DNA from: a virus
Length of the DNA stretch: 51,452 nucleotides
Direction: 5' to 3' (one strand)
Virus record (IMG/VR): IMGVR_UViG_3300016461_000015
Location: 1-51,452 of that record
Within the stretch, counting starts at the first letter, position 1, and each line of letters opens with the position of its first letter. Below, in pieces: positions 1 through 51,452 of the stretch. The notes beneath the pieces are model-generated. The model made no database searches and was not told where the DNA came from. It worked only from the letters and a program-made list of their open reading frames with translations. A program made the translations under genes and the position numbers.

Positions 1-239
1 GCATCGGCATCGGCAGCGGCATCGGCATAGGCAGCGGCAGCGGCAGCGGCATAGGCAGCGGCATAGGCAGCGGCAGCGGCAGCGGCATCGGCAGCGGCAT
101 AGGCATCGGCATAGGCAGCGGCAGCGGCATCGGCAGCGGCATAGGCATCGGCATAGGCAGCGGCAGCGGCAGCGGCAGCGGCATCGGCAGCGGCAGCGGC
201 ATCGGCAGCGGCAGCGGCATCGGCAGCGGCATCGGCATC
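1..239. repeat. Hexanucleotide repeat, about 40 units
   Basis: About forty tandem 6-bp units without interruption. Only three unit types occur: GCATCG (about 11), GCAGCG (about 21) and GCATAG (7). The period equals two codons of the minus-strand gene that contains it, so the units encode Asp-Ala, Ala-Ala and Tyr-Ala. The array starts exactly at the left edge of the window. No spacer sequences are present, so it is not a CRISPR array. Copy number could change by slippage or be mis-assembled. Confidence 0.95.
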
Positions 240-701
240 ACGCGCCACCGTCCTCGCCTCTATCGCAGCGTCGCGAGTGCCTTCCTTCTCACAGCGATCA
301 GCCGCCGCAAGCAATTTGGCTTTGTGGTTGCTGTCAGGATGAATTGACGCCGCAGCGCGCAGTGCGACAGGTGCCGCCTTGCGAATGGAAAGCTCCACAA
401 CGCGGCGAACGAATTCCTTATCGTCCAACACATCGCGGCTACCGAGTTGCGCCACAGCGAGCCTGCGGAGACCTTTGGCGCGAGCAGTATCGGATGACCA
501 CCGGCTGTCGTTGAGGCGGATTTTCAGCGACCGCAAGGCGCGGGAAACACACTGAGGATCATCGCCGTGTGGCAAACCCATCGCGTAACAGACAGCGGCC
601 TCTACGCACATCTGTCCAGGAACCGGCCTGCCGACGCCATTTACGAGGCCAGCATCGACGACTTCCAGAACCTTCACTGCAATGTCTTTGGTGATTTCCA
701 T
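1..701 (-). CDS. Ala-rich repeat phage protein, C-terminus off the left edge
   Basis: The frame opens with ATG at 701 (protein starts MEITKDIAVKVLEV), preceded by a GAGGA-like ribosome site, and stays open to the window edge. Residues 1 to about 153 form a globular-looking domain with the segment MCVEAAVCYAMGLPHGDD. After it come about 80 residues of alternating Ala with Asp, Ala or Tyr. I recall the same arrangement, conserved N-domain plus variable Ala/Asp/Tyr repeat, in other phage proteins of unknown function. If the window is circular, the frame continues into 51452-51347 and ends at a TAG, giving 268 residues. Operator-like palindromes lie just upstream, so repressor control is likely. 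Confidence 0.8.
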   Translation of the reverse strand, partial: MEITKDIAVKVLEVVDAGLVNGVGRPVPGQMCVEAAVCYAMGLPHGDDPQCVSRALRSLKIRLNDSRWSSDTARAKGLRRLAVAQLGSRDVLDDKEFVRRVVELSIRKAAPVALRAAASIHPDSNHKAKLLAAADRCEKEGTRDAAIEARTVARDADAAADAAAAADAAAAADAAAAAAAAAYADAYAAADAAAAAYADAYAAADAAAAAAAYAAAYAAAAAAAYADAAADAD

Positions 702-768
702 TTCGTCCCGTCCTCATCGTTTCGGCAGATCGGCTTGCGCTGAGTGCCGTTTGTTCGATGAGTGGACA

Positions 769-835
769 TTGCCAGATGGCAAACTATTTGACAATAGGCA
801 AAATGCCACTTGGCAAAAAATTATCCGCGTGGCAA
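769..835. promoter_or_regulatory. Repressor operator array 1 (four palindromes)
   Basis: Four copies of the 14-bp palindrome TTGCCA-N2-TGGCAA lie at 769-782 (perfect half-sites), 788-801, 803-816 and 822-835 (degenerate left half). Their starts are spaced 19, 15 and 19 bp. The same motif with nearly the same spacing occurs at the cI/cro switch at 3253-3342. The array sits between the minus-strand repeat-protein gene (start 701) and plus-strand reading frames, and contains a TTGACA box at 788-793. I infer that it is a second operator region for the CI-like or Cro-like protein. Confidence 0.75.
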
Positions 836-1129
836 AAGAAAAGCGCCGGCGGGATGATCCGTTGGCCAGAATTGAGCGGCGACCGGGTGCAATTCCCGTG
901 CAGGTGAAGCCGCAGGCGCGGGAAGCGAGAGTCCTACTGTGCTGCCTGAAAATGAGGACGAATTGCCGAGAGGCGTTCTGCCAAGCGACCGACCGATCGA
1001 CGGTTCAAGTCGCAGGCATGGTTTCCCCGGCCTTGTGGTGAAAGCCATGGGGTAGGGGGAAGCTGTGCCTTGCTCCCTCTCTCACTCGGGTTCAAAACCA
1101 AAGGTCAGGAAGAACGGAGACAGAGTGGG
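836..1129. other. Intergenic stretch without a convincing gene
   Basis: This 294-bp stretch follows operator array 1. A GTG-started frame of 38 codons (939-1055) and a longer frame with GTG at 830 ending at 1041 are possible, but neither has a recognisable product or clear coding character. No tRNA, riboswitch or terminator could be supported. It may carry a regulatory leader for the small gene at 1130. Confidence 0.4.
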
Positions 1130-1354
1130 ATGGAAATGCTGGAGTATCTGAAAACGCAACTTCACAGAATGAATGCAGACCATCGCGCGCTCGTGGATCG
1201 CGTTGCCAAACTTCCCGCTGGATCGGAGCCAACCAGAATGGAGGAAGAGCGGCTGTCGCAACTCTACCTATGGCTGCATATGGAAAGCGGGTCCGTGAAG
1301 CATCGTCGGTTCACATCTTCTCTACCCATCAAGGGGCGCCGGAAGCCTCGATAG
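1130..1354 (+). CDS. Hypothetical small protein (74 aa)
   Basis: The reading frame begins upstream at 1070. ATG 1130 is preferred because purine-rich AGGAAG and GGAG runs lie upstream of it and the protein from there (MEMLEYLKTQLHRM...) is amphipathic and charged. It contains a helical Glu/Arg-rich centre and a basic tail (KGRRKPR). No family is recognised. It is the first plausible plus-strand gene after operator array 1, so it could be an early or lysogenic gene under repressor control. A hairpin follows its stop codon. Confidence 0.4.
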   Translation: MEMLEYLKTQLHRMNADHRALVDRVAKLPAGSEPTRMEEERLSQLYLWLHMESGSVKHRRFTSSLPIKGRRKPR

Positions 1355-1449
1355 CCGGCCGCGCCTTCGGGTCACCTGCATCGGTGGTGCAGTACCCGTC
1401 TATAGGTCGAAGTATGTCCTGACTTCAGAAGGAAAGGGGAGCCGTCGGA
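1355..1449 (+). other. Short convergent gap with a stem-loop
   Basis: An imperfect hairpin spans 1368-1398: CGGGT and CTGCA pair with TGCAG and ACCCG around a 7-nt loop, with a small internal loop. It lies after the stop at 1354 and before the 3' end of the minus-strand gene at 1450. It could slow or end transcription, but there is no U-run, so terminator function is uncertain. Confidence 0.35.
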
Positions 1450-1833
1450 CTATCGATGTGTACGGATCGTGGCTTTCCCGATGACGATGAGCAACCTATC
1501 GCAATTACCGCCGGCCACTTTGGTCCATTCGTGCTCTATGAGCGATAGCGCCGCTTCCATCCTGGCAGCATAGTTGGGCTTTTCGCATTCAAAGCGCACT
1601 AATCCGAGTTTCTTGAACCGCGCGTTTGTGATGCCGTGGCCCTTGGCCAGCATCTTCATGTCGTGATCGCCAGCGATCAGAATGGCATCATGGGATTCAG
1701 CAGCGGCGCAAACAACGGGATCTGGCGTTCCCTTGGCAAGGCCACTGTTGTTGAAACGAATCGCCTCATGACCGCCCCGTTCGAGAACGCCACCAACTGA
1801 TACCGGAACCCCCTCATCCAGTAAGAATTTCAT
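1450..1833 (-). CDS. DUF5615-type PIN-like toxin
   Basis: This 127-residue protein starts MKFLLDEGVPVSVGGVLERGGH, the classic opening of DUF5615 (Mut7-C-like, PIN-fold) proteins. The conserved acidic residue is in LLDEG and a second acidic motif is in the AGDHDMK segment near residue 57. In characterised relatives such proteins are predicted RNases neutralised by an adjacent DUF433 antitoxin. That antitoxin gene lies directly upstream and overlaps by 4 bp (ATGA), so the two are co-translated. The toxin activity is inferred from family and context, not shown. Confidence 0.75.
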   Translation of the reverse strand: MKFLLDEGVPVSVGGVLERGGHEAIRFNNSGLAKGTPDPVVCAAAESHDAILIAGDHDMKMLAKGHGITNARFKKLGLVRFECEKPNYAARMEAALSLIEHEWTKVAGGNCDRLLIVIGKATIRTHR

Positions 1834-2474
1834 GCAGCGTTGCGCTTATCCTCGAATGCTATAGCGGCTTCCACATCCGCTCTTTCGAGCGATGGGTATT
1901 CTTGCATGATCTGATCGACCGAATACCCAGCGTCAGAAAATTCCTTAATGGCAGACACAGGTACGCGAGTGCCGGCTATGACCGGCCTGTTGCTAACAAT
2001 CCCTCGAGTGCGCTCGATATGGCCGATTTCGTCACTGCCGCGCTTGTTCATTTCGCGAATGCGTTCTCGCATCCCCCCGACAACAATTTTCAGAGGAATT
2101 TGTAAGACTTCCTGCCCGGAACCGGCCTGATGACGGGTTTCGTCGTCGCGTTGAATGACAACGTGCTTGCCCAGCAGATAGAGGGTACTTTTCACCCAGA
2201 GGTCATCACCCAGATGTGCAAGGTCGGCCTTCACTTCCCGAAGGTGTTCCATGCCGACGTGAGTGTCATTGCGCAGTTGGTTGAGCACTTTGAGAGAAAG
2301 GAGGTCTTTGAACGAATAGAGGCTGGTGTAGGCACCGCTTTCGCCGTCCGAAACGGTTGGCTTGAAAAAGCCATCGCGAGCCCAAGACGCGAGCTGACGC
2401 CTAGTCACGCCGGTCAGGCGGGAAGCCTGATCGATCGTGAAAAGCGCAAGTACGTTTTCACTAGCCTCGGTCAT
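1830..2474 (-). CDS. MerR-like HTH plus DUF433 antitoxin
   Basis: The protein has 214 residues. Residues about 12-80 look like a MerR-family helix-turn-helix (TIDQASRLTGVTRRQLASWAR). Residues about 155-205 match DUF433, with the motif RPVIAGTRVPVSAI and an EYPSLERADVEAAIAF tail. Such fusions are antitoxins that bind both operator DNA and a PIN-like toxin. The partner follows with a 4-bp overlap. A perfect TATAAT lies 6 nt upstream of the ATG, so the message is probably leaderless and could be autoregulated. Confidence 0.8.
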   Translation of the reverse strand: MTEASENVLALFTIDQASRLTGVTRRQLASWARDGFFKPTVSDGESGAYTSLYSFKDLLSLKVLNQLRNDTHVGMEHLREVKADLAHLGDDLWVKSTLYLLGKHVVIQRDDETRHQAGSGQEVLQIPLKIVVGGMRERIREMNKRGSDEIGHIERTRGIVSNRPVIAGTRVPVSAIKEFSDAGYSVDQIMQEYPSLERADVEAAIAFEDKRNAA

Positions 2475-2486
2475 GCGAGCATTATA
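2475..2486 (-). promoter_or_regulatory. Promoter -10 box for the toxin-antitoxin operon
   Basis: On the minus strand a perfect TATAAT (2486-2481) is followed by six bases (GCTCGC) and then the ATG at 2474. Transcription would start at or next to the ATG, giving a leaderless mRNA. The -35 box is weak, which fits a promoter activated or controlled by the MerR-like protein it drives. Confidence 0.6.
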
Positions 2487-2581
2487 GCGCGCTTGAGGGT
2501 TAAGAATATGGCCCGCCTGATCAATTCTTTTGTTGTGTCAAGTCCCCTCATCCCCAAGCCCTCCCCAGAGCTATCTAGACC

Positions 2582-3259
2582 TTAGCCTCGCCACTGAAAC
2601 CAGGCGACAACGCGGCCATAGACGCGCACCTCTTCCCGAAGCAATTCATAGTCGGAGTATCGAGGGTTATCGGCCATTACCTTGATTTTGTCCGTCCTTG
2701 GCACGAGCTGCAGCCGCTTGATGGTAAGGCCATCACCGTAGTCGCAGGCGTAAATGTCTTCCGGTTGCGGCACATTGTGCGTCATGTCAACGAAGACATA
2801 GGAACCAGAAGTTAGGGTGGGCTCCATGGAATCACCCTGTACTGGGATCGAATAGACCTGTGGCATGTTGTGCCATCCAGCTTTGACAGCTGGCGGGAAC
2901 GACCAATAGCCATTCACGTGGTCGGCATAGATTTGACCATCTCCATTTGTCTCGACCCCTTCCGGGCTGCCTAGGCCTAGGCCTCCGAGCAAATTGAGAT
3001 TGGCTATATCACCGGATGGGTCCGGTTCGTCGAAATGAACGGTTCGAGCAATCTCAAGATCCGCTGCTGAAAAGTCGTTGCTCAATTCCTCAGGATCGGC
3101 ATCGAGTGCGCGTGAAATCTTTATCAGATGTTCCAGGCTAAGGGCCCTTGAACCGGATTCGATGCGAGAAAGATGGCTCGTCGAGATGCCTGTCTTCTCG
3201 GCCATTTGCTCGATCGTAATGTCCTTCGAGCGGCGGACTTCGCGGATTCGGTTTGCCAT
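2582..3259 (-). CDS. CI/LexA-like phage repressor, S24 peptidase
   Basis: A 225-residue repressor with an N-terminal XRE helix-turn-helix (about residues 5-55) and a C-terminal LexA/CI S24 peptidase domain. The catalytic Ser144 lies in QGDSMEPT and Lys181 in TIKRL, spaced as in LexA. RecA-stimulated self-cleavage and SOS induction are therefore expected. The frame is open to 3346, but those codons lie in the operator palindromes. ATG 3259 or 3277 is the realistic start; I chose 3259 because the HTH starts right after it. Divergent to the Cro-like gene. Confidence 0.9.
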   Translation of the reverse strand: MANRIREVRRSKDITIEQMAEKTGISTSHLSRIESGSRALSLEHLIKISRALDADPEELSNDFSAADLEIARTVHFDEPDPSGDIANLNLLGGLGLGSPEGVETNGDGQIYADHVNGYWSFPPAVKAGWHNMPQVYSIPVQGDSMEPTLTSGSYVFVDMTHNVPQPEDIYACDYGDGLTIKRLQLVPRTDKIKVMADNPRYSDYELLREEVRVYGRVVAWFQWRG

Positions 3260-3342
3260 TGGCAGGTTATTCGCCATTTGGCAAAAACATGCCACCGCCA
3301 GTTGGCAAATTGCCAATTGACAAGTTATTTGCCATGTGGCAA
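3253..3342. promoter_or_regulatory. Repressor/Cro operator array 2
   Basis: Palindromes of the form TTGCCA-N2-TGGCAA occur at 3329-3342 (perfect half-sites), 3310-3323, 3295-3308 and 3271-3284, plus a shortened one at 3253-3265 that overlaps the repressor start. Read toward the repressor, the spacings are 19, 15 and 24 bp, against 19, 15 and 19 in array 1. A perfect -35 box TTGACA (3317-3322) pointing to the Cro-like gene is embedded in one operator. This is a divergent genetic switch as in lambdoid phages. Confidence 0.85.
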
Positions 3343-3351
3343 GCATGGCTT

Positions 3352-3591
3352 ATGACGCTCGAACAGTACCTCGCTGAACGCAAAATCAAACCATCGGTTT
3401 TCGCCGCTGAGATCGGCGTAGCTGCTTCGACCATTACTCGGGTTATGAGCGGTGAGAGGTCTCCTGGTCTCGAATTGCTGACGTTGATCCGGGACAAGAC
3501 TGGCGGCTCCGTCACGCCGAACGACTTCCTCCCTCCCTTTGAAGAAGCCGCTCCAGCACCGGAGCAGGCGGCACAAGGGGAGGCGGCGTAA
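3352..3591 (+). CDS. Cro-like DNA-binding protein
   Basis: A 79-residue protein starting MTLEQYLAERKIKPSVFAAEIG with an XRE-type helix-turn-helix at about residues 8-50 (AAEIGVAASTITRVMSGER), followed by an acidic/Ala tail. It is transcribed divergently from the repressor and its promoter is embedded in the operators, the position of cro. The frame is open upstream, but earlier starts lie inside the operator array. No ribosome site precedes ATG 3352; a TTGACA box plus 17 bp plus a weak -10 ends 6 nt before it, so the message may be leaderless. Confidence 0.8.
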   Translation: MTLEQYLAERKIKPSVFAAEIGVAASTITRVMSGERSPGLELLTLIRDKTGGSVTPNDFLPPFEEAAPAPEQAAQGEAA

Positions 3592-4076
3592 TGGCCGATC
3601 GTTCCCTCCCGAAATTCGAGAAGTACGTCCGTTACGATCCGGCAACTGGTTACTTTTACTGGTTGAAGTCCGAGGGGAAACGGATCGCTGGTGAGCGTGC
3701 AGATCATCTCAATCCTCAGGGGTACTGGCGTCTTCATATCGAAGGCCGCTGGCATCAAGGGCACCGTGTCGCTTGGTACATGATGACAGGCGAATGGCCT
3801 GCGGTGATGGTCGATCATCGCAATCTTTGCCGATCGGACAACCGTTGGGACAACTTGCGTCTGGCGACCAACTCGCAAAATCAGATGAACAGGGCCAATC
3901 AGACCGACCTCCCAAAAGGTGTGACCTTTCACAGGGGCGTTGGAAAGTTTCAGGCTCAAATCAAGAGAGACGGCAAGAGCCATTACCTCGGCCTCTTTGA
4001 CACGGCTTCTGCTGCGCACATCGCGTACTGCGAAAAGGCTGCGGAACTCTTCGGTGAATTCGCGAGGGCTGCATGA
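3591..4076 (+). CDS. HNH homing endonuclease with AP2 domain
   Basis: 161 residues. The centre holds an HNH_3-type nuclease motif (GHRVAWYMMTGEWP, then VDHRNLCRSDNRWDNLRLAT), and the C-terminal 50 residues form an AP2-like DNA-binding domain (KGVTFHRGVGKFQAQI and SHYLGLFDTASAAH). Such free-standing nucleases are mobile genes that cut DNA lacking them. The ATG overlaps the TAA of the Cro-like gene, and its end overlaps the next start by 4 bp, so it is fully embedded in the early operon. Confidence 0.85.
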   Translation: MADRSLPKFEKYVRYDPATGYFYWLKSEGKRIAGERADHLNPQGYWRLHIEGRWHQGHRVAWYMMTGEWPAVMVDHRNLCRSDNRWDNLRLATNSQNQMNRANQTDLPKGVTFHRGVGKFQAQIKRDGKSHYLGLFDTASAAHIAYCEKAAELFGEFARAA

Positions 4077-5587
4077 TCCGCACCAAGTCTCCCGAGGAAG
4101 CCGGCCTCGCACTCGCGCTCATCCAGATCGACGGCGGCACACAGTCTCGCGCCAACGTCAATGATCAGGTCGTCAACGAATACGCCGAAGCCATCCAGGC
4201 CGGCGCGACATTTCCTCCAATCGTGGTGTTCTACGATGGCAAGAAGCACTGGCTGGCCGACGGCTTCCATCGTTTCCATGCTTACCGGAAACTCGGCCGC
4301 GAGAAGGTCGCCGCCGATATCCGGCAGGGCACGCGCCGCGATGCGATCCTGCACAGCGTCGGCGCCAATGAGATGCATGGTCTGAGGCGGACCCGCGACG
4401 ACAAGCGCCGGGCGGTCGAAACGCTTCTGAATGACCCGGAATGGTCGGCGTGGTCGGACAACGACATTCGCCAGAAGTGCCACGTCAGCTTGGCATTCGT
4501 GCAGAAGCAGCGACAGGAAGTCACTTACCGCGCGGTAAGTGAGAAACCCAGGCCAGCACCGCCTCCTCCAGTGCCAGCCGCTGTTCAGGATCGATTCGAA
4601 AAGATCGAAGCGGCAGGCGGAACGCCTCGTTTCTACAAAAACAAGCACGGCAAAGTCGGCGTCATGAACGTCGCCGGTATCAACGCCGGTCGCAAGAATG
4701 CACGAGAGGCCCTCGTAAACGATGAGCCATCCCCGGAGGCAGGTCCGCAAGCCGAAGCCTTCCAAAGCCAGGGTACAGGTGCCGGGACGCTTGCGGATCG
4801 TGAGGGCCGCCACGAAGGGGAGGCAGCTTCGGTCGACCTCCCCACCATTTCCCCGCGCAACATCTTCGACGAGCTTGTCAGACTCTGGAAAGAAGCCGAC
4901 GCCGGCGTCCGCCAAGACTTCAAGGCCTACATCACGGGCAGCGAGGCCGTCGCCAAACTCAATCTCAGGCAAGAGAGCAATCCAGCCCCTGGCACGGGAG
5001 GCGACGATGTAGACCGCAGCGCAGAGCGCGCCAGCAGCGCCGTGGAAGTCGGCGCAACCAATTCGCCCGATGGGGCACAAGCATCCTTGGCAAATGGGCC
5101 ATGTGAGGCGGTATCCGAAAGGACCGCAAATCTGGTCGGCCCGGCAACGGGTTCGGCTGAGGCTGGAGTATCGGGGCAACCTGAGGTGATCCCAGCTCTG
5201 ACCGGGCAGTTCCCCGGCACAAACGTCAGTGGCCCCGAAAGGGCAGGCGTGACAGCCGGAGAGACGGCACTCACTTCCCAATCGACTGCCCCCGCAGTCG
5301 AGGCCGTGGCTGGTAACCCCCAAGCCCCCCGTGATCCAGCCACGGCCGAAGTTTCCAATCCGCAAGAGCCAAACTCCTCCCCGGTGATCGCGGATAGCCC
5401 GGTGCTGACCTTCTCCCCAGCATCGGGCACCACTTTCGAAAATCCACGCTGCTTGCAGCCATACACCTGTCATCTGTCTCATAGCCGGGATGCCTGCCAC
5501 GACTGTCTGATGGCTTGGTCGCGGCGTCCGAAAACCGAGCAAATCCGTCTGTGGGCGGAAGCGAATGAAGCTGCGAGGGCGGCATGA
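4073..5587 (+). CDS. ParB/Srx-fold protein with long linker and Cys-rich tail
   Basis: 504 residues. The first ~110 match the ParB N-terminal fold (IQIDGGTQSR near residue 18, DGFHRFHAYRKLG near 65, and an HSVGANEMHG segment). Residues about 150-460 are rich in Pro, Ala, Ser and Glu and look disordered. The C-terminus has paired cysteines (CLQPYTC and CHDC), a possible zinc site, then a basic helix. ParB-fold phage proteins can act in partition, as CTPases or as nucleases. No ParA partner or centromere-like repeat was found, so function is open. Confidence 0.75.
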   Translation: MIRTKSPEEAGLALALIQIDGGTQSRANVNDQVVNEYAEAIQAGATFPPIVVFYDGKKHWLADGFHRFHAYRKLGREKVAADIRQGTRRDAILHSVGANEMHGLRRTRDDKRRAVETLLNDPEWSAWSDNDIRQKCHVSLAFVQKQRQEVTYRAVSEKPRPAPPPPVPAAVQDRFEKIEAAGGTPRFYKNKHGKVGVMNVAGINAGRKNAREALVNDEPSPEAGPQAEAFQSQGTGAGTLADREGRHEGEAASVDLPTISPRNIFDELVRLWKEADAGVRQDFKAYITGSEAVAKLNLRQESNPAPGTGGDDVDRSAERASSAVEVGATNSPDGAQASLANGPCEAVSERTANLVGPATGSAEAGVSGQPEVIPALTGQFPGTNVSGPERAGVTAGETALTSQSTAPAVEAVAGNPQAPRDPATAEVSNPQEPNSSPVIADSPVLTFSPASGTTFENPRCLQPYTCHLSHSRDACHDCLMAWSRRPKTEQIRLWAEANEAARAA

Positions 5588-5979
5588 AACCCAATCACGT
5601 CACCGAAGCCATGCGGGCCGAAATGAAGCGGCTCCGTAATGAGGGCGCCTCCTTCACTGGAATAGGCAAGAAGTTCGGCTTCACGGGCAGCACGGTCCGT
5701 TGCGCCATCGATCCGGTCTATGCGGAGCATCGACGCGAACGCGTCAACTTCAACCGCGACCGCGCCCGCGGCTACATCATTGTGCCGCCGGTGAGGGAAA
5801 AGCCCGAGGAGCGCATTCAGGAACGCGATCCTATCGCGCTCACCGAGACCTATTCGATCAGGCCCTACGCAATGCGCGTTCCGAACCGGACGGCGCTCGG
5901 CACCAATTTCCTGACTGAAAAGGCCGAGTGTCATTGGGTCTCGCTGCCTCGCTTGAGCATCCAGGGGAGGGCGGCATAG
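5584..5979 (+). CDS. Small HTH protein, resolvase-like DNA-binding motif
   Basis: 131 residues, overlapping the previous stop by 4 bp. Residues about 8-40 (RAEMKRLRNEGASFTGIGKK) form a helix-turn-helix like the C-terminal DNA-binding module of resolvases and of phage regulators. The rest is basic and without a recognised domain. No recombinase catalytic domain is present. Probably a DNA-binding regulator; the exact role is unknown. Confidence 0.55.
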   Translation: MKPNHVTEAMRAEMKRLRNEGASFTGIGKKFGFTGSTVRCAIDPVYAEHRRERVNFNRDRARGYIIVPPVREKPEERIQERDPIALTETYSIRPYAMRVPNRTALGTNFLTEKAECHWVSLPRLSIQGRAA

Positions 5980-6345
5980 ATGCGCTGGTTCCTTCGGAGA
6001 TTGTTTCCACCGCACCTGCCAAAGCCAAAGCAGAAGTATGTCGGCTTCGTTCATGGGATTTCTCACGTCACTGATGAGGACGGTGTCGAGCGCTATCGCC
6101 ATGATGGCTACTGGATTTTGACCGAGTTAGCCGGACAACGTTCGGCATCAAAGATCGGCACCGCTGGCAATTCCCCATACGCCCTCCATCGCTTTGCAAT
6201 GGTTGAGGTTTGGCTTGCTGGCGGTCCGGTTCCTCCACTCGGCTATTCCGATGGACCAACCAGCCCAAAACCGAAGCCTCGCAAGCCTCTCCCCACACCG
6301 AAGGTCGAAGGGAATGTGGTTCATTTGCCCAGGAAGTCCGCATGA
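5980..6345 (+). CDS. Hypothetical protein (121 aa)
   Basis: The start codon directly follows the previous stop. The protein is basic and Pro-rich at both ends (RRLFPPHLPKPKQK and PKPKPRKPLPTPK), with a compact central part containing RHDGYWILTELAG. No family is recognised. It ends with the ATGA overlap that starts the LexA-type gene, so it belongs to the early operon. Confidence 0.6.
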   Translation: MRWFLRRLFPPHLPKPKQKYVGFVHGISHVTDEDGVERYRHDGYWILTELAGQRSASKIGTAGNSPYALHRFAMVEVWLAGGPVPPLGYSDGPTSPKPKPRKPLPTPKVEGNVVHLPRKSA

Positions 6346-6647
6346 CCCTCTCCAAAACCGCAGCCGAACTGATCCGCACCGATCCTGCACTGGCGAATGA
6401 AGTTGTCAGGCAGCTGGCGCCAAGCACCGGTGGGATGACGGATCGTCAGGTCGACGCGTTGGAGTTCATCAAGCGGTACGTGCGCGGCCACGACGGAAGG
6501 ACGCCGACCTTCGACGAGATCAAGGACGGCATCGGTCTCAACTCAAAGGCTGGCGTTCATCGGCTCGTCGTGGCTCTCGCCGAGCGCGGTTTTATCGATC
6601 GCGTCCCAGGCAAAGCACGCTCCATCGTTCTGAAGGTGTCGATATGA
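6342..6647 (+). CDS. LexA DNA-binding-domain-like winged-helix protein
   Basis: 101 residues from ATG 6342, which overlaps the previous stop (ATGA). Residues about 30-95 resemble the LexA N-terminal winged helix: MTDRQVDALEFIKRYV, then GRTPTFDEIKDGIGL and a recognition helix around SKAGVHRLVVALAERGFI. There is no S24 peptidase domain, so it cannot self-cleave. It may bind SOS-type or phage operators as a stand-alone regulator. Confidence 0.75.
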   Translation: MTLSKTAAELIRTDPALANEVVRQLAPSTGGMTDRQVDALEFIKRYVRGHDGRTPTFDEIKDGIGLNSKAGVHRLVVALAERGFIDRVPGKARSIVLKVSI

Positions 6648-6811
6648 TCTCGACCTTTGCCGATCTCATCTTCGCTCTTCTACCGTTCGCAACGGGCATG
6701 GTCGGCTATGCCTTGGGCCGGGCCGCTTCTGGCAATTGCATCCGCGATGCTGAGGTCTCTTCGACCGCTCCCCAGTCCATTGAAGACGCGGCGCGTCGGG
6801 TGGGGGGCTGA
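6644..6811 (+). CDS. Small membrane protein (55 aa)
   Basis: ATG 6644 overlaps the preceding TGA (ATGA). The 55-residue product has one hydrophobic segment at about residues 4-28 (STFADLIFALLPFATGMVGY) followed by a polar tail. The tight overlap and lack of gaps support a real gene. Function is unknown; single-span early phage proteins often act on the host envelope, but this is only a possibility. Confidence 0.55.
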   Translation: MISTFADLIFALLPFATGMVGYALGRAASGNCIRDAEVSSTAPQSIEDAARRVGG

Positions 6812-6813
6812 GA

Positions 6814-7089
6814 ATGGGCAATTTTCATTCGCCGGCCGAAGCCGGCTCCGTTTCCCAAACAACTCAAGCTGGGTCGAACGCTGTTCTTGGCGGTTCCGTG
6901 TTCGATCCATTTGACATTCCCTTCCTTCCACTGTGGCCGGCTTTGCCGACCGTCTACCCGAATTTCTCCGGCCCAGGTTTCGCGTACCGGGGAAACTCTT
7001 TCGATGCTCACGACAGTATCGAAGGAGTTGTCCATGAACGTGGAAAAATCAGCCAAGGACTTGGAAAGATCAGCTATGCAGGACGGTGA
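6814..7089 (+). CDS. Hypothetical protein, uncertain (91 aa)
   Basis: Starts 2 bp after the previous stop behind a G-rich run that could serve as a ribosome site. The product is rich in Pro, Gly and aromatic residues (FDIPFLPLWPALPTVYP) and matches no family I know. Its last 56 bp overlap the next gene, whose strong ribosome site lies inside it. It may be real or an open frame by chance. Confidence 0.4.
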   Translation: MGNFHSPAEAGSVSQTTQAGSNAVLGGSVFDPFDIPFLPLWPALPTVYPNFSGPGFAYRGNSFDAHDSIEGVVHERGKISQGLGKISYAGR

Positions 7090-7399
7090 ACTTGCGGCAA
7101 GTCTTATGGATGAAGTGATCGGTATTCGCGGTATTCGCGAGCCCGTCAAATCCATGTTGGAGCGTGCCTTTAGCGATTTGCGCAAGCGTAACAATGCGTG
7201 GACGAGGCGGCGTGTGCGCGCCGTCTTCAACCAGGAAGCAAACAGGATTGACCACCGTGAAATCGAAGAAATGCGCGCGGGCGTCCAGGCAAGGAAAGAA
7301 CATGCGGCTTTCAAGCAGGAAACCACCCGTCTTGTTGCGATGGCTCTCCGTCGAGACCCGGATCGCACTGGCGAAGTGGCTGCGGGATCGGGGCGCTGA
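7034..7399 (+). CDS. Conserved phage protein with NNAWTRRRVRA motif
   Basis: 121 residues. ATG 7034 is chosen because an AAGGAG ribosome site lies 7 nt upstream; the open frame extends further 5' without a better start. A central segment, RNNAWTRRRVRAVFNQEA followed by a DHREIEEM helix, resembles small proteins I recall from early regions of rhizobial phages. It is basic and helical, possibly nucleic-acid binding. Function unknown. Confidence 0.65.
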   Translation: MNVEKSAKDLERSAMQDGELAASLMDEVIGIRGIREPVKSMLERAFSDLRKRNNAWTRRRVRAVFNQEANRIDHREIEEMRAGVQARKEHAAFKQETTRLVAMALRRDPDRTGEVAAGSGR

Positions 7400-7449
7400 T
7401 CTAGCCGAGTGGGTCGTGCCCGAGATGATCGAACATGAAGGAGAGTGAC

Positions 7450-8007
7450 ATGGCAAAGCATGCAGAAATGGCGGCCGGAGAAGGCCACAACAGCGGTGTG
7501 AGCGACGACAGCAAGCGTGTTCTGTTCTTCATGAACAGGTCCGACTACCACGAGGCGCTTGCGGCGAAGAAGGCCGCTGACGCCAAGATGAAACTGGTCG
7601 GCAAGACCATCAAGGCCGATCTCGGCGAATTTGGTCTCAGCCAGATCAAGGACTACGACACGGCACAGACGCCGGAAGGTCAAGCCAGGCTCAAGGCTGA
7701 GATCGACGCCAAGATGCAGGCGATGAGTTTCGCGGGCATGCCTGTCGGCACTCAGCTTGATCTGCTCGAAGATCGTGCCCCTGTGGTCGAGCGAGCGGCT
7801 CGCGACGGCGAAGAAGCCGGCATGCGCGGCGACACGCTGTCCAATCCCTTCAACGAAGCATCGCCGGAGGGGCAGGCCTATGCCGAGGCATGGCATCGCG
7901 GGCAGGGTGCCATTTTCTCGATCCGCCAGATGCGGATCAAGGCGGAGGCAGACGAGTTGATCGCCGGTGCCGATCCATTCGCAGATCAGAGCGACGAGAC
8001 GGAGTAA
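7450..8007 (+). CDS. Conserved phage protein, RMF-like C-terminus
   Basis: 185 residues from ATG 7450, which has GGAG 6 nt upstream; an earlier ATG at 7435 lacks one. The N-terminus contains GEGHNSG, a motif often seen in alphaproteobacterial phage proteins. The C-terminal third (GMRGDTLSNPF followed by GQAYAEAWHRGQ) resembles the ribosome-modulation-factor-like motif found in phage proteins. The central part is Lys/Ala-rich and helical. Binding to ribosomes or RNA is only a guess. Confidence 0.65.
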   Translation: MAKHAEMAAGEGHNSGVSDDSKRVLFFMNRSDYHEALAAKKAADAKMKLVGKTIKADLGEFGLSQIKDYDTAQTPEGQARLKAEIDAKMQAMSFAGMPVGTQLDLLEDRAPVVERAARDGEEAGMRGDTLSNPFNEASPEGQAYAEAWHRGQGAIFSIRQMRIKAEADELIAGADPFADQSDETE

Positions 8008-8012
8008 CGGCG

Positions 8013-8270
8013 ATGAAGGTCTATATCAGCAAGTATGCGCTGAGCACTGGGATCACTGAGATCGAGGGCGAAATCAGTTCGTCGTATCCCGAATATGTCT
8101 ATGCCAGCGCCCCATATCGGCAGCACTTCAAGCTTGGCATTGATGCCCATCACTCGCGAGAAGATGCTGTCTTCGCCGCAAACACGATGCGGTCGAGGAG
8201 AATTTTCTCCCTCAAAAAGCAGCTCGCGCGTCTCGAAAAATTGTCGTTTGCGGGAGGCGAGCATGGCTGA
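8013..8270 (+). CDS. Hypothetical protein (85 aa)
   Basis: ATG 8013 follows a GGAG that overlaps the previous stop. The product (MKVYISKYALSTGITEIEGE...) alternates beta-like stretches with a basic C-terminal helix (RRIFSLKKQLARLEKL). Its start resembles small phage proteins with a KVYISKYALT opening that are common in prophages and have no known role. The last 8 bp overlap the next gene. Confidence 0.6.
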   Translation: MKVYISKYALSTGITEIEGEISSSYPEYVYASAPYRQHFKLGIDAHHSREDAVFAANTMRSRRIFSLKKQLARLEKLSFAGGEHG

Positions 8271-8508
8271 ACTGGGCAACTGCGTTTTCTGCCTGAAAAC
8301 CATCAACGAGGGCGACCTCTATCACCAGGGCGCGGAAGAGATCGCTTGTGAGGATTGCGCGCCGACGTACGCCGACATGCTGGCAGAGCCGGAATCGTTC
8401 CGCGACCTCAAAACGGATGAACCGCTGACTGCGGCACAGGCGAGCGCAGCAGTCGATGCTCATCTCGCGGACGGCGGGCAACTCACCGACAAGATGGTTT
8501 CGGAGTAA
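8263..8508 (+). CDS. Small zinc-ribbon-like protein
   Basis: 81 residues, preceded by a strong GGGAGG ribosome site inside the previous gene. Two CxxC knuckles, CVFC at residue 7 and CEDC at about residue 29, would bind one zinc ion. The remainder is acidic. Such small zinc proteins are frequent in phage early regions and may bind DNA or host proteins. No specific family recognised. Confidence 0.6.
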   Translation: MAELGNCVFCLKTINEGDLYHQGAEEIACEDCAPTYADMLAEPESFRDLKTDEPLTAAQASAAVDAHLADGGQLTDKMVSE

Positions 8509-8513
8509 ACGCC

Positions 8514-8906
8514 ATGAGCATCCTCCTCAACCTCTTCACCCGCAACTACCCCGATGATGACACTGCCCTCGACGCTGAGTTCGAAGCGGCGGCTGAAAGG
8601 CATCTCGCCGGGTTCGATCCGAAATGCCAGCCGACGATCTTGGATCGGTCGGCATCGGTTGTGTCCGATTTCCTATCCCATGCCAGGACCGAAAAGGCTC
8701 GGCTGGAAGGCGAGATCGCAGACCGGCAGGAACGGCTGCGGCAGACCAATGTTGCGATCGATGCCTTTGCGCCTGTGCTGATCAGGTTGGAGGAAGGCTA
8801 TGACGCGGCCGACGACGCCAAGAAATCCTACGAGGCGGCGGTCGAAGCGAAACGCAAACGAGGCGATCGGCACTTCCGCAAGCCCGCACTCCAGGCGGCG
8901 GAGTAG
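8514..8906 (+). CDS. Coiled-coil hypothetical protein (130 aa)
   Basis: The central region (about residues 55-115) is a charged heptad-like helix (TEKARLEGEIADRQERL and further) typical of a coiled coil. The N-terminus is acidic and the C-terminus basic. No catalytic motif is visible. It lies in the tightly packed early operon just before the first methyltransferase. Function unknown. Confidence 0.6.
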   Translation: MSILLNLFTRNYPDDDTALDAEFEAAAERHLAGFDPKCQPTILDRSASVVSDFLSHARTEKARLEGEIADRQERLRQTNVAIDAFAPVLIRLEEGYDAADDAKKSYEAAVEAKRKRGDRHFRKPALQAAE

Positions 8907-8909
8907 GGC

Positions 8910-10052
8910 GTGTCCATCCATCCCGACTATCAGCAATTCTTGGACGGGCGGGTGACGCTCTGGACGGCAGATTGCTTCGCCGCTCTCGAAGCCATTGAGG
9001 CCGACAGCGTGGATTGTGTGGTTTGCAGTCCTCCTTACTACGGGCTCCGCGATTACGGCGTGGACGGTCAGATCGGACTCGAGCCGACGCTCGGAGAACA
9101 CCTCGACGTTATGGTCCGCGTGTTCGAAGCGGTGAAGCGGGTTCTGAAGCCGACCGGCACCTGCTGGATCAACTACGGCGACTGCTACGCTACCACGCCC
9201 AACGGTCGCTCTGCGGCCGACACGAAAGCGACCGGCAACGATGATCGCACATTCCGCGACAAGCCATTTTCGACCATCGGCGGTGTGCTGAAGGCCAAAG
9301 ACCTTTGCATGATGCCGAACCGCCTCGCCATTGCGCTGCAGGAAGCTGGATGGTGGGTTCGATCAGAGATCGTTTGGGGCAAGACCAACCCCATGCCGGA
9401 CAGTGCGAAAGATCGCCCTGGAACTTCACACGAGAAAATCTTCCTGCTCTCCAAGTCAGCCCGCTATTGGTACGACGCAGAGGCCGTTCGCTTTGGACTA
9501 CGGCCTAAGACCCTGACGACCTACGGCACGGTCCGCAACGACGTCGAGGATGATGGTAGCGGCAAAGTAAAGAAGGCGAACATGGCCGCCACAATGCCGG
9601 TTCGCCAGTCTCGCAAGGTCAAAGTGCCGGCTGGGTGGGACACAGGCGAAGGAGGGCATGGATCAATCCATCGCGAGGGACGCGGAGACCCTGAATATCT
9701 TGAAGTGGCGATTGAAGGACGCAATCTCCGCAACTACGAGCCGGCACCGCTCACCGTGTGGCCAATGGCGACGCAGCCGTTCTCTGACGCTCACTTCGCG
9801 ACATTCCCGCCGGAACTAGCCGAGCGCTGCATCCTCGCCGGGTGCCCGAAAGGCGGCTTGGTACTCGACCCATTCGGCGGCGCTGGCACAACGGCCCTGG
9901 TTGCCCTTCGCCACGGTCGGCACGCTACATTGATCGAACTCAACCCAGAATATGCCGAGATGGCCCGCCGTCGGATCGAAACCGAATGGCGTGTGCCGCA
10001 GAAGCCAAAGACAGTCGAATACGGGCCGCTCTTCGGCGGGGAGGCCGCATAG
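8910..10052 (+). CDS. DNA methyltransferase, N4-cytosine/N6-adenine type
   Basis: 380 residues with a GTG start. Catalytic motif IV is SPPYYG at residues 40-45 and the SAM-binding motif I is DPFGGAGTT near residue 320. This order (IV before I) marks the beta-class amino-methyltransferases, which modify N4 of cytosine or N6 of adenine; SPPY is more typical of N4-cytosine enzymes. No cognate endonuclease is present, so it probably protects phage DNA from host restriction. First of three methyltransferase genes. Confidence 0.9.
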   Translation: MSIHPDYQQFLDGRVTLWTADCFAALEAIEADSVDCVVCSPPYYGLRDYGVDGQIGLEPTLGEHLDVMVRVFEAVKRVLKPTGTCWINYGDCYATTPNGRSAADTKATGNDDRTFRDKPFSTIGGVLKAKDLCMMPNRLAIALQEAGWWVRSEIVWGKTNPMPDSAKDRPGTSHEKIFLLSKSARYWYDAEAVRFGLRPKTLTTYGTVRNDVEDDGSGKVKKANMAATMPVRQSRKVKVPAGWDTGEGGHGSIHREGRGDPEYLEVAIEGRNLRNYEPAPLTVWPMATQPFSDAHFATFPPELAERCILAGCPKGGLVLDPFGGAGTTALVALRHGRHATLIELNPEYAEMARRRIETEWRVPQKPKTVEYGPLFGGEAA

Positions 10053-11420
10053 ATGACCTCGCACACACTCGCCAGGCAAAGCACCGTCCTCGACATCATC
10101 GCCGAATACGACCGCAAAGCCGCTGGTATCGACGAAGCGATCAAGGCATATGATGACGCCTGCACGGCGGTCGAAATGGCCGGCACAATCATGGGCACCT
10201 ACGTCAATCCGGTTCTGCTGGGCCGGGCCTACGTCCACGCCAACGACATGCGCAAGAACCTCCTGTCGTCAGGCTGGAAGGCGATCTACGGGCGCCTGAA
10301 CATCGACCGGATCGCCAGCGCCAAGGACAAGAAGCTGTTCGAGCGCACCTTGGCCGACCCGCCGGAACTGACCTTTGACAATGCCAAGGCGACGTTCGGG
10401 CCGTACCTTGAGAACCCGCGCGCACATATCCTTCGCGGTCTGGCCGAAACTTTCGCGGACCTCGATCCGGCCTACAAGTCGCACTCCAAGGTCAAGATCG
10501 GCGTGAAGGGCCTGCCCAAGCGGGTCATTATCAGCAGCTGGGGCGAATATTCCGGCACCTACGGCAAGGACAAGTTCCGCGACATCGTGAATGCGCTCGC
10601 TGCCTATCGTGGCCAGCCTCTCATGGAGTGGGAGGAGTTCAACGCCCTCGCCATCATGCACCGTGCCGGCGGCGATGGAACCCTCGACGGCCGGGAAGTC
10701 ACCGAGACCGATCGCTACGGCAAGGTGACGGTCATCAAGACGCTTGACCGAGGCATGACCGTCCGCCGCTTCGGCAACGGCAACGCACATGTGTTCTTCG
10801 CGCCGGATACGCTCATGGACATCAACCGGGCGCTAGCCGAGTTCTATGGCGATGTGCTGCCGGACGCTGAGGAAGAAGACGCCAAGCCTCGCGCCGGAAC
10901 GTCCGTCTCCAAAGACCTGCAATTCTACTGGTCCCCGGACAATGTGATCGAACGGGCGCTGGAGTTCGCCGGTCTATACAATCTCCGTGAGTGGCGGAAC
11001 AACCCGCCCGAGCCGTCTCGCATTCTGGAGCCGTCATGCGGCGCTGGCCGGATCATGGATGCGATCCGCGCCCGTGGACATCGCGTGTTCGGCATCGAGT
11101 ACCACGCTGGCCGCGCCGCCGAGGCTCGAGCCAAGGGCCACAACGTCCTAACGGCCAACTTCCTCGAACAGCCGGCCAAGCCCGAATTCGACATGGTGGT
11201 GATGAACCCGCCCTTCTACGGGCGCCACTACGTCAAACACGTCCGACATGCGCTGGAGTTCCTGAAACCCGGCGGGCAGCTCGTCTCGATCCTGCCCGCT
11301 ACGGCTCACTACGACCACGGCGAGCTTGAAGGCGAATGGCGTGACCTGCCCGTCGGCAGCTTCGCCGAGGCTGGGACCAACGTGCCGACCGGCCTGCTCA
11401 AAATCAGGAGGCCGGCATGA
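10053..11420 (+). CDS. DUF4942 protein with SAM methyltransferase domain
   Basis: 455 residues. The N-terminal ~290 match DUF4942, a domain usually fused to methyltransferases in phages. The C-terminal part has a SAM motif I (LEPSCGAGRIMD, near residue 325) and the amino-methylase motif NPPF near residue 385. An N6-adenine DNA methyltransferase is the best call. The start directly follows the previous stop, and the end overlaps the next gene by 4 bp. It likely works with the neighbouring methylases in anti-restriction. Confidence 0.85.
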   Translation: MTSHTLARQSTVLDIIAEYDRKAAGIDEAIKAYDDACTAVEMAGTIMGTYVNPVLLGRAYVHANDMRKNLLSSGWKAIYGRLNIDRIASAKDKKLFERTLADPPELTFDNAKATFGPYLENPRAHILRGLAETFADLDPAYKSHSKVKIGVKGLPKRVIISSWGEYSGTYGKDKFRDIVNALAAYRGQPLMEWEEFNALAIMHRAGGDGTLDGREVTETDRYGKVTVIKTLDRGMTVRRFGNGNAHVFFAPDTLMDINRALAEFYGDVLPDAEEEDAKPRAGTSVSKDLQFYWSPDNVIERALEFAGLYNLREWRNNPPEPSRILEPSCGAGRIMDAIRARGHRVFGIEYHAGRAAEARAKGHNVLTANFLEQPAKPEFDMVVMNPPFYGRHYVKHVRHALEFLKPGGQLVSILPATAHYDHGELEGEWRDLPVGSFAEAGTNVPTGLLKIRRPA

Positions 11421-11689
11421 CGCAAGTCCAATGGGCTGGCCCGCTCTTCTATCCGCCAGTCGGCATGATCGCCGTCATGGACAGCGGTAGCCGGATCGAA
11501 GTCTGGCACGACGAGTCCGAAAGCGCGGATTGCTTCACCGGCCTTCTGCTTATGGACGGGCGCACCCACGACCAGCGCGTCGTCTTCGACCTGAGCTGCA
11601 TGTGGGTTCGCCAATTCATCGACCATATAGAGGAGCCGACTGACGATGACCTTCGTCTCGGCGGGCTTCCGCGAGAGGAGGGCGCCTGA
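11417..11689 (+). CDS. Hypothetical protein (90 aa)
   Basis: Overlaps the preceding methyltransferase by 4 bp and abuts the next gene by 1 bp, so translation is coupled. The protein is acidic and beta-rich (MIAVMDSGSRIEVWHDESES), with a C-terminal acidic tail. No family is recognised. Confidence 0.6.
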   Translation: MTQVQWAGPLFYPPVGMIAVMDSGSRIEVWHDESESADCFTGLLLMDGRTHDQRVVFDLSCMWVRQFIDHIEEPTDDDLRLGGLPREEGA

Positions 11690-12363
11690 TGCACAAGCTC
11701 ACCCTCGATCCTTCGACGCAATTCGGTTGGGCCTTGATGCTGGACGATAGCCATTTGCCGGCAGACCAGCAGCGCACGCCAGGTCAGCGTCTTTCCTATG
11801 GCACATGGGATTTGACCAAGGATACCGACGGCACGCGCTACAAAGACCGCGCCAGCTACGGCCGGCACTTCATCCGATGCCTCAATGATCTGCTTCGCAA
11901 ACACGATATCGCTGACGACGAAATCGAGATCGCGCTTGAGGGGGAATCTTACGGTTCACAGCGGAGCGAAGCCGGGCGGCTTATGGCTGCGATGTGGCGA
12001 ATTGCCCTGGAATTGTGGTGCTCAGGCAAAGGCCGTCCCTATCCGATCATTTGCCCGCCCGATACGTGGCGATCGTCATTCATCCACACGACCAAGGCGC
12101 CCAAGGAAGTGGGGGCCGGGCTTGAAGATAACGATCGCTATGCTGCCCGGCGCAAGTGGCTGAAAGATCGGGTCTTGGCCGAATGTCATGCGCCTGGCCG
12201 CAACCTCAAGCCGAAAAACGATAACGAGGCTGACGCGCTCGGCATGATGTACTGGCTTGTCCACGACGGGCCAGAAGCTTTGGAGCAAAAGCGGGCCGAG
12301 AAGAAGGCCAAGGCATCGGCCAAGCGTGCTCAAAAGAAACTCGATCTGCAGGTGGCAGCGTGA
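11689..12363 (+). CDS. RuvC-like Holliday junction resolvase
   Basis: 224 residues. It opens with LTLDPSTQFGWAL, the first catalytic Asp of the RuvC/RNase H fold. A second acidic site follows in ALEGESYGSQ near residue 84, and the last pair lies in NDNEADALGMMYW near residue 175. This spacing and the short Lys-rich tail fit phage crossover-junction endonucleases. It would resolve branched DNA before packaging or during recombination. Confidence 0.8.
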   Translation: MHKLTLDPSTQFGWALMLDDSHLPADQQRTPGQRLSYGTWDLTKDTDGTRYKDRASYGRHFIRCLNDLLRKHDIADDEIEIALEGESYGSQRSEAGRLMAAMWRIALELWCSGKGRPYPIICPPDTWRSSFIHTTKAPKEVGAGLEDNDRYAARRKWLKDRVLAECHAPGRNLKPKNDNEADALGMMYWLVHDGPEALEQKRAEKKAKASAKRAQKKLDLQVAA

Positions 12364-13577
12364 ATGTGGCTGTTCGTCCCCATCACCTCGACATCCTCTC
12401 CATCTGCACAGGCGGAGCCGGAGTTGATCTCGGCGTCGAGCTGGCAATTCCAGGCGCTCGCTCAGTCTGCATGGTCGAGAGGGAAGCCTTCGCCGTCGCG
12501 CACCTGGTTTCAGCGATGGAACAAGGTCTCCTTCATCCGGCTCCTGTGTGGAGCGATGCCCGATCCTTCGACGGCAGACGCTGGCGTGGATGCGTGGACG
12601 GCCTCATTGGCGGCATCCCGTGCCAGCCTCATAGCCTTGCCGGAAAGCGCGAAGGCTCCGACGACGAACGCGACCTCTGGTCAACAGCCCGCCGCATCAT
12701 CGTCCAATCGGGCGTTTGGTTTGTCCTCATCGAAAATGTCTCGGGAATGCTCTCGGCGAAGCCCGGCCTCGATGCGGGCGCGCTACGGGTCAGGCGTGAC
12801 CTACAGCGATTGGGTTTCGACGTTGAGGGAGGATTGTTCACGGCGGCAGAGGTCGGCGCGAGCCACGAGCCCGAACGCCTCTTCATCCTCGGCGTGGATA
12901 ACGCCGCGGGCGAACGAGAACGACGAATCGCCAGAGAGTTGGCAGGTGCGGCGAATGCGCATGGCGCCAGCGGATCGACCCGGGGAGACAGGGACACTCA
13001 CATTGCAGGCGAAGGCGTTTCAGGCGTCGGCCTGGCCGACGCCTACTGCGAACGACTGGAAGGGCAGCGGCCCAACGCTGGAGCGCAAGGACGGCCAGAT
13101 GCGAGGCGACCGGCTGGACTATGCGACGGAACAGCTTTGGTCGACACCGCGGGCATCGGACGGGGAGAAGGGCGGGCCGAACCAAGCCTTTGGAGCGGGC
13201 GGGGTGCCGTTACCAGCGCAGACGGTGCAATGGCCGACGCCGACATCGTTGAGTTTCGGAGACAGCCATCAGCCGGGGAACTCGCGCTCATACAACGAGA
13301 CGATGCGGTTGGCCTCTTTCCTCCCGGGCCAAGCGACCTCTCCAGTTGGCGACGTACCCTTGAAAGAGCGCCGGAGCTTGAACCCGCTGTTCGTCGAGTG
13401 GCTGATGGGCTGGCCTCCCGGTTGGACGTTGGGCGTGTGGATCGACTTCGCATGCTCGGCAACGGAGTTGTCCCGCTTCAAGCAGCGTATGCGATCCGCA
13501 CTCTCGCAGCTCGCCTTGCCGGCAGAGGCTCCGCCGGCGCAGCTCGCCTTGTTCGGATGATGGAGGTGGCAGAGTGA
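12360..13577 (+). CDS. C5-cytosine DNA methyltransferase (Dcm family)
   Basis: 405 residues with a GTG start overlapping the previous stop. Motif I is CTGGAGVDLG (residue 16 on), catalytic Cys88 lies in GGIPCQPHS, ENV follows near residue 125, and motif X is LGNGVVP (366-372). The target-recognition region contains recurring VDNA, LADA, VDTA and MADA tetrads. Each lies exactly over a W-x-T-P motif of the overlapping +1 frame. It methylates cytosine C5, probably against restriction. No endonuclease partner is seen. Confidence 0.9.
   Translation: MNVAVRPHHLDILSICTGGAGVDLGVELAIPGARSVCMVEREAFAVAHLVSAMEQGLLHPAPVWSDARSFDGRRWRGCVDGLIGGIPCQPHSLAGKREGSDDERDLWSTARRIIVQSGVWFVLIENVSGMLSAKPGLDAGALRVRRDLQRLGFDVEGGLFTAAEVGASHEPERLFILGVDNAAGERERRIARELAGAANAHGASGSTRGDRDTHIAGEGVSGVGLADAYCERLEGQRPNAGAQGRPDARRPAGLCDGTALVDTAGIGRGEGRAEPSLWSGRGAVTSADGAMADADIVEFRRQPSAGELALIQRDDAVGLFPPGPSDLSSWRRTLERAPELEPAVRRVADGLASRLDVGRVDRLRMLGNGVVPLQAAYAIRTLAARLAGRGSAGAARLVRMMEVAE
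12364..13560 (+). CDS. Overlapping +1-frame protein with WPTP motifs
   Basis: A 398-codon frame with its own ATG lies entirely inside the Dcm-family gene, one base out of phase. It has four W-x-T-P motifs at residues 178, 224, 259 and 290 and a C-terminal signature LNPLFVEWLMGWPPGWT (339-355). From memory, the same motifs define phage proteins usually labelled as methyltransferases, found as independent proteins or as C-terminal parts. It could be a separate overprinted gene, or be joined to the Dcm N-terminus by a frameshift. Not a random open frame, in my judgement. Confidence 0.6.
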   Translation: MWLFVPITSTSSPSAQAEPELISASSWQFQALAQSAWSRGKPSPSRTWFQRWNKVSFIRLLCGAMPDPSTADAGVDAWTASLAASRASLIALPESAKAPTTNATSGQQPAASSSNRAFGLSSSKMSRECSRRSPASMRARYGSGVTYSDWVSTLREDCSRRQRSARATSPNASSSSAWITPRANENDESPESWQVRRMRMAPADRPGETGTLTLQAKAFQASAWPTPTANDWKGSGPTLERKDGQMRGDRLDYATEQLWSTPRASDGEKGGPNQAFGAGGVPLPAQTVQWPTPTSLSFGDSHQPGNSRSYNETMRLASFLPGQATSPVGDVPLKERRSLNPLFVEWLMGWPPGWTLGVWIDFACSATELSRFKQRMRSALSQLALPAEAPPAQLALFG

Positions 13578-15067
13578 ACGCTCACAGCTACGATTTCGCC
13601 CTTCCTCGTGAATCCCCGAACAACATCGAGGCCGAACAGGCTCTGTTGGGTGCGCTGTTTGCCAACAATGATCTCGTGGGATCGTTGGAGTTTCTGCGCC
13701 CATCCCATTTTTTCGAACCTCTACACCGCAGAATCTATGACACCTGCATCGAATTGATCAAATTGGGAAAGACTGCGAACCCGGTCACGGTGAAGTCGTT
13801 CCTGCCTGCTGATGAAAAAGTTGGCGGCATGACGGTGGCGCAATATCTAGCTCGGCTGGCAGCTGAGGCGGTGACCGTCATCAATGCTGTGGACTATGCG
13901 CGCGCTATCGAAGACATGTCCCGACGCCGACGGCTGATCGTGGCTGCAGACCACCTGCGTGAAGCCGCATTTGACGCCCCTGCGGAAGCGGACCCGCAAT
14001 CGCTCGGCGACATGGCAATCGACGAAATATCTGCTGCTTGTGAGACAGATGCGGAAACGCTTGGTGCGATCAGCATGGGCGATGCCATCACGTCCGCCAT
14101 CGACATGGCAAACGCCGCCTTCATGAAGGACGGCAAACGGGCGGCCGGTATCGGGTATCGAGTTGGGCCGCTTGAGCGCCTAATCGGGCCGTTGTTCGGT
14201 GGGCAGTTGATCATCATTGGCGGCGCGACCAAGCAGGGCAAGAGCGGATTGGTCGGTCAGATGTCAATCGGCGCGGCGCTGGAAGGATACCCAGTCGATT
14301 TCTATTCCGGCGAGATGACGGCCCAGGAATTGGCCATGCGCGAAATATCGCGGCGCATCGGTGTTCCGGTCCGCAGGCAAAAGCGCGGCGAACTCACCGA
14401 GGCGCAGTTCGCGCAGATGGTGGAAGTCCACCAAGCACTTAAAGACACACCGATCCTCATTCAAAATCGCCGTCTGACACTGCCGCAGTTGAAGGATCGC
14501 TGGAGACGCATCGTGCGCAAACGCGGCAAGTCCCTGTTGATCCTGGATCATGCCGGGTTGCTCGATCGGGATAGGGCCACGGCCAAAATGAGCAACTGGG
14601 AGTTTGGCGAGGAAGTCACCCGCGAACTGAAGGCGACGGCACGCGATCTCGATTGCCCGATTGTCGTCTGCGTCCAGTTGAAGAAAAACACCTTCGCGGA
14701 AAACAAAGGGCCGCTCAACGAGAAGTTCCTTAACGACATTATCCGCCGCAAGCCTCGGTATTCCGACCTCATAGGGGCAGTCGAACGGGATGCCGATCAC
14801 GTCATCATGCCGTTCCGGCCCGAGGTTTTCCTGATGGAAAACGAGCCTACGCCTGGCTCTGAACTCTACGGAGTATGGGAATGCAAGGTCGCCGAATGGC
14901 GCGGCCGGGCACAGTTCGTTCTTGCCCTGTCGCGTGAGTTGCCATGGCCCGCAAACGTTACCGTTGGATGGGACGGCGGCACCACTTCATTCTTCGAAAT
15001 TGGCGAGAACGGGTTTCCCGAAAGATTCGACACGCCCGTTTCCTCTGATCCTATGAGGCTGTTCTGA
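13574..15067 (+). CDS. dnaB: Replicative DnaB-type helicase
   Basis: 497 residues, GTG start overlapping the previous stop. The N-terminal DnaB domain covers about residues 12-115 (NIEAEQALLGALF). The RecA-like ATPase has Walker A GGATKQGKS at 216-224, a Walker B LLILDH near 318, and the EMTAQEL helix of the family. It unwinds the replication fork as a hexamer. No primase, polymerase or loader was recognised, so host replisome parts must be recruited. Confidence 0.9.
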   Translation: MNAHSYDFALPRESPNNIEAEQALLGALFANNDLVGSLEFLRPSHFFEPLHRRIYDTCIELIKLGKTANPVTVKSFLPADEKVGGMTVAQYLARLAAEAVTVINAVDYARAIEDMSRRRRLIVAADHLREAAFDAPAEADPQSLGDMAIDEISAACETDAETLGAISMGDAITSAIDMANAAFMKDGKRAAGIGYRVGPLERLIGPLFGGQLIIIGGATKQGKSGLVGQMSIGAALEGYPVDFYSGEMTAQELAMREISRRIGVPVRRQKRGELTEAQFAQMVEVHQALKDTPILIQNRRLTLPQLKDRWRRIVRKRGKSLLILDHAGLLDRDRATAKMSNWEFGEEVTRELKATARDLDCPIVVCVQLKKNTFAENKGPLNEKFLNDIIRRKPRYSDLIGAVERDADHVIMPFRPEVFLMENEPTPGSELYGVWECKVAEWRGRAQFVLALSRELPWPANVTVGWDGGTTSFFEIGENGFPERFDTPVSSDPMRLF

Positions 15068-15435
15068 TGCCCAACGCACCCGATTTCCTTCCAGAATACT
15101 GGTATCTGCCGGTCGGTGGCGGCTACGTTCCGGCCTATCGATTGTTTACTGGCAAGCAGCTTCATATTGTTCCGGGCAATCAGCCAATGGCGACTGCTGG
15201 ACAAGCCATGGCTGTGGCCAGGGAATATGTCAGGCAGCGTCTCAACTCGCCTGTACAGGCCTGCACGGTCGAGCCGGAGGCAGAACTCGATGAAATCGAA
15301 CGATGGCGCCGCAAGAAGGCCGATGAAGCCGCCGCGGAAAAGGCCAAGGTGTTCGGCTCTGCACCAATGACGCCGCGCAATGCCAGCGGATCGACTGTAG
15401 CCGTCGAATACAGGAACCGGAGGGCACGGGCATGA
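15067..15435 (+). CDS. Hypothetical protein (122 aa)
   Basis: Starts on the last base of the helicase stop codon. N-terminus is aromatic-rich (LPEYWYLPVGGGYVPAYR), the C-terminal half basic and helical (DEIERWRRKKADEAAAEKA). No family is recognised. Position directly after the helicase suggests a replication-associated role, which is inference only. Confidence 0.55.
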   Translation: MPNAPDFLPEYWYLPVGGGYVPAYRLFTGKQLHIVPGNQPMATAGQAMAVAREYVRQRLNSPVQACTVEPEAELDEIERWRRKKADEAAAEKAKVFGSAPMTPRNASGSTVAVEYRNRRARA

Positions 15436-15833
15436 CGATCCACCCACGTATTCCCCCTATCGACCTCGACACCGCAAGCCGTGACCGCCTCATAGGCCAC
15501 ATCGATGCGTTGGAGGATATTCTCCAAACCCTTCTCCCCGCCGAAAGCGATAGCGAGCTCTCCAAATTGAGAGCACTCGGGCTGACACGGACACAAGCGC
15601 GGATGCTCGCCTGTCTGACCAATGGCAGAACCCAGTCCCGCCAGCAGCTCAGGACTGCCAGCCGGCAATGGGGTGACGAGTACGAGACTAAATCGGTCGA
15701 TGTCATCATCCATCACATTCGCAAGAAGCTACACCACCACGGCATCGAAATAAGGAACGATTGGGGAACCGGGTTCTATATGGAGCCGGCAAGCATCACC
15801 AAGATGCAGGCTATTCTGGCGGAGGAAGGATGA
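15432..15833 (+). CDS. Winged-helix protein, OmpR/PhoB effector-like
   Basis: 133 residues, 4-bp overlap with the previous gene. The C-terminal half resembles the transcriptional-regulator C-terminal winged helix: LTRTQARMLACLTNG, then KSVDVIIHHIRKKL as recognition helix and GTGFYMEP as the terminal hairpin. The N-terminus has a short helix but no receiver domain. Probably a DNA-binding regulator of middle or late genes. Confidence 0.7.
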   Translation: MTIHPRIPPIDLDTASRDRLIGHIDALEDILQTLLPAESDSELSKLRALGLTRTQARMLACLTNGRTQSRQQLRTASRQWGDEYETKSVDVIIHHIRKKLHHHGIEIRNDWGTGFYMEPASITKMQAILAEEG

Positions 15834-15943
15834 TCGATCCGCGCGTCCAGATCCTGTGCGACGTTGATGGTTGTCGCAGACCTGTGCGCTGCAAAGGCCT
15901 GTGCAGCATCTACAAGGGTAACAACTGGGGGTGGCTGGCATGA
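15830..15943 (+). CDS. Tiny zinc-finger-like protein (37 aa)
   Basis: ATG 15830 overlaps the previous TGA and has GGAGGAAGG just upstream, an excellent ribosome site. The 37 residues contain four cysteines in the pattern CDVDGC-x5-C-KGL-C, like small phage zinc knuckles with a 'GC.RPV..KGLC' signature. The first ten residues (MIDPRVQILC) closely match the start of the next gene (MIDPRVEALC), suggesting a local duplication. Confidence 0.6.
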   Translation: MIDPRVQILCDVDGCRRPVRCKGLCSIYKGNNWGWLA

Positions 15944-16389
15944 TAGACCCTCGTGTCGAAGCTCTTTGCAGAGAATTCGAAGTCAGGATTGTGCCGAAGT
16001 CGGCATATCCGGGGCCAGGCGAAACGCGCGCTGTGGAGACAATGAACAGGATCCTGCGCCGACATGGTGAGGATCACATGCGGATGGTCCTGACCACGTT
16101 GCGCGAGACAGCCAACAATCACGCCCTTCTCGACGAGGTGGGGCTGTGGTCGGCATCTGACATGGTACGGGCCTGCCCGGACATTCTCGAAAAGCACGCC
16201 GGCGAATGGTTGGAACTTTGGGACGTGATGCCTGTCGGGCCGCTCCAGGCGATCGCGCAGCGGCTCACTGGCGTGGTGCCCGTTCGATACGCATTGAACG
16301 GCATGCTATACGAGAGGATCGAAGGAGTGTTCGGACCCCGTGCAACTCAGCCCGATCTGTTTGATGATCGAAGGAGCCCTGCCAAATGA
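15940..16389 (+). CDS. Hypothetical protein (149 aa)
   Basis: ATG 15940 overlaps the stop of the zinc-knuckle gene; a GTG nine bases earlier is also possible. The product is helical and begins MIDPRVEALCREFEV. A central segment (TRAVETMNRILRRHGEDHMRMVL) and the end (RYALNGMLYERIEGVFGP) look conserved-type, similar to small proteins in alphaproteobacterial phages. Function unknown. Confidence 0.65.
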   Translation: MIDPRVEALCREFEVRIVPKSAYPGPGETRAVETMNRILRRHGEDHMRMVLTTLRETANNHALLDEVGLWSASDMVRACPDILEKHAGEWLELWDVMPVGPLQAIAQRLTGVVPVRYALNGMLYERIEGVFGPRATQPDLFDDRRSPAK

Positions 16390-16625
16390 CCAACGTTGTT
16401 ACCCTGCATGGCGATAAGCGCTGGAAGGCTGTGATCGAGTACCGACATGAGAACGGTCCGATCAACATCGAGCACCACTTCGAGGAGATAACTGATCTCC
16501 ACAACATCATCGAGCATGGGCCCGACTGGAACACGCTCATCAAGTGCACTGTCACTCTCGTTCGAAACGATGGGGGTGAGGTTCAGGACGCCAAAGCAAT
16601 GGAGAGGCAGAATGCACATCGGTGA
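16386..16625 (+). CDS. Hypothetical protein (79 aa)
   Basis: Four-base overlap with the previous gene. A beta-rich start (TNVVTLHGDKRWKAVIEYRH) is followed by a helix containing LHNIIEHGPDWNTL. It resembles small proteins often found next to DUF6362 genes in rhizobial phages, as I recall. Its last 14 bp overlap the DUF6362 gene. Confidence 0.6.
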   Translation: MTNVVTLHGDKRWKAVIEYRHENGPINIEHHFEEITDLHNIIEHGPDWNTLIKCTVTLVRNDGGEVQDAKAMERQNAHR

Positions 16626-17268
16626 AATTGCAGAGGCCTTTATCCGTGCTGCCGAGATCGAGCGGTTGGCTCCTGGTCACATTGGGCCAGCACTGCCCCA
16701 CTCCCTCGCACTGCCCTACGTGCACGACTTCGCTGACAAGGCGGGCTGGGGCACCAAGAGGCTTGAGGAGGAACGGCAGGCTTTTTGGGACAGGCTCGGG
16801 CGCATGCCGTCCGCCGCGGAACTGACTTCGCTCGAAGCGATATTCGACTGGCTTCGTTCGACCGACAATGATGGTGAGCGCCGTGCACTGCTGGCGTGGG
16901 CTCGCGCAAAGGCAGGTGGCAAGTCCTTTCGGCGATGGTGCTTTAAGGTGGAAGGCATCCATCCCGAGACCGGTCGACGCCGTAAAGACCGCGCGTTGGC
17001 GAAAATTCAGGCCAAGGTTAGCGGCAGGACCATGCAGCATGACGATAACCGGGAAATCCGGGTGTTGCTAAGTGGCGCCGAAATCAGCGATGTTTCCGAT
17101 ACGATCGCGGAAGATGCGGGCAAACGAGACAACCTCAATTCATGGCTGGCAGATGATGCCTTCGCACCGTTCATGAGTAACGAGCCGCAGGCCGCGTTCT
17201 CATGGGCGAAGAAGCGGAATGAGCAGCGTCGGCAGCGCGAGGCGAGGCGCCAGAAGCAGGCGGCTTAG
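16612..17268 (+). CDS. DUF6362 family protein
   Basis: 218 residues from ATG 16612, preceded by GGAGAGG. The central region matches DUF6362: SLEAIFDWLRSTDNDGERR, then LLAWARAKAGGKSFRRW. The family looks like an HTH-type DNA-binding protein and is frequent upstream of phage terminase genes. The C-terminus is highly basic (QRRQREARRQKQ). A role in late regulation or packaging is inferred from position. Confidence 0.7.
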   Translation: MHIGEIAEAFIRAAEIERLAPGHIGPALPHSLALPYVHDFADKAGWGTKRLEEERQAFWDRLGRMPSAAELTSLEAIFDWLRSTDNDGERRALLAWARAKAGGKSFRRWCFKVEGIHPETGRRRKDRALAKIQAKVSGRTMQHDDNREIRVLLSGAEISDVSDTIAEDAGKRDNLNSWLADDAFAPFMSNEPQAAFSWAKKRNEQRRQREARRQKQAA

Positions 17269-17469
17269 AGAGAACATCCGCCAAAGAGCGGAGAACGTTG
17301 ATACGACTGGTTTATGCGATTGCCTCGCTGCAACGGGGCCATCACGAAAGTAGAGTTTCCGCGTTACGCGCTTCCGACAGTGCGCGGTCATAGATTCTCG
17401 GAGCGTGCTGGCAGAGTGGTCGCTGTGGTGGCGATCTAGATGCCAGACGGGACACGAAACCGGTCAGTA
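17269..17469 (+). other. Structured non-coding region upstream of the split tRNA
   Basis: No gene is visible. A short hairpin TCCGC/GCGGA follows the stop codon at 17268. At 17429-17445 TGGCG pairs with TGCCA around a 7-nt loop, and at 17446-17465 GACGG pairs with CCGGTC. The decamer AGTTTCCGCG (17354-17363) and the octamer TACGCGCT (17365-17372) recur downstream (17564-17573 and 17592-17599). GGCAGAG occurs at 17410, 17470 and 17580. The region may be the 3' part of a permuted intron or part of a packaging site. Confidence 0.5.
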
Positions 17470-17548
17470 GGCAGAGGTCGCGGGTTCGAGCCCCGCAGGC
17501 GGTGCTAGAGATAGACGTGGCCTTAGCTCAGTCGGATAGAGCGCTGCC
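17470..17548 (+). tRNA. Candidate circularly permuted tRNA gene
   Basis: The 3' half comes first. Bases 17470-17474 (GGCAG) act as positions 39-43, AGGTC as a canonical variable loop, and 17480-17496 as a perfect T-arm (GCGGG, TTCGAGC, CCCGC). The acceptor strand AGGCGGT and base G follow. After 12 bases comes the 5' half: acceptor GTGGCCT (17517-17523), TA, then a perfect D-arm (GCTC/GAGC). Its last five bases, CTGCC (17544-17548), pair fully with GGCAG. The acceptor stem is imperfect (four Watson-Crick pairs, one mismatch, two wobbles). The anticodon is not resolved; joining at flanking G-TCAGTA would give U33 and CAG. Confidence 0.55.
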
Positions 17549-17791
17549 GAATACCGGCCCGGAAGTTTCCGCGATAGTGGGCAGAGTTGGGTACGCGCTA
17601 TACCTTCGCGAAAGTCTCACTGAGCAAAAGGTGAACTGCGCGGTTGGCGAGAGGGTGAGACTACCTCGCTGGCCCATTCAATCGGAAGTGCCGTCTTAGG
17701 ACGGGTGCCACAAAGCAGGATGCAAGGTTCTGACTTCCGGTTCATTCGCCGTCCATGACGGCAACGAGGTGCGAGGCGGTGCGGGATGCAG
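17549..17791 (+). ncRNA. Structured RNA downstream of the split tRNA
   Basis: Dense secondary structure without a reading frame. TTTC(c)GCG (17566-17573) can pair with CGCGAAA, enclosing ATAGTG/CGCTAT. AGTCTCAC (17613-17620) pairs with GTGAGACT (17655-17662). CCGTC/GACGG closes a TTAG loop at 17691-17704, and AATCGGAAGT (17680-17689) nearly pairs with ACTTCCGGTT (17733-17742). A GCCGTC/GACGGC hairpin surrounds 17755. GACTA at 17659 and TAGTC at 17793 could form a P7-like pairing. Possibly the 5' part of a permuted self-splicing intron, or a packaging site before the terminase genes. Confidence 0.4.
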
Positions 17792-18025
17792 TTAGTCCCG
17801 GCTCCATTCGACATTGGAGTGTTCAAGTGCCGCTTGACCTTCCGAATGGCCGTAGAATGTTGAGTCTGTCGTTGTCCGTTCTCGGATGATGACTTCCTTC
17901 GACGATGAGAACGGCTCGACTTGGGTCAACCGATTGAAGGCGGCATTGATATTGGTAGCCCAGACTGTCCACGGGTAGGACATATCGCCATCCGCAAAGT
18001 GAAACCGCGCGATAAAGAATTTCAT
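17792..18025 (-). CDS. Hypothetical small protein, divergent from terminase (77 aa)
   Basis: ATG at 18025 has a GGGAGG ribosome site 4-5 nt upstream, much better than the further upstream start of the open frame. The product (MKFFIARFHFADGDMSYPW...) is acidic, with a beta-like N-terminus and no known family. Its ATG overlaps the terminase small-subunit ATG on the other strand (CATG), so each gene's ribosome site lies in the other's coding sequence. Confidence 0.6.
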   Translation of the reverse strand: MKFFIARFHFADGDMSYPWTVWATNINAAFNRLTQVEPFSSSKEVIIRERTTTDSTFYGHSEGQAALEHSNVEWSRD

Positions 18026-18569
18026 GTCAGTCCTCCCAAACCCTAGGCATGAGAGCTTCGCCCAAGCGCTGGCAAAGGGCAAGACGGCGGATGAAGCGTA
18101 TATCCTGGCTGGGTTCAAAGCCAACCGTGGCAACGCCACGCGATTGAAAGCAAATGAAAGCATTGCGGCTCGCGTCGATGAACTGGTCGGTAGAGGTGCT
18201 GATAGGGCTGAGGTGACGGTCGCTCGTGTCCTTCAAGAGCTTTCACGTCTCGGTTTTTCCGACATAAGGCAGGCGTTCGACGAACAGGGAAACCTCCTAC
18301 AGCCTGATCAGTGGAGCGATGCTTTCGCTGCTTCGGTCTCTTCGCTCGAGGTTGTGACCAGGACGCTGCCCGGCTGCGGTGACGATGAGGCCGCCAAGGT
18401 CGAGTACGTCCACAAGATCAAGATCTGGGACAAGAACAGTGCCCTGGAGAAGATCGCCAAGCACCTCGGTATGTTCGTCGACCGCATCGAGCATTCCGGC
18501 CCCTACGGCGGCCCGATCCAGACAGAGAACCGGACATGGCGCGAGGTGCTGCGCAGCGAGAAGAGTTAG
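18024..18569 (+). CDS. terS: Terminase small subunit
   Basis: 181 residues. It opens SVLPNPRHESFAQALAKGKTADEAY, the typical helix-turn-helix start of Terminase_2-type small subunits, followed by a basic helix with ARVDELVGRGADRAEVT. It recognises the packaging start on phage DNA and recruits the large subunit. The large subunit overlaps its 3' end by 34 bp. The weak ribosome site before ATG 18024 lies within the divergent gene. Confidence 0.85.
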   Translation: MSVLPNPRHESFAQALAKGKTADEAYILAGFKANRGNATRLKANESIAARVDELVGRGADRAEVTVARVLQELSRLGFSDIRQAFDEQGNLLQPDQWSDAFAASVSSLEVVTRTLPGCGDDEAAKVEYVHKIKIWDKNSALEKIAKHLGMFVDRIEHSGPYGGPIQTENRTWREVLRSEKS

Positions 18570-19999
18570 GTTCCACCACTCACCTCACGAACCCGGCCCT
18601 CTATGACTTTTGGGAACAGGTCTTCCTCGGCGATGCCGATATCGCTGTTCTCCACGGTGGCCGGTCTAGTTCGAAGACAAGGGACACGGCCTGCCAACTG
18701 GTCAGGCTCGTCAATCATGTCCCAAACCGGATGCGCGTGCTGTGCATCCGGCGATTTCAAAACCGCATTCAGGAATCGGTCTACACCGAACTGAAGTGGG
18801 CCATAAACCATCTCGGTCTGGCAGATGCATTCGACATCCAGAAGACGACGATCATTCATCGCGCCACTGGGTCCGAGTTCATCTTCTACGGCATCGAGCG
18901 CAACCTTGAGGACATCAAGGGCACGTCCGACATCGACATCCTTTGGGTGGAAGAGGCGGAGAAGCTGACGGAGGAGCAATGGGTCGTTATCGCGCCGACG
19001 ATCCGCAAGGAAGACAGCCTCGCGATCTTGCTGTTCAACCCGAAGTTCGTCACCGACTACGTCTGGAAGAACTTCGTAGTCGTTGAACAACCTCACTCAG
19101 TTGTGAGGAAGATCGACTGGACCGAAAATCCGTTCCTCTCCGCCAAGGCCAAGCGCGACATCGCGGCGATGCAGGAGAGGAGCCCGGAGCTATTCGAGCA
19201 CGTCTATGGCGGCGTGCCACTGGGGGATAGCGAGCTTTCGATCTTCAAGCGGCGCTGGCTTGATGCCTGCGTCGATGCGCATCTCGTCCTGAACCTCACG
19301 CTGACCGGCCGCAACATCGTCGGCTTCGATCCCGCTGACGACGGCGAGGACAAGAGCGCCACGGCTGACAAGATCGATGGTGTGTTCGTCGATGCCGAAG
19401 ATTGGTCATCTGGCAAGGATGAGTTGGTTCAGAACGCAAAGAAGGTCTGGGCCAAGGCGAAGCTGGTCGGTGCCACGGTCTCCTATGACACGATTGGTGT
19501 CGGTGCCTTCGTCGGCGGCTACATCGACGAGCAGAACCGCGAAAATCAGGCCAAGGTGCAGCACTACGCTTTCCATGCCGGTGGTGCCGTCGAAGATCCT
19601 GACAAGCCGAGCGACCCATATAACCGGCAAAGCCCGCTGAACAAGGACGAGTATCTGAACCGTAAGGCACAGGCCTGGGCCAATACGGCTCGACGCGCCA
19701 TGCTGACCTTCAACGCCGTGACGCGCGGCCACGCCATCAAGCCCGAGGACGTCCTGTCGTTCTCGTCTGGCATGGGCCCGAAGAAGCTCGACGCGCTGTT
19801 CACCGAGCTCTGCGTGCCTTGGTGGGTGGAGACCGAGGGCAAGAAGCGCGTCGTGCCGAAAGTGAAGCTCAAGAAGGACTTGGGCGTGAAGTCTCACAAC
19901 CTGGCTGATGCAGTGATCGCTGCTGACAACTCGCACGCCAAGCGCCTGATGAACATCAATGCTGCAGCCGTGGCGCAAACCGCAATGCCTGGAGCCTGA
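18536..19999 (+). CDS. terL: Terminase large subunit
   Basis: 487 residues, PBSX/Terminase_3-like. The ATPase has a Walker A-like GGRSSSKT at residues 41-48 and a Walker B ILWVEEAE near 137. The nuclease half has FDPADDG near 267 and an acidic LADAVIAAD near the end (about residue 463). It pumps DNA into proheads and cuts concatemers. The start lies within the small-subunit gene. Confidence 0.92.
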   Translation: MARGAAQREELGSTTHLTNPALYDFWEQVFLGDADIAVLHGGRSSSKTRDTACQLVRLVNHVPNRMRVLCIRRFQNRIQESVYTELKWAINHLGLADAFDIQKTTIIHRATGSEFIFYGIERNLEDIKGTSDIDILWVEEAEKLTEEQWVVIAPTIRKEDSLAILLFNPKFVTDYVWKNFVVVEQPHSVVRKIDWTENPFLSAKAKRDIAAMQERSPELFEHVYGGVPLGDSELSIFKRRWLDACVDAHLVLNLTLTGRNIVGFDPADDGEDKSATADKIDGVFVDAEDWSSGKDELVQNAKKVWAKAKLVGATVSYDTIGVGAFVGGYIDEQNRENQAKVQHYAFHAGGAVEDPDKPSDPYNRQSPLNKDEYLNRKAQAWANTARRAMLTFNAVTRGHAIKPEDVLSFSSGMGPKKLDALFTELCVPWWVETEGKKRVVPKVKLKKDLGVKSHNLADAVIAADNSHAKRLMNINAAAVAQTAMPGA

Positions 20000-20008
20000 G
20001 GAAACCTG

Positions 20009-21568
20009 ATGCTGTCTTGGTTCTGGCGCCGGAAGGCCGATGAGAAGCCGGCCCCGGCACCTGAGCGGAGGCGGGGGCTGAAGGTATCGCCCGACGCTGT
20101 AGCTGCAACGCGTGTCACAGCGGAACCGGTCAATCCGTTCCGGGTCGCACAGCATCCGCCGCTAGCAGGAACGGCCGGCAAGTCCATCGCCATGGATACG
20201 GCTATGGACAGCATCAACGGCTGGGCCTCCAGTGTTTACGCCAGTGCAGCAGCGACCCTCGGCTACCAGGGATCGTCCTTCATGGGCTATCCGGTGCTGG
20301 CGGAGCTTGCCCAGCGTCCTGAATACCGGATGATGTCGGAAACGATCGCCGGCGAATGTACCCGCCGCTGGATCAGGTTCACGGCCAAGAACAAGGCGGA
20401 GGAGAAGGACAAGGCAGAGCGGATCACCGAACTCGAGGTGGAGTTCAAACGCCTCAATGTCAGGGCGATGTTCGAGAAGGTCGCCGAGACCGACGGATAC
20501 TTCGGCCGCGCTCACATCAGCATCGATACCGGCGATTCCAAAAATCCCAACGAGATGGCCAAGAGCATCGGGGATGGCTGGGACGCCCTATCGAAGACCA
20601 AGATCGGCAAAGGCAGCATCAAGAAGTTGAAGCTGATCGAGCCGGTTTGGGTCTACCCGCAGGGCTACAATGCGGCGGATCCGTTCGAGGATGGATGGTA
20701 CGATCCGCAGTTCTGGAACGTCATGGGGCTGACGGTTCACAAGACGCGCCTGCTGACCTTCGTCGGCCGGCCGGTGCCTGATCTGCTGAGGCCGGCCTAT
20801 TCGTTCGGCGGCGTCTCGCTGTCACAGATGGCGTACCCCTATGTCGAAAATTGGCTGAAAACCCGGCAGGGCGTCAACGACATCATCACGGCCTTCACGC
20901 AGTTCGTGCTGAAAACGGAGATGGACGCCGTACTGAGCGGCGGCTCCGCCGACAGCATGATGGCCCGCGCCGCGATGTTCAACAACACCCGCTCCAATCG
21001 CGGGCTGCTGATGATCGATAAGGAGGCCGAGGAGTTCGAGAACGTGTCGTCGCCTCTTGGTGGCCTCGACGCGCTTCAGGCCCAGTCGCAAGAGCACATG
21101 GCATCCGTCAGCCATATCCCGACAGTGAAGCTGCTCGGCATCCAGCCGGCAGGGCTCAATGCTTCCTCGGAAGGTGAGTTGCGGTCGTTCTATGACTGGA
21201 TACACAGCTTCCAGGAGAAGCTTTACCGGCAGAACCTGCATGCCCTTATGGGCTTGGTGATGCTCTCGCTGTGGGGCGAAACCGACGACGGCATCGATTT
21301 CGAGTTTGAGCCGCTATGGTCTCTCGACGAAAAGGATCTTGCCGACGTCGAGAAGACGAAGGCCGAAACCCGCCAGATCGACATCGATTCCGGTGTTGTC
21401 TCGCCGGAGGAAGCGCGCAGCAGCCTAGCCAGCGACCCCGACAGCATGTATCAAAACCTTGATCCGGACGATGCGCCGGACCTCCTTGACGAAGAGGAGG
21501 AAGGGCTTGAGCCGAAAGGCGGCAAGCCAATTGATGAGCTATTCGACGGGAAGAAGCAGGCGGCGTGA
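20009..21568 (+). CDS. Portal protein (DUF1073-like)
   Basis: 519 residues, directly after the terminase. The core matches DUF1073 phage portal-like proteins: ELAQRPEYRMMSETIAGECT near residue 98, GWYDPQFWNVMG near 228, then SHIPTVKLLGIQPAGLNASS near 370. The C-terminus is acidic. As the portal it forms the dodecameric DNA entry ring and docks the terminase. Confidence 0.88.
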   Translation: MLSWFWRRKADEKPAPAPERRRGLKVSPDAVAATRVTAEPVNPFRVAQHPPLAGTAGKSIAMDTAMDSINGWASSVYASAAATLGYQGSSFMGYPVLAELAQRPEYRMMSETIAGECTRRWIRFTAKNKAEEKDKAERITELEVEFKRLNVRAMFEKVAETDGYFGRAHISIDTGDSKNPNEMAKSIGDGWDALSKTKIGKGSIKKLKLIEPVWVYPQGYNAADPFEDGWYDPQFWNVMGLTVHKTRLLTFVGRPVPDLLRPAYSFGGVSLSQMAYPYVENWLKTRQGVNDIITAFTQFVLKTEMDAVLSGGSADSMMARAAMFNNTRSNRGLLMIDKEAEEFENVSSPLGGLDALQAQSQEHMASVSHIPTVKLLGIQPAGLNASSEGELRSFYDWIHSFQEKLYRQNLHALMGLVMLSLWGETDDGIDFEFEPLWSLDEKDLADVEKTKAETRQIDIDSGVVSPEEARSSLASDPDSMYQNLDPDDAPDLLDEEEEGLEPKGGKPIDELFDGKKQAA

Positions 21569-21759
21569 TCAAGCTCGACCTCTGGGATGTCATCAACGCG
21601 AAGACGCCGAAAGCTCGGCCAATCGCTGATACGCTGAAGGATCGTGATGTCGAGCCTGCAAAGCCGGAAGCGAGCGCCGAGGAGCAAGACCGAGAGGGTG
21701 CTCCGCCCTGTTCGCCCAAACATCGGGATCGAAGCGGCCTACCGAAAGCGTCTGGATAG
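21565..21759 (+). CDS. Doubtful small reading frame before MuF gene
   Basis: A GTG-started frame (MIKLDLWDVINAKTPKARP...) overlapping the portal stop. Its first 27 codons fill the otherwise empty gap before the MuF start at 21647, and the rest overlaps that gene out of frame. It may be a short leader peptide, a remnant, or an alternative MuF N-terminus reached by frameshift. Confidence 0.25.
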   Translation: MIKLDLWDVINAKTPKARPIADTLKDRDVEPAKPEASAEEQDREGAPPCSPKHRDRSGLPKASG

Positions 21760-22480
21760 CCTTGTTGAGGCCATGCATCGCAGTGTGGTCTTCTTCATCA
21801 AGGCTTCATACCGAAAGAACGAACCTCGGATTGCGCAAGACGAAACCCCAGCCGATGCGCTGCGTCGGTCGACGCGTGAGCTTTCCTCGCAGTGGCTGAA
21901 AAAGTTCGACGAAGCCGCCGAGAATCTTGCGGCATACTTCGCGCAGTCCGTCGAGAAACGATCATCTGCCGCGTTGCGGAACATCCTCCGCGATAGCGGT
22001 CTGACCGTCGAGTTCAAGATGACGCCCATCATGCGGGATGTTGTCGACGCCACGGTTCACGCCAACGTATCTTTGATCCGAAGTCTTCCAGCAAAGTACT
22101 TCCTTGAAATCGAGGGCATCGTGATGCGATCGGTGCAGACCGGCCGCGATCTCGGCCAACTGGCGGATGACCTGCAGCAGCGGCTGGGAGTGACGAAGCG
22201 GCGAGCAGCGCTGATCGCGCGAGACCAGAACAACAAGGCCACGGCAGCCTTCAACCGGGTCAGGTTGCAGGAAGTTGGGATTGACGAGGCCGAGTGGCGG
22301 CATTCGTCAGCGGGCCGGGAACCCCGGAAAACTCACGTTCAGGCAGGCAGGGAAAAGGTACGGTTCTCCGTCAAAGATGGCTGGTTTGATCCCGATCCAA
22401 AGGTTCGGCGGCTGATCCAACCCGGAGAACTTATCAACTGTCGTTGTGTCGGTAGACCAGTGGTGAAGGGGTTTTCGTGA
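21647..22480 (+). CDS. Phage head morphogenesis protein (Mu gpF/SPP1 gp7 family)
   Basis: 277 residues, ATG preceded by GAAGGA. The C-terminal half carries the MuF signature: GVTKRRAALIARDQNNKATA, then EWRHSSAGREPRKTH, and the ending ELINCRCVGRPV with paired cysteines. These minor head proteins sit inside the capsid by the portal and may enter the host with DNA. Gene order after the portal is as expected. Confidence 0.9.
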   Translation: MSSLQSRKRAPRSKTERVLRPVRPNIGIEAAYRKRLDSLVEAMHRSVVFFIKASYRKNEPRIAQDETPADALRRSTRELSSQWLKKFDEAAENLAAYFAQSVEKRSSAALRNILRDSGLTVEFKMTPIMRDVVDATVHANVSLIRSLPAKYFLEIEGIVMRSVQTGRDLGQLADDLQQRLGVTKRRAALIARDQNNKATAAFNRVRLQEVGIDEAEWRHSSAGREPRKTHVQAGREKVRFSVKDGWFDPDPKVRRLIQPGELINCRCVGRPVVKGFS

Positions 22481-22713
22481 TGACGCGCACAGCATGGTTT
22501 TGCCCGTCGTGCCAGAAGCATCACGGGCCGCACGTGGACACCTGCCCAGGACCGGCAATCGCCGCGCCGGTTCCTGTCGTTCCATATGTGGCGCCGGTCT
22601 ATACTGTTCCACGCTGGAACGATCCGGTAACGCCGCCATGGTGGCAGAACCCGGTTATTGGCACACTGTCGACTGATGGGACCTCAGGCTCAGGCCTGGT
22701 CTCGGTGAACTAA
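22480..22713 (+). CDS. Small Cys/Pro-rich protein (77 aa)
   Basis: ATG 22480 shares bases with the MuF stop codon (TGATG). The N-terminus contains CPSCQKHHGPHVDTC, a probable zinc knuckle, followed by a Pro-rich linker (PVPVVPYVAPVYTVPRW). It resembles small structural or scaffold-region proteins of phages, but no family is certain. Confidence 0.55.
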   Translation: MTRTAWFCPSCQKHHGPHVDTCPGPAIAAPVPVVPYVAPVYTVPRWNDPVTPPWWQNPVIGTLSTDGTSGSGLVSVN

Positions 22714-22745
22714 CGCACCACCCGCAAACACATCGTGAGACCATC

Positions 22746-24464
22746 ATGCCGGCTGTTTCTTCTGCACAGGAGCGGCTGATGGCCGCTGTCGCCCATTCGC
22801 CCGAGTTCGCGGCGAAGGTCGATATCCCGCAGTCAGTCGGACGCGAGTTCACGAAGGATGAGGTGCCGCGCGCCGCTGGCATCATCTTCGTTGCCCCTGA
22901 TGGTGCGGTGCTTCTCCTCTGCCGGAGCACGCAGGAAGCCAACTTCGGCGGCCACTGGGCGCTGCCAGGCGGCAAGGGTGAGCCGGATGAAACACCTTGG
23001 CAAACCGCGTCTCGTGAAGCCGATGAGGAGATTGGCGTAGCAGGCCGCCAGGCGTGGCTTGGTGAGCCGACCGTGGTCGAAGAAGTCGAGACGCCAACGG
23101 GCATGATCTTCACGACCTTTGTCCAGCCGGTGCGGTACCGGTTCGTACCGGAAATCGATGCCGAGCATTGCGGTTATGTCTGGTCTACTGCGGGGCACTG
23201 GCCGGAGCCAATGCATCCGCAGGTCGTTCGCGTGCTGTCACAATTGTTCCCCGAGGGTGAAGTGCAGGCACAAGATTCGATCGCATTGGATCGCGCCACG
23301 GTCCGCACCATCGACGCCGACGGTCACCTCCACGTTGAACGGACCCCGATCAGCAAGGCGGTGGTCAATCCGTACTATGGCCGCGAGATACCCGATTTCG
23401 AACGGCTCGGCCTCGATCCGGAACGCATCTATCAGCTCTATCGCCATCCCGACGAACTGGCCCGCGCCGCAGCAAGCTTCGAAGGCAAGCCGCTTCTGAT
23501 CCAGCACAAGCCAGTGAGCGCGGACGATCATCCGAAATCGCTGACGGTGGGCACGATCGGCAGCCCGGTCAACTTCGATACCCCCTATCTGACTGCGCCG
23601 TTGTCGATCTGGGATGGCGAGGCAATCAAACTTGTTCAGTCCGGTGCGCAGCGAGAGCTTAGCTGCGGCTATCGATACGATCCTGACTTCACGCCGGGTG
23701 TGACGCCTCAAGGTGAACCCTACGACGGAGTGATGCGCAATCTGTCAGGAAACCATCTTGCCCTTGTCGAGAATGGCAGGGCCGGAAGCGATGTCCTTGT
23801 ACAGGACAGCGCACTCACCCCACCTCCCATGGAGAAAACCGCAATGGCGACTTCGCCGAAAGCAAAAGCGCGCGCGGCGAAGGTCGCGGCGATCAAGACT
23901 GCCCTCGACGGTAAGCTGGCTCAGGACGCCAGCCTCGACGAGGTAATGAAGGCACTCATCGCGCTCGACGATATGGAGCCGCGCGGTGAGGACGAGGACC
24001 ACGAAGAGATCGACAAGAAGGCCGAAGACGAATCCGAAGAGGATGACGAGAAGGCCAGCAAAAAGGCCAAGGACGACGGCGAGGAAGTTGATGGCGCCGA
24101 AGACGAGGACGATGACGAGGAAAAGGTCAGTAAGTCCGCCATGGACGAAGCGATCCGCACCTCCGCCGAAGCCGTCGAGAAGCGCGTACGGAAGCAGTTC
24201 AATGACATCCGTATCGCCGAAGACGAGGTCCGTCCGTATGTCGGCAAGATCGCCGTGGCCGGCGACAGTGCCGATAAGGTCTATCGCCATGCCCTGGATG
24301 CGATGAAGATCGATATCACCGGCGTACCGCAGTCCGCGTATCGCGCGCTTCTGAAGGCTCTTCCGGTGCCTTCCAACATCACCGCTCCCGTCATCACCGC
24401 CATGGATGCTGCCGCCGAGGACGCTTATTCGAAGCGTTTCCCGAGCGCCGGCCGCCTCAAGTAA
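22746..24464 (+). CDS. Nudix hydrolase fused to DUF2213 prohead-protease-like domain
   Basis: 572 residues. Residues about 40-150 form a Nudix domain with a complete box (G76-x5-E82-x7-R90-E91-A-D-E94-E95-I-G97). Residues about 185-355 match DUF2213 (PISKAVVNPYYGREIPDFE, ELSCGYRYDPDFTPG), a family in the prohead protease position. A long acidic Glu/Asp/Lys stretch (about 415-470) and a helical tail resemble an internal scaffold. The order Nudix-protease-scaffold in one chain suggests that the product is cut during head maturation. The Nudix substrate is unknown. Confidence 0.85.
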   Translation: MPAVSSAQERLMAAVAHSPEFAAKVDIPQSVGREFTKDEVPRAAGIIFVAPDGAVLLLCRSTQEANFGGHWALPGGKGEPDETPWQTASREADEEIGVAGRQAWLGEPTVVEEVETPTGMIFTTFVQPVRYRFVPEIDAEHCGYVWSTAGHWPEPMHPQVVRVLSQLFPEGEVQAQDSIALDRATVRTIDADGHLHVERTPISKAVVNPYYGREIPDFERLGLDPERIYQLYRHPDELARAAASFEGKPLLIQHKPVSADDHPKSLTVGTIGSPVNFDTPYLTAPLSIWDGEAIKLVQSGAQRELSCGYRYDPDFTPGVTPQGEPYDGVMRNLSGNHLALVENGRAGSDVLVQDSALTPPPMEKTAMATSPKAKARAAKVAAIKTALDGKLAQDASLDEVMKALIALDDMEPRGEDEDHEEIDKKAEDESEEDDEKASKKAKDDGEEVDGAEDEDDDEEKVSKSAMDEAIRTSAEAVEKRVRKQFNDIRIAEDEVRPYVGKIAVAGDSADKVYRHALDAMKIDITGVPQSAYRALLKALPVPSNITAPVITAMDAAAEDAYSKRFPSAGRLK

Positions 24465-24476
24465 GGAGACACAACC

Positions 24477-24977
24477 ATGTTCCAGAGGCAGGTTAATCTC
24501 ACTCAGGCGCCGGCCGTTGCCGGTCAGGTCGCCTCCGTCAATCCCCGCCATTCCGCGCTGACCGTGGAAGGCGGCTTCGTCGCCGGTGCCAGCGGCGTCA
24601 CAGTCGGTTTGTTCGCATGGGTAGCTAACGACGCCAACGGCATCGCTCGGCTGCTGAACAACACCGGTTCCGGCGCTCCTACCGGTATCGTGATCCGCTC
24701 CGAACAGGCCGTCATCACGACCTATCTGGCCGAATTCGGCAACCTGATCCCGGCCGGTTTTGCAATCGGTGACATCATCAATGGTGGTGATGTCTGGGTG
24801 ACTAATACCGGTGCCGGTGCGGCCACTATTGGCATGAAGGCATTCGCCAATCTGACGACTGGCGTGAGCACTTTCGCCGCGGCTGGCGCTACCGTCTCCG
24901 GCAGCATCGAAACCAAGTTCTACGCTGCCACAGCAGGCGCCGCGTCGGAACTCATCAAGATCTCCGACACGATCTAA
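24477..24977 (+). CDS. Capsid cement/decoration protein (gp24-like)
   Basis: 166 residues, beta-rich and Gly/Ala-rich (QVNLTQAPAVAGQVAS, then GGDVWVTNTGAGAATIGMKA). It lies just before the major capsid gene, as do structural cement proteins of the gp24 type in DUF2184-capsid phages. It would bind the outer capsid surface and stabilise it. Confidence 0.75.
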   Translation: MFQRQVNLTQAPAVAGQVASVNPRHSALTVEGGFVAGASGVTVGLFAWVANDANGIARLLNNTGSGAPTGIVIRSEQAVITTYLAEFGNLIPAGFAIGDIINGGDVWVTNTGAGAATIGMKAFANLTTGVSTFAAAGATVSGSIETKFYAATAGAASELIKISDTI

Positions 24978-24988
24978 GCGAGGCAGAC

Positions 24989-26035
24989 ATGAACAAGCAC
25001 GTTGATTTCTCCCGCCTCGAGCGGGACTGGGGCATTGTCGTCCTCGCTCAGGACTATCTGCCCATCGAATACAAGCGAAGCTACCAGGTCGCATTGGATG
25101 CCCAGCCGACGCTTGCCGTCGGTCCCGGCTCCAGCGGTGTCCCGGCGCTCTTCACGACTTATGTCGATCCGGAGGTAATCCGGGTTCTCCAGGCTCCAAA
25201 CGAGGGCGCCGATATCCTCGGTGAGCGCAAGGAAGGCGACTGGACCACCCAGACCGCCATGTTCCTTGTCGTGGAAAACACCGGCGAGGTGTCCAGCTAC
25301 GGCGACAAGAACAATGTCGGCATGTCGGATGCGAACGCCACGTTTCCGCAGCGGCAGTCCTACCTGTTCCAGACCATCATCGAATATGGTGATCTCGAGC
25401 AGGAGCGCATGGCGAAGGCCAAGCTGAACTGGGTCTCCGAAAAACAGATGTCGTCCGCTCTGACGCTGTCAAAATTCCAGGATTACACCTATCACAATGG
25501 TGTGCTTGGTCTGCAGAACTATGGCCTGCTCAACGATCCGGCCCTGTCGGCGCCGCTGAGCCCGGCAACCAAGGCTGCTGGTGGTGTTACCTGGATCACG
25601 GGCGCCGGCGTCATCAACGCCACCGCCAACGAGGTCTACGCGGACATCCAGGCGCTGTTCAACAAGCTCGTTGCCCAGACCATGGGCCGCGTGAAGAAGA
25701 ACGACGATCTGACCCTCGCAATGTCGCCCGGCTCGGACGTGGCTCTGACCTCGACGAACTCGTTCGGCGTCAACGTCATGGACCTGCTGACGAAGAACTT
25801 CCCCAAGCTGAAGGTGAAGACCTCGCCGCGCTATGCCACCGGTGCCGGCAATGTCGTCCAGCTCATCGCCGATCGTTTCGACGGTCAGGACACCGGCTTC
25901 TGCTCCTTCAATGAAAAATCCCGGGATCATGCCATCGTTCGCGAGCTCTCGGCCTGGAAGCAGAAGAAGACGGCGGGTAGTTGGGGTGCGGTCATTAGAT
26001 ACCCAGCGGCAGTAGCGCAGCTATTGGGCGTTTGA
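24989..26035 (+). CDS. Major capsid protein (DUF2184)
   Basis: 348 residues, HK97-fold family DUF2184. Recognisable segments are YLPIEYKRSYQVALDAQPTL near residue 23, an SYLFQTIIEYGDLEQ helix near 130, and the end SAWKQKKTAGSWGAVIRYP. No N-terminal scaffold or signal is present, so assembly depends on the upstream DUF2213 protein. Its stop codon overlaps the -35 box of the following endonuclease promoter. Confidence 0.9.
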   Translation: MNKHVDFSRLERDWGIVVLAQDYLPIEYKRSYQVALDAQPTLAVGPGSSGVPALFTTYVDPEVIRVLQAPNEGADILGERKEGDWTTQTAMFLVVENTGEVSSYGDKNNVGMSDANATFPQRQSYLFQTIIEYGDLEQERMAKAKLNWVSEKQMSSALTLSKFQDYTYHNGVLGLQNYGLLNDPALSAPLSPATKAAGGVTWITGAGVINATANEVYADIQALFNKLVAQTMGRVKKNDDLTLAMSPGSDVALTSTNSFGVNVMDLLTKNFPKLKVKTSPRYATGAGNVVQLIADRFDGQDTGFCSFNEKSRDHAIVRELSAWKQKKTAGSWGAVIRYPAAVAQLLGV

Positions 26036-26088
26036 ACGGGAAAACGAATATGGTATACTCGGAGTTCAAAGATTGATTTCCGAGTATA
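26032..26088 (+). promoter_or_regulatory. Promoter plus translation-blocking hairpin before HNH gene
   Basis: A -35 box TTGAAC (26032-26037), 16-bp spacer and -10 box TATACT (26054-26059) form a good sigma-70-type promoter. The -10 lies in the left arm of a perfect 10-bp inverted repeat (TATACTCGGA at 26054-26063, TCCGAGTATA at 26079-26088), which ends 4 nt before the ATG and covers the only ribosome-site-like GAG. Read-through capsid transcripts would fold it; transcripts starting here would lack the left arm. Confidence 0.7.
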
Positions 26089-26091
26089 TCA

Positions 26092-26904
26092 ATGTCAAAG
26101 AAGTCTGGAACAGATAAATCATGTCAGAACTGCTCTAATTCGTACTATGTCCCGGCATGGCGAGAGCCTAGCAATTTCTGTTCAATGGCTTGCTTATACG
26201 AATGGCGCCGTATTCAACCTCGTCGCACAACCACTGTTTCGTTGGTTTGTGCGGAATGTGGATCGCCATACGATGTGCCGACATGCCGAGAAAAGAAGTC
26301 CAGATTTTGTTCTCTCGAATGCACTGGAGCCAACACGCTCCGGTATCATGGGAATAAGATCAGGGCAGCCTCCATTGAAAATCGTCGGGAGTTCGCTTTC
26401 TCCGAAAGTGAGAAAATCGAGAGAAAAAAGCTCTCTCAACGGCAAGGTTATGCCAAACACCGACCGAGAATTCGGGAAAAGCAAAGATCTGCCTACCAAG
26501 AAACTGCTGCCGATCGAAAAATCAGGGCCAAAGCGGATCGCGTGAGCAATCCTGAAAAATTCAAGCAGTGGCGAAAGAATTCACGGGCTCGCAACGGCGA
26601 CATAATCCGTGAAAGACGGCGTAATGACTACCGAAAAAATCGAGCTTGTTACATTGCCAACGCTAGGCAACGTGAATTTGACCTAAAGGCAAGAACACCC
26701 TCTTGGGCTGATATGAATGCGATCGCAGAGATCTATGCGGAAGCTGATCGCCTTACTCGCGAAACCGGCATCTCGCATCATGTGGATCATATCTATCCTC
26801 TTCGAGGAAAGACTTGCAGCGGTCTGCACGTTCACACGAATTTGAGAGTAGTCCCCGCGTCTATCAACCTTGCGAAGTCCAATTCGATGCCGGAAGGCAT
26901 CTAG
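26092..26904 (+). CDS. HNH homing endonuclease with zinc knuckles
   Basis: 270 residues. The N-terminus holds two zinc-knuckle pairs (CQNC...CSMAC and CAEC...CSLEC). A long basic helical middle is followed by an HNH motif near the end (HHVDHIYPL then LHVHTNLRVVPASINLAKSN). It sits between the capsid gene and the next structural gene. It is visibly more AT-rich than its neighbours, a sign of recent transfer. It has its own promoter and control hairpin. Confidence 0.85.
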   Translation: MSKKSGTDKSCQNCSNSYYVPAWREPSNFCSMACLYEWRRIQPRRTTTVSLVCAECGSPYDVPTCREKKSRFCSLECTGANTLRYHGNKIRAASIENRREFAFSESEKIERKKLSQRQGYAKHRPRIREKQRSAYQETAADRKIRAKADRVSNPEKFKQWRKNSRARNGDIIRERRRNDYRKNRACYIANARQREFDLKARTPSWADMNAIAEIYAEADRLTRETGISHHVDHIYPLRGKTCSGLHVHTNLRVVPASINLAKSNSMPEGI

Positions 26905-26926
26905 TATCGTAAAAAGGAAACTCACC

Positions 26927-27352
26927 ATGGCGAAAACGGTAACCGTGGCTTGCCGCCTCCCGCATGGGCTGGTTCTCCAACTCCAGCGTCAAACGAGCCG
27001 TCCGGAACCCGTTATGGGCGGCGGCTTTCGCGATGTTCATGTCTGGGAGAAGGTCGGCCAAACCGTCACCCTGAAGGGATGGTCTCATCCCGTCGATCGC
27101 GCGGCGCCGACCGATATCACAAACGGCTACGCGCTCACCTATGGTGTTGATGCCGAGTTCATGACGGCATGGATGGAGCAGAATGCCGATCATCCGGCCG
27201 TCATCTCCGGTAATATCATGGTGATGACGCGCACCGGCGACATCAAGACCAAGACGCAGGATCACGTTGGCGAGCGTGTCGGCTTCGAACCGCACGATCC
27301 CAAGAACCCGATCCCCGAGTTCAAGCGTCGCGTCGAAACCGCCGCTGCCTGA
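26927..27352 (+). CDS. Hypothetical head/neck region protein (141 aa)
   Basis: ATG 26927 is preceded by AAAAAGGAAA. The protein begins KTVTVACRLPHGLVLQL and ends with EPHDPKNPIPEFKRRV. Its place between capsid and DUF4054 adaptor genes suggests a minor head or connector protein. The homing endonuclease gene separates it from the capsid gene. Confidence 0.65.
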   Translation: MAKTVTVACRLPHGLVLQLQRQTSRPEPVMGGGFRDVHVWEKVGQTVTLKGWSHPVDRAAPTDITNGYALTYGVDAEFMTAWMEQNADHPAVISGNIMVMTRTGDIKTKTQDHVGERVGFEPHDPKNPIPEFKRRVETAAA

Positions 27353-27360
27353 GGTCTGAA

Positions 27361-27774
27361 ATGGCTGTCACGTTCGTCTATGCGGATTGGGCTCTCGCCT
27401 ATCCAGAATTCTCGAACGTGACAGAATCCCAGATCACGGCTCGAATTCTCCCTAGTGCCAAGCAAGCCATTGCTGGGTTCATTGATTGTGTCGTCGCTCC
27501 ACAGGATCAGACCAACTTCCTGTGGCTGATGGTGGCACATCTCTGCATGCTTAATTTCGGCACGGCGAAAAGCCCTGCTACCGGGCTTGTTGGCCGGATT
27601 TCCAGTGCGACCGAAGGCAGTGTTTCGGTCGATGTCGAATTCACCGCGACCAAGGCACAGGCTTGGTACGTGCAGACCACCTATGGCGCATTGTTCTGGC
27701 AGCTTGCCCGGCCGTACTGGCTTGGCGGCTTCAGCTATCCGGCGCCGCCGCCAACGCCATTCCCATATCGTTGA
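27361..27774 (+). CDS. DUF4054 head-tail adaptor protein
   Basis: 137 residues. The opening (TFVYADWALAYPEFSNVTESQI) and the segment LWLMVAHLCMLN are typical of DUF4054, found in the head-tail connector position of myophages. It probably forms a ring below the portal. The C-terminal part (ARPYWLGGFSYPAPPP) also fits. Confidence 0.8.
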   Translation: MAVTFVYADWALAYPEFSNVTESQITARILPSAKQAIAGFIDCVVAPQDQTNFLWLMVAHLCMLNFGTAKSPATGLVGRISSATEGSVSVDVEFTATKAQAWYVQTTYGALFWQLARPYWLGGFSYPAPPPTPFPYR

Positions 27775-27786
27775 AGGAAGCAATCC

Positions 27787-28257
27787 ATGGACGAACAGTT
27801 GTTCAATGCGCTCCGCAAGGAAGTGCGCGAATTCAGGACGGAGGCGGATGACCGTCTTGCGATCGTCGAGGCTCGTCTCGATCGTATCGAGGCTGCGCTT
27901 TCCGGCGGCGTCAACGTCACGAACATTGTGAACCAGGCACCTCCGGTTTTGCCGGCCCCCGATGCAACGACTGGCAAAGTGCCGTCTGGCGACGATCAGT
28001 CGAAGTCGCCGGCTGAGATTCTCGCCATTGCGGCAGACAACAGCGTTCCCTTCTTGTCGTTCAAAGCGGAGGCCGCCCAGCTGCTCGGCTCTGACCTGCC
28101 GGCCAAGAAGGCTGACATCGTTGCCGCGCTTGAGTGGCTTGCCAGCAAGGCAGAAGGGGGCGAGGGCGACGATCAGTCGAACATCGATCCTGCGGCGGCC
28201 GAAAAGGCGGGACAAACGCCTGGTGAACCCGAGGGCGGCTCTGAGGAAAATGACTGA
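27787..28257 (+). CDS. Acidic coiled-coil protein, neck region (156 aa)
   Basis: The first ~38 residues form a charged coiled coil (RTEADDRLAIVEARLDRIEA). A low-complexity linker follows, then a helical part (LLGSDLPAKKADIVAALEWL) resembling a SAP- or HeH-like motif, and an acidic tail. No definite family. Placed between the DUF4054 and gp10-like genes. Confidence 0.55.
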   Translation: MDEQLFNALRKEVREFRTEADDRLAIVEARLDRIEAALSGGVNVTNIVNQAPPVLPAPDATTGKVPSGDDQSKSPAEILAIAADNSVPFLSFKAEAAQLLGSDLPAKKADIVAALEWLASKAEGGEGDDQSNIDPAAAEKAGQTPGEPEGGSEEND

Positions 28258-28694
28258 TGGTTGCCTTCACCGGCGGCGACAAGCTCCTCGCAAAGCTTGC
28301 TGAAATCGCGCGGAACGCCAGCAAGGCGTCGAGTGTTGAGATCGGCTTTCTAGACGGGGCAACCTATCCAGATGGTACATCAGTGCCGCTGGTGGCCGCC
28401 ATGAACGAGTTCGGCAACGAGAAATCACCGCCGCGCCCGTTCTTTCGGGGCATGATTCAAGCGAAGTCTGAAGAGTGGCCCGATGCTCTCGGGGGCTTGC
28501 TCGTCACCAATCACTACGATGCCGACAAGACCCTTGGCCAAGCCGGTGCCGCGATAAAAGGGCAATTGCAGGGCGCGATTGTTGAATATGTCGGTCCGCC
28601 GCTAAAGCCTGAGACAATCGCTCGAAAAGGCAGCGACAAGCAGCTCATCGATACCTCGGTGATGATCAACAGTGTCGACTTTCGGGTGAAGTGA
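28257..28694 (+). CDS. HK97 gp10-like neck/tail completion protein
   Basis: 145 residues. The stretch VEIGFLDGATYPDGTSVPLVA followed by NEFGNEKSPPRPFFRG is the hallmark of gp10-like proteins, where PPRPFFR precedes a long helix. These form the neck joining head and tail. The start shares a base with the previous stop and its end overlaps the next gene. Confidence 0.8.
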   Translation: MVAFTGGDKLLAKLAEIARNASKASSVEIGFLDGATYPDGTSVPLVAAMNEFGNEKSPPRPFFRGMIQAKSEEWPDALGGLLVTNHYDADKTLGQAGAAIKGQLQGAIVEYVGPPLKPETIARKGSDKQLIDTSVMINSVDFRVK

Positions 28695-29080
28695 TGAATC
28701 TGCACGGGATCGTGGCTCCAGCCATCGGGGCGGTGAACCCGTTTGTAGCCGCCACCTATAGACGATCCATCGGCTACACCATTGGTGGTGACGGAACTCA
28801 GGTGCCGTCCTATGTCGATCTGCCGGTCTCGCTTCAGGTTCAGGCCCTGACATTCACCGATCTGAAACAACTCGACGGCGTGAACATCCAAGGCGTTCAC
28901 AGAGCGGTCTATCTGAACGGTGCCGCCATGGGTGTGGTGCGGAACATCGAGGCGGGCGGCGATCTCATCGTGTTTCCGGGTGGAACCTTGCCAGAAGGGA
29001 ATGTCTGGCTCGTCACCCATGTCCTCGAACGCTGGCCCGATTGGTCAAAGGCCGCCATCGCGCTCCAGGTTTCTCCATAG
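28694..29080 (+). CDS. Neck/tail completion protein (128 aa)
   Basis: ATG 28694 overlaps the preceding TGA. The product is beta-rich (PSYVDLPVSLQVQALTFTDL), similar to small phage proteins placed between gp10-like and tail terminator genes. It ends with LVTHVLERWPDWSKAAIALQ. Probable connector function from position. Confidence 0.6.
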   Translation: MNLHGIVAPAIGAVNPFVAATYRRSIGYTIGGDGTQVPSYVDLPVSLQVQALTFTDLKQLDGVNIQGVHRAVYLNGAAMGVVRNIEAGGDLIVFPGGTLPEGNVWLVTHVLERWPDWSKAAIALQVSP

Positions 29081-29089
29081 GAACGGCAC

Positions 29090-29374
29090 ATGTTCTCTCA
29101 ATCCTACACGCCGCTCGGCTATCAGCAGATATCGAGCGTTGCCACTTCGACCGCCCTTACCGTTCCACCGGGAGCAAATCTCGCGCTCATTGACTGTGAG
29201 GCTCAGGCCGTGCGCTGGCGAGATGATGGGACCGCTCCGACTGCTACCGTTGGTATGTCCATGGCGGTGGCGGACGCCCCGCTCGAATATTCCGGAAACT
29301 TGAGTGCGCTCCGGTTCATCGAACAGACTGCCGGCGCCAAGCTCAACATCGCCTATTACAGGCTGGCCGGGTGA
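29090..29374 (+). CDS. Small virion-type protein (94 aa)
   Basis: A beta-sandwich-like short protein (PGANLALIDCEAQAVRWRDDG, then LEYSGNLSALRFIEQTAG). Similar small proteins appear among phage neck and fibre genes, where they look like receptor or decoration modules. It overlaps the next gene by 4 bp. Confidence 0.55.
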   Translation: MFSQSYTPLGYQQISSVATSTALTVPPGANLALIDCEAQAVRWRDDGTAPTATVGMSMAVADAPLEYSGNLSALRFIEQTAGAKLNIAYYRLAG

Positions 29375-30096
29375 GCTCTGCTCCCGCGCTGACCGAAGCG
29401 GCGATTTTGACCGCAGTGCGGTCATTCCTGGTCTCGATCCTGCCCAGCGGCGTCGTGGTCGTGCGGGCACAGGTCAATCGGGTGCCACCGCCAAAGGCCC
29501 CGGACTATGTCGTGATGAACCCAATCGGTCGCCGTAGGCTGTCTACAAATGTCGATACCTATACCGACGTCAGTTTCACCGGTTCGATCGCTGGACAGGT
29601 CTTGAGCGTTTCCGCAGTCGAGCTCGGCTCGATAGCTGTAGGACAGACAGTGTTCGGCGTTTCAGTTTCGGCCGGCACCCAGATCATGGCGTTGGGAACA
29701 GGCAGTGGCGGCGTAGGAACGTATACGGTTAGACCTAGCCAGAACGCGACGTCGAGAAAGCTCGCGTCTGGCTTTGAGACGTACCTCCAATCAACTGAAA
29801 TCACTATTCAACTGGACGTCCATGGCGACAATTCCGCCGACAACGCGCAGATCATAACGACCCTGTTTCGCGACCAATATGCGGTTGCAGCTTTTGCTGC
29901 ATTGAACACTGGCGTCGTCCCGATCCATGCGGACGACCCGAAGCAAATCCCATTCTGGAATGGCGAACAGCAAGTCGACGACCGGTGGGTCATCGAGGCG
30001 CGTCTCCAAGCCAACATCGCGATGCAAACCCCGCAGGACTTCGCGGATCAATTGCAGCCCACCCTCATCAACGTCGAAGCGGTCTACCCAGCCTAA
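29371..30096 (+). CDS. Tail terminator/neck protein with inserted beta domain
   Basis: 241 residues. The two ends (TEAAILTAVRSFLVSILPSG; ITIQLDVHGDNSADNAQ and ALNTGVVPIHADDPKQIP) match phage neck terminator gp12-like proteins. Residues 69-134 interrupt this with a repeat-type domain (FTGSIAGQVLSVSAV...GVGTYTVRPSQ) also found twice in the sheath and once in baseplate J. Without it the protein has the usual length of about 175 residues. The insertion is likely surface exposed. Confidence 0.75.
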   Translation: MSSAPALTEAAILTAVRSFLVSILPSGVVVVRAQVNRVPPPKAPDYVVMNPIGRRRLSTNVDTYTDVSFTGSIAGQVLSVSAVELGSIAVGQTVFGVSVSAGTQIMALGTGSGGVGTYTVRPSQNATSRKLASGFETYLQSTEITIQLDVHGDNSADNAQIITTLFRDQYAVAAFAALNTGVVPIHADDPKQIPFWNGEQQVDDRWVIEARLQANIAMQTPQDFADQLQPTLINVEAVYPA

Positions 30097-30146
30097 TAGG
30101 TCCTTCGCCTTGACTCCCCAATCCTTCGACAAAAGGAACCGATCAG

Positions 30147-32099
30147 ATGTCGACCATACCGGCCTCACTTTTGGTCAATGTGATTCCGAACGTTCTCAAC
30201 GCGGGCGGCAATTCGCTCGTGATGAACGGGTTGGTGCTGACCCTCAATACGCGCGTGCCCGTCGGCCAGGTGCTGTCGTTTCCCAATGACGGTACTTCGG
30301 TCTCGAAGTATTTCGGCCCATCCTCGGACGAGGTCAGCGTCGCGAACGTCTATTTCGCGGGCTTCGACAACTCGACGCAGAAGCCGGCAGCTATCCTGTT
30401 CACGCGGTTCCCTGCCGCCGGTGCATCGGCCTATCTTCGCGGCGGCCCGGTCAACACGCTGACCATTCCGCAGCTCAAGGCGATCAATGGTGTACTCTCG
30501 GTTGTGGTGGACGGTTACACCTATTCCAACAACGCCGTGACGCTGGCCGCTGCAACGAGCTACTCCTCGGCCGCAACGATCATCGCGACGGCGCTTAACA
30601 ACACGCTGCCTTCGGCGGCGAGCGTCACCGGCGCAATTGCCGCAGGCACCGCTACCGTGACTGGTAACATCGCCGGAAGCGTCCTGACCGTAACCGCTGT
30701 TGGTTCTGGTAATTTGGTGCGGGGGGCAGCGATCAGCGGTACCGGCGTGACGGTGGGCACTCAGATCGTGTCTCAGCTTTCCGGTACCTCGGGCGGTCTC
30801 GGAACCTATGCCGTATCGAAGGCCCAAGCAGTTCCGGATGGCACCGCGATCTCAGCGATCTATGGCACGCTGACCGTGTCGGCCGTCGCATCTGGTACCC
30901 TTTCGGTCGGGCAGGCCATCAGCGGCAGCGGCGTCACCGTCGGCACCCAGATCACGGGTCTTGGCACCGGCACGGGCCTTGTGGGCACCTACTATGTCAA
31001 TCTAACCCAGACCGCCGCCAGCACCACGATCACGGCCACCGGCGCGCCGCTCAGCGTTACCTATGACACGATCTCCGGCGGGTTCATCATCACTTCCGGC
31101 TCGGTTGGCGCCGGCTCGACCGCGGCATTTGCCACCGGTTCGCTGGCCCCTCTGGTTTTCCTGACCGTGGACACCGGCGCCATCCTTTCGCAAGGCGCAG
31201 CACCTGTCACCCCCGATGGTTTCATGACCGGGATCGTCAATGTCACCCAGAATTGGGCGAACTTCATGACGATCTTCGACCCTGATGCCGGAAATGGCTG
31301 CCAGCAGAAGCTTCGTTTCGCCTTGTGGACCAATGCCCAGAACAAGCGTTGGGGTTATGTCGCCCTCGATACCGACGTGACGCCCACGCTTTCCGCTCAG
31401 GCCACCACGAGCTTCGGCTATCTTCTGGCTCAAGCCGGCTACAACGGAACGTGCCCGATTTATGTTCTGGCCAGTGACGTCCAGCGCATCGATGCCTTTG
31501 TATGCGGTGCCGCGGCTTCCATTGATTTCGAAGCCACCAACGGCCGCATCACATTCGCCTTCAGGGGGCAGGGTGGTCTCGTCGCCGGCGTTACCACGGC
31601 AACCGTTGCCAGCAATCTCATCGCGAACGGCTACAATTTCTACGGTGCCTACGCCACGGCGAACCAGCAGTTCCGCGAATTCCAGAATGGTACGGTATCC
31701 GGTGTCTTCCAGTGGCTGGACAGCTATGAGAATCAGATCTGGCTGAACAATGCGCTCCAGCTAGCCCTGATGAACCTGCTCGCGAATGCGAAATCTGTCC
31801 CATACAACCCTGATGGGTACGCACTGATCCGGCAGGCCTGCATGGACCCGATCAACGCCGGACTGAACTTCGGCGCGATACGGCCCAATGTCACTCTGTC
31901 GGCCCAGCAGGCCTCGCTTGTGAACACTGCCGCCGGCCTTCCTGTCAGCGACACGCTGCAAATCCAGGGCTGGTATCTGCAGGTCAAGGACGCCGCTCCG
32001 ATCGTCAGGCAGGCCCGCCAATCGCCGCCGATTTCCTTCTGGTATATGGACGGCGGCTCGGTCCAGCACATCGACCTTGCATCTATCCTCGTCCAGTAA
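30147..32099 (+). CDS. Tail sheath protein (DUF3383) with two inserted beta domains
   Basis: 650 residues. The N-terminus ([20 protein letters not shown]) and the C-terminal half ([39 protein letters not shown]) match DUF3383 sheath proteins. Residues about 171-236 and 239-298 are two copies of the same domain ([18 protein letters not shown]), making it longer than usual. It is the contractile sheath, so the phage has myovirus morphology. Confidence 0.88.
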
Positions 32100-32127
32100 C
32101 CAACCGCCCTAGATCGGGAGATTTCGC

Positions 32128-32559
32128 ATGTCCTCCATTACGGCGGCCAACGCCATCATCATGCTTACCATTCCGGGGTTGTTCCCGGTACCGCAGCGCA
32201 TCCAAGGCTTCTCGGCCGACAACATCTATGACGCTGCCGAGCAGGAAGTCGTCGAAACTGCAATGGGTGTAGACGGCCTTCTCTCTGGCGGTTTTGTCTT
32301 CACCCCGGTTGAGCAGAATTTCTCGCTGCAAGCTGATTCCGTTTCGAACTTCATCTTCGAGCAATGGGCGGCGGCAATGATCAACAACCGGGATGTGTTC
32401 ACTGCCAATGGTCAGACTACTCTGACATCGGTCAATCGTACCTATGTCTCGACCAAAGGGTATCTGGTCAACAAATCGCCACTCCCGACAGCGGCGCGGA
32501 TTTTGCAGCCCCGGCGCTACATGATCCGCTGGGAGCGGGTCACGGCAAACCCGATCTGA
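32128..32559 (+). CDS. Tail tube protein
   Basis: 143 residues, directly after the sheath. Segments IQGFSADNIYDAAEQEVVETAM and GGFVFTPVEQNFSLQADS are typical of tube proteins paired with DUF3383 sheaths. It polymerises into the inner tube through which DNA passes. Confidence 0.85.
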   Translation: MSSITAANAIIMLTIPGLFPVPQRIQGFSADNIYDAAEQEVVETAMGVDGLLSGGFVFTPVEQNFSLQADSVSNFIFEQWAAAMINNRDVFTANGQTTLTSVNRTYVSTKGYLVNKSPLPTAARILQPRRYMIRWERVTANPI

Positions 32560-32569
32560 GGCTTGATCC

Positions 32570-33049
32570 ATGGCGCGTAAGGTCAAAGCAGTTACGATCT
32601 CAGATGATCGCCAGATTGATGCCGACGGGAAACCAATCGGCGAGATCAGCCGTGATGCTGGCAAGGTGTTCGTCATTCGGGAGATGCCGGCCAGCCAGGC
32701 CGAGAAGTGGGCCATGCGTGCGCTTCTCAGCGTGGCCCGTTCTGGTATCGACATTGGGCAGGCAGCCGGGCAGGGCATGCAGGGCATCGCCGTCATGGGC
32801 GTCAGCGCTTTGCTGTCATCCAACTGGGATGATGCCGAACCCCTGCTCGACGAAATGATGTCTTGCATCCAGATCAGGCCTGATCCAGCCAACGTCAATG
32901 TCGTGCGCAACCTCATAGAAGACGACATCGAGGAAGTGATGACCCGCATCAATCTGCGCCGGGAGGTGCTTGAATTGCATGTGGGTTTTTCGCTTGGCGG
33001 CGCCGCATCGAAGCCGACCTCGGACGCGACGCCTACGACGAAGGCCTGA
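32570..33049 (+). CDS. Tail assembly chaperone, short form
   Basis: 159 residues, helical (REMPASQAEKWAMRALLSVA), in the position of lambda G. The family binds the tape measure during tail assembly. A slippery heptamer at 32983-32989 in the correct reading phase lets some ribosomes shift to the -1 frame and continue into 32989-33225. The last 19 codons are specific to the unshifted product. Confidence 0.8.
   Translation: MARKVKAVTISDDRQIDADGKPIGEISRDAGKVFVIREMPASQAEKWAMRALLSVARSGIDIGQAAGQGMQGIAVMGVSALLSSNWDDAEPLLDEMMSCIQIRPDPANVNVVRNLIEDDIEEVMTRINLRREVLELHVGFSLGGAASKPTSDATPTTKA
32983..32989 (+). promoter_or_regulatory. -1 frameshift slippery site
   Basis: The heptamer G-GGT-TTT fits the X-XXY-YYZ rule for -1 slippage in the frame of the 32570 gene (codons GTG-GGT-TTT). 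After slipping, translation continues with TTC-GCT-TGG in an open frame to the stop at 33223. Confidence 0.8.
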
Positions 33050-33225
33050 TTGAGTACGCCAACGTTTCACGAGTGATAGGCGCGGTTCTTTCCCAGAAGC
33101 TGGCCACGCTGCGCGACCTTGATGAGTGGCTTGGCGTCGAGGACGTCTACGACTTGCTCGAGGTCGCGACGGTAGACGGCCATAACCGACGCATCATCAA
33201 TTCTCACAAGAAAACGGAAACCTGA
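32989..33225 (+). CDS. Tail assembly chaperone, frameshift extension
   Basis: A -1 frame with no start codon of its own. It encodes about 78 residues (FAWRRRIEADLGRDAYDEG, then LIEYANVSRVIGAVLSQ) in the style of the second chaperone domain (lambda T-like). Fused by frameshift at 32983-32989 it gives a 218-residue product. It ends by overlapping the tape-measure ATG. Confidence 0.75.
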   Translation, partial: FAWRRRIEADLGRDAYDEGLIEYANVSRVIGAVLSQKLATLRDLDEWLGVEDVYDLLEVATVDGHNRRIINSHKKTET

Positions 33226-35486
33226 TGGGCGTTTTGATCGACGAACTCATCGTGGCCTTGCGGCTCGATCCGAAGGACTTCAAAAAGGGCGAAAAGGAAG
33301 CTGCTTCCGCATTTCTCAAGACACGGGATCAGGCCGTCAAATCGGGCAAGGATGTCGAAGCGGCTTCGAACAAAGTTGCCGCCAGCATCCAGAAGATGGC
33401 CCGCGAAGTCATCACGCTCTTTGCCGTCATTGCGGGCTCTCGTTCGCTTGCCGATCTCATCAGCGGCCTTACCCTGGCCAATTCTGAGTTGGGCCGGTTC
33501 TCCGCCAACATGGCGGAATCGCCGCAGCAAGTCGCGGCGTGGCAGGCTGCGGCGCAGCGTTTCGGCGGTACTGGGCAGGTCACGGCCGAAACCATCCAGC
33601 GCATGGGCAAGGCGCTGTATGACTTGCGGTTTCAAGGCAAAGCACTGCCGCAGGCGTTCTACCAGCTTGAAGCAGCTACCGGCCGGCTGATCTCGACCGA
33701 TAAGGGCCCGATCGCTTTTCTAGAGCAGACTTCGGCCGCGCTGAAGAATTTGGCGGCAACCGATCCAGCCCGCGCATTCAACATCGCGCAAGAACTTGGC
33801 ATCGACCCCGGCACATTTGCCCTGATGAAGGATCAAGGTGCAGCCGTTGGGGCTTACGTCGCCGAAATCGAAAAATCGATTTCGCCGTCCGGCCGGGCGA
33901 TCAAGGCAGCGCAAGACCTTCAGAATGCCTGGTTCACGCTGACCCAACAGGTCGGTTCGCTGATCAACAAGCTCTATGAGTTGGCCGGACCACCGATCAC
34001 CGATCTCATCAACAAGATGACGGCCTGGTTGGGTGCCAACAAGGATTGGCTCGCCAGCGAAATTTCCGACAAGGTTGCCAAGTTCGCTGACTATCTGGCG
34101 AAGATCGACTGGAACGCCGTCGGCGCTGGTTTGAAGAGTTTCGGTGACGGCGCCAAGTCTGCCGCCGATGCCGTTGGTGGTCTCACCAACGCGCTCGAAA
34201 TCATGTTCGGCCTATGGGCTGGTGGCAAGGCGGCAAAGTTCCTGTTCGGCGGGGCCATTGCGAGTGGTGCCGGTGCTGCCGCAGCGGGTGGAGGGGCTGC
34301 CGCGGCCGGTGGTGCAGGTATTGGTGGCTTAGCGCGCGGCCTTCTTGGCCGTGTTTCCCCATGGATAGCTATGCTCAGCCTATCGGGTGACAGTGCAAAG
34401 AATGCGGGTAGCTGGCGTGATGATCCGCGCGCCGACGAATGGGTCGCCCAATGGGCGAAGATGCGCGGCATTCCGGAGGGACCAGGTTCTGGTCCCCATG
34501 GGCGTGGTCCCGGCCGCGATCGTGGTGATCGAGAGCGACAAAACTCACTCGACGGCTTCTTGAACGGTCCAGTCGACGGTCGCCCGGTTTCGAAGTCAAA
34601 CCCGCTTCCGGTCATGCCGGTCTCCAACGAAGTTGGCGGCGGTGGTTTCTGGTCAAATCTCTGGAAGGGGATCACCGGAGCCATGTCTGGCGCGTCCGCT
34701 GGCCCCATGGGTTCTGGTGGCAGTCTGATTTCGGCTGGGGCGAGCGGCGGAGGCCTCGCCGGTGGCAGCGATTTTGCCGTCAGCGGTCGAAGTGCCGGTG
34801 AACGAGGTTGGTGGACGAAGGACCGGCAGCGTCAAGCCTACCAGATGCTGACAGAGGGCGGCGTGTCGCCTCATGGTGCAAAAGGACTTATCTCGCGGTG
34901 GATGAATGTCGAGGCCTCTGGTGGTCCGTCGTCGGTTAATTCTATCGGCGCAACTGGGATTGCCCAATGGCTCGGCTCTCGGAAAGCCGGAATGCTTCAG
35001 CACGCTCGCGAACTCGGCAAGGATTGGCGCGATTTCGAGACGCAAGTCAAATATGTGCTGAAGGAGATCAACTCTGGCAAGGCTGGCGGTGGGTCTGAAT
35101 CAGCACTTCGCACGGCTCGCAATGATCGCGAGGGCGCTATTGCCGCCTCCCGGTTTGAACGAGCTGAGGGTTACAATCCGCGAACTGGCGTAGACAATTT
35201 CACCGGCAGGACGGCCGGCGGTATGCGCGGAATGGATTCATATCTGTTGAGACCGGAACAGCCGGGGATTGCCACGGGCGCCAAAGGCTCGGCGGCAATC
35301 TCTTCAGCGAACAACGACAACCGTCGTTACGCCAACAGCGTGTCTTCGAACACATCGATCGGCAACATGAACATCCATACCCAAGCCTCTGATCCGCACG
35401 GCATTGCCGATGCCATTTGGGGCGATATCGACAAGCGCATGAAACATTCCGCCAATGCCACGGCGGCGAACTTTGGTCCGACCTGA
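33225..35486 (+). CDS. Tape measure protein with tail lysozyme domain
   Basis: 753 residues. The N-terminal part is helical and starts GVLIDELIVALRLDPKDFKKG as in phage tape measures. A Gly/Ala-rich stretch lies near residue 345. Residues about 525-620 match a phage tail lysozyme: RQRQAYQMLTEGGVSPHGAK, then VEASGGPSSVNSIGATGIAQW. It sets tail length and probably cuts peptidoglycan during DNA entry. Confidence 0.88.
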   Translation: MGVLIDELIVALRLDPKDFKKGEKEAASAFLKTRDQAVKSGKDVEAASNKVAASIQKMAREVITLFAVIAGSRSLADLISGLTLANSELGRFSANMAESPQQVAAWQAAAQRFGGTGQVTAETIQRMGKALYDLRFQGKALPQAFYQLEAATGRLISTDKGPIAFLEQTSAALKNLAATDPARAFNIAQELGIDPGTFALMKDQGAAVGAYVAEIEKSISPSGRAIKAAQDLQNAWFTLTQQVGSLINKLYELAGPPITDLINKMTAWLGANKDWLASEISDKVAKFADYLAKIDWNAVGAGLKSFGDGAKSAADAVGGLTNALEIMFGLWAGGKAAKFLFGGAIASGAGAAAAGGGAAAAGGAGIGGLARGLLGRVSPWIAMLSLSGDSAKNAGSWRDDPRADEWVAQWAKMRGIPEGPGSGPHGRGPGRDRGDRERQNSLDGFLNGPVDGRPVSKSNPLPVMPVSNEVGGGGFWSNLWKGITGAMSGASAGPMGSGGSLISAGASGGGLAGGSDFAVSGRSAGERGWWTKDRQRQAYQMLTEGGVSPHGAKGLISRWMNVEASGGPSSVNSIGATGIAQWLGSRKAGMLQHARELGKDWRDFETQVKYVLKEINSGKAGGGSESALRTARNDREGAIAASRFERAEGYNPRTGVDNFTGRTAGGMRGMDSYLLRPEQPGIATGAKGSAAISSANNDNRRYANSVSSNTSIGNMNIHTQASDPHGIADAIWGDIDKRMKHSANATAANFGPT

Positions 35487-36040
35487 TGGCTCTTGAACTC
35501 CTCCTCGCCGACGCGCTTTCCCTGATATTTCGAGGCAGGGCATCGGCATGGGGCATCTATCGCGGTGGCATTCCGGTCGTGATTGCCGACAGCATCACCG
35601 CGTTCGACTTCCGGAAGCAGTGGGCGATCTCTGACTATCCCGTCGAGCGCGGTTCATTCGAGAGCTACGACAAGGTCGAAGTGCCCTATGGCACGAGGCT
35701 CCGGTTCGCCGCCGGCGGCAATGAAGCTCGGCAGCAGGCATTGCTATCTTCGATATCGGCGATAGCAGGCGATCTGCAGCTCTATAACATCGTGACCCCG
35801 GCAAGGGTCTATCTGAACGCAAATATCGAACGCTACGACTATGCGCAGACCGCAACGAACGGTGTTGGTCTGATGCAGGTCGATGTGACCGTGATCGAAA
35901 TCAGAGAAGCCGGTGGTGGCATGTTCTCCGCAACGAAAAGCCCGACAGTTGCGGGGCTGGTCAATGGAGGGCCGGTTCAGCCCGTTGCGCCAACCGCAGC
36001 ACAATTCGGTGCTAGCGGACTTCCAGCAGGGCCATTCTGA
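35486..36040 (+). CDS. Baseplate/tail protein downstream of tape measure (184 aa)
   Basis: ATG 35486 overlaps the tape-measure stop. Segments DFRKQWAISDYPVERGSFESYDK and GLMQVDVTVIEIREAG are typical of small baseplate hub-associated proteins found in this position. The end is Pro-rich. Likely part of the inner baseplate. Confidence 0.65.
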   Translation: MALELLLADALSLIFRGRASAWGIYRGGIPVVIADSITAFDFRKQWAISDYPVERGSFESYDKVEVPYGTRLRFAAGGNEARQQALLSSISAIAGDLQLYNIVTPARVYLNANIERYDYAQTATNGVGLMQVDVTVIEIREAGGGMFSATKSPTVAGLVNGGPVQPVAPTAAQFGASGLPAGPF

Positions 36041-36345
36041 TGCTGATTGTTCCGCTTCAAGCCGTGCCTAACCAGGCGGTCCGGGTGCAACTCAACAACC
36101 AGCAATGCCAGTTCAACATTTATCAAAAGGATCAAGGCTTGTTCCTCGACCTTCTGGTTGACAACTCACCGATGGTGATGGGCGTGATTTGCCAACGTGC
36201 CAACCGGATCGTGCGAGATGCGTATCTCGGCTTCCTGGGTGATCTGATGTGGATCGATACCCAGGGAACGAACGATCCGGAATACTCAGGCATCGGATCG
36301 AGGTATGTGCTGGCGTACCTCTTTCCCGATGAAATCGGGCCCTGA
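36040..36345 (+). CDS. Baseplate plug-like protein (Pam3 gp18 type)
   Basis: 101 residues: MLIVPLQAVPNQAVRVQLNNQ and YQKDQGLFLDLLVDNSPMVMG resemble the gp18 plug of cyanophage Pam3 and related DUF6983 proteins, which cap the tail tube inside the baseplate. It overlaps the previous gene by one base. Confidence 0.7.
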   Translation: MLIVPLQAVPNQAVRVQLNNQQCQFNIYQKDQGLFLDLLVDNSPMVMGVICQRANRIVRDAYLGFLGDLMWIDTQGTNDPEYSGIGSRYVLAYLFPDEIGP

Positions 36346-36349
36346 TTGA

Positions 36350-36769
36350 TCAGTCACAGCGGGACCAGTTAAGCATCGATCGCTGGTTTGGGGCATGTCC
36401 TTCACACCAGTGCATGCTTTGGAGCTTTTCAGAATAGACCTGCCGTTCGTCACATGCGTCGGAAGTCGCCGGTTCTTCAGTTCCACCTCGGCAGCGCTCA
36501 TTTGCGCCTTCCCAGAACACGGCATAGGCCATTGCAGTCGCGTCTTGAGTGCAAGCGAACTGGGTGTGGCCCTTGCTCTGGCATATGGAAACATAAGGGC
36601 TGAAGGTGCCATTGCAGTTGACTATGGCTGCCTCGGGTGTGGCGCCGCCAAGCATTCGAAGGCAGTATTCATAGTTTCCCACCTTGCCAGGCGGGATTTC
36701 GGTTGCAGCGGCGGACAGTACGCCTGCTACGATCGCGAGAAGAGTAGTCAGAATCCGAGCAAAAACCAT
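36350..36769 (-). CDS. Secreted Cys-rich cargo protein (moron)
   Basis: ATG 36769 gives a 139-residue product with a signal peptide (MVFARILTTLLAIVAGVLSA, cleavage after Ala-Ala-Ala). The mature part has about seven cysteines (CLRMLGG, CNGTFSPYVSICQ, HWCEG). An inverted repeat (36770-36779 / 36788-36797) precedes the ATG and includes the G-rich ribosome site. It lies on the opposite strand inside the baseplate operon, a typical moron position. A periplasmic role such as superinfection exclusion is possible. Confidence 0.65.
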   Translation of the reverse strand: MVFARILTTLLAIVAGVLSAAATEIPPGKVGNYEYCLRMLGGATPEAAIVNCNGTFSPYVSICQSKGHTQFACTQDATAMAYAVFWEGANERCRGGTEEPATSDACDERQVYSEKLQSMHWCEGHAPNQRSMLNWSRCD

Positions 36770-36832
36770 GGTTGCCCCCGTTGAGATGGGGACAACCATA
36801 TCCGTTGGATTGGAGATTCTGAAGTAGTCGGG

Positions 36833-37141
36833 CTAGGCGACCTTAAGAGTCGGAATTGCCGAGACATCAACCTCGCGTTCGGCCCGTTCCAGATCATATG
36901 CCTGCTGGAGATTCAGCCAGAAGAACGGGCTGTTTCCGAGCAATTTTCCGAACCGGAGGGCCATCGTGACGGTCACGGGCTGCTTCTCGTCGATAATGTC
37001 GTAGAGCGTCTGTCTGCTGATGCCGAGCATCTTTGCGATCTCAGTCTTGGACTTATCCAGCGCAGGAATGATGTCTTCGCGCAGAAGTTCCCCCGGATGC
37101 ATCGGGGGAAGCCCGCGCTTGATAGGAGATGATGTAGTCAT
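36833..37141 (-). CDS. higA: HigA-type antitoxin
   Basis: 102 residues. It begins with MHPGELLREDIIPALDKSKTE after a short leader and has an XRE helix-turn-helix (MLGISRQTLYDIIDEKQPV), the HigA pattern. It binds HigB and the operator. The ATG overlaps the higB stop codon (TGATG). Toxin-first gene order is characteristic of higBA. Confidence 0.9.
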   Translation of the reverse strand: MTTSSPIKRGLPPMHPGELLREDIIPALDKSKTEIAKMLGISRQTLYDIIDEKQPVTVTMALRFGKLLGNSPFFWLNLQQAYDLERAEREVDVSAIPTLKVA

Positions 37142-37419
37142 CAGTGGTAATCCTCTAATTCAACGTTGGTGACGTGTTCGCCGTCCCAGCCGAATGTGAT
37201 GCGCCAATTGCCGGTAACGCGGACCGAATAGCGGCCCTTGTCCTGACCTGAGAGGCCGTGAAAACGATAGCCAGGAAGGTCCATGTCTTCCGGTGCAGAC
37301 GCAGCTTCAAGCGCGCGCAGGATGCGGGACACTCGCTTGTCATCCTGAACACTCAGACCGCGTGGGTTTCCGGTCTCGAAGAACCGTTGCAGGGCTTTGT
37401 TTCGGAACGACACGATCAT
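37141..37419 (-). CDS. higB: HigB/RelE-type toxin
   Basis: 92 residues, RelE superfamily: FRNKALQRFFETGNPRGLS, then GYRFHGLSGQDKGRYSVRV and NWRITFGWDG. Family members cut mRNA at the ribosome. It has its own promoter with operator half-sites, and the -10 box ends 6 nt before the ATG, so the mRNA is probably leaderless. It is inserted between baseplate genes, so it is accessory cargo. Confidence 0.9.
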   Translation of the reverse strand: MIVSFRNKALQRFFETGNPRGLSVQDDKRVSRILRALEAASAPEDMDLPGYRFHGLSGQDKGRYSVRVTGNWRITFGWDGEHVTNVELEDYH

Positions 37420-37466
37420 TTCTGTAAGGTACCAGCTTACGGAAATATGTCAAGCACTACCTTACA
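37420..37466 (-). promoter_or_regulatory. higBA promoter and operator
   Basis: Minus-strand -35 TTGACA (37453-37448) and a -10-like TACCTT (37431-37426) spaced by 16 bp. They are flanked by a 9-bp inverted repeat, TGTAAGGTA (37423-37431) and TACCTTACA (37458-37466), the expected site for the HigA repressor; one arm covers the -10. Six bases separate the -10 from the ATG. Confidence 0.75.
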
Positions 37467-37497
37467 AAATAGCCACGCTCATTGATCGGAACTCCAT

Positions 37498-38364
37498 ATG
37501 TCCTTCACGAAAAAGCGCATCGTGACGGACATCTCGCTGGCGAGCGGACAATTCAGCATCGGCGGCGGTAACACTGCAGCGCTGAAAGGCCTGCGCACGT
37601 CGTGCATCATCGAAGTCAACGGCGGCTTCAGCCAGTCCAATATGCAGATGGCAATCTACGGGCTTCCCCTTAGCCTGATGAACCAACTGAGCAACGTCGG
37701 CAGGGATCTGAATAAGTCGCTACTGAACACAATTACTGTGCAGGCTGGCGATGATGAGATGGGAATGCATCTTGTCTTCCAAGGCCAGATTTTTCGAGCA
37801 TTCGTCGATGCGCGAGCAATGCCGGAAGTGGCGTTTCGTATCCAGGCCGTACCTGGTGGATTTGACAAGGTCAAACCGGCGACGCCGATGTCGATCAACG
37901 GCAGTGGCGATGTCGCTCAGATGATGAGCCAGATCGCCGGCCAGATGAACCTCACCTTCGAGAGCAACGGCGTCAGTGTGAAACTGGCCAACCCGTATTA
38001 TGCGGGAACGCCATTCCAACAAGCCGCCAATATCGCCCGAGATGCTGGCATCGAATGGATCATTGATCGCGGAACACTCGCAATCTCCCCGCCCGGAAAA
38101 CCGAGACAGGGCGAGGCGGTACTGATTTCTCCGACCACCGGTCTCGTCGGATATCCGATGTTTAATGAAGCGCAGGTGATCTGCCAGTGTCTTTTCAACC
38201 CGGCGTACAAGATGGGTGGCCAGGTCGAAATCCAGTCTGATCTCACTTCGGCGCGCGGGAAGTGGAAGGTCGGTCAATTGTTCCACTACCTCGACGCCGA
38301 AGTGCCTAAAGGCAAATGGTTCACCATTGTGAGCTGCTATCAAATGTCGGAGACGGTCGGATGA
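37498..38364 (+). CDS. Baseplate hub protein (gp44-like)
   Basis: 288 residues. The regular order (plug, hub, spike, wedge, J) and segments such as GLRTSCIIEVNGGFSQSNMQM and YAGTPFQQAANIARDAGIEW fit hub proteins of DUF3383-sheath phages. It forms the trimeric hub holding the spike. It resumes the plus-strand operon after the cargo island. Confidence 0.75.
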   Translation: MSFTKKRIVTDISLASGQFSIGGGNTAALKGLRTSCIIEVNGGFSQSNMQMAIYGLPLSLMNQLSNVGRDLNKSLLNTITVQAGDDEMGMHLVFQGQIFRAFVDARAMPEVAFRIQAVPGGFDKVKPATPMSINGSGDVAQMMSQIAGQMNLTFESNGVSVKLANPYYAGTPFQQAANIARDAGIEWIIDRGTLAISPPGKPRQGEAVLISPTTGLVGYPMFNEAQVICQCLFNPAYKMGGQVEIQSDLTSARGKWKVGQLFHYLDAEVPKGKWFTIVSCYQMSETVG

Positions 38365-39020
38365 GTGAGAGCTTCTTCGGCCAGCAGGGCGTTTCGGATG
38401 CGGCGGGCGAGAGCAACACCACGGAATTCCAGATCAGGCAGGCGTTGGCACAAGTCCGCACCAATGTGCCGGTCAAAGTCATTGCGGTGCATGGCGGGGG
38501 CGTTGGCAAGCCGCCTACGGTCGACGTCCAGATCATGGTCAACCAAGTCGATGGCGTCGGCAAGAAAACCGATCACGGCACCATCTACGGTATTGCGGTT
38601 TCCCGAAACCAAGGCGGCGGCAACGCCATCATCAATGACCCTGTGATAGGCGATGTCGGCTTCATGTCCGTAGCCGACCGCGATATCTCGGCCCTGAAAT
38701 CAAACGACGGCAAGCAATCAAATCCGGGCAGTAAACGGCGTCACAGCCTCTCCGATGGCGTCTACCAGCGCGGGATGCTCAATCCGAACAATCCCGATCA
38801 GTTTGTCCACTTCCGGTCGGATGGCATTACCCTGGCCGACAAGAACGGGAACATCCTGGAGTTCAATGCCGGCGGCATCATCAAAATCACAGGCACGCTT
38901 CACGTGACTGGCGATGTTGTTGCGGGTTTCGGTGCCGGCTCAGTTTCGCTGCTCAACCACCTTCATTCCGGTGTTGTTCCGGGCGGGGGAAACACAGCTT
39001 CACCAGTTCCGGGGACATGA
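38361..39020 (+). CDS. Baseplate spike protein (gp138/gpV-like)
   Basis: 219 residues; ATG 38361 overlaps the hub stop. The N-terminal OB-like part (VPVKVIAVHGGGVGKPPTVDV, QVDGVGKKTDHGTIYGIAV) matches the Gp138 N-terminal domain. The C-terminus is a short beta-helical tip (ITGTLHVTGDVVAGFGAGSV). It pierces the outer membrane on contraction. Confidence 0.82.
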   Translation: MSESFFGQQGVSDAAGESNTTEFQIRQALAQVRTNVPVKVIAVHGGGVGKPPTVDVQIMVNQVDGVGKKTDHGTIYGIAVSRNQGGGNAIINDPVIGDVGFMSVADRDISALKSNDGKQSNPGSKRRHSLSDGVYQRGMLNPNNPDQFVHFRSDGITLADKNGNILEFNAGGIIKITGTLHVTGDVVAGFGAGSVSLLNHLHSGVVPGGGNTASPVPGT

Positions 39021-39021
39021 G

Positions 39022-39372
39022 ATGAAGACGCTTATGCTCGCCCCCGACGCCTGGGATTTGACCGTAGACGCATCTGGCAACATCGCGCTTGCATCCGAGC
39101 CCTATGCCTTGGCTCAGGATGCGGCGAGCGCGATCCGCCTGTTTCAGGGCGAATTGTATTTCGACACTCAGCCCGGCATTCCGTACTTCCAGCAGATATT
39201 AGGGCAGGCGCCTCCGATCTCCTTGATGAAGGCGTGGTTCGTGCGTTCGGCTATGACTGTGCCGGGAGTGGTATCGGCCGTGGCTTATATCTCGGAATGG
39301 ACTGATCGGACGGTTCGCGGACAGGTTCAGGTCAAAGACAGCAACGGCAACATCACGGCAGCATCGTTCTGA
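39022..39372 (+). CDS. Baseplate wedge protein (gp25/Mu gp46-like)
   Basis: 116 residues. [21 protein letters not shown] followed by [20 protein letters not shown] is typical of the gp25/W-type wedge protein immediately before baseplate J. It initiates sheath assembly from the baseplate. Confidence 0.8.
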
Positions 39373-39374
39373 TC

Positions 39375-40814
39375 ATGGCAGTCACGACCAATGTGCCGCG
39401 CCCGAGCTTCGGGCCGCGGGGTTTCGTCATTCCGTCCACACAAGAAGTGCTGGATGGCGTGCGGGCCGACATCAATGGTGCATTCGGTGGTGGGCTCAAT
39501 CCAGCACTGGAAACGCCACAAGGTCAGTTGGCCTCAAGCGAGGCAGCCGTCGTCCTCAATACCGATGCCAACTTCCTAGTCCTGACTCAGATGTTTGATC
39601 CGGCCTTTTCCTTTGGCCGATATCAGGATGCGCTTGGCCGCATATACTTCATTTCGCGGAACCCATCGCAGCCGACGGTAACCTCATGTGTCTGCACCGG
39701 TCTTGCCGGTGTCGTCATCGCGCAGGGTGCCCTGGCGATCGATACGGCAGGTAACCGGTATGTCTGCATCGACGGGGGCACCATTCCCGTTGGTGGTTCG
39801 ATCACGCTGAGCTTCGCCAATTTGTTGCCGGGTCCAATCCCGTGCGCAGCAGGAACGCTAAACCAGATCTATCAAGCCATTCCGGGCTGGGATTCGATAA
39901 CCAACCCGAGCGCTGGCGTGCTTGGCAACAACGTCGAGAGCCGTGCAGAATTCGAGGCACGGCGCGCGGCGTCAGTTGCGCACAATTCCATCGGATCGTT
40001 GCCCTCTGTGCTTGGTGCGATCCTGACCGTACCGAACGTCATCGATGCGTTTGTGACCGAAAATGTGAGCAATTCGCCGCAGACCATCGGAGGCGTGGTC
40101 CTCAATCCCAATTCAATCTATGCCGCAGTGGTGGGTGGAACCGCAGATGCCGTCGCGCAAGCGATCTGGTCGCGTAAGGCGCCTGGTTGCGCATACAACG
40201 GGAACACGACTGTGACCGTGCTCGATCGGAGCGCGGGCTATGTGCCGCCGTATCCGTCGTACTCGGTTTCGTTTGAGCGGCCAAACGCATTGCCCATCCT
40301 CTTTGCGGTGGAGATCAACAATTCGGTTTTGGTCCCGGCCGACGCGGCCTCGCAAATTCAAAACGCCATCATCAATGCCTTTGCAGGGCTCGATAACGGG
40401 CCGAGGGCGAAAATCGGCGCTTCTCTATTCGCAAGCCGCTTCTATGGACCCTTGGCCGCACTTGGCTCATGGGTTCAGATCGTCTCAATCAAAATCGGCT
40501 CGACGAACAGTACTTCGGCGTCGTTCACGGGGTCAATCAGTGGTACTACCCTGACGGTCTCATCTGTTTCTTCAGGCGCATTGGCGGCAGGCCAAACCAT
40601 CTCCGACACATCGGGAAATCTGGTTGTCGGCACGAAGATCGTAAGCCAATTGACCGGATCCGCTGGTGGAACCGGTACCTACACGGTGAGCAATTCCCAA
40701 ACCGTTGGTTCGGAAGCCATGAAATCGGCTGTGGCGAGTCTATTCGAGATCGGTGTGAACATTGATCAGATACCGACCATCACGGCGGCCAACATCATTG
40801 TCACGCTGTCCTAG
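39375..40814 (+). CDS. Baseplate J-like wedge protein with inserted beta domain
   Basis: 479 residues. The baseplate J pattern is clear: [22 protein letters not shown] at the N-terminus, [21 protein letters not shown], and [21 protein letters not shown]. Residues about 383-450 carry the [12 protein letters not shown]...[11 protein letters not shown] domain shared with the sheath and terminator proteins. Its end overlaps the antisense HNH gene by 14 bp. Confidence 0.85.
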
Positions 40815-41271
40815 GGATATGGCGCCAAGATAGGCCTTGTCTGATCTCGTTGATGGTGGCTCTGGAAACCCCATATTTAATGGCTGCCTGAGCGGCATTC
40901 TCATCGCGCTTCAAGATGGCGATGACATCGGCTTCGGTAAGAATTGCGCAGCCGTGCTGGCTTCCCTTTGCGCCGCGATTTTTTCTGACCATGTCGTCAA
41001 TGTTTCGGGCCTGGACACCGATACTTAGATGGCGGGGATTGCAACATTTGCGATTGTCGCAGGAATGCATGACAACAAAACCATCTGGGATGGTGGCACC
41101 TAGAAACTCCAGCGCTATGCGATGAGAGTTTCGCATTTTGCCCTGATGCCAAAATTGACCGTAGCCGTTGGGGATCATCACGGCTTGCCACTCCCAGCAC
41201 TCGTCGGGCGAGGCGATTTTTACTTTTTCTGAGAAGCGCTTAGGCCAGTTTGCAGGGAGATCGGTTTCCAT
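40801..41271 (-). CDS. HNH homing endonuclease, antisense in tail operon
   Basis: 156 residues from the ATG at 41271; an ATG two codons earlier is possible. The HNH_3 motif is [10 protein letters not shown] followed by [18 protein letters not shown]. The C-terminus has a helix-turn-helix ([18 protein letters not shown]) as in modular homing nucleases. It interrupts the baseplate operon between J and the DUF2612 gene. A promoter places its -10 six bases before the ATG. Confidence 0.88.
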
Positions 41272-41306
41272 GCACACAGTCTATGGTCTGTCGTGGTTTG
41301 GGGCAA
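41272..41306 (-). promoter_or_regulatory. Promoter for antisense HNH gene
   Basis: Minus-strand TTGCCC (41306-41301), 17-bp spacer, TAGACT (41283-41278), then six bases to ATG 41271. This predicts a leaderless message. It overlaps the ribosome-site region of the plus-strand gene at 41313. Confidence 0.5.
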
Positions 41307-41312
41307 TCGAAA

Positions 41313-42062
41313 ATGACTGACACAGGCCCTCCCTACCCAAGAATTCCCGACGGAATTCCGAACGGAATCGGTCAGTTCGAGATCGGAATTAGTCCCATCG
41401 GGACATATCCGAAGTTCGATCCTTGGGTTACCGTGATTAGCCAGTATGCCAACAGCCCGATACTGACGACCCTAATCACGAACATCGCGGAATATGTCGA
41501 CCAGACGCGCAACTTGGATGCGTTCTTCGACTTGGTAATGAACTTAGATACCGCCCAAGGATACGGCTTAGATTGTTGGGGGCGAATTGTCGGCGTCAAT
41601 CGCGTCCTGAAGGTCGTTAGCGGTGACTGGTTTGGATTCAGCGAGGCATTGCCAGGCTCGTTCACGTTCGGACAGGCCGCATTCTATTCAGGGCAAGTCC
41701 TCACCGACAACTTCGCGCTGTCCGACGCGTCCTACCGCACGCTGATCATAGCCAAGGCCGCAGCCAACATCACAAGTGGATCGATCCCCGCGATCAACCG
41801 CATTTTGATGAGCCTGTTTCCCAATCGTGGCAACGCATACGTCACTGAAGGCAAGCAGCAAGGTGCATGGTTCGGATTTGCGGAATCCATCAATGCCCAA
41901 GGCTTTAATCAGGCAGCATTCTATTCGGGCTCGCCGATCACAACCATGACGATGACATACACGTTCGAGTTTCCGCTAAGCCCGGTCGAACTCGCCATCG
42001 TCCAGAACTCAGGCGTTCTGCCAAAGCCCACTGGCGTTGCGGCAACCGTCGTCATTCTCTGA
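41313..42062 (+). CDS. DUF2612 baseplate protein
   Basis: 249 residues from ATG 41313. LVMNLDTAQGYGLDCWGRIVG and YRTLIIAKAAANITSGSIPA are typical of DUF2612, located after baseplate J and linking it to fibres. The frame is open further upstream into the HNH gene, but no better start is seen. Confidence 0.82.
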   Translation: MTDTGPPYPRIPDGIPNGIGQFEIGISPIGTYPKFDPWVTVISQYANSPILTTLITNIAEYVDQTRNLDAFFDLVMNLDTAQGYGLDCWGRIVGVNRVLKVVSGDWFGFSEALPGSFTFGQAAFYSGQVLTDNFALSDASYRTLIIAKAAANITSGSIPAINRILMSLFPNRGNAYVTEGKQQGAWFGFAESINAQGFNQAAFYSGSPITTMTMTYTFEFPLSPVELAIVQNSGVLPKPTGVAATVVIL

Positions 42063-42078
42063 ACATTTCGAGGCAGTC

Positions 42079-43203
42079 ATGAAGCTCTCCAACCTTCCCG
42101 CAAGGTTCAACATCCCGTTTGCGAACAGCGCTGGCGGCGGTTATGTCCGACCGGTGCCGGAGGCATCCCAGATTGGCGTTCAGAATGGCGCTGCCTCGCT
42201 TACGACGGGGTTCCCGCCGATGAACTTCCTTCCCGTTGGAGCAGGCGGTGTGCCTCCCTTCGGTCAGGATATGAACGGCATCCTGAAACAGATCACCCTA
42301 TGGAACCAGTGGCAGGGTGCAGGTGGTCTTGCGACTTATGACGGAGCGTTTTCGACGGCCATCGGCGGATACCCAAAATCAGCCATGCTCGCCAGCGCTT
42401 CGACGGCGGGTGTGGTGTGGCTTAATCTCGTAGACGACAACATCACCAACCCGGATTCCGGAGGAGCGAACTGGGTTCAGATCGCGACAGCCACTGATGT
42501 GCAGTCCGGAAAGTGGAACTACGCAGTCGCGGGTGGGACAGCCAATGCTCTGACGGTCGCATTGACGCCAGCGCTTCCAGCTTACACGGCCGGTACAGTG
42601 ATCTACTTCAAGGCGACGGCAGATAGTTCTGGCGCGCTCACCCTCAACGCCAATGGGCTTGGTAACAAAAGCCTCTTGCCGCTCATCCGGCTCAAAACCG
42701 GCAAGATTTACGGCGCGGCCTATGATGGCACGAACTTTCTGCTCCAAGGTGTCGATGCGGGCAATGCATCGCTGACGGCTGTCACTCGGTTCGCTTCTGA
42801 ATTTAGCTCAGGGTCGCCATTTAGCTTCGCTGACAACACGATCACGACGTTGCCTATCACGTCGTTTTCCGACGACGGGCAGACGGATTTCATTCAGTCA
42901 GGGAACACTGTGGTTTGCCAGCGTGCCGGCCGTTACAACATCTTTGGCACGTTCGGCGGCACGATAGTTTCAGCTCAGGCATCGGCTCTGACTTTCGGCC
43001 TGCATCGCAACAGCGCTGAGCTGTCGTCGAGTTCTCTCCGTCTGAGCACCACGGTAATCAGCCAACTCTTCGGCGGCGCGGCCGAAATCAAGGATATCTC
43101 AGTCGGAGATATTTTCGACCTATGGGGCTTCCAGAGTTCTGGGGCGACACAATCCGTGACCCTCATCAACCGCGTTTCCTTCCAACGTCTCACGTCCGCT
43201 TAA
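42079..43203 (+). CDS. Tail fibre protein (374 aa)
   Basis: N-terminus (KLSNLPARFNIPFANSAGGG, then GGVPPFGQDMNGILKQIT) is a phage fibre attachment domain found in myophages. The centre is Ala/Gly/Thr-rich. The C-terminal ~130 residues look like a TNF/C1q-type jelly roll (GRYNIFGTFGGTIVSAQASAL). It likely binds the host surface. Confidence 0.78.
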   Translation: MKLSNLPARFNIPFANSAGGGYVRPVPEASQIGVQNGAASLTTGFPPMNFLPVGAGGVPPFGQDMNGILKQITLWNQWQGAGGLATYDGAFSTAIGGYPKSAMLASASTAGVVWLNLVDDNITNPDSGGANWVQIATATDVQSGKWNYAVAGGTANALTVALTPALPAYTAGTVIYFKATADSSGALTLNANGLGNKSLLPLIRLKTGKIYGAAYDGTNFLLQGVDAGNASLTAVTRFASEFSSGSPFSFADNTITTLPITSFSDDGQTDFIQSGNTVVCQRAGRYNIFGTFGGTIVSAQASALTFGLHRNSAELSSSSLRLSTTVISQLFGGAAEIKDISVGDIFDLWGFQSSGATQSVTLINRVSFQRLTSA

Positions 43204-43213
43204 GGTAAATCTG

Positions 43214-44815
43214 ATGAGCTGGGTTCCAAACTGGACTTACGGCTTTGTCCCCACGACGGCCCAATGGAACGATGCCTTCGGCAGGAAGCAGGACAATCTC
43301 GACTACACGCCGCTTAATCAGGCAGGCGGCACGATGGTCGGGAAGCTGAGCATCGTTGCATCAACGACACAAAGCTCCGGGTTCCGCCTGTTCCAGGGTG
43401 TGGCCCCTGCCAATCCCTACAATGGTGACATGTGGCTGACATCCACGGGGCTGTTCATCCAGGTCAACAATGTCAGCGTCGGACCATTGGTGGCTGGCAA
43501 TAGCATCACCAATATCAATCCGGTGCTTACCGGAACGATCGACAACATGGTCATCGGAGGGGCTACGGCGAGGGCGGGAACCTTCACAAGCCTTTCCGCG
43601 TCGGCGGGGGTCACGCCGGTCACTAATAACGGTGGATCACTCGGTTCGACGACCCTGCAATGGTCAGGTTTATTCTTGGCCACTGGTGCGACCATCAACT
43701 TCGCCAATGGCAACGTTACCGTAACCCACTCCAACAATCTGCTGACGATCTCAAAGGCACTCACGGTAGCGGGAGCTTTCATTGCCAATGGGGCAACGGC
43801 TCTATCTCCAGCCAATGCTAACGTCGCGCTTTCGCCAACTGGTACAGGTGTGGTCACGATCAATCCGGCCGCCGCTGGTACCATGGACAACATGGCTGTC
43901 GGAGCGAACACGCCGGGAAGCGGTGCTTTTACTACGCTGACCGCAAGCAGTGCTGTTACGCTCTCGCCGGCGAACTACAATGTGATTATGTCACCGACTG
44001 GCTCGGGTCTCGTGTCCGTGTACCCGGCGACCGTTGGCACCATAGATAACATGGTCATCGGTGCCAGTACGCCCAAAGCACTAACCGCTACCACGCTGGC
44101 GCTGTCTATCGGCACGATAGCGTCGGCCTCAACGACGAACCTTTCAACCGTAGCGGCATCCGAGGTTACGATTACCGGCACGACGACAATCACGTCGTTC
44201 GGTACCCTCCCTGCAGGCGCATTGCGGTTCCTGACTTTCTCGGCAGCGCTGACGCTAACCTACAATGCCACGTCAATGATCCTGCCTGGGCTGGCCAACA
44301 TCAAGACCGCTGCTGGTGATACCGCGGTCGCCCAGTCACTTGGTTCGGGCAACTGGAAGGTGATCTCGTACCAGATCGCCGCTGCATTGCCGACGGTTTC
44401 GTATATGACCCCGTGGGTGCCTTACACGCCAACGTTCAATGGCATCGGTACCCCCACCGGCGTTCAAGCCAGATCCAGGCGAGTCGGTGCCAATCTGGAG
44501 GTGGAAGTAGCATTCACGACTGGTACCGCTACAGCGACGACATTTGACATGACGATGGGGTTCAACGGCGTCAACGGTGTCATCGTCTGCGATACTTATT
44601 GGAACACTTTTAGGCCCGTTGTTGGCATCGGTGTATCCCAGGTTGCCGGCACGCAGAGCACTTATGTTCTTGCGCTCGGTGGCTCGAACCTGGTGAACCT
44701 CAGCTATGCCTCGGCCGGCCGCGATAGCGTGACCCCCGTGCCCGGTACCGTTATTGGCTCCAGCATCCCGGTGGAACTTCGCTTCTCAGTACCAATTGAT
44801 GGATGGAATGCATGA
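43214..44815 (+). CDS. Repeat-containing tail fibre protein (533 aa)
   Basis: After a short N-terminal anchor (WVPNWTYGFVPTTAQWNDAF) it carries three imperfect repeats built on GTIDNMVIGGATARAGTFTSL (near residues 107, 223, 281), each followed by ALSPAN-type beta segments. The C-terminus is a separate beta domain that probably contacts the receptor. The repeats suggest growth by duplication. Confidence 0.75.
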   Translation: MSWVPNWTYGFVPTTAQWNDAFGRKQDNLDYTPLNQAGGTMVGKLSIVASTTQSSGFRLFQGVAPANPYNGDMWLTSTGLFIQVNNVSVGPLVAGNSITNINPVLTGTIDNMVIGGATARAGTFTSLSASAGVTPVTNNGGSLGSTTLQWSGLFLATGATINFANGNVTVTHSNNLLTISKALTVAGAFIANGATALSPANANVALSPTGTGVVTINPAAAGTMDNMAVGANTPGSGAFTTLTASSAVTLSPANYNVIMSPTGSGLVSVYPATVGTIDNMVIGASTPKALTATTLALSIGTIASASTTNLSTVAASEVTITGTTTITSFGTLPAGALRFLTFSAALTLTYNATSMILPGLANIKTAAGDTAVAQSLGSGNWKVISYQIAAALPTVSYMTPWVPYTPTFNGIGTPTGVQARSRRVGANLEVEVAFTTGTATATTFDMTMGFNGVNGVIVCDTYWNTFRPVVGIGVSQVAGTQSTYVLALGGSNLVNLSYASAGRDSVTPVPGTVIGSSIPVELRFSVPIDGWNA

Positions 44816-45600
44816 CCTCCCTTGGAGATACTTTTCGCTCGATCGCTACTGCTTTCGATAATATTCCCGGTGGCGGGCTGTCGACCTACACCATGCCCCC
44901 CGGTGTTGACTGTCTCGGCGGTGTATGGCCAACGGCGCTCCTCCCGTATCCGCTTGGATATACGTCAAACGACACCGTCCCCACATCAGTGGATCTGGGC
45001 TATTACGATCGAAAGATGGCTCATTGCCTCAATGGCACGATCATGGTCTTGGGCGATTCCATCGTGCAGGACATGGTGACGTGGAAGATTGGGCCATTTG
45101 TCGAGGGCTTCGGCGTTGGCGGTGAGAGTCTTCGCAGATGCCTGAACCGGCTCTCCAGGGGCGGCCTGATACACAGGGCCGGGGCGGTCGTGCTGGCCTC
45201 GGGCGTGAATGAACTGGCGAATTTCGCTTATTACAACGCCTACCCGCTTGAAGCGAAACTGAACAACATCGCCGTCATGCATCAGTGCGTTGCGGCTCAA
45301 GCCACAGGGAAATGGGTGATCCGCGAAATCTTGCCGGTCAATGAGCCGGTATTGGTTGCCAATGTCAGCTCCAACTACGCCGGGTTCAATGCCCAAATCG
45401 ATGCCGTGAACGCGCGCATCCGCTTAGCTTGGGCAAGTAGCACCGCCCGCGTGGAGTTCGCGCGTCCGAAGGCTCGACTGGTGGATAATTCCGGGAATTT
45501 AGCCGATGCCAATCATATCGACGGTATGCATCTGAGCATGGCGGGGGACGACATTCAATGCGCCTCGATCAAGGCTGCTCTACAGCTTGTCCTTGCATAG
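44812..45600 (+). CDS. SGNH/GDSL hydrolase, likely tail-associated
   Basis: 262 residues from ATG 44812, overlapping the fibre stop (ATGA). The catalytic serine is Ser83 in MVLGDSIVQD. A GVNEL block follows near residue 135, and DGMHLS near residue 240 supplies the Asp-His pair. SGNH enzymes remove acyl groups from sugars, so this may de-acetylate host polysaccharide during adsorption. Confidence 0.78.
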   Translation: MTSLGDTFRSIATAFDNIPGGGLSTYTMPPGVDCLGGVWPTALLPYPLGYTSNDTVPTSVDLGYYDRKMAHCLNGTIMVLGDSIVQDMVTWKIGPFVEGFGVGGESLRRCLNRLSRGGLIHRAGAVVLASGVNELANFAYYNAYPLEAKLNNIAVMHQCVAAQATGKWVIREILPVNEPVLVANVSSNYAGFNAQIDAVNARIRLAWASSTARVEFARPKARLVDNSGNLADANHIDGMHLSMAGDDIQCASIKAALQLVLA

Positions 45601-45636
45601 TGACGGCCTGGAGCATCGGCATTACACAATCCAGCC

Positions 45637-45897
45637 TCAGCGGACCCCGTGCCACATGTCGTCATCAAGCGATTCCTTTTCGGTAAACCGCCTGTAGGCC
45701 CAAGAGCCGTCTTGAAACCGCCTCATGCAGTTGCCTTCGATCAGGTTGCCGGCTTCATCGCGGACTTTTCGTCCGAACGGCATATACGGCGACCATTCAA
45801 AAGGATCGGTCCGCCACCACGTCCACCAGTGTTTCGGATGCGCTAGCTGCCAATGGTCTAGCCACTGGCAGAAAAGTTCGTAGAAGTTTTCGAACAT
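45637..45897 (-). CDS. Hypothetical Trp-rich protein (86 aa)
   Basis: Minus-strand gene with GGGGTAGGT just before its ATG. The product (FENFYELFCQWLDHWQLAHP) is rich in Trp and acidic residues and has a central GRKVRDEAGNLIEGNCMRRF. It has the look of a compact soluble phage protein. It is convergent with the SGNH gene. No family identified. Confidence 0.55.
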   Translation of the reverse strand: MFENFYELFCQWLDHWQLAHPKHWWTWWRTDPFEWSPYMPFGRKVRDEAGNLIEGNCMRRFQDGSWAYRRFTEKESLDDDMWHGVR

Positions 45898-46136
45898 ACC
45901 TACCCCGCTTCGGATCGGGGAGTTGAGAAGCCGCCAAGCGACGACCGCATACGCCTTTAGGCTTTCGCCCTGGACATACGCGTATGCCTCCCCGACCCGA
46001 ACGGAAATCGGGAGGGTGTGAAACGCTCCCCAGCCTGTGCCGGAGAGCGTCGCTTGGAGGGGTTCTCACGCCCCATCCCACCGCATTTCGGTGGGATGCC
46101 GGGAAACTAATCGAACAATCTTTGAAAGGAAAGACC
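45898..46136 (+). other. Five-hairpin non-coding leader before lysis genes
   Basis: Hairpins occur at 45903-45920 (CCCCG/CGGGG), 45947-45987 (GCATACGC/GCGTATGC, containing palindrome CATACGCGTATG), 45987-46015 (CCTCCC/GGGAGG), 46023-46050 (ACGCTC/GAGCGT) and 46074-46098 (perfect 10-bp stem CATCCCACCG/CGGTGGGATG, 5-nt loop). None has a U-run, so these are more likely an RNA leader or regulatory RNA than simple terminators. A good ribosome site for the holin ends the region. Confidence 0.6.
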
Positions 46137-46367
46137 GTGCCTCGTCTCGTCACGAACTGGCGGGCGGTCCTGCGTTATGCGTGGACCGTCCGCTTGGCGC
46201 TTTTGGCTGCCTTGCTCAATGGCGTCGTCGTCACCGTTTCCATCATCACCGGCGCACTCGCTGTTCCGCCCGTCTGGCTCGCGGCGCTTAATGGGCTGCT
46301 CACCGTGGCTCTGGCGATCGTGCGCATCATCGACCAATCCAACCTCAAGGATGACGCCAATGAGTAA
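46137..46367 (+). CDS. Putative holin (76 aa, two membrane spans)
   Basis: GTG 46137 with GAAAGGA 6 nt upstream is chosen over the open frame extending through the hairpin region. Two hydrophobic segments (RLALLAALLNGVVVTVSII and PVWLAALNGLLTVALAIV) are separated by a short turn, and the tail is charged. Position directly before the endolysin supports a holin or pinholin. Confidence 0.75.
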   Translation: MPRLVTNWRAVLRYAWTVRLALLAALLNGVVVTVSIITGALAVPPVWLAALNGLLTVALAIVRIIDQSNLKDDANE

Positions 46368-46863
46368 GCGCGCAAAGGCGGCGCTCGCATCGGGTCTTGG
46401 CCTGGTCGCGATGACTGCCACGTATTTGACCCAGCCATGGGAGGCGACGGTCAATCGCGCCTACTGGGATAGGCTAGGCAAGGTGTGGACCATCTGCACG
46501 GGCGAAACCAAGGATGTGAAGCCCGGCATGGTGCTGACGGATAAGCAATGCGGCGCAATGCTGTATCGGCGTCTTGAGGTTGACTTCCATCAGCCTCTCA
46601 CCCGCTGCATCAAGGGATTCGACGGTAAACCGTTGAGTTGGCAGGCCGCCACGCTCGATCTCTCCTACAACGTGGGTGTCGGCGCTGTTTGCAACTCGAC
46701 CGCAGCCAAACGCGCGCGCGCCGGTGACTATGTCGGCTCCTGCTACGCGATGACCTGGTTCAACAAGGCCGGCGGCGAGGTCATCGATGGTTTGGACCGG
46801 CGCCGAAAACTCGGCGATGCCAGCCGGATCGGTGAGCTCGAATTGTGTCTGACGGGCCTCTAA
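46360..46863 (+). CDS. SAR-type endolysin, GH24 lysozyme
   Basis: 167 residues. A weakly hydrophobic N-terminal segment (AALASGLGLVAMTATYL) looks like a signal-arrest-release anchor. It is followed by the GH24 core: Glu in QPWEATVNRAY, Asp in YWDRLG, Thr in WTICTGET. SWQAATLDLSYNVGVGAVCNS completes the fold. Membrane-held enzyme would be released when the membrane is depolarised by the holin, then cut peptidoglycan. Confidence 0.88.
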   Translation: MSKRAKAALASGLGLVAMTATYLTQPWEATVNRAYWDRLGKVWTICTGETKDVKPGMVLTDKQCGAMLYRRLEVDFHQPLTRCIKGFDGKPLSWQAATLDLSYNVGVGAVCNSTAAKRARAGDYVGSCYAMTWFNKAGGEVIDGLDRRRKLGDASRIGELELCLTGL

Positions 46864-47231
46864 TGTTCGCGCAGGTCAAACTTTATGCGGCGCTCGTGCT
46901 TGCGGTCTTGCTCGCCGCACTTGTTGCCACCGCACTTTGGTACCGGGGGCAGGCCATCAGCGCCTCGGCAGAGGCCAAGGACGCGCAGAAACAGCTCGCG
47001 ACGGCTGTTGATGCCAACAAGGCAGCTAACAGCACAATCGATGCGCTTCAGGAACAGGCGCGGCTCGACAGCCGGCTCGTCTCCTCGCTGGTCGAAGAAA
47101 TGCGCAACATCGGCGCCTCGGTCGAGGCTCAATCCCAAAAACTCTCCGAATTGGAAAAGTCGAATGAAGTGGTACGCGATTTTCTCAATCGTCCTGTGCC
47201 CAGTGACCTTGGCAAATTGTACGACCACTGA
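46863..47231 (+). CDS. Rz: Rz-like inner-membrane spanin
   Basis: 122 residues; ATG 46863 overlaps the endolysin stop (TAATG). One N-terminal membrane span (LYAALVLAVLLAALVATALWY) is followed by a periplasmic coiled coil (AEAKDAQKQLATAVDANKA). The Rz1-like gene starts inside it in another frame, the diagnostic arrangement of spanin pairs. Confidence 0.85.
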   Translation: MFAQVKLYAALVLAVLLAALVATALWYRGQAISASAEAKDAQKQLATAVDANKAANSTIDALQEQARLDSRLVSSLVEEMRNIGASVEAQSQKLSELEKSNEVVRDFLNRPVPSDLGKLYDH

Positions 47232-47433
47232 GACGGTGGTTTCGCCAAAGGTCGTGCAATTGCGGGTTCCCGAGGCTTTCACCGTACCATGCCCGAAGGC
47301 TGATCGTCGCAAATGGTCGACGGTGAAGGACATCGTTGGGACGGCAACCGCCAATGAGGCTTCGCTAAGGGTTTGTTCGGCACAGGTCGATAGTGTCCGC
47401 CGTTGGAATGCTGGGACGGGAGCCGCCAAATGA
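47164..47433 (+). CDS. Rz1: Rz1-like outer-membrane spanin lipoprotein
   Basis: 89 residues, beginning inside Rz in another frame. The signal peptide (KWYAIFSIVLCPVTLANC) ends with lipobox LANC, then the mature part TTTETVVSPKVVQLRVP. It anchors in the outer membrane and joins the Rz coiled coil to fuse the membranes in the last lysis step. Confidence 0.82.
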   Translation: MKWYAIFSIVLCPVTLANCTTTETVVSPKVVQLRVPEAFTVPCPKADRRKWSTVKDIVGTATANEASLRVCSAQVDSVRRWNAGTGAAK

Positions 47434-47714
47434 GCGAAGAACTCATGCGCGCCATTCTGTTCCTGGCCACGGTTGGCGGTGCTGTTGGCGCGATCTACTG
47501 GCGGTTTTCGCAGGCCATCGCGAAGGTCGACAAGGAACTCTCGGAATACAAAACACACGTTGCCGAGACCTATTCGACCAAAGCCGGCATGCAAGAACAA
47601 ACCAACGCAATCATTCGAGCCATCGAGGGCGTTGCCGGTCGTCTTGATGCTCTGAATGAACGGATCGACCGTCTCTACGATCAGCCGCAGGGACGCCGGC
47701 GTACACAGACCTAA
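47430..47714 (+). CDS. Membrane coiled-coil protein (XhlA-like)
   Basis: 94 residues, ATGA overlap with Rz1. One N-terminal span (AILFLATVGGAVGAIYW) and a long coiled coil (QAIAKVDKELSEYKTHVAE) resemble XhlA-type or related lysis-cassette proteins that assist holins. Position supports a lysis role. Confidence 0.65.
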   Translation: MSEELMRAILFLATVGGAVGAIYWRFSQAIAKVDKELSEYKTHVAETYSTKAGMQEQTNAIIRAIEGVAGRLDALNERIDRLYDQPQGRRRTQT

Positions 47715-47777
47715 AACAAGTCTTCTCCACCACCTTTCGAAATTTTGTCCCCTCACACGCCGGAAAGGAATCTGGCC

Positions 47778-48128
47778 ATGGGTACTGCATTTCGTTTTCG
47801 CATCTGGTTCATGCTGTTGTGGCTGGCCGGCATAGTGGCCGCGCTTGTCGCACTCAGCCTTTCGGATGCGCACGCTCAGTCAATGGCCTGTCTCGAGTTC
47901 CAGAAACTCGCCAAGGGCCTTGCCGACAAATATCACGAGGTTCCCGCCGGTTCCGGCATCACAGGGCAGGGAAGTGCTGCACTGATCGTATTTGCATCCC
48001 CGGCCGGCGCGACATGGACAGTCGCCATTCTGGATCAGAAAGGGCAGGCCTGTGTCGTGGCCACCGGTCAGGATTGGCTCGACGTCATCCCGCCAAAGGA
48101 AGTCGTTCCGGGGACTGAAACGCCATGA
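47778..48128 (+). CDS. Exported protein of membrane cassette (116 aa)
   Basis: ATG 47778 has an AAAGGA run upstream. A signal peptide (WFMLLWLAGIVAALVALSLS) ends with DAHAQ. The mature part (CLEFQKLAKGLADKYHEVP) is a small periplasmic domain with two cysteines. It overlaps the ExbB/MotA-like gene by 4 bp, so it belongs to that cassette. Similar to small phage proteins that lie among lysis genes. Confidence 0.65.
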   Translation: MGTAFRFRIWFMLLWLAGIVAALVALSLSDAHAQSMACLEFQKLAKGLADKYHEVPAGSGITGQGSAALIVFASPAGATWTVAILDQKGQACVVATGQDWLDVIPPKEVVPGTETP

Positions 48129-48523
48129 TCAGGCTCTCGGTTTTGAATTTTGCGGCCCTGTGCTTTATCGCGTGGACGTGGTGGATGGGCTATCTCGGTT
48201 TCGTCTACAGCCACGATGTTTCCCGTCTCAGCTATCTGATCACTGCAATCTTTCTTGTCGCGATCATTGGCGTCTTTGCGGGTCGGACCAATCATCTCGA
48301 TCGCTATGAAGTGTGGCTCGTGACACTGGGTCTGATCGGCAACGTGGTGGGCTTCATCATTGCGCTGCAACACATCGATACCAATTCTCTTGGAACTGTT
48401 GATGGCGTTCAAAAGGTTGCCGCATCGCTCCTGGCAGGAATGGGCGTCGCGTTCTGTTCGACGCTAGTCGGTGCGGTTTGTGCCCTGTGGCTGAACGTCA
48501 ACGCGTGGATCGTTTCGAGATGA
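48125..48523 (+). CDS. MotA/TolQ/ExbB-like membrane protein
   Basis: 132 residues with four predicted spans. The last part (SLLAGMGVAFCSTLVGAVCALW) matches the conserved segment of MotA/TolQ/ExbB proton channels, in which a small-residue helix pair lines the pore. It is shorter than typical ExbB and lacks the big cytoplasmic loop. Followed by a single-span periplasmic protein with ATGA overlap, as ExbB is by ExbD. Confidence 0.7.
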   Translation: MIRLSVLNFAALCFIAWTWWMGYLGFVYSHDVSRLSYLITAIFLVAIIGVFAGRTNHLDRYEVWLVTLGLIGNVVGFIIALQHIDTNSLGTVDGVQKVAASLLAGMGVAFCSTLVGAVCALWLNVNAWIVSR

Positions 48524-49065
48524 TTCCGATCCTCACCCGCGACCTGCTCCTGAACATGCTTCTTGGGCTCACCGCGTTGGTCGTACTCGTGCTGGCGCAA
48601 ATCAACCCGGTCGCGAAGTCGAGCGAAGAGACGAAACCGCCCGGCAGCATCGCTGTCATGATCACATGGCTGGCAGGACCGATCGATGTTGACCTTTGGG
48701 TCTCAGGGCCGGGCGAGCCAATCGCCGTCGGCTACAGCAACAAGCAGGGAAAGCTCTGGAGCCTCCTGCGCGACGATATGGGAACCGTCGGTGACGTGTC
48801 CCCAATCAATATGGAAAACGCCTTCGCCAGAGCCACACCAGCCGGCGAGTATTTCGTCAACATCCATGGCTATTCGCTCCCAGGGGGAACAGTCCCGGTC
48901 TATGCCGAGGTTTCCCTAAACGGTCGATTGTTGGTCAAGACAACAATGGATCTGCAGCCGAAGCAGGAGAGGACCGTAATCCGGTTCCGGCTCGACGGCG
49001 AGGGGCGATTGATCGAAGGCAGCGAGAACAGGGTGTTCAAGCCCTTGCGCGAGGTCGGCAAATGA
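48520..49065 (+). CDS. ExbD-position protein with periplasmic beta domain
   Basis: 181 residues. One N-terminal span (LLLNMLLGLTALVVLVLAQI), then a beta-rich domain (GSIAVMITWLAGPIDVDLWV; RATPAGEYFVNIHGY) resembling DUF2135-type sandwich domains. Topology is like ExbD/TolR, but the usual ExbD domain is replaced and no conserved membrane Asp is obvious. Likely partner of the preceding channel-like protein. Confidence 0.65.
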   Translation: MIPILTRDLLLNMLLGLTALVVLVLAQINPVAKSSEETKPPGSIAVMITWLAGPIDVDLWVSGPGEPIAVGYSNKQGKLWSLLRDDMGTVGDVSPINMENAFARATPAGEYFVNIHGYSLPGGTVPVYAEVSLNGRLLVKTTMDLQPKQERTVIRFRLDGEGRLIEGSENRVFKPLREVGK

Positions 49066-49493
49066 TCATCGCAACGACGTGGCTTTGCCTGGCATTCATC
49101 TTGTGCGGCATGGGATGGTTCATCAATCGGCGCCTAGTTCTTTTCTCCTTGCCGGCGTCCTGTCTGATCGCCGCAGTGGCTCTGTGGATACCAACGGGGT
49201 CGCCTCGTTTCACCAAGCCTCCACAAGGCGATTATGTCGTCGTTGGGGCTAAGATAGTGGTCGACAAAGCGATATACGTATTGCTCGATACTGGCGACGT
49301 TCCAACCTACTACGTCCTTCCATACTCGACCGCAGCGGCCAACCAACTTCAAGACGCCCTCGACGCTCGAAATGGCGAAGGGGTCGCCGCTCATGTGAAG
49401 CGCGGCCGCAATGATGAAGGTGTGTCCTTTGACGGACCGCCTCCTGTTTCGGGGAACGTTGAAAAACGGCCCGAAACCCCAGTTTTCCAATAA
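49062..49493 (+). CDS. Two-span membrane protein (143 aa)
   Basis: Overlaps the previous gene by 4 bp. Two hydrophobic segments (TWLCLAFILCGMGWFI and LFSLPASCLIAAVALWI) precede a soluble periplasmic part (DYVVVGAKIVVDKAIYVLL). No known family. Fourth member of the membrane cassette. Confidence 0.6.
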   Translation: MIIATTWLCLAFILCGMGWFINRRLVLFSLPASCLIAAVALWIPTGSPRFTKPPQGDYVVVGAKIVVDKAIYVLLDTGDVPTYYVLPYSTAAANQLQDALDARNGEGVAAHVKRGRNDEGVSFDGPPPVSGNVEKRPETPVFQ

Positions 49494-49508
49494 TTCAGAG
49501 GCTCGCAT

Positions 49509-50534
49509 ATGGCTGTACCAACCGATGAGGCTCAATTGCGAGCCGTGCTCAGTGCTGTGCAGGAATATGGTTCGAAAGCTGCCGCAGCAAAGGCTTTGGG
49601 GATGCCGGCATCTACTCTCAAAAGTCAGTTCATGGCAGCGGAACGCCGTAGCATCCACGTCGAAAAGGATGAGGCGGTGGAGTTTCCCGCTTTCATCCTC
49701 GGCGATGAAGAGGAGCCGATTGACGACATCCTTGATCGATTTCGCAAAGCCCACGAACGCAAGCAGAAATCTATCGAGGCGCGGACATGGTTTCCGATAA
49801 AGATCAAGGAAGATAAGCCGTACGGCATTCTTTGGTTCGGTGACCCCCACCTTGGCGTCCATTGCGATTGGAAGACGCTCGAGGCGCATGTCGCGATTGC
49901 GCGGCAACCGGGCATCTATGGCGGCAACATAGGCGATACGACCGACAATTGGCCGTGGACCGGGAGGTTGGCGCGGCTATGGGCCGAGGCGGACATTTCA
50001 TCCAAGACTGAGCGGCGCCTAGCGACGTGGTTCATGATGGAGGCCGGCATCAAGTGGCTGCTCTGGCTCGGCGGGAATCATGACGAATGGAACGGTGGGA
50101 CTGAGTTTTACAAACTGCTCGGCGCCTCGCAGATCCCTGTTGTCGACTGGCGCGCTCAGTTCACGCTATGCCACAAGAACGGTTCGGAAACGCGCATTGA
50201 TGCCGCACACGGCCGGAAGGGTTCGTCGATCTACAATCCGACCCATGGTACGCTGAGAGCGGCCAAATTTGGCGAGGATGCATCTCTGTTCGTCACCGGA
50301 CATATTCATTCATTCGGCCTGTTCGATATCGAATTCCCGGACAGGAAGTCACATACATGGCTAGCACAGATATCCGGTTACAAGATGGATGATCGGCATG
50401 CCTTGGTGAACGGCTTTGCCCAGTCCAATCGAGGTGCGGCAGTTCTCTCCGTCATCTTCCCAGATACAGGGAAGGTCCAATGTTTTGCGGATGTAGAGCA
50501 GGGTGCCGACTATCTCAAATGGTTGCGCCGATGA
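49509..50534 (+). CDS. Calcineurin-like metallophosphoesterase with HTH
   Basis: 341 residues. An N-terminal HTH-like segment (EYGSKAAAAKALGMPASTLK) is followed by a phosphoesterase core. Metal ligands are in GDPHLGVH, NIGDTTDNW, GNHDEW and TGHIHSFG. Such phage enzymes may be DNA exonucleases or phosphodiesterases. The HTH suggests a nucleic-acid substrate. Position after the lysis genes does not show its pathway. Confidence 0.82.
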   Translation: MAVPTDEAQLRAVLSAVQEYGSKAAAAKALGMPASTLKSQFMAAERRSIHVEKDEAVEFPAFILGDEEEPIDDILDRFRKAHERKQKSIEARTWFPIKIKEDKPYGILWFGDPHLGVHCDWKTLEAHVAIARQPGIYGGNIGDTTDNWPWTGRLARLWAEADISSKTERRLATWFMMEAGIKWLLWLGGNHDEWNGGTEFYKLLGASQIPVVDWRAQFTLCHKNGSETRIDAAHGRKGSSIYNPTHGTLRAAKFGEDASLFVTGHIHSFGLFDIEFPDRKSHTWLAQISGYKMDDRHALVNGFAQSNRGAAVLSVIFPDTGKVQCFADVEQGADYLKWLRR

Positions 50535-50839
50535 GCATATTAGAAGGACGCAAGGACGATTTTGGCAAAATCCGTATGGAGTTGCTGCCACCGGAACTGC
50601 TGGAAGCAACCGCAACAATTCTCACTTTCGGCGCTCAAAAATATCAAGATCGAAATTGGGAAAAAGGCATGAAATGGAGCCGAGTATTCGGCGCCCTGAT
50701 GCGACATATGTGGGCATGGTGGCGTAAAGAGAGAGCCGATCCAGAAACAGGCTGTTCCCATCTCTGGCATGCCGCGTGCTGCATTTCGTTTCTCATCGCG
50801 TACGAAACACGTCAGATTGGCGAGGATGATCGGCCATGA
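50531..50839 (+). CDS. dATP/dGTP diphosphohydrolase-like protein (DUF5664 family)
   Basis: 102 residues; ATGA overlap. GKIRMELLPPELLEATATIL, then WSRVFGALMRHMWAW and HAACCISFL are the family signature. Related MazZ-type enzymes hydrolyse dGTP/dATP to monophosphates, in some phages as part of 2-aminoadenine synthesis. No PurZ-like gene is present here, so general nucleotide-pool adjustment is more likely. Confidence 0.78.
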   Translation: MSILEGRKDDFGKIRMELLPPELLEATATILTFGAQKYQDRNWEKGMKWSRVFGALMRHMWAWWRKERADPETGCSHLWHAACCISFLIAYETRQIGEDDRP

Positions 50840-51195
50840 ATAAGATGCGTGTCTATGTAGCCGGCCCCATGCGCGGAATACCGGAATTCAACTTTCCCGC
50901 CTTTAGTGCGGCGACGGCCGTTCTGCGTGGGCAAGGACATGAAGTCTTCAATCCCGCAGAACGCGATAATGAGCGCCATGGCAAGGATATCTCCCTAGGA
51001 AACCTGTCAGGTTGCGAGGAAACGGCAGCTCGAGATCATGGATTTTCCCTACGTGATGCATTGGCAGATGACACAGCTTGGATTTGCCGGCACGCCAATG
51101 CTATTGCCCTTTTGCCTGGTTGGGAAAACAGTAAAGGAGCGAGAGCCGAGCTTGCGCTCTCTGAGGCCCTTGGTCACCAGATTATCTATCTTTAG
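50836..51195 (+). CDS. DUF4406 deoxyribosyltransferase-like protein
   Basis: 119 residues, 4-bp overlap with the previous gene. It opens VYVAGPMRGIPEFNFPAF, the nucleoside 2-deoxyribosyltransferase-like fold of DUF4406, and ends with NSKGARAELALSEALGHQII, including the catalytic-type Glu. It probably acts on nucleotides together with the diphosphohydrolase. Last gene of the plus-strand late operon. Confidence 0.78.
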   Translation: MNKMRVYVAGPMRGIPEFNFPAFSAATAVLRGQGHEVFNPAERDNERHGKDISLGNLSGCEETAARDHGFSLRDALADDTAWICRHANAIALLPGWENSKGARAELALSEALGHQIIYL

Positions 51196-51302
51196 CGGTG
51201 TGCGGGAACGATTCGGCTGATTTGCCTAAACGCTTGCGTCTACTGGCCAACACAGCTATTTGGCCGCGCGCTTAACAGTTGGAGAGCGCTCTCAGATAAT
51301 AG
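51196..51302 (+). other. Gap after the late operon, with perfect palindrome
   Basis: Non-coding. It contains the 12-bp perfect palindrome GAGAGCGCTCTC at 51282-51293, ten bases before the terminator stem. Its role is unknown; it could be a protein-binding site or part of the terminator structure. Confidence 0.4.
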
Positions 51303-51336
51303 GCCCGCTCCGGTTCGCCGGGGCGGGCTCCTTTTG
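51303..51336 (+). terminator. Rho-independent terminator of the late operon
   Basis: An 11-bp stem (GCCCGCTCCGG with CCGGGGCGGGC, one T-G wobble) closed by a TTCG tetraloop, followed by TCCTTTTG. It lies between the last plus-strand gene and the convergent minus-strand gene. Confidence 0.9.
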
Positions 51337-51346
51337 CGTTTGGGTG

Positions 51347-51452
51347 CTATCGAATGCGCTCGCAGCGCAGCGCGTCTGTACCGGCCTGATACCGCCGCAG
51401 ATTGCCAATCCGCATATTCAGATGGCGCGGGCAAATACCGTTCGCCTTATAC
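51347..51452 (-). CDS. C-terminal fragment entering from the right edge
   Basis: A minus-strand frame open at the right edge and ending with TAG at 51347. It encodes about 35 residues (ANGICPRHLNMRIGNLRR followed by YQAGTDALRCERIR). In a circular molecule it is in frame with the repeat protein at 701-1 and would be its C-terminus. Otherwise it is the end of a separate unseen gene. The terminator at 51303 lies just beyond its stop. Confidence 0.6.
   Translation of the reverse strand, partial: YKANGICPRHLNMRIGNLRRYQAGTDALRCERIR

Follow-up and report, generated by a model that had tools for sequence, protein, structure and literature searches.

A structured RNA lies upstream of the terminase genes in the phage DNA analyzed here (a virus record 51,452 bases long, called the window below), and it probably represents a new RNA family carried by phages of alphaproteobacteria, the permuted cloverleaf of the window being its apical domain there. 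Judging from comparison of related sequences, we give this reading a probability of about 80%. Comparison shows the core to be a pseudoknotted, loop-E-containing RNA of about 150 nt, in every case oriented toward the terminase genes where these are visible.

Location, relatives and core fold

The RNA sits within a gene-poor stretch between the gene at 16516-17268 and the terS/terL genes. The features of this region are as follows.

16516-17268, + strand: upstream gene (phrog_37864/phrog_6836, weak DUF6362), preceding the RNA
About 17356-17561, + strand: structured RNA, intergenic, upstream of terS/terL
17359-17387, + strand: helix P1 of the 5' pseudoknot, CCGCG (17359-17363) with CGCGG (17383-17387)
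17369-17405, + strand: helix P2, interleaved with P1, CGCT(T)CCGA (17369-17377) with TCGGAGCG (17398-17405)
17408-17446, + strand: hairpin P3, CTGGCA (17408-17413) with TGCCAG (17441-17446); inner stem GGTCGC (17418-17423) with GCGATC (17431-17436)
17448-17561, + strand: helix P4, CGGG (17448-17451) with CCCG (17558-17561); 5'-side bulge ACACGAAA (17452-17459)
17460-17557, + strand: helix P5, CCGG (17460-17463) with CCGG (17554-17557), followed by the loop-E-type loop UCAGUA (17464-17469)/GAAUA (17549-17553)
17470-17548, + strand: helix P6, GGCAG (17470-17474) with CTGCC (17544-17548), closing the tRNA-like apex where a tRNA has its anticodon stem
17475-17496, + strand: tRNA-like variable loop AGGTC (17475-17479) and T-arm GCGGG-TTCGAGC-CCCGC (17480-17496)
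17497-17523, + strand: 'acceptor' arm, AGGC (17497-17500) with GCCT (17520-17523), 19-nt loop, no CCA
17524-17543, + strand: TA (17524-17525, tRNA positions 8-9), D-arm GCTC-AGTCGGATA-GAGC (17526-17542) and G26
17614-17675, + strand: second structured element, GTCTCAC...GTGAGAC interleaved with GCGAG...CTCGC
17744-17767, + strand: small hairpin, ATTCGCC...GGCAACGA
18024-18569, + strand: terS (Terminase_2), downstream of the RNA
18536-19999, + strand: terL (Terminase_3), downstream of the RNA

A distant BLAST search returned a single phage, Pam5 (L001), with 73% identity over 17367-17560; the likeness begins about 100 bases before the tRNA-like part, and the segment is unannotated in Pam5. Relatives were found by short patterns taken from the window and Pam5 and by a covariance model for which 22 of the matches were used, giving about 33 relatives (33 rows with 32 different cores, plus the isolate RHph_N3_2); model matches of 21-25 bits in five genomes (L278-L282) were left out of membership. 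A looser pattern combining loop E, T-loop and D-arm was discarded in favor of core-specific ones, the matches listed being ordinary tandem tRNAs. The hosts are mainly Rhizobiaceae, with the RNA in phages and prophages, and other alphaproteobacteria, including one Roseovarius bin, and the cultivated phages that carry the RNA are the isolates Pam5 and RHph_N3_2. The covariance model gave a strong match in about 1% of Rhizobiaceae genomes (4/396), and 1 of 298 genomes matched in the family of the Roseovarius bin. Two of 80 loci whose terL is closely related have the RNA (L060 and L061), so it moves independently of the terminase; with the window included it is present in only 3 of 81 such phages and is therefore dispensable, which counts against the leader function proposed below. 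At gathering thresholds no Rfam family, GOLLD and ROOL included, matched in the window; in 16 relatives compared with the same cutoffs only tRNA and one abiF RNA were detected, both away from the element, and L249 had no Rfam match even at E 1.

In the alignment, a 5' H-type pseudoknot formed by the interleaved helices P1 and P2 is followed by the hairpin P3 and the long helix P4-P5-P6. Two-sided changes were observed at 20 of the 29 pairs, and 86.5% of the cells were paired; the covariation score was 0.326 versus 0.139 in shuffled alignments (0/500) and at most 0.109 when slid. When cognate 5' and 3' strands were compared with strands exchanged between sequences (5000 permutations), the exchange lowered pairing in P1, P2 and P4 (0/5000 each), in P3b (3/5000) and, over the whole family, in GGCAG/CTGCC of P6 (13/5000). 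The covarying pairs in homologues that the preliminary description had proposed as a check were thus found. P1 reads CCAAGG/CCTTGG in L237 and CCGTG/CACGG in L234, and P2 changes on both sides at 5/8 pairs, for example to CGGA/TCCG in L226 and GCTGCGA/TCGCAGC in L235. Such changes also occur at the two outer pairs and at 3/3 counted inner pairs of P3, and at 3/3 counted pairs of P4, the conserved bulge of the long helix ending in CGAAA. P5 is paired in 100% of the cells, with exchanges CG/UA/GC and GC/AU, and the loop-E-type internal loop (AGUA/GAA) is conserved in relatives with and without the cloverleaf. With covarying pairs kept among diverged homologues, the element is a structured noncoding RNA.

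As for the neighboring genes, terL stands on the same strand 0.36-3.8 kb downstream of the RNA in 17/17 members with a detectable terL, and the RNA also precedes the terminase genes in Pam5 and RHph_N3_2. The terminases downstream belong to several families. In L249 and RHph_N3_2 the RNA is separated from the terminase by an antitoxin-like gene on the minus strand, which counts against a leader function. Homologues of the gene at 16516-17268 stand before the RNA in L244, L250, L228 and L248. A possible late regulator is encoded at 15432-15833 of the window, by a phage gene whose product has a winged helix of the OmpR/PhoB type (Trans_reg_C).

Two further elements follow the RNA. The one at 17614-17675, apparently another H-type pseudoknot with the pattern GTCTCACTGAGC...GAGAGGGTGAGA.TACCTC, is common to the window, L249 (1221-1300), L290 (8381-8426) and L291, is enclosed by TCGGGAAGGC/GCCTTCCCGA in the last three, and occurs with and without the main RNA; in L249 a compensatory change from GCGAG/CTCGC to GGGAG/CTCCC was seen by eye. 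The small hairpin at 17744-17767 was present, in the loci examined, only beside members of the RNA family. Its flanks are constant (ATTCG NNN..NNN CAACGAG), and it recurs behind the RNA in L235 (1039), L247, L248 (1282), L253 and L293 (about 3174), placed as if joining a row of structured RNA cassettes.

The tRNA-like tip

The preliminary description had recognized in 17470-17548 a 3' tRNA half preceding a 5' half, and all the pieces that it quoted, upstream and downstream, were located where it had placed them; the CCGG tetrads, which it suspected of lengthening the helix, form P5 behind the conserved internal loop. The variable loop and T-arm match YrlA and tRNA, and the T-stem covaries in Pam5, L210 and L259. 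In the window and these three relatives the T-arm, variable loop and D-arm are accompanied by the elbow bases A14, G15, G18, G19, A21, C48, C56 and A58, whereas the D-loop is short in L228 and L230, which do have the cloverleaf arms. Six cores carry the cloverleaf (the window, L001, L210, L259, L230 and L228). Their T-stems are paired throughout (30/30 pairs standard), with changes on both sides at 3/5 pairs, and the cloverleaf is therefore not due to chance. Folding by minimum free energy gave it no support in the window or in L001: the minimum for the window apex (-41.7 kcal/mol) corresponds to another pairing, the cloverleaf reaching -32.9 kcal/mol, with a z-score of only -0.5. The case for the cloverleaf therefore rests on comparison rather than on energy.

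Most relatives have a plain hairpin after P6, and two small hairpins replace the tip in L203 and L205, the six cloverleaf cores being scattered over the core tree. Because the cloverleaf label needs five changes on this tree (whose support is modest), and because the core nearest to that of the window (L249, 84%) has a plain-hairpin tip, the tip behaves as an exchangeable module. By these comparisons, some alphaproteobacterial phages have had the tip swapped for a domain that resembles the tRNA corner, or elbow. The mimic looks permuted because the long helix of the RNA replaces the anticodon stem and the acceptor arm is closed as a hairpin, so that no tRNA would be made.

Possible function

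We tentatively read the RNA as a cis-acting leader of the late transcript, which would carry the packaging and structural genes. It is untranslated and lies on the same strand as, and upstream of, the late genes. Within the untranslated leader it would act on its own transcript, most likely by allowing transcription to proceed or by governing how the transcript is processed, and the tRNA-like tip might recruit a protein that recognizes tRNA elbows. A fuller version, according to which this late-operon leader is a processive antitermination or processing element whose swappable tip repeatedly gained a mimic of the tRNA elbow, placing the packaging genes under the control of a host protein that binds tRNA, appears rather doubtful as a whole.

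NusG-like antiterminator genes precede the RNA in L234, L060, L061 and L233; the one in L234, a Shinella granuli prophage (phrog_25909, PF02357), ends 360 nt before the RNA. As a possible antitermination partner, such a gene is present in a minority of the members; most lack it, which counts against the leader reading. NusG-like genes were also found in 9 of 40 phage records with related terL, which had not been picked for the RNA, and the one in L042 was placed at the equivalent position, about 2.3 kb ahead of terL.

It is also quite possible that the element is a discrete phage RNA acting in trans, comparable to GOLLD or ROOL, on host proteins or ribosomes, the tip serving as a decoy or docking site. 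This alternative agrees with the leader reading on the identity of the RNA and differs from it in mechanism. In Pam5, a strong intrinsic terminator (CCCCAGCC-CTCACC-GGCTGGGG-TTTTT, positions 1700-1727) lies within 10 nt behind the RNA, which also fits a discrete small RNA. Across the family, intrinsic terminators show no enrichment behind the RNA (7 on the sense strand versus 4.3 expected), and this counts against the leader and the trans-acting reading alike. That unrelated phages retain so elaborate a fold favors a trans-acting RNA; the constant co-orientation with the terminase genes speaks against one. Several members have tRNA genes beside the RNA, as has been reported for GOLLD and ROOL (PMC12286853). 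Nevertheless, tRNAs also occur around terL in 32 of 78 relatives that lack this RNA, which points to tRNA proximity as a property of the slot. In these loci, among the terL relatives L002-L081, the tRNA genes lie upstream of terL and mostly have a CAT anticodon.

Alternative readings of the tip and known systems

Bacterial Y RNAs (YrlA) are characterized by binding of Ro60 and PNPase and by modification by TruB and DusA. In a permissive Rfam scan YrlA (RF02553) was the best match of the window (17459-17566; 31.5 bits, E 8e-5) and of L259 (E 1e-4), with an equal order of arms, and the tRNA-like domain is closed by the RNA's own terminal stem. The four YrlA matches, however, scored 31.5, 25.3, 22.6 and 29.9 bits, all under the gathering cutoff of 69, the match covers just the generic tRNA portion, the outer helix is a different one, and most relatives lack any tRNA-like part. 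No TROVE/Ro60 gene was found in six phage records (some of them fragments) or in eight RNA-carrying host genomes, the cloverleaf-bearing Roseovarius included. Y RNAs in phages are on record (PMC12282133), but it is very improbable that the element is a phage member of this family binding Ro60/Rsr; the tip resembles a Y-RNA tip in shape.

The preliminary description had called the locus a circularly permuted tRNA gene. The permuted cloverleaf is real and kept in several phages, whereas the reading as a tRNA gene failed on four tested points, and a transcript that is cut, circularized and opened into a tRNA is highly unlikely. ARAGORN, which found no ordinary tRNA gene in the window, does call a tRNA after rotation of the two halves and insertion of a 7-nt loop between them, and likewise with the de-permuted halves of L210; those of L001, L259 and L230 gave no call. 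The splicing endonuclease that algae and archaea employ is not known from bacteria. The length of the spacer between the halves falls among those of known permuted genes (1-74; PMC3978253) but is not conserved (27, 25, 19, 10 and 12 nt across cloverleaf members). Read as a 7-bp acceptor it pairs at 6/7 positions in the window and at 4/7 in L001 and L210, and the arm is better described as a capped hairpin of variable size, with a GAAA tetraloop in L210 and a total of 10-12 nt in L230 and L259, leaving no room there for a 7-bp acceptor and a free end. No CCA is encoded, and there is no anticodon loop, positions 32-38 being replaced by the family-wide loop-E motif. In known permuted tRNAs the junction, most commonly at 37/38 in the green algae, is a bulge-helix-bulge with 3-nt bulges around a 4-bp helix; these tRNAs have a complete anticodon loop, and the splicing machinery performs their circularization (PMC3978253). 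The junction in the phage RNA is of another kind, with a 6x5 internal loop on one side of the 4-bp P5 and an 8x0 bulge on the other. Moreover, the outer helices, internal loop and 5' domain are also found in relatives with a plain hairpin only, the family being mostly without a tRNA part.

That the tip is a functionless leftover of two tandem tRNA genes (the 3' half of one and the 5' half of the next) is scarcely credible, since GGCAG/CTGCC and the outer helices pair and covary family-wide and the T-stem pairs are kept by compensation, although a broken tandem pair gives this order naturally, relatives often have tRNA genes in this slot, and such a pair may be the origin of the mimic. In alphaproteobacteria tmRNA is a two-piece, permuted molecule; it was rejected as a candidate because the sole match was one of 8.2 bits to the T-arm and a D-stem is present.

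The element would add to phage genomes a previously unlisted, strongly covarying RNA family, two members of which sit in cultivated phages, and tRNA mimicry of the Y-RNA type would extend outside the Ro60 system. The plain hairpin and the tRNA mimic on one scaffold offer a natural comparison for the purpose of the mimic.

Processive antitermination leaders such as HK022 put and lambda nut/qut are structured RNAs at the start of a phage operon, and the phage RNA is like them in being a structured RNA at an operon start, sometimes beside an antiterminator gene; its fold is far more elaborate, and it is likened to them by position and structure, not by sequence. With GOLLD and ROOL (PMC12286853) it shares the character of an elaborate pseudoknotted phage RNA near tRNA genes, but it has no Rfam match at the gathering cutoffs, its core is about 150 nt whereas many GOLLD RNAs exceed 800 nt, and its tRNA part is a permuted mimic, while GOLLD sometimes contains tRNAs (PMC12286853). 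Like YrlA (RF02553; PMC8394870), it has D, T and capped acceptor arms and a 5'-3' stem of its own in place of the anticodon arm; unlike YrlA, it has a 5' pseudoknot, the P3 hairpin and loop E, occurs without Ro60, and lacks the tip in most members. Finally, it resembles the permuted tRNA genes of algae and Thermofilum (PMC3978253) in that the 3' half comes before the 5' half with a short piece between, but without their bulge-helix-bulge, anticodon, CCA and constant acceptor stem, the halves here being part of a larger RNA.

Follow-up and report, generated by a model that had tools for sequence, protein, structure and literature searches.

A three-gene module of phages and alphaproteobacterial chromosomes with sequence homology to ion-driven 5:2 motors

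The DNA analysed here is a 51.5-kb virus record (IMG/VR record IMGVR_UViG_3300016461_000015), the whole 51,452-nucleotide stretch of which is referred to below as the window. It carries genes for a CI-like repressor, a large terminase, a portal protein, a tape-measure protein and baseplate components, from which it probably derives from a temperate tailed phage with a contractile tail. Two genes with PHROG matches to DNA methyltransferases are located in its early region (10053-13577). The subject of this work is a set of four genes, here named A to D, situated beside the lysis genes (Table 1). All four have ATG starts and each junction between them is a 4-nt ATGA overlap. Hydropathy analysis gave one signal-like span for A, four spans for B, a single N-terminal span for C and two for D. 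Compared with L009, the closest relative of the window, the genes gave dN/dS values of 0.03 for A, 0.07 for B, 0.07 for C and 0.08 for D, and such low values, indicative of purifying selection, mean that all four are real, selected genes. An initial annotation, made from the letters alone, had described four overlapping genes at 47778-49493 with an exported A product, a four-span B and a two-span D; the coordinates, overlaps and dN/dS values confirm the former, and the Sec-like signal of A together with the hydropathy profiles bears out the latter.

Table 1. Features of the lysis block, the A to D gene set and its downstream neighbour in the window
Feature	Position	Strand	Basis or description
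Holin	45984-46367	+	PHROG/Pfam
Endolysin	46363-46863	+	PHROG/Pfam
Rz-like	46863-47231	+	PHROG/Pfam
Likely Rz1 lipoprotein frame (MKWYAIFSIVLCPVTLANC)	47164-47433	+	Overlaps the Rz-like gene out of frame; read by eye only
Gene A	47778-48128	+	Sec signal AHA-Q; phrog_25396 match; exported, optional partner upstream of B
Gene B	48125-48523	+	4-TM pore (outer-ring) subunit, MotA/TolQ/ExbB family by sequence; PF01618 above gathering score
B Asn73	48341-48343	+	TM3; polar position of the GLIG[TN] motif
B Thr113	48461-48463	+	TM4; polar residue, pore-lining type
Gene C	48520-49065	+	Single-TM axle-type subunit, ExbD/MotB position; predicted TerD-like beta-sandwich, presumably periplasmic
C Asp8	48541-48543	+	Start of TM helix
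Gene D	49062-49493	+	Two-TM hairpin and small C-terminal OB/SH3-like barrel (AlphaFold model)
Calcineurin-like phosphoesterase	49509-50534	+	N-terminal HTH; Pfam/PHROG; neighbour, not counted in the module

The product of B is, by sequence, a pore subunit of the MotA/TolQ/ExbB family. In the window it matches PF01618 at 24.5 bits against a Pfam gathering score of 22.9, and the same family is matched by 103 of the 119 aligned B relatives at E <= 0.01 (best E 1.2e-13). When a profile of the B family was searched against all PDB sequences, 23 chains were matched at E <= 0.02, every one of them a pore subunit of a 5:2 motor, with no other kind of protein scoring better than E 1. These chains comprised MotA (8gqy, 1.2e-9), PomA (8bri, 8e-9), ZorA (8qyh, 2e-6), TolQ (8vlw, 2e-6), ExbB (7ajq, 1e-3) and an uncharacterised MotA/TolQ/ExbB protein. 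Both searches thus uphold the pore signature that had been noticed for B. Two motifs are conserved in the alignment of 119 relatives, namely GLIG[TN]xxG in TM3 and AxxxTxxG in TM4. Position 73 is occupied by Thr in 93 sequences and by Asn in 23 (Thr/Asn in 116 of 119), and position 113 is Thr in 104 of 119 and aligns with the conserved TM4 Thr of MotA and PomA. The protein of the window has 132 aa and its TM3 motif starts at residue 69, an early position which indicates that the cytoplasmic loop is minimal. Across the family, with motif position taken as the measure of loop length, the median start is residue 84 for viral copies and residue 119 for chromosomal ones.

The AlphaFold model of C (pLDDT 93.3) consists of a helix at residues 2-28 and a separate beta-sandwich, with strands at residues 44-158. 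Residue 8 is Asp in 124 of the 126 sequences of the family and, by a shift of one column, in one more. This residue lies in the same place as the ion-binding Asp of MotB (D22/D32; PMC9389320) and as D24 of ZorB, which is needed for Zorya defence (PMC11890865). The three highest VIA scores of the model were all with TerD (Z 11.3, 10.6 and 10.2; 129-132 residues; rmsd 3.3-3.5), with the next rows at 8.5 or below; Foldseek alone returned no match for the C model at E <= 0.001. From the model, the outer domain is confidently predicted to be a TerD-like beta-sandwich and not a peptidoglycan-binding domain, a likeness of fold only. Proteins of the TerD family, which is a tellurium-resistance family with a calcium-binding beta-sandwich, are soluble. 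C resembles them in the fold of its outer domain and in clustered invariant acidic residues, and differs in being membrane-anchored and in its sequence, as the TerD Pfam profile has no match in C of the window and matches one of the 126 relatives at E 0.081. Five residues (W50, D56, D58, D85 and E99) are invariant in all 126 sequences and fit the metal-binding site of TerD-like sandwiches, by which the domain may itself bind a metal.

Profile searches with C gave little else. No Pfam family, including ExbD/TolR (PF02472), MotB and OmpA, was matched by C of the window at E <= 1, and MotB_plug was matched by one of the 126 relatives at E 0.06 only. The C family profile gave only weak matches among PDB sequences, such as the C-terminal domain of a subtilisin-type protease (E 0.017). 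DUF2135 (PF09906), with which C shares a DxDLW motif, was not found in C of the window and was matched weakly by 13 of the 126 relatives (best E 0.0018). C had been described at the outset as a single-span protein in the ExbD position with a DUF2135-like domain; the position is retained on the evidence of the one TM helix and Asp8, whereas the DUF2135 assignment is not, the fold leading instead to TerD.

The model of D (pLDDT 84.8) shows a two-helix hairpin followed by a small C-terminal barrel. The structure-model alignments were made with rows from the phage collection left out, and the best VIA Z for D was 6.5 (eIF5A/OB-like); the fold is left unnamed because this is below the level of common arrangements. 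Foldseek alone with the D model found no match at E <= 0.001. The loop of D is basic and therefore likely cytoplasmic, and in the model the OB/SH3-like barrel would probably be periplasmic.

To establish how widely these genes occur together, viral contigs were scanned with C, yielding 64 loci, and two deeper scans and one genome scan extended this number to 296 loci, representing 130 distinct viral and 79 distinct genomic C proteins. B was located upstream and D downstream of C in all but a few of the first 64 viral loci. In the larger collection C is flanked by homologs of B and D in nearly all 296 loci, with the exceptions mostly at contig edges: no viral locus lacks B unless it is cut on the B side, and 203 of 216 have D, most of the exceptions being contig ends. 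Complete B-C-D triads number 271, with many of the loci being near-duplicates. Carriage of the genes by other phages is thereby borne out, with B, C and D found together and in order; the expectation that all four genes would co-occur holds for these three and not for A, which was present at 11 of the 130 distinct viral loci. Named isolates with the module are Rhizobium and Sinorhizobium phages only, and fall among the 16-3-like temperate phages, the N3_13-type phages, RHph_I1_18 and the virulent, rhizobial T4-like Pootjesviridae (P10VF, RL38J1, RL2RES and Y68). In the S. meliloti laboratory phage 16-3 the genes are p038, p040 and p042. The module also occurs on marine phage contigs. In several relatives the B/C or the C/D junction is interrupted by homing-endonuclease genes of Seg-like or HNH type (L002 5246-6004, L004 5195-5932, L003 6550-7092), which marks the module as a repeated target of insertion.

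Gene A occupies a more variable position. Its product bears a Sec-like signal (IWFMLLWLAGIVAALVALS...AHA-Q), leaving a protein of ~80 residues with two Cys after export, and matches phrog_25396 at E 8e-14. In most 16-3-like loci the slot upstream of B is filled instead by a trypsin-like exported protease, and a gene A homolog and this protease were never found together at any one of the 130 distinct viral loci. On some marine contigs the protease directly follows D, and no trypsin-like protease was attached to the module at any of the chromosomal loci examined. An exported ClpP/SppA-like protein lies upstream of B in L067 and L071, a second protease-like family in this slot. Starts resembling signal peptides were found for 53 of 117 upstream-slot genes compared to 102 of 1028 control ORFs, by a crude score and with 32 of the 53 belonging to one protease family. 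Relatives of gene A are also found in roseophages (phages of Rhodobacter and Ruegeria) with no annotated module among their neighbors, and a search of those Rhodobacter and Ruegeria phage genomes with C gave no match. A was considered as a core component and rejected, as it is infrequent, is often replaced by a protease and occurs without the module. It is an optional exported partner lying outside the conserved core, and its product may act with B, C and D.

The module is not confined to phages, being chromosomal in alphaproteobacteria (for example at L217 5337-7101 and L300-L307). A search of bacterial genomes found 296 relatives, of which 80 were fetched, and copies of the module are present in Rhodospirillales and marine alphaproteobacteria. 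A match to C, weak or partial in a few cases, was obtained in 41 of the 289 alphaproteobacterial genomes searched, with genomes as small as 0.8-1.4 Mb among the 41. In Tistrella the module is situated between era and recO, and other copies lie among ordinary metabolic genes. In one 0.8-Mb genome B-C-D adjoins suf-like genes. Several Azospirillum genomes (L218-L230) have two copies of the module ~24 kb apart, and in a plasmid collection two copies were found per Azospirillum megaplasmid. On a tree of C to which marine chromosomal copies were added, phage and cellular sequences are interleaved, with a minimum of three phage-cell changes required by the starred branches; the tree came from a quick search, with many weak branches and a genome sample biased towards the query. 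A machine of phages alone, and an origin in phages alone, were rejected in view of the alphaproteobacterial chromosomal copies.

With respect to gene neighborhood, lysis genes adjoin the module in the 16-3-like group and the window, with lysozyme genes upstream in TM3_3_14B and X2_25. This position is not a conserved one: in P10VF and Y68 the module is placed between topoisomerase/gyrase genes and late-sigma, gp46/47-like and clamp genes, which surround it with replication functions, and in N3_13/N3_19 it is near an exonuclease gene and ThyX. Relatives of the phosphoesterase gene that follows D in the window were found 1-3.7 kb downstream of C at 39 of the 130 distinct viral loci, mainly in the 16-3-like group.

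Compared with known systems, the module is homologous by sequence to the 5:2 motors, yet it falls short of the profiles or cut-offs that define ExbD, the peptidoglycan anchor of MotB and Zorya. MotA/MotB and PomA/PomB provide the strongest PDB sequence matches; like B, their outer subunit has four TM helices with conserved polar residues in TM3 and TM4, and like C, MotB and PomB are single-TM inner subunits with an Asp at the start of the helix. In contrast to these flagellar stators, the module has no counterpart of the large MotA cytoplasmic domain in B, and neither a plug nor an OmpA-like peptidoglycan-binding domain can be recognised in C; it has an extra subunit, D, is carried by phages and lies outside a flagellar operon. 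With ExbB/ExbD(TonB) and TolQ/TolR(TolA) it has in common a PF01618 pore, a small one-helix inner subunit bearing an Asp, and a third membrane protein. The predicted outer domain of C is however TerD-like and not of the ExbD/TolR fold, in line with the missing Pfam ExbD match, and D, with two TM helices and a small barrel, differs from TonB and TolA. Zorya shares homology with the module in the pore of its 5:2 motor and an Asp of the ZorB D24 type, which is essential there (PMC11890865), whereas B lacks the long cytoplasmic tail of ZorA, C lacks the peptidoglycan-binding domain of ZorB, and the module is carried by phages. The curated defence models nearest to B are those of ZorA (PADLOC, E 2e-6; NCBIfam ZorA2, 6e-6), with scores well short of the cut-offs (NF041792, 25 vs 700 bits; NF033915, 19.5 vs 100), and a PADLOC scan of A, C, D and the downstream phosphoesterase gave no match to ZorB or to ZorC/D/E. 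Membership of Zorya was rejected on these grounds.

Taken together, we consider it likely that the products of B, C and D assemble into a small inner-membrane motor of the 5:2 class that is driven by ions. In such a machine five copies of B would form a ring through which two copies of C pass as an axle. Asp8 of C would bind an ion, probably a proton, at the interface between B and C, facing the polar residues of TM3 and TM4 of B, and the passage of ions would rotate or displace the ring relative to the axle. C would carry the movement into the periplasm through its TerD-like, probably metal-binding beta-sandwich, which would take the place of a peptidoglycan anchor. D would serve as an accessory membrane subunit. 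A periplasmic partner would be provided by the product of gene A or, in most 16-3-like relatives, by the trypsin-like protease. In support of this reading, B is homologous to the pore subunits of such motors, C has its conserved Asp in the place known from MotB and ZorB as well as a recognisable class of fold, and the three genes are closely linked; the selection acting on the genes and their distribution also agree with it. Against it stand the short B with no large MotA-type cytoplasmic domain, and a C with no match to the ExbD, MotB or OmpA families of Pfam.

Another possibility is that B and C form a gated ion channel which discharges the proton motive force at a fixed moment and performs no mechanical work. 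Conserved pore residues in a minimal B with no torque-transmitting cytoplasmic domain would suit such a channel, but it is an unlikely one: the elaborate periplasmic domain of C, with its five invariant residues, and D are both strictly conserved, which argues for an output beyond leakage, and retention on chromosomes speaks against a killing channel. Slightly less probable again is a helper of lysis that, by generating force or leaking protons, disrupts the outer membrane or makes lysis faster. The position of the module next to the lysis block of the window, and the upstream lysozyme genes of TM3_3_14B and X2_25, are what this proposal has in its favor. However, the window already has a holin, an endolysin and an Rz-like spanin with a likely Rz1, the T4-like phages and N3_13/N3_19 keep the module among replication or nucleotide genes, and the chromosomal versions lie among housekeeping genes, so the cassette does not appear to be part of lysis as had been suggested. 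Counter-defence, in which phage B and C would mix or compete with the ZorA/ZorB or Ton/Tol motors of the host and so poison them, is similarly improbable. It draws on ZorA being the nearest curated defence model for B, but the scores are far below the cut-offs, C matches no ZorB model and differs in its periplasmic domain, and the conserved set is complete, with three subunits of which one is an axle, and is more suggestive of a functioning machine than of a decoy.

As to its role, the module might have a housekeeping or fitness function taken from the host, such as energised nutrient uptake or maintenance of the outer membrane, and be an auxiliary gene set in phages. The presence of the module on Rhodospirillales and marine alphaproteobacterial chromosomes, those of small genomes included, and the interleaving of phage and cellular C sequences on the tree agree with this. 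On the other hand, the phage copies group in large separate clades and have a shortened B, and trypsin-like proteases accompany them and no chromosomal copy, features which suggest a phage-specific use; a housekeeping function is a possibility well short of probable. Our own suggestion, a speculative one offered tentatively, is that the phage-borne motor modifies or guards the envelope during infection or lysogeny, most likely for superinfection exclusion. This preference rests on two points: the module occurs in virulent as well as temperate phages away from lysis blocks, and it is paired with exported proteins. An envelope function like that in the host has roughly the same likelihood as superinfection exclusion or guarding.

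To our knowledge, the known 5:2 motors (flagellar stators, Ton, Tol, gliding and Zorya) are all cellular. The initial remark that no phage system of this kind has been described agrees with the literature, as no phage-encoded motor of this family was found in open-access full texts, a body which most subscription journals lie outside and in which absence is not proof. In the reviews and evolutionary studies of 5:2 motors that were consulted, Zorya is the phage-related case and a phage-encoded motor is not mentioned. It is, in our judgement, an evenly balanced proposition that the module represents an undescribed family of 5:2 envelope motors with a TerD-like axle, which is chromosomal and has been acquired on several occasions by phages both temperate and virulent, where it is paired with exported proteases or periplasmic effectors acting on the envelope of the infected cell, and that it would be the first ion-gradient protein motor encoded by phages. 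Given that cultured isolates (16-3, P10VF and RL38J1) carry the module, its function is directly testable. Its presence in 41 of the 289 alphaproteobacterial genomes searched points to a host function as well. If the proposal is true, a conserved phage-borne relative of these motors would mean that phages power work on the host envelope by the proton gradient, and would extend an actively studied class of mechanism by a family whose axle domain is new.
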